Part shown: piece by piece, positions 1 through 24,060 of the stretch
Numbering within the stretch: the first letter of the stretch is position 1
How the letters are laid out: each line of letters opens with the position of its first letter
Source: a virus
Direction: 5' to 3' (one strand)
DNA length: 24,060 nucleotides
IMG/VR virus record: IMGVR_UViG_3300024346_000506
Span: 1 to 24,060 of that record
Position numbers and translations under genes: made by a program
The notes under the pieces: model-generated
What the model saw: the letters and a program-made list of their open reading frames with translations, nothing else
Told to the model about the DNA's origin: nothing
Database searches by the model: none

Positions 1-1
1 C

Positions 2-55
2 CGATCTAACGCCATTAGCCGCGCCCTAGGCACAATCACCGTAGAACGATACTAA
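2..55 (+). CDS. 3' end of an upstream gene (partial)
   Basis: The second reading frame is open from the window edge to a TAA at 53-55 and encodes 17 residues ending SRALGTITVERY. The stretch could be the end of a helix-turn-helix or similar small protein, but it is too short to assign. The gene belongs to whatever lies to the left of the packaging genes. No family is claimed. Confidence 0.35.
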   Translation, partial: RSNAISRALGTITVERY

Positions 56-209
56 ACCGCCCTAAACGGCGCCTAGCACCCTTAGCAGCGGTGACGGGGG
101 GTTTTATAGGGGGGAAGGGGTTTTTTTGCCCGCAGGGTTTGACCCAGCACCCCGAGCCTGCTAGGACGCATATTTCTGCATAATAAAGGTTTTCTGATAA
201 GCTGTGATT
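56..209. other. G-rich gap before the terminase genes, candidate packaging (cos) region
   Basis: This gap between the partial upstream gene and the small terminase has no credible ORF. It carries three G-runs on the plus strand (96-101, 109-114 and 117-120) followed directly by seven Ts (121-127). Gaps beside the small terminase gene commonly hold the cos site in actinophages, so a packaging role is inferred from position; no cut site can be read. A weak AAAGG at 185-189 lies upstream of the terminase start. Confidence 0.35.
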
Positions 210-662
210 ATGGGCAGACCACCGAAGCCATTAGAGCAGAAGCGATTGCTAGGCAATCCAGGGCAACGACCCCTACCCGATGCAAACAGCACAATCGCCC
301 TTACAGGCGGATATGTTGAGCCAATACGCGATTTGGGCGAGGCAGGCATGGCGTTATGGGATGCGATCTACCGCAAAGGCGAACTGTGGATTAGCAGTCG
401 CACGGACACTCACTTTTTACAAATGGTCTGCGAGCAACACGATAGAAGATTGTGGCTAATGGAACGCGCTCAGGCTGACCCTGACAACTGGAGACTGTTT
501 AGGCAGTTGCACGACCTAGAAGTAATGATTAGTAATAACATGGGCAAGTTAGGACTTACCCCTTCTGACAGAACCAAACTGGGCTACGCAGAGGTCAAGG
601 CTCGCTCAAAGCTAGAGGAACTACAAGAGAAGTGGAATAAGAATGAGCAACTGGCCTCCTAG
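210..662 (+). CDS. terS: Terminase small subunit (P27-like family)
   Basis: This subunit recognises phage DNA and delivers it to the large terminase for packaging. The 150-residue product begins MGRPPKP, followed by LLGNPGQRPLPD; this opening is typical of P27-type small terminases (seen in sequence, family from known pattern). The rest is helical and charged. The ATG at 210 is preferred over the in-frame GTG at 204 because it restores the usual MGRPPKP start; neither has a strong ribosome binding site. Its last 20 bases overlap the large subunit gene, so the two are probably translationally coupled. Confidence 0.86.
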   Translation: MGRPPKPLEQKRLLGNPGQRPLPDANSTIALTGGYVEPIRDLGEAGMALWDAIYRKGELWISSRTDTHFLQMVCEQHDRRLWLMERAQADPDNWRLFRQLHDLEVMISNNMGKLGLTPSDRTKLGYAEVKARSKLEELQEKWNKNEQLAS

Positions 663-2157
663 GTGGATTACGCCAGTACCAGAAAATAGCCTTGCTACTT
701 CACACGGCATAAAAGCATCTGACTTCATCAACACCTTCGCTGTCGTTACAAAAGACTCTGTGGGTGGCAAAGCGGGAACCCCTATGCAACTCCGCGACTG
801 GCAAAAGAATCTGCTAGAGAGCGCATTTGCAGCAGACGGTGACGGCTTTCGCCATTCTGTTTCACTCGTGGGCCAGCCTCGAAAAAACGGCAAAAGCGCC
901 TTGGCTTCTGGCATCGCACTCTGGTCGCTCCTAACTGGACCTAGAGGCGGTGAGGTCTACTCTTGCGCTGCTGACAAGGATCAGGCACGCATTGTGTTCG
1001 GTGAAGCAAAAAAGATGCTTGAAAACGAGCCAGAGCTATCTGAGATGGCGAAAATCTACCGAGACGCTATTGAGATTCCGTCCACAGGATCTGTATACCG
1101 AGTGCTGTCAGCAGAAGCCTTTACAAAAGAAGGACTCTCACCGACAATGGTAATCTTCGATGAGCTTCATGCTCAGCCAAACCGTGAACTCTTTGATGTT
1201 ATGCAACTTGCTCAGGGTGCGCGTGGCAATCTAGCCACTATGTTCTGTATTACGACTGCTGGTCAGAAATCAGACTCAACGGGGCAAGACTCAATCGCCT
1301 ACTCTCTCTATCAGTATGGGCAAAAGGTGGCTCGTGGTGAAATAGATGACCCTCGATTCTTCATGGCATGGTGGGAAGCAGAGGCAGACGCCGATTACCG
1401 CGATCCAAAGACTTGGGAAGACGCAAACCCTGGCTTTGGTGACATCAACAGCGCAGAGGACTTCCAAAGCACCGTGCTGAGAACTCCAGAAGCAGAATTT
1501 CGTACAAAACGATGCAACCAATGGGTGTCTAGCAACCTAAGCTGGCTTCCAACAGGCTTGTGGGATAAATTAGAGGTTGAGCAAGAAATTAGCCATGAGG
1601 ACGAGCTTGTAATCGGCTTTGACGGCTCTTTCAGCGGTGACACGACAGTTTTGGTCGGATGTACAGTTCCAAAAGAGGAAGGTGAGCAACCTCACATCTT
1701 CCTAATCAAGGCTTGGGAGAAGGGTCCCAACGATGATAACTCGTGGAGAGTAAACATAACGGATGTTGAGAACGAAATCATCGCGTTCTGCCAAAAGCAC
1801 CCTAGAGTAAGAGAAATTGCTTGCGACCCTTATCGCTGGCAACGAACAATGGCTTATCTTGACGAGCTAGGGCTACCTATCGTGGAGTTCCCCTCCACAT
1901 CGGCTGCTCGAATGGTCAAGGCAACGGCAAGGTTCTATGACGCCGTGCTAGAGGAGAAAATAACTCATTCTGGTGATCCACTACTAGCAAGACACTTGGA
2001 CAACTGCGCTTTGAAGATAGATAACATCGGACCGCGCATTGTAAAAGAGAATCGCCATAGTAATCGCCGTATTGACGCCGCAGTTGCAGCAGTCATCGCT
2101 TACGAAAGGGCTACCGTAGGTAGAATGGAAGAAGTAGTGCCACAAGTATTTGTATAG
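643..2157 (+). CDS. terL: Terminase large subunit (ATPase and nuclease)
   Basis: The 504-residue DNA-packaging motor has both expected domains. The ATPase half has Walker A GQPRKNGKS at residues 77-85 and Walker B MVIFDE at 169-174 (D173, E174). The RNase H-like nuclease half shows three acidic positions: D327 in IGFDGS, D395 in ACDPYRW and D478 in RRIDAAVAA. Length is normal and nothing looks broken. The ATG at 643 lies inside the small subunit gene with AGAGAAG shortly upstream. In the cell it docks on the portal and translocates DNA into the prohead, then cuts it. Confidence 0.97.
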   Translation: MSNWPPRWITPVPENSLATSHGIKASDFINTFAVVTKDSVGGKAGTPMQLRDWQKNLLESAFAADGDGFRHSVSLVGQPRKNGKSALASGIALWSLLTGPRGGEVYSCAADKDQARIVFGEAKKMLENEPELSEMAKIYRDAIEIPSTGSVYRVLSAEAFTKEGLSPTMVIFDELHAQPNRELFDVMQLAQGARGNLATMFCITTAGQKSDSTGQDSIAYSLYQYGQKVARGEIDDPRFFMAWWEAEADADYRDPKTWEDANPGFGDINSAEDFQSTVLRTPEAEFRTKRCNQWVSSNLSWLPTGLWDKLEVEQEISHEDELVIGFDGSFSGDTTVLVGCTVPKEEGEQPHIFLIKAWEKGPNDDNSWRVNITDVENEIIAFCQKHPRVREIACDPYRWQRTMAYLDELGLPIVEFPSTSAARMVKATARFYDAVLEEKITHSGDPLLARHLDNCALKIDNIGPRIVKENRHSNRRIDAAVAAVIAYERATVGRMEEVVPQVFV

Positions 2158-2163
2158 GTTGAA

Positions 2164-2298
2164 ATGACAGCGACAATTTTGCAGATTGCAGGCGCAACAC
2201 TTATCTCAATAGGTGCAGCGCTTATTTATCTGCCCCTTGGAATCATTCTAGCGGGGCTTACGGCACTCGTGTTCGGTATTGCTTTGGAGCGTAACTAA
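2164..2298 (+). CDS. Small membrane protein between terminase and portal
   Basis: A 44-residue ORF (ATG at 2164, TAA at 2296-2298) is almost entirely hydrophobic, with two short apolar stretches (about residues 8-24 and 25-40) divided by the turn YLPLG, and ends with the charged residues ERN. It begins 6 bases after the terminase stop and its stop overlaps the portal start as TAATG, so it sits in a coupled chain, which supports it being real. It is probably an inner-membrane peptide. Its role is unknown; small apolar ORFs in packaging modules have no established function. Confidence 0.7.
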   Translation: MTATILQIAGATLISIGAALIYLPLGIILAGLTALVFGIALERN

Positions 2299-3614
2299 TG
2301 CTAAATAATCTTTTTGAAAAACGCGCAGTGTCATTTCAGTCCGTCTGGGGATCTGGTGACTTTCTGGAAAGCCAGTCCCAAGCTGGGACTTCGGTGACTA
2401 CAGATAGCGCCCTACAGCTAAACGCGGTGTTCTCTGCGGTGTCACTTATCTCCGACACCTTGGCAACTCTGCCAATAGACGCCTACATCCGTAGAGACGG
2501 CGCTCGCTACGCCTATCGTCCACGACCAGCGTGGGTGACCAATCCTGACATTGACACGACCAAGGAGGCTTTCTATGGCTCTGCAATCGTTTCTCTGCTA
2601 CTAGAAGGCAATACCTTTATTCGCATCTTCCGCAACAATAAGGGAGAGGTTCTAAACCTCAATGTCTTGAACCCATTAGATGTAGAGATCAAGCGCAACG
2701 GTCTTGGAAGAATCATGTTCAATGTCAAGGGAGAGAAGAAGGCTCTTAGCTCCGATGACATTCTATTTATCCCAGATGTAGTGAAGCCAGGTCACCTTCG
2801 TGGAATCTCTCGCGTAGAGGCGCTAAAGGAGAATTTCGGTTTGGCTAAGGCTCTGGAGAACTACGCAAGCAAGTTCTTTGGGTCTGGCACTCAGACTTCT
2901 GGTGTTCTAGAGGTCCCAGGCAACCTAACCTCAGATCAAGCAAAAATGATGCAGGATGCGTTTGATTCTCGTCACCGTGGCTGGAATAAGGCACACAAGA
3001 CTGCAATCGTCACGGGCGGTGCTACTTACAAGCCAACCAATGTTCCAAATGACCAAGCTCAGTTTTTAGACTCTCGCAGAATGGCCGTAGAGGATGTTGC
3101 TCGTGCATTCAACATTCCACCACACCTTCTAGGGCTTCCAGGCGCTGCAAGCTACAACAGCGTTGAGATGAACAACATCGCATTCGTTACTCACACCCTT
3201 AGACCTATAGCTCAGAAGCTAGAGACGGCTCTGTCAGGGCTATTGCAACAAGAGACGGGTCTTGATTCAGTATTCATCAAAATAAGCCTAGACGGGCTTC
3301 TGAGAGCAGACATCAACTCTCGTACAGAGTCTTATTCTCGTGGACTCCAAGCTGGTTACTACAAGATCAACGACATCCGCCGTTTCGAGGACCTAGTGCC
3401 TATCACCGATCCATCAGCAGAAACAGTGCGCGTTCCACTTGCCAATGTGAATGTGGACGCTGCCGACCTGAGCGCAATGGCTACTAAGGTCGAGATGCTA
3501 CAGCGCCTAATTCAGTCCGGTTATGACCCAGAGGACGCTTCACAGAAACTGGGACTACCAAGCTTTGTCCACACTGGCAAGGTTTCAGTACAGCTACAGC
3601 AGGAGGGTCAATAA
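2298..3614 (+). CDS. Portal protein (HK97-type)
   Basis: The 438-residue product forms the dodecameric ring at the capsid vertex through which DNA enters. Recognisable portal features are the N-terminal LNAVFSAVSLISDTLATLP segment, then NPLDVEIKRN with a short beta region, ILFIPD, the central SKFFGSGTQTSGVL region, and the late FNIPPHLLGLPGAASYNSVE block typical of HK97 gp3-like portals. It follows the terminase as expected and starts at a TAATG overlap with the small membrane gene. Length is within the family range and no oddity is seen. Confidence 0.95.
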   Translation: MLNNLFEKRAVSFQSVWGSGDFLESQSQAGTSVTTDSALQLNAVFSAVSLISDTLATLPIDAYIRRDGARYAYRPRPAWVTNPDIDTTKEAFYGSAIVSLLLEGNTFIRIFRNNKGEVLNLNVLNPLDVEIKRNGLGRIMFNVKGEKKALSSDDILFIPDVVKPGHLRGISRVEALKENFGLAKALENYASKFFGSGTQTSGVLEVPGNLTSDQAKMMQDAFDSRHRGWNKAHKTAIVTGGATYKPTNVPNDQAQFLDSRRMAVEDVARAFNIPPHLLGLPGAASYNSVEMNNIAFVTHTLRPIAQKLETALSGLLQQETGLDSVFIKISLDGLLRADINSRTESYSRGLQAGYYKINDIRRFEDLVPITDPSAETVRVPLANVNVDAADLSAMATKVEMLQRLIQSGYDPEDASQKLGLPSFVHTGKVSVQLQQEGQ

Positions 3615-3892
3615 TGACAGTGCTCAACAACGCCATCACGCTATCAAACACCGTAGCAACTCCTATCATCGTGCCAGATAATCAGAGACAGGTCGTGTAC
3701 TTGCACAACTTGACCAAAAGCTCTAATGAATACATCCACATTGGCAATTCAGATGTCACGCTAACAAACAGTTTCCACCTAGATCCAGGACAAACAGTCG
3801 AACTACAGATACCAGCAGGTGACTCGCTATGGGCTATGTCAGACCCTGATGGATTAGTAGTTGGGGTGTTGCAAATGCAGAATAGGGACTAA
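3614..3892 (+). CDS. Small beta-rich protein of the head module
   Basis: This 92-residue protein has alternating short polar and apolar segments (VVYLHNLTKSSNEYIHIGN, then LDPGQTVELQIPAGDSLWAM), consistent with an all-beta fold such as a small jelly roll. GGAGGG at 3602-3607 gives a strong ribosome binding site, and the start overlaps the portal stop as TAATG. No catalytic motif is visible. Its position between portal and protease suggests a head-associated or decoration protein, but that is inference from context; the family is not recognised. Confidence 0.8.
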   Translation: MTVLNNAITLSNTVATPIIVPDNQRQVVYLHNLTKSSNEYIHIGNSDVTLTNSFHLDPGQTVELQIPAGDSLWAMSDPDGLVVGVLQMQNRD

Positions 3893-5157
3893 TGATCAAC
3901 GACATAGAGGAGAACATAGATGGCCTTGATACCAGATCCGTCAGGGATACCAAAGACGGACAAGAAGCCAGAGCCGAAACCAGAACAGAAGCCTGTCAAG
4001 ATTGTGACGGAAACTGTGAAGTCTGTGGATACGCCGAAGCCAGCTCCAAAGAAAACAACAGCGAAGAAGTCAGGCAAGTAAACCTAGCTCCACCAGCATA
4101 TATGCGAGCTGCTGCCCGTAGGGGTATCGCATACTATGAGGAGGGACTCGGAGGCGATGGCTTAGTTGATAGAACTATCAGAGAAGCTCGCGCAATGGCT
4201 CAGGGGAATGTCACTGCTGAGAAGTGGGTCAGGATTCGGGCTTGGATTGCTCGTCATCTTGTTGATCTTGATTCTCCTGCTGCTTCGCCTGACTCTGCTG
4301 AATACCCAAGTGCTGGTGTAGTTGCACACTTACTATGGGGTTCTGGTCCTTCTAAACGAGGCGCTCAGAGAGCTTTAGCTTACGCCGAGGGTGTAGTAGC
4401 TAGAATAGAACAAGAGAATGAAGGCAGAGCGAAAGGCCAAGCATTGTCCAAGATTGAGACACGCACAACTTCTATTGAGTTGGCAGAGATCCGCGAAGCG
4501 GGAGATAGCATGACCTTTGAGGGTTATGCCGCTATCTTTGACTCACCAAGTGAGCCACTTCCGTTTATTGAGAGAATAGCCCCTGGCGCATTCAAGCGCT
4601 CTATTGAGGCTCGCAATGACATCAAGATGCTGTGGAACCACGACACGGGCGTTATCCTAGGCTCTAGCCGAGCTGGAACCCTACGCCTAGTCGAGGACGA
4701 GCGAGGGCTAAAGGTAGTGGCTTCACTGCCTAACACCAGCGCTGGTCGTGACACCGCAGAGCTTCTACGCCGTGGAGATGTAGATTCTATGTCTTTCGGG
4801 TTTTCAGTGCCTTCAGGTGGAGATGAGTGGAGTCCGGATGGACAACAGCGCACTCTAAAGAGCGTCAGACTCCATGAAGTTTCTATCGTTGCTTTCCCCG
4901 CGTATTCAGCGACTGCTGGTACTACTTCAGTTCGTGGACTAGATGTTGTGGCTGAAAGGGCAGAAGTTGATGCAGACGCACTAGCCGATGCAATGACCAA
5001 ACTTGAAAATGGCGAGCAACTATCTGAAGAAGAAGGTCGCTTGCTAAATCAAGCAATTACAGGCTCCACTCTTGTAGAGGCTCAGCCAGAGCCAAAGGGT
5101 GACCTAGAGCGCCTAGCTCTAAAGAAGCTAAAGCTCAAACTACTGACAGGAAACTAA
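3892..5157 (+). CDS. Capsid maturation protease (HK97 prohead protease) with extra N-terminal domain
   Basis: The frame encodes 421 residues. The C-terminal half is a U35-type prohead protease: GYAAIFDSPSEPLPFIERI at 211-229, WNHD with the catalytic-type H250, DSMSFGF with S299/S301, and HEVSIVAFPAY at 328-338. Residues 64-172 form a separate helical domain (APPAYMRAAARRG, WVRIRAWIARHLVDLD, HLLWGSGPSKRGAQRA) that I recall from other phage proteases with no known activity. Residues 35-45 carry CxxC-x3-CxxC. The true start is uncertain: the 3892 ATG overlaps the upstream stop with a short TAGGG, the next in-frame ATG is 4102 and would remove part of the conserved domain, and another ORF occupies 3920-4081 in a second frame. 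The last third (about 350-421) is a charged tail. The protease would clip the capsid delta domain during maturation. Confidence 0.9.
   Translation: MINDIEENIDGLDTRSVRDTKDGQEARAETRTEACQDCDGNCEVCGYAEASSKENNSEEVRQVNLAPPAYMRAAARRGIAYYEEGLGGDGLVDRTIREARAMAQGNVTAEKWVRIRAWIARHLVDLDSPAASPDSAEYPSAGVVAHLLWGSGPSKRGAQRALAYAEGVVARIEQENEGRAKGQALSKIETRTTSIELAEIREAGDSMTFEGYAAIFDSPSEPLPFIERIAPGAFKRSIEARNDIKMLWNHDTGVILGSSRAGTLRLVEDERGLKVVASLPNTSAGRDTAELLRRGDVDSMSFGFSVPSGGDEWSPDGQQRTLKSVRLHEVSIVAFPAYSATAGTTSVRGLDVVAERAEVDADALADAMTKLENGEQLSEEEGRLLNQAITGSTLVEAQPEPKGDLERLALKKLKLKLLTGN
3907..3912 (+). promoter_or_regulatory. Strong ribosome binding site for an internal second-frame ORF
   Basis: GAGGAG lies 7 bases before the ATG at 3920. 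That ATG is out of frame with the protease, so this ideal site serves the Lys/Pro-rich ORF and not the protease frame. Confidence 0.6.
3920..4081 (+). CDS. Lys/Pro-rich small protein overlapping the protease 5' end in another frame
   Basis: This 53-residue ORF begins MALIPDPSGIPKTDKK and continues with KPEPKPEQKP, then PKPAPKKTTAKKSGK before a TAA at 4079-4081. It lies one frame away (-1 relative shift would join it to the protease) from the 3892 frame and has a textbook ribosome binding site, GAGGAG with a 7-base spacer. The regular Pro/Lys/Glu composition looks like a genuine disordered, basic phage peptide and not a random shadow. It may be an independent small protein, or the leader of a frameshifted protease. 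Which of the two overlapping readings is used in 3920-4081 cannot be settled by eye. Confidence 0.55.
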   Translation: MALIPDPSGIPKTDKKPEPKPEQKPVKIVTETVKSVDTPKPAPKKTTAKKSGK

Positions 5158-5394
5158 ATGGCTACTAAAGCAGAAATCAAAAAAGCTATTCTGGCAGTTG
5201 CTGGAAACCCAGAGTCTGGTGTTGTATTCCAACTAGCAGACGCTTGGGCAGATGCAATCGTTGGCCTTGATGCTAAAGTGCCTTTCGATCCAGAAGCCAA
5301 AGACGGCGATGGAGACGGTATGGTCCAAGACGGCACACCTTTTGAAAGGCCAGCTAAAGAAACCCGCGTAACTAAGGCAAGCGAGAAGCGATAA
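5158..5394 (+). CDS. Small acidic protein with EF-hand-like calcium loop
   Basis: The 78-residue product starts immediately after the protease stop. Residues 1-40 are helical (KAEIKKAILAVAG and FQLADAWADAIVGLD). Residues 42-58 contain FDPEAKDGDGDGMVQDGTP, whose regularly spaced aspartates resemble a DxDxDG calcium-binding loop. The same DGDG-VQDGTPxERP element recurs in actinophage structural proteins as I recall. A lysine-rich tail follows. It is the last gene before a strong terminator. The role is unknown; a head-assembly accessory is the most that context suggests. Confidence 0.8.
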   Translation: MATKAEIKKAILAVAGNPESGVVFQLADAWADAIVGLDAKVPFDPEAKDGDGDGMVQDGTPFERPAKETRVTKASEKR

Positions 5395-5409
5395 GCCCCT
5401 TTCGGGTTC

Positions 5410-5443
5410 CCCCTCAGAGATTACTCTGGGGGGTTTTCTCTTT
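5410..5443 (+). terminator. Intrinsic terminator between protease operon and capsid gene
   Basis: A 10-bp stem (5410-5419 with 5424-5433, one G-U pair) closes a 4-base ATTA loop and is followed by TTTTCTCTTT at 5434-5443. It separates the packaging operon from the major capsid gene. Confidence 0.88.
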
Positions 5444-5553
5444 GGTGCGGAAAACAGCTGTAAAATTTACATAACGGATGTGAGTCAGCTCTGCCGTGTA
5501 GCAGTTGCGTCAGCGCGGCTGGTAATGATAACCACTAACTAATAGGAGACATA
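5444..5553 (+). promoter_or_regulatory. Capsid gene leader with candidate promoter
   Basis: This 110-base gap lies between a terminator and the capsid gene, so a promoter is expected. TGTAAAAT at 5459-5466 is a -10-like element inside the odd palindrome TGTAAAATTTACA. No clear -35 of the TTGACA type lies upstream of it. A second weak option is TTGCGT at 5505-5510 with GATAAC at 5527-5532. The stretch 5486-5520 has short complementary segments (CAGC with GCTG) that could fold. AGGAG at 5544-5548 is the capsid ribosome binding site. Confidence 0.35.
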
Positions 5554-6720
5554 ATGTCTGAGTTCATCACTGCTCAGCAGGAAGTCCGTGCCAACCTGAC
5601 CGAGCAGATCCGCGATGTAATCGAATCTGCCGAGTCTGAGAGCCGTGGACTAGACGCTGCTGAACTAGAGAAGATTGACCGTATCGAAGCCGACATCCGC
5701 CGTGCGGACGAGGCAATCGCTGTTGCTACCCGCAACGAGGAGCGCAAGTCAGCACTTTCAGCTGCTGCTAAGGGCTTCGTTGTTGCAGAATCAGTTGAAG
5801 AACGTTCTTCTGCTGACATCCTTCGCAACATTGCCGAGACTCGTGGAAACCACACCTTCGAAGCTCGTACCCTAACCCCTTCGGACAACACCGTTCCAAA
5901 GACCTTCTACAACCAGGTATTTGATGTTGCCCGCCTAGTTGGACCGATGCTAGATGCAGGTCAGCGAATCAACACCGCTGGCGGAGAAGACATCACCATC
6001 CCAACTTTGACTCAGTACTCAACTGCAACCCTAAAGGCTGCTGGCGCTGCTCTTTCAGAGTCTGAGCCAACTTACTCCAGCATCACCCTTGGTGCTTACA
6101 AGTACGGTCTGTTGATCCCAGTTGCTAACGAGCTAATCACTGACGCTGGCTTCGACATCTCTGCTCACCTTGCAGAGCAGGCTGGTAACGGTCTAGGTTA
6201 CGCAGTAAACGCTGCTCTAACCACTGGATCTGGATCATCTGAGCCAAACGGTGTTGTAACCGCTTCTGGTGCAGGTGTAACAGGTGGAACTGGCGTAGCT
6301 GGTGCATTCACCGCTGATGACCTAATTGACCTTGCTTACTCGGTTGATGGTGCAGTTCGCCGTCTACCAGGTGCAACATTCCAGGCTAACGGTGCAAGCA
6401 TCGGCGCAATGCGTAAGCTAAAGGATGACAACGGTCAGTACCTATGGCAGGCTGGTCTAGCTGCTGGTCAGCCAGACACCTTCGCTGGCTTCCGCGTAAT
6501 CGAGAACCCTGCTTTGGCTGACACCGGACTAGACGCTAAGTCTGTCGTATTCGGTGACATCTCCAGCTACAAGGTTCGCGTTGCAGGTGGCCTACAGGTT
6601 GCTACCTCTGCTGACTACGCATTCGGTAACGATGTAACCACCTACCGTGTTGTAATGCGCGTAGATGGTGACCTTACCCACGCTGGTCACATCAAGCACT
6701 TCGTTGGTGGCGCAAGCTAA
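5554..6720 (+). CDS. Major capsid protein (HK97 fold)
   Basis: The 388-residue product is an HK97-type shell protein. Residues 1 to about 95 are a charged, helical coiled-coil (TEQIRDVIESAESESRGLD, EKIDRIEADIRRADEAI) matching the delta scaffolding domain, expected to be removed by the upstream protease near residues 95-110. The mature part has a P-rich start, the E-loop region around residues 140-165 (GEDITIPTLTQYST), GLLIPVANELI and the C-terminal domain ending HIKHFVGGAS. It stands as a single-gene unit between two terminators, with a good AGGAG site, as expected for the most abundant protein. Leucine codons are strikingly biased to CTA. Confidence 0.95.
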   Translation: MSEFITAQQEVRANLTEQIRDVIESAESESRGLDAAELEKIDRIEADIRRADEAIAVATRNEERKSALSAAAKGFVVAESVEERSSADILRNIAETRGNHTFEARTLTPSDNTVPKTFYNQVFDVARLVGPMLDAGQRINTAGGEDITIPTLTQYSTATLKAAGAALSESEPTYSSITLGAYKYGLLIPVANELITDAGFDISAHLAEQAGNGLGYAVNAALTTGSGSSEPNGVVTASGAGVTGGTGVAGAFTADDLIDLAYSVDGAVRRLPGATFQANGASIGAMRKLKDDNGQYLWQAGLAAGQPDTFAGFRVIENPALADTGLDAKSVVFGDISSYKVRVAGGLQVATSADYAFGNDVTTYRVVMRVDGDLTHAGHIKHFVGGAS

Positions 6721-6736
6721 TCCATCGTAAGTAACG

Positions 6737-6775
6737 AAACCCCCTTGGAAGCTAGGTCCAGGGGGGTTTCTCTTT
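6737..6775 (+). terminator. Intrinsic terminator after the capsid gene
   Basis: A 13-bp stem (6737-6749 with 6757-6769, one T-G wobble) with a 7-base loop carries the T-rich tail TTTCTCTTT at 6767-6775. The tail matches the other two terminators in this window. Confidence 0.9.
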
Positions 6776-6792
6776 ACCTTGGAGATTGCAGG

Positions 6793-6798
6793 TAAACT
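6793..6798 (+). promoter_or_regulatory. Candidate -10 element, possibly leaderless start
   Basis: TAAACT ends 6 bases before the ATG at 6805, which would place the transcription start at or next to the start codon. No Shine-Dalgarno sequence lies at normal distance, which fits a leaderless message. No good TTGACA-like -35 is present; the base stretch at that distance is the terminator tail CTCTTT. Confidence 0.4.
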
Positions 6799-6804
6799 AT
6801 TACT

Positions 6805-7401
6805 ATGGCGATTACAAACGGATACACCACGCTCAGCGAGGTAAAGAGCATTTTGCGTCTAACCGACTCCGTGGATGACACCCTATTGGAAGTTTGCATC
6901 GAGTCTGCCTCTCGCCAAATTGACACTCATTGTGAGAGAGTCTTTACTTCAGGTGAGGCAACCCGTGTCTTTGCTCCACTAGGCGGAAACCTTTGCGAAA
7001 TAGACGATATTACTTCGGTTACAAGCATCAAGACAAGCTCAGGATCTGATGGAACTTTTGATGTCACTTGGACCGCAACCGACTACCAGCTAGAGCCTCT
7101 AAACGGGCTTCTAGGGGGGCTACAAGCGCCTTACACACGCATTAGGGCAGTTGGAGACTATTCCTTCCCTACATCAGGGGAAGAAGCCACTGTAGAGGTC
7201 ACAGGGACTTTCGGTTATGGCGAAGAAGTGCCTACCGATGTCAAGCAGGCTTGCAACATTATGGCTATTCGTCAGTTCAAGCGCTACGACTCCCCTCTGG
7301 GCGTTGCAGGATTCGGTGACATTGGTGTTGTCCGAGTTAGCCGTGTTGATCCAGATGTTGAAAGCCTTTTGGCTCCATACCGCAAAATTAGGATGGCATA
7401 G
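6805..7401 (+). CDS. Head-tail connector (gp6-like adaptor)
   Basis: The 198-residue product begins with the helix-rich opening of gp6-like adaptors (TTLSEVKSILRLTD, DDTLLEVCIESASRQIDTHC), continues with a beta region ending YTRIRAVGDYSFP, and closes with EEVPTDVKQACNIMAIRQFKRY-type helix and LLAPYRKIRMA. This layout is typical of the ring that joins portal and tail. It is the first gene after the capsid terminator and is coupled to the next gene by a TAGTG overlap. A Shine-Dalgarno site at normal spacing is missing. Confidence 0.85.
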   Translation: MAITNGYTTLSEVKSILRLTDSVDDTLLEVCIESASRQIDTHCERVFTSGEATRVFAPLGGNLCEIDDITSVTSIKTSSGSDGTFDVTWTATDYQLEPLNGLLGGLQAPYTRIRAVGDYSFPTSGEEATVEVTGTFGYGEEVPTDVKQACNIMAIRQFKRYDSPLGVAGFGDIGVVRVSRVDPDVESLLAPYRKIRMA

Positions 7402-7805
7402 TGGCATCCATTTACGAAATCCGCACTGGTCTAGCAAGTAACATTGGCTCGATTAGTGGATTACGAGTTGCCACAGAGATTCCTGATAACCCAAGTCCGC
7501 CCATTGCAGTCATTCAGCTTGATTCCATTGACTATGACGGCGCTTTGAATAGTGGACTTACTACCTATAGTTTCCTTGTAACTGTCGTTGTAGGCCGTGC
7601 TGCTGAGCGAGAGATGCAAAGAAAACTAGATGCCTACTGTGATGTAACTGGGGAAGCCTCTGTGAAAATTGCGGTAGAATCAGATAAGACACTTTCTGGA
7701 TCTGTTTACGACCTTCGGGTAGAACGCAGTACCCCAGTCGGGTCCATAACAATAAACGACCAAACATATCTGGCGGCTGAATTCACAGTCACCGTCTTTG
7801 CATAA
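7401..7805 (+). CDS. Tail terminator / tail completion protein
   Basis: The 134-residue product (GTG start overlapping the upstream stop as TAGTG) contains a helical beginning (IYEIRTGLASNIGSI), DNPSPPIAVIQLDSIDYDGAL, a central beta strand TTYSFLVTVVVGR, a helix ERE-MQRKLDAYCDVTG, and a last strand pair YLAAEFTVTVFA. This matches the compact alpha-beta fold of tail terminators, and it directly precedes the tail tube gene. A head-tail stopper role is the main alternative, since only two connector genes are seen here where many relatives have three or four. Confidence 0.7.
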   Translation: MASIYEIRTGLASNIGSISGLRVATEIPDNPSPPIAVIQLDSIDYDGALNSGLTTYSFLVTVVVGRAAEREMQRKLDAYCDVTGEASVKIAVESDKTLSGSVYDLRVERSTPVGSITINDQTYLAAEFTVTVFA

Positions 7806-7814
7806 GGAGAAATA

Positions 7815-8228
7815 ATGTCAAAATTCGTGGTGACTGCAAACACCATCACCCTAAACGGTGACGACATCTCTAGTTCTGTCGCAAGGGCAGAGCTAGTGAT
7901 CAACGCCAGCGAGCAGGATGTCACAGACTTCGGTTCTGGCGGCTGGACTGAGGTAATCGGTGGGCTAAAGTCGGGAACCGTATCCATTGACTTCCACCAG
8001 GACTTCGGCGCATCTGCTGTTTCAGCATTGTTCCAGGACCTAGTTGGAACCGTTGCTACTGTAACTATGGTTGCAGGTAACGGAACTGCCGTTTCAGCGA
8101 CTACACCGCTTTACACCTGCGATGTACTTGTAAACAGCTTCAGCCCTATCAGTGGGGCAGTCGGAGATTTGGCTACGGTTTCAGTATCGTTCCCAACCTC
8201 TGGTGAAGTATCCTACGCCACTTCGTAA
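7815..8228 (+). CDS. Major tail tube protein
   Basis: The 137-residue protein is mostly beta strand with small residues: FVVTANTITLNGDDISSSV, GWTEVIGGLKSGTVSIDF, and DLATVSVSFPTSGEVSYAT. This matches the short tail tube subunits of siphoviruses. AAGGAG lies 5-10 bases before the ATG. It is followed directly by the frameshifted assembly chaperones, which is the fixed order in this phage group. It polymerises around the tape measure protein to form the non-contractile tail; no sheath gene is present. Confidence 0.88.
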   Translation: MSKFVVTANTITLNGDDISSSVARAELVINASEQDVTDFGSGGWTEVIGGLKSGTVSIDFHQDFGASAVSALFQDLVGTVATVTMVAGNGTAVSATTPLYTCDVLVNSFSPISGAVGDLATVSVSFPTSGEVSYATS

Positions 8229-8240
8229 TAAGGAATAGAA

Positions 8241-8492
8241 ATGCGATTCAACCTAGCTATAAAATTCGCAGACGGTACAACTAAAGAGATAACCGCAAGC
8301 ACACCGGACATGGTGGCGTTTGAGGACAAGTTCGACATCTCTATTGGAAAGATCGCAGTTGAGCAAAAGATTAGCCACTTGCTATATCTTGCTTGGCACA
8401 GTGAATTCCGTACCAAGTCCACAAAGCTCGCATATGCCGAGTGGATTGAGACAGTTGAAAGCGTTGGCGAGGGCGCGTCCGACCCAAAATAA
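8241..8492 (+). CDS. Tail assembly chaperone, short form (gpG-like)
   Basis: The 83-residue zero-frame product (MRFNLAIKFADGTTKEITA, then EDKFDISIGKI, and LLYLAWHSEFRTKSTKLAYAEWIE-type helices) is the gpG-like chaperone that binds the tape measure protein during tail assembly. AAGGAATAGAA lies upstream of the ATG. It ends at TAA 8490-8492, just after the slippery heptamer. Part of the ribosomes are expected to shift and make the longer form. Confidence 0.88.
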   Translation: MRFNLAIKFADGTTKEITASTPDMVAFEDKFDISIGKIAVEQKISHLLYLAWHSEFRTKSTKLAYAEWIETVESVGEGASDPK

Positions 8493-8638
8493 AGGGTCTG
8501 GGCGATGACTCAGCACATTGGACCATTGCTGCTCTTGCCGTTGAGACAGGCATATCACCTAGGGAGTTACTCCAGCTAGATGACAGAATGCTCTGGACAA
8601 TGCAACGCTGGATAACAACCAGACATATGCAAAAGTAG
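8241..8638 (+). CDS. Tail assembly chaperone, long form by -1 frameshift (gpGT-like)
   Basis: Reading 8241-8489 and then re-reading base 8489 in the -1 frame to TAG 8636-8638 gives about 132 residues. The second-frame part, IKGLGDDSAHWTIAALAVE then TGISPRELLQLDDRMLWTMQ, has the conserved AHW...AxxTGISPxxLL...ML pattern of gpT domains and has no start codon of its own that would cover it. The G to GT arrangement between tail tube and tape measure genes is conserved in siphoviruses. A terminator follows directly. Confidence 0.88.
8483..8489 (+). other. -1 programmed frameshift site CCCAAAA
   Basis: CCCAAAA fits X XXY YYZ in the zero frame (C CCA AAA): after slipping back one base the tRNAs pair with CCC and AAA. 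The zero-frame stop TAA follows immediately, and the -1 frame continues into the gpT-like domain. No obvious stimulatory stem-loop was identified by eye. Confidence 0.87.
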
Positions 8639-8641
8639 AAG

Positions 8642-8669
8642 CCACCCCTTCGGGGGTGGTTTTCTCTTT
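8642..8669 (+). terminator. Intrinsic terminator after the tail chaperone genes
   Basis: A 7-bp GC stem (8642-8648 with 8653-8659) on a TTCG tetraloop is followed by TTTTCTCTTT (8660-8669). It lies 3 bases after the long-form chaperone stop. Confidence 0.9.
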
Positions 8670-8702
8670 GAGGTAGACTTGACTAGAGGATAGGCGGTAG
8701 AA

Positions 8703-9497
8703 ATGAATCCATTATTGGCAAACCTATTCCGCGCTGGAGTTATGCAGGGGCTTCGAGGGATGCAGGGCCACCTCACAAGCGGTAACTATAAGGCAATCCT
8801 TAGCGGTCTTGATAAAGAGGGCGCTCTAAATGTCCGCATCAAAGACCTAGCGGTTATACAAAGAACACTCCAAGAAGTTGAGCCAAAGATGGCTCGTGAC
8901 TACAGGTCAAACATGAAGAAGATCGGGCAACCCGCTAGGCGTGAGTTGTTACGGGGCTTCCGAAAGATCAAGAGGTCTCCTCTGACTGGTAGAACTGAGG
9001 GAAACCGTTACTACGACTCTATGTACACCTCATACCTCTCAAACATTAGCTGGTACAACGCAAGCAAGACCCGCGCTAACAGAGCTATTGATGTGGACTA
9101 CAAGAATCGAGCTACTGGGAAGTCCAAAAAAAGGTTAGCCAAGGGCGATACCACCTTGGGTGTGGTCCGACTTCGCGTAAAGTCGCCTGCTTACATACTG
9201 GCTGATATTTCAGGTAGAGGCAACAGAAGGAAGCCAACTGGGAGCAGCTCACGACCATACCGCATCAACGCATTTGGTAAAGGCGTGGTTATGAGAACCC
9301 ACACCGTTGATAGAGGCAATACCGAGAATTTCCTTAGTCATCTAAATAGCAGAGCAATCCCTGGCGATAGGGGGAAGGGTCCATCACGCTTCGCTTATCC
9401 AACCGTACATAGGCATATGCCACAGATGAGAGTCGATACCCAGAAGGTACTTCGTGGGACAATAGATGGGCTGAATAAAAAGCTCAAAGGCAAGTAA
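8703..9497 (+). CDS. Basic virion structural protein before the tape measure
   Basis: The 264-residue product is rich in Lys and Arg. Residues 45-85 (IKDLAVIQRTLQEVEPKMARDYRSN followed by KKIGQPARRELLRGF) resemble the helical start of HK97 gp10-like tail completion proteins; the remainder has YKNRATGKSKKR and GRGNRRKPTGSSSRPYR basic loops. AGGCGG at 8692-8697 is a ribosome binding site 5 bases from the ATG. It opens a new transcription unit after a terminator. A tail-associated structural role is likely from context; a precise assignment is not possible. Confidence 0.75.
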   Translation: MNPLLANLFRAGVMQGLRGMQGHLTSGNYKAILSGLDKEGALNVRIKDLAVIQRTLQEVEPKMARDYRSNMKKIGQPARRELLRGFRKIKRSPLTGRTEGNRYYDSMYTSYLSNISWYNASKTRANRAIDVDYKNRATGKSKKRLAKGDTTLGVVRLRVKSPAYILADISGRGNRRKPTGSSSRPYRINAFGKGVVMRTHTVDRGNTENFLSHLNSRAIPGDRGKGPSRFAYPTVHRHMPQMRVDTQKVLRGTIDGLNKKLKGK

Positions 9498-9511
9498 TAG
9501 GCAGACAAACA

Positions 9512-11614
9512 ATGGCATTTCAAAACTTACTCATACCGATTGTTACGGCGTTCAATGCTGTTGGAATCAAGGCTGCTCGTGGTGCTCTAGGCAACCTAAC
9601 CAAGGACTTCGGGGGCTTCGCTAAAGAAGCTGGTAAGGCTGCTGCCGCGTTCGGTGCTGCCCAAGCCATTATGGGTGGAACTGAATTTATCAAGGGTGCT
9701 GTAAATGTCACTCAGCAGTATGAGCGGAATATGCTCGCTCTACAGCAGGTGTTCGAAAAAGCCACTCCTGAGATGGCTAAGTTCACCGTTGAAGCTGCCT
9801 CAATGGGTATCTCTCAGGCTGAATCTGCAAAGGCTTCCGTATTCCTCGGTTCGGTTCTAAAGCAGTACGGAATGAATGTAGAGTCTGCTGGCTCAGAGAC
9901 TCGCAAGCTTGTAGGTCTGTCTCAGGACTTGGCAACTACCTATGGCTACGATCTTCAAGAAGCTCTCTTGGCGATGACTGCTTTGTTCCGTGGTGAGTAC
10001 GACCCGATTGAGAAGTTCGGTGTCGCTATGAAGCAAAACGAGATCAACTCGCTTCTAGCTGCCCGTGGACAAGACAAGCTGACTGGCGCTGCTCTTGCCC
10101 AAGCAACGGTAGCCACACGCCTTGAATTGCTCTATCAGAGGGCAGGAGACTCTCTAGGGGCATTTGACAGGGCTAACGGCACTCTATACGCCTCACAGCA
10201 GAAGCTAAACGCTGCCTGGCAGAATACTCAACTTCTAGTCGGTGAGGCTCTACAGGAGCCATTGGCAAACCTGATTGACTCGATGGCCGAGATTGCCACT
10301 AAGCATGGACCTGAGTTTACAGCTATTGGTGAGTCTATGGGTAGGGCAGTAGAAGAACTGACCCCACACATCATAAGAACAGTAGACGCTCTGGCGAACT
10401 TACTTAGTGTGCTTCCAGCATTCATAGACGCCGGAACTCAGGCAACTAAAGTTTTCGGTGACATGAATGAGGAGTTCCTCTTTGCTGCTGGTGTACAACT
10501 TCCAATCAACAGAGAAATAGAAATTCTTATAGGTCAAATTGAGGACCTTCAGTACATTGTTGATCAAACTTACTATTCAACACCAGAGGCAGAACAAAAG
10601 CTTGAAGCACTAAAAGAGCAACTCCACAACCTACGAGGCGAGATTACTCAAAATGCGGTAGAGACTAAGCGCTTTACCGAGCTTTACGAGAAGGCTCTTG
10701 ATGGTCCAGATGTAATTGGCGCTGCCCGTAACTGGTCATACTTTGAACAAGTCCTTACTCAGGCTGGTATCGCCTCTCGTAATGTCGAGGGTGCTCTTGT
10801 TGGCGTTGGATCTGTTTTGGGTAGCCTTGGGGAAGAAATCGCCAAGAGTGAAGCAGGCGCGGAACTTGACCGCATGGGATTCAGTGCTGCTCAGATTGAG
10901 TTTGCACTAACGCAACCTAACTGGCAACAGATTTTCGGTCAGATTTCTCGATTGGCTCAGATTGCCTCAATGGACATCTATTCCATAGGTACGAATGCCG
11001 CATATGGAGCAGCAGTAGCTCAGGGGGCAGCACAAGCAACCCTAAACGAGCTTCGTGCAAACATGGCTAAGACTTGGCAGGACTTCTCCGCTGGCTGGTA
11101 TAAGGCTGGCAATGTGGCTTCTAAGGCAGTTGCTCAGATTGCCGACCCACTAGAGGATCTTCGCAAGATGGTTGCGAGTTCGATATCTGGGATTGCAGAC
11201 AGCATTGTTGGCGCTTTCCAGATTGGTGACATTGACCCTAGCAAGGGCTACCTGGCTGGCGCTAAGAAGATGCTTGCTCGACTCCGTGCCTTTGCAACTG
11301 AACTAAAGAAACTATCGTCTCAGGGATTGCACCCTGCCCTTCTACAGCAGGTAATGTCTCTTGGTGCAACTGACGGGCTTCAGGTAGCGCGTGACCTTGG
11401 AAAAAACGAAGGCGGTCTAATCGGCGGCCTAAATGAAGTATTCGGTGATGTCCAAGCACTGGGTATGTCTACTGCTGGCTCAATTACAAGTGGTCAGTCA
11501 AACTACTACATCACGGTAAATGGTGGAGTTGGTGACAAGAAAACCATTGGAACGGCTATTGTTGATGCTATCAAGAGCTATGAGCGCTCTAATGGTATTG
11601 GGTGGAGGGCATAG
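9512..11614 (+). CDS. Tape measure protein
   Basis: The 700-residue protein fixes tail length. It has an Ala/Gly-rich helical start (KAARGALGNLTKDFGGFAKE), the conserved tape-measure core with VTQQYERNMLALQQVFEKA and LALTTYGYDLQEALLAM-type segments, GEYDPIEKFGVAM, and long helices with QKLEALKEQLHNLRGEI coiled-coil. The C-terminus NYYITVNGGVGD...IVDAIKSYERSNG is typical of actinophage tape measures. No peptidase or lysozyme domain is visible. At roughly 1.5 angstrom per residue it predicts a tail near 100 nm. Its stop overlaps the next GTG start. Confidence 0.93.
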   Translation: MAFQNLLIPIVTAFNAVGIKAARGALGNLTKDFGGFAKEAGKAAAAFGAAQAIMGGTEFIKGAVNVTQQYERNMLALQQVFEKATPEMAKFTVEAASMGISQAESAKASVFLGSVLKQYGMNVESAGSETRKLVGLSQDLATTYGYDLQEALLAMTALFRGEYDPIEKFGVAMKQNEINSLLAARGQDKLTGAALAQATVATRLELLYQRAGDSLGAFDRANGTLYASQQKLNAAWQNTQLLVGEALQEPLANLIDSMAEIATKHGPEFTAIGESMGRAVEELTPHIIRTVDALANLLSVLPAFIDAGTQATKVFGDMNEEFLFAAGVQLPINREIEILIGQIEDLQYIVDQTYYSTPEAEQKLEALKEQLHNLRGEITQNAVETKRFTELYEKALDGPDVIGAARNWSYFEQVLTQAGIASRNVEGALVGVGSVLGSLGEEIAKSEAGAELDRMGFSAAQIEFALTQPNWQQIFGQISRLAQIASMDIYSIGTNAAYGAAVAQGAAQATLNELRANMAKTWQDFSAGWYKAGNVASKAVAQIADPLEDLRKMVASSISGIADSIVGAFQIGDIDPSKGYLAGAKKMLARLRAFATELKKLSSQGLHPALLQQVMSLGATDGLQVARDLGKNEGGLIGGLNEVFGDVQALGMSTAGSITSGQSNYYITVNGGVGDKKTIGTAIVDAIKSYERSNGIGWRA

Positions 11615-12726
11615 TGGCAGTATCTAGCAAGGTTGAGATACGCTACACCCCTGCCGATTCATCTTGGCAAGACATCACTGCTTATGTAACCAGCATTGCG
11701 GTAAGCAGGGGCAAGTCATCTGAGTTTGATGACTTTCAGGCTGGTCAAGTACAAGTAACTGTAAACAATCACGGCAGAGAGTTTGACCCCTCTTATGGTG
11801 GTCTATTCAGCGCCTATGTAAAGCCAGCAGGAGATGTCAGGGTTGTCTCCTCTAACGAGCTGGTCTTTCAAGGCAAGATAGATGACTGGAATCTTTCCTA
11901 CTCTCCAGACGGAAGTAGCGTTGCAAGCTTTACAGGCTCAGACGGGTTCATTGAGTTAGCCAACAAAACTATCATTGGTTACACACCATCTGCCCAGAGA
12001 GCTGATCAGAGAATCACCGACATCCTTGGTCGAGCTGAGGTTGATTATGACTATGACGCAGACAAGATTTCGGTCAGCGTGACTAATGTTGGTGACTACA
12101 CAATCGGTGACGGCACAAGTGTTTTGCAATACATTCAGTCAGTCAGCGCAAGTGAGCCTGGGCGTTTGTTTATGGACAAGTCTGGCGATCTAGTATTCAA
12201 GAGTCGCAACGATGCTCTCTACGAAACGGACTATACCTACTACCGACAGAATCTCTCAGAAAACCCCTCATTTGAGAACGATGCTAGTAGCTGGAGTGGA
12301 AGTATCGCTCGTAGCGTCTCAGATGCTTATGTCGGCACTGCTTGTGGTGCATTCAGTGGAGCAACCGTCTATCAGAATTTCAGTGCAGAGCAAAACTCTA
12401 CTTATACCCTAAGTATCTATGCAAAGGCACAATCGGGCACTCCTAGCATTACTTGGAATGCCTATCAGTCCATTGACGGGGCTTACTATGAGGGTGTTGG
12501 TGCTCAGTCTGTGACCCTAAGCACTTCTGCGTGGACTCGACTTGACATAACCTTTACTACAGAGCCTGACTACATCTTTGGCAGATTTCAGCTTTTCTCG
12601 GCTGACGCTGTTTATGTAGACGCTTGTTTGATTGAGAAGTCAGGTCAGCTACTTGAATACTTTGACGGAAGCAACGCTCCCGATGACACTGATACTGAAA
12701 CCTTTACCGCTAGTTGGGATCTGTAA
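11614..12726 (+). CDS. Minor tail (hub) protein, N-terminal half, with carbohydrate-binding-like module
   Basis: The GTG at 11614 overlaps the tape measure stop (TAGTG) with GGAGGG at 11604-11609; the product has 370 residues. Residues 1-200 (KVEIRYTPADSSWQDITAYV-type opening, DDFQAGQVQVTVNN, GRLFMDKSGDLVFKSR) match the front half of a baseplate hub protein common in actinophages. Residues about 210-353 (NLSENPSFENDASSWSGS, NSTYTLSIYAKAQSG, YFDGSNAPDDTD) form a beta-sandwich resembling CBM4/9-type carbohydrate-binding domains, a likely receptor or cell-wall contact. The back half of the hub is missing here and appears at the end of the next gene. Confidence 0.82.
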   Translation: MAVSSKVEIRYTPADSSWQDITAYVTSIAVSRGKSSEFDDFQAGQVQVTVNNHGREFDPSYGGLFSAYVKPAGDVRVVSSNELVFQGKIDDWNLSYSPDGSSVASFTGSDGFIELANKTIIGYTPSAQRADQRITDILGRAEVDYDYDADKISVSVTNVGDYTIGDGTSVLQYIQSVSASEPGRLFMDKSGDLVFKSRNDALYETDYTYYRQNLSENPSFENDASSWSGSIARSVSDAYVGTACGAFSGATVYQNFSAEQNSTYTLSIYAKAQSGTPSITWNAYQSIDGAYYEGVGAQSVTLSTSAWTRLDITFTTEPDYIFGRFQLFSADAVYVDACLIEKSGQLLEYFDGSNAPDDTDTETFTASWDL

Positions 12727-14150
12727 TGACATACTCCACCTATACCAATAACGCGACTCCTAACCTAAGCCCGCAATCTCAACTAAATGAGAAGGTTGCT
12801 CAGCTAATCACACTGCCAACTTATTCAGACAGAGCAGTGCCAGGTAAGTCCGGTAACTCAGCCCACCCTATCTTGGTCCGAGATGTGACTATTGCCTATG
12901 GTCGGTATACAGGTGACACCGTTGATTCTTCAAAGATCGGTATGTGGGCAAACGATGGAACAAATGCTTACTACTCAGCCGATATTGCCCTAGGTGCAAC
13001 CACAAGCGGGATTCCTAGCAATAAGACTGGAACCGTAACTCGTCCTTGCTACGGGAGCACTCAGTATTGGATTGGCTTTACCGCACCAAGCTCTGCTTAC
13101 ATGACTTGGGCAGTCCAAAACAACATTGAGTCACCTTATGTGGCAAGAGTGCGCGAGGACAACACATCCTCTACTGGTAGCTTCAACAACGATGACTACG
13201 CAATCGGCTCTAGTTCGACCACCAATGGTCAGCTCGCGTATTCAGTCACCTATGACATTATCCCTACTGCTCCGCTGAGCCTAAGCGCAACGCTAAACGG
13301 GACAACTCAGATTGACCTAAGCTGGTCTGCTCCTTCAAATAATGGCGGAACTGCAATCACTGGCTACAAGATTCAGCGCTCTATTGACGGAGCCAGCTTC
13401 TCATCCATAGTGGTAAACAGTGGCTCAACCTCTACTACCTATTCAGATGTTGGACTTACTCCAGGCGTCACCTACTACTACAGAGTAGCTGCTCACAATG
13501 CTGTGACTGAGGCTTTTGACGCTTCCTACACCTCACCTTTCAGTAACACCGACTCAGAGACAACTTCTGGTTCGGCTGGAAACACTACCTCGACCCTTCA
13601 GATAGATGTAAGCAACCCAGCGCCAGAGTTCACTGTCTTTGGTGACTACGCAGGTGCTATTCACTTCAGTAACCTAGAAATTACTTATGGATCTGAGCGT
13701 TTATTCAATCGTGTTGTTGTGACCAGAGAAGAAGGTAGCGCTCAGACGGCAGAGGCAGAACAGAGCCAAGCAAACTATGGAATTAGAAGCCTTGACCTCG
13801 GTTCTCTAAATGAAACTGACGCTGAAGCTTTGGAGTTGGCTCAGGAATACCTATACCGCTACTATGAGCCTCAGTTGCGTATTGAGGCCATCCAGGTAAA
13901 CATCAACGGTATTAGCACAAGCCAAGCGCAGACTGTATTGGGACTTGATCTTGATAACGCCGTGGAGGTCTACTTCACTCCTAACGGCATTGGTGACCCA
14001 ATAAATCAGATTGGGCGCATCATCGGCATTAGCCATGAAATCGGGCTAGAGAGCCACATAGTAACTCTTAGCCTGAGCACCGAAGGGCTAGACATCTTTA
14101 CGCTTGATTCCGAAGTGAGCGGAATCCTTGACCAGAACCTCCTTGGATAG
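12726..14150 (+). CDS. Minor tail protein with fibronectin III domain and hub C-terminal half
   Basis: The start is the ATG in a TAATG overlap with the previous gene; the product has 474 residues. Residues 1-175 form a Ser/Thr/Tyr-rich beta module I do not recognise (IGMWANDGTNAYYSADI, YWIGFTAPSSAYMTW). Residues about 180-280 are a fibronectin type III domain (TQIDLSWSAPSNNGGTAITGY, TPGVTYYYRVAAHNA). Residues 290-474 (IHFSNLEITYGSERLFNRVVV, then ALELAQEYLYRYYEPQLR, VEVYFTPNGIGDPINQIGR) match the back half of the actinophage hub protein whose front half is in the previous gene. Both products probably sit together at the tail tip. Confidence 0.8.
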   Translation: MTYSTYTNNATPNLSPQSQLNEKVAQLITLPTYSDRAVPGKSGNSAHPILVRDVTIAYGRYTGDTVDSSKIGMWANDGTNAYYSADIALGATTSGIPSNKTGTVTRPCYGSTQYWIGFTAPSSAYMTWAVQNNIESPYVARVREDNTSSTGSFNNDDYAIGSSSTTNGQLAYSVTYDIIPTAPLSLSATLNGTTQIDLSWSAPSNNGGTAITGYKIQRSIDGASFSSIVVNSGSTSTTYSDVGLTPGVTYYYRVAAHNAVTEAFDASYTSPFSNTDSETTSGSAGNTTSTLQIDVSNPAPEFTVFGDYAGAIHFSNLEITYGSERLFNRVVVTREEGSAQTAEAEQSQANYGIRSLDLGSLNETDAEALELAQEYLYRYYEPQLRIEAIQVNINGISTSQAQTVLGLDLDNAVEVYFTPNGIGDPINQIGRIIGISHEIGLESHIVTLSLSTEGLDIFTLDSEVSGILDQNLLG

Positions 14151-14162
14151 AATAGAGACATT

Positions 14163-14747
14163 ATGGCGTATAAATCATTTTCTTCTTTTGAGAAGCTAAC
14201 CGCATCAGAGGTAAACACTTACCTTATGAACCAGAGCATTCCAACCTTCGCGGATGCGACTGCTAGGGATGCTGCTATTACCTCGCCAGCTAATGGTCAG
14301 TATGCTCACCTAACAGGCACAAACGAGCTTACGTTCTATGACGGAAGTTCTTGGGAATATTCTCATACTATATCAACCCCATGGGCAGACTTCACCCCTA
14401 ACTTCAATGGTGGGTTCAATGTCGGAGATGGCTCAGTGATCGCTCGCTACTGCATTATCAACCAGACTTTGTTCGGTTATGTTGAAGCAACGATGGGCAG
14501 CGGTTCTGGCTATGGTTCTGGATTGAGCTTCGATGCACCAGTCGTTTCAAGCGTTCAAAATGATGACAGCGAAGTAGGCAAGGGAACATTCAAAGACGGC
14601 GCTCTACGCTATCTTGCAGGCGCTATCTATTTCAGCGATGGAATTATCACAAGGGCTTACAGCTCTAGTCTTTACCTAACAAGCTCAGCACCATTCACGC
14701 CTGCTTCTGGCGATGTATTTTCTGTTCAATTTCAATACGAGGTATAA
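14163..14747 (+). CDS. Distal tail / fibre protein
   Basis: The 194-residue protein opens with the common phage tail-tip pattern LTASEVNTYLMNQSIPTFAD followed by ATARDAAI and FYDGSSWE, then a Gly/Ser-rich beta domain (GSGSGYGSGLSFDAP, ALRYLAGAIYFSDGII). Proteins with this start usually carry a variable C-terminal domain that contacts the host surface. It follows the two adhesin genes and precedes a fibre chaperone-like gene. The receptor is unknown. Confidence 0.75.
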   Translation: MAYKSFSSFEKLTASEVNTYLMNQSIPTFADATARDAAITSPANGQYAHLTGTNELTFYDGSSWEYSHTISTPWADFTPNFNGGFNVGDGSVIARYCIINQTLFGYVEATMGSGSGYGSGLSFDAPVVSSVQNDDSEVGKGTFKDGALRYLAGAIYFSDGIITRAYSSSLYLTSSAPFTPASGDVFSVQFQYEV

Positions 14748-14749
14748 AG

Positions 14750-14971
14750 ATGACTTGGGAATCCCTAATAGAGATTGGCGAGACTCCAACCGATGAGTCA
14801 ATCGCTCAGCGAATAAGAGCTTGGCGTAACGAGGAGCTAAAGCAGACTGACTGGACTCAGGTGGCAGATGCTCCTGTTAGCAAGGCTGCTTGGGCAACCT
14901 ATCGCCAACAACTTAGAGACATGACTGCATCCACCGACCCAAAGACTTGGGTATTCCCTGTTAGGCCATAA
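14750..14971 (+). CDS. Tail fibre assembly chaperone-like protein
   Basis: The 73-residue product has the pattern IRAWRNEELKQTDWTQVADAP followed by AAWATYRQQLRDMTAS and DPKTWVFPVRP. This WRxxxLxxTDWTQLxDAP...WxxYRQxLRDxP...WP arrangement is typical of small tail fibre assembly chaperones (Phage_tail_APC-like). It directly follows the fibre gene, as expected, and its stop overlaps the next ATG (TAATG). Confidence 0.78.
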   Translation: MTWESLIEIGETPTDESIAQRIRAWRNEELKQTDWTQVADAPVSKAAWATYRQQLRDMTASTDPKTWVFPVRP

Positions 14972-15186
14972 TGAACGAAGAAATACCCGCATGGGCTATA
15001 GAACTTATCAAGCAGGTTGAGCGACTCAACGAAAAAATCCCTACCCATGTAGATTGGGTGGAAAGAAATATGAAAGACCACGAGCTTAGAATCCGAGCGC
15101 TAGAGAAGCGTCTCTGGACTGTCGCTGGTGGCGCTGGTGCTGTGGCTGGCGTTGTATCTATTATTTGGCAGGTTGTAAATGGGTAA
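14971..15186 (+). CDS. XhlA-like membrane protein of the lysis cassette
   Basis: This 71-residue protein has an amphipathic, charged N-terminal helix (ELIKQVERLNEKIPTHVDWVE, HELRIRALEKRLW) and one C-terminal membrane segment (about residues 48-68, VAGGAGAVAGVVSIIW). That layout matches XhlA-type haemolysin-like proteins, which work with a holin. It overlaps the endolysin gene by 8 bases at its 3' end. Confidence 0.8.
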   Translation: MNEEIPAWAIELIKQVERLNEKIPTHVDWVERNMKDHELRIRALEKRLWTVAGGAGAVAGVVSIIWQVVNG

Positions 15187-15805
15187 GTGGGTTATGCCCT
15201 TCCCTCAGTCAAAGATTACGGGACACTACGGAACCCTATCCGCTTACCGCAAGAAAATGGGGATGCAAGCTCACTCTGGAACTGACTGGGCTATGCCTAG
15301 TAAGACTCTTATCCCTGCAATCACTGACGGAACTATCAAGCTAATTCAATTTAGCAAGATCCTAGGCTGGGTAGTCGTGCAGACTGGCTGGGATGTCAAG
15401 GCAAAGAAAACTAAATACATTGGCTATTGCCACCTATGGTGCGATAAGCACGGAGCGAAGTGTGGGGGTCCGACTGCTGGATGTAAAAGCCCATCAACTT
15501 CATTCAAGCTAGGTCAAAAGGTAAAGGTAGGAGAGAAGTTTGGAATCCGAGTTTCAACCACTGGAAGCGCATCAACCGGAAACCACCTACACGCAACCCT
15601 TGGAAATTCAGTCAAATCAGTATTTGGGACTACCGCCCAAAAAGAAGATCTCTACAGATTCATTCAATCGCAGTCCAAAGGGGCAGCGCCGAAACAAGCG
15701 AACCCGCAAACTAAAGCGGTGGTGGAGTCGGGGACAAAAACCCAGGTAGCACCTGCGACTAAAATAGTTTATGCCTGCCCACATTGTAAGAAGGAATTGA
15801 ATTGA
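15179..15805 (+). CDS. Endolysin, M23 family metallopeptidase
   Basis: The 208-residue product is a LytM-type zinc peptidase that cuts cross-bridges in peptidoglycan. Zinc ligands H32 and D36 lie in AHSGTDW, the Y-x-HL histidine is H85, and H136-x-H138 lies in GNHLHATLG. Between H85 and the final strand is a cysteine-rich insertion (C84, C88, C95, C102). After the catalytic domain a Lys/Gln/Pro-rich linker (167-197) ends in CPHCKKELN, a single zinc-knuckle-like CxxC. No signal peptide or known wall-binding repeat is seen, so release should depend on the adjacent holin genes. ATG at 15179 overlaps the upstream gene. Confidence 0.93.
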   Translation: MGKWVMPFPQSKITGHYGTLSAYRKKMGMQAHSGTDWAMPSKTLIPAITDGTIKLIQFSKILGWVVVQTGWDVKAKKTKYIGYCHLWCDKHGAKCGGPTAGCKSPSTSFKLGQKVKVGEKFGIRVSTTGSASTGNHLHATLGNSVKSVFGTTAQKEDLYRFIQSQSKGAAPKQANPQTKAVVESGTKTQVAPATKIVYACPHCKKELN

Positions 15806-16131
15806 AAGAGTCTATCAAGCAAATTGTCGTTAGATCATTAGGTCTAGTGCTTGCAACTGCCTTCGGTGGAACTGCCATTGGTGCAGTAGCTGGAGATGTA
15901 TGGATGGGCATGATCGTAGGCATTGGTTCTTCATTCGCTGTTGTAGCGACCACAATGGGTGTTGCAATCGCTTGGAAGGGCACTCTGGAGCTAAGCGACA
16001 TCCAGAACGCCTACCGTGCAGCAGTAGCGAAATCAGACGCTGAGGGTGTCAAGGATGCCCTAGGGGTCGCTGAAGATGGTGACTTCGACTTTGATGATGT
16101 AGTGGACGATAGCGACCCTGAGTTTAGATAA
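15802..16131 (+). CDS. Holin
   Basis: The 109-residue protein has two membrane segments, about residues 12-31 (SLGLVLATAFGGTAIGAVAG) and 34-59 (MGMIVGIGSSFAVVATTMGV), then a soluble, strongly acidic tail (DGDFDFDDVVDDSD). The TTG start at 15802 overlaps the endolysin stop and is supported by AAGGA at 15791-15795. Size, topology and position next to the endolysin fit a holin that opens the membrane for lysis. Its 3' end overlaps the convergent WhiB gene by 8 bases. Confidence 0.85.
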   Translation: MKESIKQIVVRSLGLVLATAFGGTAIGAVAGDVWMGMIVGIGSSFAVVATTMGVAIAWKGTLELSDIQNAYRAAVAKSDAEGVKDALGVAEDGDFDFDDVVDDSDPEFR

Positions 16132-16411
16132 CCTTTCGAGGTCTACCAACGGATCTTGAATTCATTTTGGAGCGCTCCTCCACGGTCAGCCCACCCCAGA
16201 TACCAAAAGCCTCTCTATTGGCAACGGCATAGGCCAAGCACTCCATCTGCACCGGACATTCCTTGCACCACTTTTTAGCCTGCCTAACAGATCCCCTCGA
16301 CCCGTCCCCTTGTTCAGGGAACCACAAGTCAGGATCAGTGGTTTGACAGATTGGCTGACCTGTTCGTTTGATTGCCACTGCCAACTCGGTAAATGCTCTA
16401 TTCGGTGTCAT
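16124..16411 (-). CDS. WhiB-family regulator with AT-hook-like tail
   Basis: The minus-strand product (95 residues from the ATG at 16411) has the four iron-sulfur cysteines C22, C49, C52 and C58 (CxxC in KWCKECP, then EC), the GIWGG turn at 70-74 and a basic tail SVGRPRKVI. WhiB proteins bind the main sigma factor; the GRPRK end resembles the AT-hook of WhiB7, which reads A/T-rich promoter DNA. An in-frame ATG at 16423 would add four residues but lies inside the -10 of a consensus promoter, so 16411 is preferred as a leaderless start. The phage WhiB of TM4 is known to act on host regulation, so a similar role here is inferred. Confidence 0.93.
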   Translation of the reverse strand: MTPNRAFTELAVAIKRTGQPICQTTDPDLWFPEQGDGSRGSVRQAKKWCKECPVQMECLAYAVANREAFGIWGGLTVEERSKMNSRSVGRPRKVI

Positions 16412-16418
16412 ACCAGAA

Positions 16419-16447
16419 AACATAAAGAGTAATTAGCTGTTTGTCAA
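16419..16447 (-). promoter_or_regulatory. Consensus sigma70-type promoter for the first WhiB gene
   Basis: On the minus strand TTGACA (16447-16442) and TATGTT (16424-16419) are separated by exactly 17 bases. The predicted start of transcription is at or one base before the ATG at 16411, with no ribosome binding site, so the message is probably leaderless. The -35 overlaps the stop codon of the second WhiB gene. Confidence 0.78.
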
Positions 16448-16710
16448 ATCGCCCGTTCGTCAGCGGAAGTACAACCCCAGATGCCGTACTCTTGGTTAGT
16501 TTCCAAGGCATACTCAAAACAGATTTTTTTTATTGGACATCGGTTGCAAAGGATCTTGGCAGCTTCAATAGCCGCCTCGCGGTAATCGTAGTCAGGAATA
16601 TCCTCTGGGAAGAATAGTGCTTGGTAGTCCTCGCACTCAACGCCGCCATTACTTTGAATCGCAGATAACAATTTCATATATCCGCTTGAATAATGTCCCA
16701 GGTGGCGCAT
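16444..16710 (-). CDS. Second WhiB-family protein, lacking the C-terminal DNA-binding tail
   Basis: The 88-residue minus-strand product has the WhiB cysteines C26, C55, C58 and C64 (CNRCPIKKIC) and the GIWGC turn at 76-80, with an additional C80. It ends eight residues later at TSADERAI, so the usual basic tail that contacts DNA is missing. It could still hold an iron-sulfur cluster and bind a sigma factor. It lies upstream of the first WhiB gene and diverges from the early operon. An internal Met (residue 12) is an alternative start. Stop TGA is clean, so a truncation by frameshift is not evident. Confidence 0.9.
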   Translation of the reverse strand: MRHLGHYSSGYMKLLSAIQSNGGVECEDYQALFFPEDIPDYDYREAAIEAAKILCNRCPIKKICFEYALETNQEYGIWGCTSADERAI

Positions 16711-16715
16711 ACACT
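16686..16715 (+). promoter_or_regulatory. Candidate promoter of the early/recombination operon
   Basis: TTGAAT (16686-16691) and TACACT (16710-16715) are 18 bases apart and would start a message near 16722, leaving a short leader with AAGGAG (16729-16734) before the exonuclease ATG at 16740. The promoter lies inside the first bases of the divergent WhiB gene. Confidence 0.5.
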
Positions 16716-16716
16716 T

Positions 16717-16722
16717 ACCCTA
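16717..16722 (-). promoter_or_regulatory. Candidate -10 of the second WhiB gene (leaderless)
   Basis: On the minus strand TAGGGT ends 6 bases before the ATG at 16710, the same spacing as the other leaderless candidates. No convincing -35 is visible. It sits next to the -10 of the opposing early promoter, so the two would compete for RNA polymerase. Confidence 0.35.
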
Positions 16723-16739
16723 CAGCAGAAGGAGTAAAA

Positions 16740-17639
16740 ATGCAGGAATTAGCACCAAGTGTTCTAAACGGCGCACGATTGGTCGGAAACTATGCCCCAG
16801 GAAGCCCTGAGTGGCATTCTGAGAGGTCTAAAGGCATCGGGGGTAGTGAAGTAGGCACTATCCTCGGTTTGAACCCCTACGAGTCCCCCTACGCTCTTTG
16901 GGCAAAAAAGACCAAGCGCATTCCAAGTGAGATTCAGGAGAACTGGGCTATTAGATTCGGCAAGGCTTTTGAGGAGCCTATCTTGTATCTATGGCAGGAA
17001 GAACATCCAGAGTGGGATTTATACACCACTGGCACTTACGCAGATGAATTCTGCGACTACCTACACGCCAACCCTGACGCAATCGCCGTTCATAAGAAAA
17101 CTGGCGAGCAGATGATCATTGAGGTCAAGACGGCTAGGCAGACTTGGGAGAATGTCCCGCCGAGCTACATTGCTCAGGTTATGCACTATATGGGCGTTAC
17201 GAAGATTCAGCGCGGTCTAATTGTTGCGGTTGCGGGCATGACTTGGAATGAGTATGAGGTTCCGTTCAACCAGCAGCAGATTGACCACCAGAACAAACAA
17301 ATAGCAGAATTCTGGAATTCGGTTCAAGAGGATAAGCGACCAGATTGGGACGGGGCAGAGAGCACCTATCACGCAGTCCGTATGCAATACGACAGCATTG
17401 AGGCTGTAGAGGTAGATCTTGGGGAGCTTGGCAGAGAGGTATTGGAGCTACAAATGAAGGCTGATGATGCCTACTGGAAGCTATCCCAAGCTAAGAGCAA
17501 AGCCCTAGATGCAATGGAAACTGCTAAGTGGGGGACTTACACAACCCCTAGCGGTGAAGTAGTGCGTGTCGCATCACGCCAAATGCGAGCTGGTAATCCA
17601 GTATTGGTAATAAACAAGAAAGGAATCTCATGGATATAG
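16740..17639 (+). CDS. Lambda-exonuclease/YqaJ-type recombination nuclease
   Basis: The 299-residue product carries the YqaJ nuclease layout: GIGGSEVGTILGLNPYESPYALW (cut here: GIGGSE at 32-37, GLNPYESPYALW at 43-54), NPDAIA with D113, IIEVKT with E128 and K130, and the Q146-containing helix YIAQVMHYMG. These acidic and lysine residues bind the metal ions. Such enzymes chew one strand of double-stranded ends so that a partner protein can anneal ssDNA. AAGGAG 5 bases before the ATG at 16740 defines the start; longer in-frame reading upstream runs into the WhiB region. Confidence 0.92.
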   Translation: MQELAPSVLNGARLVGNYAPGSPEWHSERSKGIGGSEVGTILGLNPYESPYALWAKKTKRIPSEIQENWAIRFGKAFEEPILYLWQEEHPEWDLYTTGTYADEFCDYLHANPDAIAVHKKTGEQMIIEVKTARQTWENVPPSYIAQVMHYMGVTKIQRGLIVAVAGMTWNEYEVPFNQQQIDHQNKQIAEFWNSVQEDKRPDWDGAESTYHAVRMQYDSIEAVEVDLGELGREVLELQMKADDAYWKLSQAKSKALDAMETAKWGTYTTPSGEVVRVASRQMRAGNPVLVINKKGISWI

Positions 17640-17827
17640 GAATTGGAGATTTTGTAGAGATAAACAAGGGAGCCACGATTGTCTCTGGAGTCGTTGATGG
17701 CATCAAGGTAAACGAAAGTGGACTTGAAAGAATCAGCATTTTAGAGATAGATTACTGGTTCTGGATGGACGCTGGCTGGCGCTTCATCACCGATACAGAG
17801 GAGGAAGAACAAGATGGCGAGATTTGA
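17630..17827 (+). CDS. Small acidic hypothetical protein, possible SH3-like barrel
   Basis: The 65-residue product overlaps the exonuclease end by 10 bases and has AAAGGA 6 bases before the ATG. It is short beta strands rich in Ile and Val (GDFVEINKGATIVSGVVDG, LEIDYWFWMDAGWRF) with an acidic end TEEEEQDGEI. The pattern is compatible with a small SH3-like fold. It lies between exonuclease and annealing protein genes, so a helper role in recombination is possible, but this is inference only. Confidence 0.75.
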   Translation: MDIGIGDFVEINKGATIVSGVVDGIKVNESGLERISILEIDYWFWMDAGWRFITDTEEEEQDGEI

Positions 17828-18344
17828 TCTCAGTAAATATGCGACTGTCGCAGAGAGAATTCAGGTGCTTTATAGCGAGTACCCTGACGCTCGTATTGTG
17901 ACAGAAAACCTAACTACGGTAGCAGATCGCTCCGTGTCCACATGGGTTGTCAAGGCTTCCCTTTACCTAACCGCAGGTGATCAAGCTAACAACATTCCAA
18001 AGGCAACCGGACACGCATTTGAAATTGACGGTGGACCTGGCGCGAACTCAACATCGGCCCTTGAAAATGCGGAATCCTCCGCCGTGGGTAGGTGTTTAGC
18101 CCTAGCAGGGTGGAGTGGCAACAAGGAGTCCACATCATTAGCGTCTCGTGACGAGATGGATAAGGTCACCAGAGGCGTTACCCCAAAGGCTCCGCGTGAC
18201 TTTCTAAAAGAGGCAGAAGGAATCCTGAGTGTGACAAAGATGCGCGATTTATACAGCGAAGCGTTTGCTGCCAATGCAGACGCAGATGTATTGGATAAAC
18301 TAAAGCATTATGGACAGGCACTCAGTGTTACTAGCGAAGGTTAA
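17814..18344 (+). CDS. Putative single-strand annealing protein (Rad52/ERF-like)
   Basis: The 176-residue protein has an alpha-beta core (AERIQVLYSEYPDARIVTE, WVVKASLYLTAG) and the conserved block STSALENAESSAVGRCLALAGW, which resembles the ALENAETSAVGRALA signature seen in ERF/Rad52-like and related phage proteins. It follows the exonuclease two genes down, the usual pairing of 5'-3' nuclease plus annealing protein for phage recombination. AGGAGGAAG upstream is a good ribosome binding site. The family call rests on motif memory and gene context, so an unrelated DNA-binding role remains possible. Confidence 0.62.
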   Translation: MARFDLSKYATVAERIQVLYSEYPDARIVTENLTTVADRSVSTWVVKASLYLTAGDQANNIPKATGHAFEIDGGPGANSTSALENAESSAVGRCLALAGWSGNKESTSLASRDEMDKVTRGVTPKAPRDFLKEAEGILSVTKMRDLYSEAFAANADADVLDKLKHYGQALSVTSEG

Positions 18345-18507
18345 GGAAATAACCGAGGCGTATCAAGCCGCAATTCGCAATGATAATCAACAGCTAACGA
18401 AGTTCTGGCATTCAGAGCTTCTCTATTATGTTTGGAAGATGAGTGAATCCATCACAGATAAGCGCCGAGATCGCTCGGCTGACCCAGGAAAACCACCGAG
18501 GAGCTGA
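18310..18507 (+). CDS. Small helical hypothetical protein
   Basis: This 65-residue ORF overlaps the annealing protein end and the next gene start. Its helical, charged core (LAKVKEITEAYQAAIRND, HSELLYYVWKMSESI) and basic tail (DKRRDRSADPGKPP) look protein-like. The start is weak: neither the ATG at 18310 nor the in-frame GTG at 18325 has a good ribosome binding site. The function is unknown. The last 65 bases are shared with the next ORF in another frame. Confidence 0.6.
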   Translation: MDRHSVLLAKVKEITEAYQAAIRNDNQQLTKFWHSELLYYVWKMSESITDKRRDRSADPGKPPRS

Positions 18508-18769
18508 CGCTCTCTACGAGGCAGAAGTTCAACTAGCTCACGCAGAGAACGAATTAGACCTAATCGAGCAGAAGGCGTTTATAGGCGCTGAAGGCACTGT
18601 TGCAGACAGAACTGCCCTAGCTCGCCTAGAAGCCGCTGACGCCCGCTTACAGCGCGATTTACGCAAGGCTGAGGCTAATCGCATCAGGGTCAAGATAAAG
18701 TCCATAGAGAGCGCTCTGATGGCTACTGCGACCCAAGCCAAGTTGATGCAGTCAGAGATTCGGTTATGA
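18443..18769 (+). CDS. Coiled-coil protein of the replication module
   Basis: The 108-residue product (GTG start at 18443, GGAAG upstream) is nearly all helix: ISAEIARLTQENHRGADALYE, EAEVQLAHAENELDLIEQKA, DARLQRDLRKAEANRIRVK. It resembles small coiled-coil proteins of unknown function near HNH and replication genes in other actinophages. It overlaps the preceding ORF by 65 bases and the next by 4 (ATGA), consistent with coupling. A DNA- or protein-tethering scaffold role is possible; nothing catalytic is visible. Confidence 0.8.
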   Translation: MNPSQISAEIARLTQENHRGADALYEAEVQLAHAENELDLIEQKAFIGAEGTVADRTALARLEAADARLQRDLRKAEANRIRVKIKSIESALMATATQAKLMQSEIRL

Positions 18770-19104
18770 AAGCAGCGGATACTCGCAAGCTTCGAGCTAG
18801 GGATCTCTACTGCTGGGACTGTGGAGAAACTGACAATCTGGTACCGCACCATAGGGCAAACCGTGGCATGGGTGGCTCAAAAGTGCTTGATAACCTACAG
18901 AATGTAATCCTTGTCTGCGCTGAATACAACGGGCTTATGGAATCTGACGCTGGCATCGCTATGCAGGCGCGAGATTACGGGCACAAGATTAGTAAATTCA
19001 GTTCACCAAGCGATGCTGTATTTGATAAACCAGGTTGTAAATGGTATTTTCTTGATCTACAAGGAAACAAAATTGAAACCGATCCACCAACTTATTTGAT
19101 TTAG
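18766..19104 (+). CDS. HNH endonuclease-like protein with altered second zinc knuckle
   Basis: The 112-residue product has the first half of an HNH fold: C16 and C19 in LYCWDCG, H28-H29 in VPHHRANRGMGG, and DNLQNVILVC leading to YNGLMESD. In the usual family the segment after ILVC reads CxxCN or CxxCH; here it is CAEYNG, so the second zinc cysteine is missing and activity is uncertain. It is coupled to the previous gene by ATGA. It may nick or cut DNA, as HNH enzymes near recombination genes often do. Confidence 0.78.
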   Translation: MKAADTRKLRARDLYCWDCGETDNLVPHHRANRGMGGSKVLDNLQNVILVCAEYNGLMESDAGIAMQARDYGHKISKFSSPSDAVFDKPGCKWYFLDLQGNKIETDPPTYLI

Positions 19105-19117
19105 AGGAGAAAACTAA

Positions 19118-19810
19118 ATGCCACTGATAAGAGGACATCACTCGTTTGATAATCATTTTACGCAGATCCCGAATAGCTGGCTGCGGGACTCTCGCTTGAC
19201 CTTCAAGGCGCGTGGTTTGCTTGGTCTAGTTATGTCACATTCAACTGGATGGAGCCTGAGCGTAAATTCAATCGCAGAGCAAAATCAAGAGGGACGAGAT
19301 GCGATTCGGTCTGCGATAGCAGAACTGGAAGAATTCGGTTACCTGTCAAGGCAACAAGTCAATGAATCAGGGCGCTATGGGGAATCTGTTTGGACTACGC
19401 ATGACCCTGCGGATAAACCGATGACGGAAAACCCGATGACGGAAAATCCGACCACTAAGAATAACAATCTTAAAGAAGAACAATCTTTTAAGAATAGCAA
19501 GAGAACTACTGCGCAATTATTGTTCAATGAGTTCTGGAAGGAATACCCAAGGAAGCTAGATAAAGCGAAGGCAACAAGAGCGCTTGCATCAGCATTGACA
19601 AGAGCCTCGTTTGAGGACATACTGGCAGGAGTAATTCGATACCGCGAGGATCCAAACAGACTGGATGAGTTCACTAAGTATCCAGCCTCATGGCTAAACG
19701 CTGATAGCTGGGAGAACGGGCCACTGCCGGAGGACCCCAGAGCAAAGAAGCGCCTAGAGCAACAACAACAAGAAAAAATAATGAAGGAGTGGGGCAATGA
19801 ATCTAAATGA
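19118..19810 (+). CDS. Winged-helix replication protein (DnaD/RepA-like)
   Basis: The 230-residue product has an N-terminal winged-helix unit (HFTQIPNSWLRDSRLTFKAR, LGLVMSHSTGWSLSVNSIAEQ, RDAIRSAIAELEEFGYLSR) typical of phage replication initiators, a flexible Asn/Thr linker and a C-terminal helical domain (FWKEYPRKLDKAKATRALASA, KYPASWLNADSWENGPLPED) resembling the DnaD-type partner domain. The linker holds two near-perfect 15-base repeats encoding MTENP (19418-19447). AGGAGAA precedes the start. It would bind the phage origin; the next gene may load the helicase. The origin itself was not located. Confidence 0.8.
   Translation: MPLIRGHHSFDNHFTQIPNSWLRDSRLTFKARGLLGLVMSHSTGWSLSVNSIAEQNQEGRDAIRSAIAELEEFGYLSRQQVNESGRYGESVWTTHDPADKPMTENPMTENPTTKNNNLKEEQSFKNSKRTTAQLLFNEFWKEYPRKLDKAKATRALASALTRASFEDILAGVIRYREDPNRLDEFTKYPASWLNADSWENGPLPEDPRAKKRLEQQQQEKIMKEWGNESK
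19418..19447 (+). repeat. Two 15-base direct repeats in the replication gene linker
   Basis: Units at 19418-19432 and 19433-19447 differ only at the last base and both encode Pro-Met-Thr-Glu-Asn. They lie in frame between the winged-helix and C-terminal domains, so the linker length can vary without a frame change. Confidence 0.7.
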
Positions 19811-20243
19811 AACCAAGATGCTGCTAAAGGAAATAGCAACAGTTGATAACCGAAAGCTGGATGAAGGTCTAGCAATGACCTGGCTGGCGATTGTCGGTCC
19901 ACTGGACTACGAGACTGCTAGAGAGGCACTTATCCTAGCTAGGCGCGATCCGTCAATCAACTACCTAGAGCCACGACACATCGTTGCCTGGGCGAAGGAG
20001 GCAAAGCACCGCGCAACGCGCAACACCGTAGAGGAGCCTGAGAACATAGATGTTACTCCTGAGCCTTTATGCAAGCACGATGTCAAGCTACTGTCCTGTA
20101 ACCCCTGCTGCCGTGCATTGTCGCAGAAGGCAGATGAATGGCGTATGTTCGAGAGTTCAAGCAAAGACAATGAATTTACAGACTTTATGTTCAGTGCGAA
20201 GGGCAAGCTTCACGCATGGGCTAAAGAAAACATCTATAGTTGA
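19797..20243 (+). CDS. Replication accessory protein, possible helicase loader
   Basis: The 148-residue product follows the initiator with a 14-base overlap. It is helical at the start (TKMLLKEIATVDNRKLDEGLA, YETAREALILARRDPSINYLEP), a pattern met in phage proteins next to DnaD-like initiators, then has four cysteines (CKHDVKLLSCNPCC) that could bind zinc and a C-terminal helix. A helicase-loading or primosome role is inferred from order alone. It has no visible nucleotide-binding motif, so it is not an AAA+ loader of the DnaC type. Confidence 0.68.
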   Translation: MNLNETKMLLKEIATVDNRKLDEGLAMTWLAIVGPLDYETAREALILARRDPSINYLEPRHIVAWAKEAKHRATRNTVEEPENIDVTPEPLCKHDVKLLSCNPCCRALSQKADEWRMFESSSKDNEFTDFMFSAKGKLHAWAKENIYS

Positions 20244-20246
20244 TTC

Positions 20247-20510
20247 ATGTACGAATTCGTAGATTGCAACAGATGCGGTGCGACATTTTTGATAAACCGC
20301 AAGAGAAAAAAGTTGCGTATGTTTTGCGAAAGCTGTAGAGTACAAAAAGCAAACACGATTCAAAGCGGTGACACTAAGTGCTTACCGTGGCACGGAAGGT
20401 TCGATGCAGACATGGTTACACCCATTGACGATCATGGCAATCCGATAATGCAAGGCGAACGCAACTGCGGGAACCTAGATTGTGTTGCACCTAGCCACCT
20501 GAAAGGATAA
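20247..20510 (+). CDS. Zinc-binding HNH-like small protein
   Basis: The 87-residue protein begins with a CxxC pair (CNRCGATF) and a second (CESCRVQ), forming a probable zinc ribbon, then CLPWHGRFDADMVTPIDDHG, and ends CGNLDCVAPSHLKG. The last element resembles the end of HNH nucleases (CVNPSHL), so it may be a shortened HNH enzyme or a DNA-binding relative. No ribosome binding site is visible before the ATG, which is 4 bases past the previous stop, so coupling is assumed. Confidence 0.7.
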   Translation: MYEFVDCNRCGATFLINRKRKKLRMFCESCRVQKANTIQSGDTKCLPWHGRFDADMVTPIDDHGNPIMQGERNCGNLDCVAPSHLKG

Positions 20511-20512
20511 AA

Positions 20513-20791
20513 ATGGCACAAATCAAAATCACGAACGCTACAGTGGCGTTTACCAACCCAAAGGGCTTTGTAGCTAAGGCTCCAATCACAGTATTCGGTG
20601 AGACACGCGATGAATACTACAAGGTCTGGACTGACGAGAAGTTCGCTGAAGGAGATTCAGTCGAAATCGTTGGTGACCTATCAACCCGCATTGAGGAGTT
20701 CACAAGCAAGCGCACTGGTCAGCTAGAGACTACTGCTGCAATCCATGTGAATAACCCAACCATCAAAGCCGGATCGGACGCTCCGTTCTAA
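20513..20791 (+). CDS. ssb: OB-fold single-stranded DNA-binding protein
   Basis: The 92-residue product has the strand pattern of an OB fold (IKITNATVAFTNPKGFVAKA, PITVFGETRDEYYKVW, GDSVEIVGDLSTRIEEFTSK, LETTAAIHVNNPTIKAG) and ends SDAPF, an acidic tip with a terminal phenylalanine like those that recruit partners in cellular SSB. AAAGGA at 20504-20509 is the ribosome binding site. It lies in the replication module between initiator and RusA, consistent with coating ssDNA during replication and recombination. Confidence 0.75.
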   Translation: MAQIKITNATVAFTNPKGFVAKAPITVFGETRDEYYKVWTDEKFAEGDSVEIVGDLSTRIEEFTSKRTGQLETTAAIHVNNPTIKAGSDAPF

Positions 20792-20937
20792 TGACTAAGT
20801 TTGTAGGGCTGTTCACTGCCACCCTTCTAGCTTTGCTAGGTACTCAGGTAGGACCTGTCCTAGGCAGTATTGCCTTTGTGTGGGCAGCCCTACATTTTTT
20901 CGCCGTACTCAAATCTTGGTATGACAATCCAGCTTGA
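20791..20937 (+). CDS. Small membrane protein
   Basis: A 48-residue ORF (ATG at 20791, TGA 20935-20937) starts at a TAATG overlap with the ssDNA-binding gene and overlaps the RusA start. It is a hydrophobic peptide (FVGLFTATLLALLGTQVGP, GSIAFVWAALHFFAV) with two apolar segments and a charged end KSWYDNPA. It is embedded in a coupled gene chain, which supports it. Function is unknown; the adjacency to a resolvase gene is probably incidental. Confidence 0.65.
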   Translation: MTKFVGLFTATLLALLGTQVGPVLGSIAFVWAALHFFAVLKSWYDNPA

Positions 20938-21343
20938 GGTGTTCGGCATCCCAGCTCCACAAGGATCTAAAGCGGTCTACAACGGCAGGGTAGTTGAACA
21001 GTCAGCTAAGACCCTAAAGCCTTGGCGCAAGGCAATCGCAGAAGCCTGCCACGACCTACCAAGTGATCATCAAATTCTTTTGGGTCCAGTGAGGGTAGAG
21101 ATTGACTTCTATCTTCGCAGGCCACCTTCGGTCAAAATCAGTAAACGGGCGTTGCCAATAGTGCCACCCGATGTAGACAAACTGGCACGGGCCGCCCTTG
21201 ACGGAATAGGCCAAGGGCTAAACGGGAAAGCTGGAGACGGCGTTCTTTGGGGAGATGATTCTCAGGTAGTTGAGCTAATAGCTCGGAAATATTACGCTGA
21301 CGATAGAGAACCTGGCGCAACAATCACGATTATCGCCATATAA
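20921..21343 (+). CDS. rusA: RusA-type Holliday junction resolvase
   Basis: The 140-residue product cuts four-way junctions made during recombination and packaging. It shows QLEVFGIPAPQGSKA at the start, PPDVDKLARAALDGI with D84, D86 and D94, and the GDDSQVVEL block with D112/D113 followed by K123. This order of acidic and lysine residues is the RusA signature. The ATG at 20921 is chosen because upstream in-frame codons (MPLCGQPY) fall inside the previous gene and lack RusA features. Confidence 0.88.
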   Translation: MTIQLEVFGIPAPQGSKAVYNGRVVEQSAKTLKPWRKAIAEACHDLPSDHQILLGPVRVEIDFYLRRPPSVKISKRALPIVPPDVDKLARAALDGIGQGLNGKAGDGVLWGDDSQVVELIARKYYADDREPGATITIIAI

Positions 21344-21423
21344 CAAATACATAACAAGCCGTATTCGGTTCTTGCCTTTTACCCTCACATCCTCTTTACT
21401 TGTAGTAATAGGAAAGGAGCGTT
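21344..21423 (+). promoter_or_regulatory. 80-base gap with possible promoter
   Basis: This is the only gap above 60 bases in the early region. TTGCCT (21372-21377) and TTTACT (21395-21400) are 17 bases apart, and TAGTAAT follows at 21403-21409. AAGGAG (21414-21419) is a strong ribosome binding site for the next ORF. The gap probably starts a new transcript, but no element is close to consensus. Confidence 0.35.
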
Positions 21424-21630
21424 ATGAACATCAAACGGATAAAAGAACAGCTTGATTACCAAATAGACACGCTATTCCAAGCTGGTTATGACCTTGGCTG
21501 GAACGCGCTGCTAGAGGATCTAGAGCAGTACGCAGATACTCAATGGAATCTAAACAACAAAACCACAGCGGAAATCGTCCGCAAACTAACAAATGAGATG
21601 AGGGTCGGTGGCTGGAATGACCAAGCATGA
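21424..21630 (+). CDS. Small helical hypothetical protein
   Basis: The 68-residue product has a strong AAGGAG site and a helical, charged sequence (INIKRIKEQLDYQ-type start, FQAGYDLGWNALLEDLEQYA, TTAEIVRKLTNEMRVGG). The FQAGYDLGWNALL stretch resembles a weaker version of the FYxQGxxAER element in two later small ORFs. It opens a run of small coupled genes before the methyltransferases. Role unknown. Confidence 0.75.
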   Translation: MNIKRIKEQLDYQIDTLFQAGYDLGWNALLEDLEQYADTQWNLNNKTTAEIVRKLTNEMRVGGWNDQA

Positions 21631-21868
21631 TTGGAGACACTTCAGGTATGAAGTCGCTGAGTTTTTCTTTGGCAACATACTAGACGAGACATTCAGGGAC
21701 GGGCAGATCTCAGGTGTGGAGTACACATCGAGAACTCTCGGCATGGCAGTGCGTAACCTGGATGTATCAAAGATGACCAAGACCCAGAAGATAGGGCACG
21801 AAGCTTCTATGGCGGCAATCGCAGAAGCCAAGAAAGAAATTATGAGAAAGACCGGAGTAGCACTATGA
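21617..21868 (+). CDS. Small helical hypothetical protein
   Basis: The 83-residue product starts at the ATG 21617 inside the previous gene; the in-frame GTG at 21608 is a weaker option with a poorly spaced AGGG. It has an aromatic/acidic start (HDWRHFRYEVAEFFFGNIL), a central region with GVEYTSRTLGMAVRNLD, and a Lys-rich helix (SMAAIAEAKKEIMRK). No known domain is visible. Its stop overlaps the redoxin start (ATGA). Confidence 0.72.
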   Translation: MTKHDWRHFRYEVAEFFFGNILDETFRDGQISGVEYTSRTLGMAVRNLDVSKMTKTQKIGHEASMAAIAEAKKEIMRKTGVAL

Positions 21869-22131
21869 AGATCCCAGTAGTTATTTACACAACCCCTAAC
21901 TGCCCTCAGTGCATGATGACAGCCCGCAAGATGGACAAGCTAGGCATCGTCTACGACAAGGTAGACCTAACCCAGCACCCTGACCTAGTAGAGCGCTTCA
22001 AGGAGATGGGCCACATGGCAGCACCGATTGTAGTCACCGACAAGAAAACTTGGTCAGGATTCCGTCTGGAAAAGATTGAGTCTCTAGCACGATTCCTAGC
22101 AAGCGAGGAAGCCAAAGGAGAGCAGAAGTGA
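21865..22131 (+). CDS. NrdH-like redoxin / glutaredoxin
   Basis: The 88-residue product has the redoxin fold with catalytic CPQC at residues 13-16 after PVVIYTTPN, the AAPIV strand with the cis-proline, and KKTWSGFRLEKIESLARF, the FxxDxxL-like helix typical of NrdH-type proteins. Such redoxins reduce ribonucleotide reductase or other targets. No reductase gene is in the window, so it may serve the host enzyme or a phage one outside the window. It overlaps genes on both sides by a few bases. Confidence 0.88.
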   Translation: MKIPVVIYTTPNCPQCMMTARKMDKLGIVYDKVDLTQHPDLVERFKEMGHMAAPIVVTDKKTWSGFRLEKIESLARFLASEEAKGEQK

Positions 22132-22322
22132 GCATCAACGACCTAATTGCTTCTAACTGCAACAACTTCTACGAGCAGGGCAAGAAAGCCGAGCGTCATC
22201 GAGTCCTTCGTATCTGCGAGGAAATCAGCATTCCATACGAGAGTGAATTGGCAAACGAAAGCGGAGATGTTGTATTCATCAAGGACCTAATCAGCTACAT
22301 GAACGACAAGGATTACGAATGA
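22128..22322 (+). CDS. Small hypothetical protein with FYEQG-AER element
   Basis: The 64-residue product (GTG start overlapping the previous stop) begins INDLIASNCNNFYEQGKKAER and continues with a helical region HRVLRICEEI and an acidic C-terminus. The NFYEQGxxAERxRxL segment recurs in the ORF at 22537. Function is unknown. Confidence 0.7.
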   Translation: MSINDLIASNCNNFYEQGKKAERHRVLRICEEISIPYESELANESGDVVFIKDLISYMNDKDYE

Positions 22323-22540
22323 CACTCAAATCAGAACACAACAGGATTGAGGCTGACTTTCAGCAGGCAGCAGGTTTACTTCGCCATGATCTAATCTGGA
22401 GCGAGGACTTCGACGCAATTCGGTTAGACCTAGCAGACTACCTAGAGAGGGTTAGTACCCTCGGTGTAGCCAACAGTCCATCGCTGGTTAGCCTGGTACA
22501 GCACTTGCTCGCCACCGAGAACGACCTGAGCGTGTCATGA
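22319..22540 (+). CDS. Small hypothetical protein
   Basis: The 73-residue product is helical (EHNRIEADFQQAAGLLRHDL, DFDAIRLDLADYLERVS, SLVSLVQHLLATENDL) without a recognised domain. It starts and ends at ATGA overlaps with its neighbours, so it is part of a coupled chain of four small genes before the methyltransferase. Role unknown. Confidence 0.7.
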   Translation: MTLKSEHNRIEADFQQAAGLLRHDLIWSEDFDAIRLDLADYLERVSTLGVANSPSLVSLVQHLLATENDLSVS

Positions 22541-22731
22541 ATCCAGACTGGACAGCACAGATTCCCGATTCGTATGTCACTGACCTAAAGAGGCAGGACC
22601 ACGCCTCTAATGTCAGAAACTTTTACCGCAATCAGGGCGCAGAGGCAGAGCGCTTCAAGCTACTAGCAATGGTGGCAGACATAGACCCAGAGGTTGCCAA
22701 GCAAATGATGAGCAGAATTGAGAACCAGTGA
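22537..22731 (+). CDS. Small hypothetical protein with FYRNQG-AER element
   Basis: The 64-residue product contains NVRNFYRNQGAEAERFKLL followed by AMVADIDPEVAKQMMSRI, a pattern shared with the ORF at 22128, which suggests descent from a common small gene. It overlaps both neighbours by 4 bases. No known function. Confidence 0.7.
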   Translation: MNPDWTAQIPDSYVTDLKRQDHASNVRNFYRNQGAEAERFKLLAMVADIDPEVAKQMMSRIENQ

Positions 22732-23987
22732 TAAAAACCGAAAACGCCACCGTCTACATTGGCAACAACCTAGACATCTTGCCAACGCTTCCAGACAACA
22801 GCGTTGATTCCATAGTCACTGACCCACCTTATGAACTGGGGTTTATGGGGAAGAAATGGGACTCATCAGGCATTGCTTACTCGGTTGAGCTTTGGCGTGA
22901 GTGCCTTAGAGTTCTAAAGCCAGGTGGTCACCTGCTTTCTTTCGGCGGCACACGCACTTGGCATAGGGTCGCAGTTGGTATTGAGGATGCAGGGTTTGAA
23001 GTCAGGGACTCAATCGCTTGGATGTATGGGTCAGGGTTCCCTAAGTCGCTGGATGTATCAAAGGCGATAGACAAGTCGGCAGGGGCAGAGCGTGAAGTAA
23101 TTGGCACAAAAATTGCAAGCCCTAAAGGTATCAGCGGAGCAGAAGGCAGAACTGACTCAGCCGCTGGAGCCTACGGCGGCGAAAGCAAAGAAATAAACAT
23201 CACAGCACCCTCAACACCAGAAGCTCAACAATGGGAAGGATGGGGAACAGCACTCAAGCCAGCCTTTGAACCCATCGTTGTCGCTCGCAAACCCCTAATC
23301 GGCACAGTAGCCGCAAATGTCTTAGAACATGGCACAGGGGCGTTGAACATAGACGGCAGCAGGATAGGGACAGAAGTCATGGGTGGCGGAACTATGCCCA
23401 ACCTGAGAGATGTCGGCGCAATGAGCAAAGAGGCTACTGGGATTGACAAACTGAGCTTTGGTCAAAATCCAAGACCTGCAACTCGAATAGAACAGGCACA
23501 ATACACAGGCAGATGGCCTGCCAATGTAATCCTTGACGAATACAGCGCAGAGATTCTTGATGAGCAGAGCGGAGCATCACGATTCTTCTATTGCGCTAAA
23601 GCCTCAAAGCGTGACAGGAATGAGGGGCTAGATGAGTTAGGAGACACTACCGCTGGCAACATGGTAGATCGAGAAGAAGGTTCGGCTGGAATGAATAGCC
23701 CAAGAGCAGGGGCAGGCAGGACATCAGGGGCTAAGAACTTTCACCCAACAGTCAAACCAACCCAGCTAATGCGCTACCTAGTCAAGCTGGTAACCCCACC
23801 TAACGGCACAGTCCTAGATCCGTTCACAGGCTCAGGCTCAACAGGCAAGGCTGCAATCCTTGAAGGCTTTAGTTTTATAGGGTGCGAACTTACCGAGGAC
23901 TACATTCCGATTATTGAAGGCAGGCTGATTCACGCTGAAAAGCAAAAGATAGAAAATCAACTAAAGCAAGATGAAGGGTTATTTTGA
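22728..23987 (+). CDS. DNA methyltransferase (beta-class, N6-adenine or N4-cytosine type)
   Basis: The 419-residue product has catalytic motif IV DPPY at 32-35 near the start and the AdoMet-binding motif I FTGSGSTG around 366-373 near the end, the order of beta-class amino-methyltransferases. Between them is HPTVKPTQLM (motif X region) and a roughly 300-residue variable stretch that includes the target recognition part. GTG start overlaps the previous stop. It would modify phage DNA to resist host restriction; sequence specificity cannot be read here. No restriction enzyme partner is seen. Confidence 0.93.
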   Translation: MIKTENATVYIGNNLDILPTLPDNSVDSIVTDPPYELGFMGKKWDSSGIAYSVELWRECLRVLKPGGHLLSFGGTRTWHRVAVGIEDAGFEVRDSIAWMYGSGFPKSLDVSKAIDKSAGAEREVIGTKIASPKGISGAEGRTDSAAGAYGGESKEINITAPSTPEAQQWEGWGTALKPAFEPIVVARKPLIGTVAANVLEHGTGALNIDGSRIGTEVMGGGTMPNLRDVGAMSKEATGIDKLSFGQNPRPATRIEQAQYTGRWPANVILDEYSAEILDEQSGASRFFYCAKASKRDRNEGLDELGDTTAGNMVDREEGSAGMNSPRAGAGRTSGAKNFHPTVKPTQLMRYLVKLVTPPNGTVLDPFTGSGSTGKAAILEGFSFIGCELTEDYIPIIEGRLIHAEKQKIENQLKQDEGLF

Positions 23988-24060
23988 TGCTAGAGGGACT
24001 AATCCACAATGAAGATTGCCTAGAGACAATGGGCAGAATGTCAGACGCTTCAATTGACCT
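23987..24060 (+). CDS. 5' end of a second DNA methyltransferase (cut by window edge)
   Basis: The ATG overlaps the previous stop as TGATG. The 24 visible residues read MLEGLIHNEDCLETMGRM followed by SDASIDL, which is the opening of another amino-methyltransferase (INxDCLExMxxMxDxSIDL usually leads to TDPPY). The rest lies beyond the window, so the motifs cannot be checked. Confidence 0.72.
   Translation, partial: MLEGLIHNEDCLETMGRMSDASID

Follow-up and report, generated by a model that had tools for sequence, protein, structure and literature searches.

Background

In phage lambda, the lysis genes Rz and Rz1 are nested, with Rz1 embedded in the +1 frame, having its own start and encoding a proline-rich product. 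In phage T4, the small and charged prohead-core proteins gp67 and gp68 are encoded between the portal gp20 and the protease gp21. The locus described here resembles Rz/Rz1 in that one tailed-phage gene is nested within another in the +1 frame, has a start of its own and encodes a product rich in proline; however, the small gene has no lysis context and lies in the head cassette, where it overlaps the protease gene. Its likeness to gp67 and gp68 is the place in the head cassette, a functional analogy only and not kinship; in T4 there is no overprinting of the protease gene, and no sequence similarity to the T4 proteins is claimed.

The overlapped gene belongs to Peptidase_S78 (PF04586/phrog_80) by its profile match and by its place between portal and capsid, whereas its N-terminus is a variable stack of modules, and in a subset of phages the first module is read in the +1 frame as well. 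Overprinted viral genes (PMC8227390, PMC6195259) are likewise same-strand, out-of-frame overlaps with a small partner that looks unstructured. On the other hand, the domain in the partner frame is here replaced by unrelated modules, with the start motif and composition of the small ORF preserved, and some relatives carry the small gene without any overlap. No description of this overlap was found in the literature searched, the coverage of which was partial. Judging from sequence comparisons, bases 3919-4081 are very probably dual-coding, with the ORF at 3920 being a separate small gene.

Head gene cassette and protease

We analysed the 24,060-nt IMG/VR virus record IMGVR_UViG_3300024346_000506 (positions 1 to 24,060), referred to here as the window. 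Its head genes are arranged in the order terminase, portal, 92-aa gene, protease and capsid, with the following features:

2298-3614: portal (Pfam profile match, PF04860)
3614..3892, + strand: 92-aa gene 5′ of the protease, with stop TAA
3892..5157, + strand: predicted prohead protease, 421 aa (PF04586, phrog_80)
3907..3912, + strand: putative Shine-Dalgarno (SD) GAGGAG of the small gene, 7-base spacer
3920..4081, + strand: candidate small overlapping gene, 53 aa, +1 frame, MALIPDPSGIPKTDKKPEPKPEQKPVKIVTETVKSVDTPKPAPKKTTAKKSGK, with homologs in relatives
3994..4026, + strand: protease-frame Cys4 module CxxCxxxCxxC, found in 32 loci
4078..4150, + strand: start of the conserved protease domain, VNLAPPAYMRAAARRG, coinciding with the end (AAG TAA) of the small gene
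5554-6720: capsid (Pfam profile match, PF05065)

The gene at 3892..5157 is predicted to encode a prohead serine protease belonging to Peptidase_S78. It matched PF04586 with an E of 5.8e-46 (157 bits, the curated cut-off being 21), with the Peptidase_S78 domain at residues 202-350 (about 4495-4941), and phrog_80 with an E of 1.6e-69; it sits between the portal and major capsid genes. The stop of the 92-aa gene, for which no match was found in Pfam or PHROG profiles, has one base in common with the protease ATG at 3892 (TAATG), and the same junction was present in the overlapped relatives inspected. As the protease start overlaps the stop of the upstream gene, its translation is probably coupled to that of the 92-aa gene.

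Within the protease family in IMG/VR, the conserved part begins with VNLxPPAYMRA, and tblastn matches mostly begin near protease residue 57-61. It is preceded by interchangeable modules, namely MPYF, Tudor-like (PF11160), HiPIP-like Cys, HAD (phosphatase-like), DUF5824 and Cys4. This swappable domain stack, seen in loci L001-L097, seems unusual for a capsid protease. The junction at which the small gene stops and the conserved domain starts was also found in L013, L074, L088 and L177.

A small ORF in the +1 frame of the protease gene

The sequence-only reading had noted a protease frame open from ATG 3892 with a CxxC-x3-CxxC cluster, and a second ORF in another frame at 3920-4081 with its own ribosome binding site. 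These observations were borne out: the protease frame runs to 5157, the cluster is CQDCDGNCEVC (codons 3994-4026, which read VKIVTETVKSV in the +1 frame), the second ORF encodes 53 aa in the +1 frame, and GAGGAG stands at 3907-3912, 7 bases before 3920. It was equally correct that the protease frame has no further start before 4102, where the ATG cuts the conserved domain, and that the overlap holds no slippery heptamer, X-XXY-YYZ being absent from the 3920 frame. The anti-SD energy was -8.9 kcal/mol at 3920 vs only -3.9 at the protease start 3892. The SD at 3920 ranks within the strongest 1.4% when compared with internal ATG/GTG sites of related protease genes.

When the protease frame was synonymously recoded, the +1 frame stayed open in 44% of trials (P = 0.44), so that its openness in the window means little and was rejected as evidence by itself. 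Within the window overlap, G or T occupied the protease third base in 11 of 53 codons (25.5 expected, P = 4e-5), and a +1 frame that is open and as hydrophilic as the one seen had a P of 0.001.

The small protein is Pro/Lys-rich; its start is invariant and its end basic. Searched against PHROGs, it gave only matches with E > 0.05 and could not be placed in a known family, and the small ORF of the window had no match in Pfam. Structure prediction returned no fold (mean pLDDT 71, pTM 0.16), and the modelled protein looks unstructured. The alignment of diverse small ORFs had too few conserved columns for a profile search.

The small ORF in related phages

We searched IMG/VR with a DNA pattern limited to the start site, one frame of which reads EPGGTY(S/T) and the other V(A/V)LIP. 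The pattern yielded 34 further loci, not all of them independent (some contigs duplicate one another or earlier loci), and the +1 frame was open over 41-92 codons in 34/34, with products sharing a Pro/Lys/Ser/Thr-rich make-up over several different protease modules. Many more loci were added by a second DNA pattern, designed for ATG-type starts. The overlapped loci numbered 75 (51 distinct: 29 Cys4, 16 Tudor-like and 6 HiPIP-like) and were spread across the protease tree; such counts do not equal independent events, since the loci are akin to one another and some share a sample of origin. Both frames were open and conserved in diverged relatives throughout the 51 distinct overlaps, and the frame relation of small ORF and protease was identical in all overlapped loci. 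The +1 ORF of relatives starts with (M/V)(A/V)LIP and is overlain by at least three unrelated protease-frame modules; Cys4 and the +1 ORF occur together in 32 loci.

An ATG or GTG start was retained at the start position of the small gene in relatives. For GTG-type starts the mean SD energy was -6.9 vs -4.3 at the equivalent site of ORF-lacking relatives, while the SD of ATG-type overlapped relatives was weak on average (-4.0). Translation start signals of its own were thus found for the small gene at 3920 and in the GTG class.

A recognisable small gene was absent from 98/180 protease loci, a number that includes truncated contigs and perhaps some loci with other start motifs, and the small gene therefore appears dispensable in many phages. 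Isolate phage genomes, searched with two versions of the small protein, gave no match, and Pontimonas phage phiPsal1, the one close isolate relative, had no small ORF at the corresponding site. Three loci (L221, L245 and L247) carry a variant small ORF starting with VALIQDSTGIPKN, along with a protease that has a HAD-like module after the Cys4 motif. In the L184 contig, the protease region seems to be frame-broken at several points, probably through assembly or sequencing errors, so that the small-ORF frame runs into protease sequence.

Stand-alone copies of the small gene

In six loci (L168, L191, L194, L200, L210 and L211) the small gene stands alone: directly behind the portal and ahead of the protease lies a 56-aa gene, MALIPSKSGIPATTNK...KKTN, which has a Shine-Dalgarno of its own. 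The stand-alone gene starts with MALIPSKSGIP and ends before the protease start, and the -1 frame, in which the protease would have to be extended across it, is interrupted by several stops. We had also looked for the case named beforehand as refuting the small gene, in which the protease frame with its cysteines is intact and the 3920 frame is broken; none of the loci with Cys4 lacked the +1 ORF, and the stand-alone loci show the opposite, an intact +1 gene with stops throughout the protease frame. Since L168 clusters with overlapped relatives on the protease tree, the overlap was probably lost there and the small gene retained, on a tree that has open branches and leaves the number of gains and losses uncertain.

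Selection on the two frames

The comparison of relatives for constraint in both frames, which the sequence-only reading had proposed, detected selection in the +1 as well as in the protease frame. In 33 distinct ORF-positive loci, the protease third bases of the overlap were A.36, C.45, G.09 and T.11, while those downstream in the same genes were.27/.26/.22/.25 (A/C/G/T) and those upstream were also near even. The corresponding region of ORF-lacking relatives contained stops and showed no bias (.23/.27/.23/.27). The bias sets in about 10 codons after the start of the small gene and tails off beyond its stop. Hydrophobic residues made up 12% of the +1 products vs 28% expected.

Substitutions between relatives were examined in pairs, and these tests rest on few changes (171 in the overlap). 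Third-base differences per codon in independent pairs were 0.26 in the overlap vs 0.43 downstream. Pairwise changes in the overlap created 0 new +1 stops where 6.6 were expected, vs 7 (8.3 expected) and 12 (17.9 expected) in the controls. Constraint on the protease, as SN/NN, was 4.9 in the overlap, 47 in the same region without the ORF and 23 downstream. Constraint on the +1 frame, as NS/NN over all pairs, was modest at 1.74 (95% 1.01-2.81), as expected of a low-complexity small protein, and purifying selection on this frame is indicated by that value together with the absence of new stops and the reduced protease constraint. In the Cys4 group of the window, changes silent in the +1 frame and altering the protease reached 2.0 times the neutral expectation.

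For the protease frame, purifying selection is indicated by the Cys codons. Their first base, which is the +1 wobble position, was T in 128/128, comparable +1 wobble sites having about 20% T, and their third base varied (T 90, C 38). When the +1 frame was recoded, the probability that the protease frame is open was 0.03-0.16, and that it is open with Cys4 ≤ 0.003. Because the selection tests hold in both directions, both frames are, on this comparative evidence, coding.

Alternative readings

Three options had been considered at the outset: that both frames are used, that a -1 shift links the small peptide, as a leader, to the protease, or that one reading is accidental. An accidental +1 ORF, open only through a biased acidic protease linker, would agree with the openness expected in the window (P = 0.44) and with the way Lys arises in the +1 frame of acidic linkers, but it is barely credible given the third-base bias (P = 4e-5 in the window), the 34/34 loci found open without selecting for openness, the stand-alone homologs, and the stops and lack of bias in relatives without the ORF. 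The converse, in which the small gene is real, the protease starts downstream and the upstream protease frame with its Cys motif is accidental, draws on the substitutions of the Cys group, which favour the +1 frame, on the internal ATG that follows the small gene in L071-type phages and on the L168-type phages, which have no N-terminal extension. We consider it improbable nonetheless: the Cys4 codons always specify Cys and vary only silently between TGT and TGC, the Cys module runs on from an N-terminal MPYF domain in L013, L074 and others, and the sole later start in the window (4102) cuts the conserved domain. The option of one accidental reading was rejected.

A programmed -1 shift, fusing the 3920 ORF as a leader to the protease and giving a second protease form, would explain why the relation of the two frames is constant and why the small ORF stops near the junction with the conserved protease domain. 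Frameshifting is nevertheless very unlikely because there is no slippery heptamer in the window, and none common to the relatives by eye, and because the ATG/GTG starts are retained with Shine-Dalgarno sites. Moreover, the six stand-alone loci carry the small ORF as a complete gene of its own, under the Tudor-like module the end of the ORF can lie a long way upstream of the conserved protease domain, and each protease has its own TAATG start. The leader option was accordingly dropped, and independent initiation of the small gene is favoured from the sequence. What stood was the use of both frames, to which conservation, codon choice, the substitution tests in both directions and the stand-alone copies all point.

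Discussion

With both frames used, translation from ATG 3892 would give a short N-terminal extension with the Cys4 motif and then the protease, while a second ribosome entry at GAGGAG/ATG 3920 would give a separate 53-aa Pro/Lys-rich protein ending at TAA 4079-4081, at the very point where the protease enters its conserved APPAYMRA domain. The small gene would be a persistent member of the head cassette (portal - small gene - protease - capsid) in related phages. Its product would be made during infection and may act as an accessory head-assembly or internal peptide, a putative role suggested by the gene position. Its work would depend on the N-terminus MALIPxxxGxP, the hydrophilic composition and the basic tail rather than on the exact sequence. 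It is likely that selection acts mainly on the short N-terminal motif and the hydrophilic, basic composition, and that the codons of unrelated modules (Cys4, Tudor-like, HiPIP-like) have in each case been tuned to accommodate the small ORF, which in some relatives has escaped the overlap.

Related proteases occur in Microbacteriaceae MAG contigs and in Pontimonas phage phiPsal1, so the hosts are likely aquatic Microbacteriaceae. Two adjacent genes for WhiB-like transcription factors (PF02467; 16124-16423, - strand, E 1.5e-21, and 16444-16710, - strand, E 1.4e-15) are consistent with an actinobacterial host. Elsewhere in the window, two consecutive tail-type ORFs on the + strand, lying in different frames, share 13 bases (11602-12726 and 12714-14150, the latter with a fibronectin type III domain, PF00041) and may represent a single protein interrupted by an insertion or shift, and a glutaredoxin/NrdH-like gene (PF00462) lies at 21865-22131 (+ strand).

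As many related aquatic phages keep the small protein, standard annotation appears to miss a real, conserved gene, which would make this a new, unannotated gene family in the head-assembly region of aquatic actinobacterial phages. It would be overprinting with a difference, in that the partner modules are exchanged while the small gene persists, and a natural experiment in which one small gene is overlapped by different partner domains, non-overlapped or absent; the cost and direction of overlap evolution would therefore be measurable. Composition-level selection on a disordered protein may, in this family, be readable in the codons of another gene.
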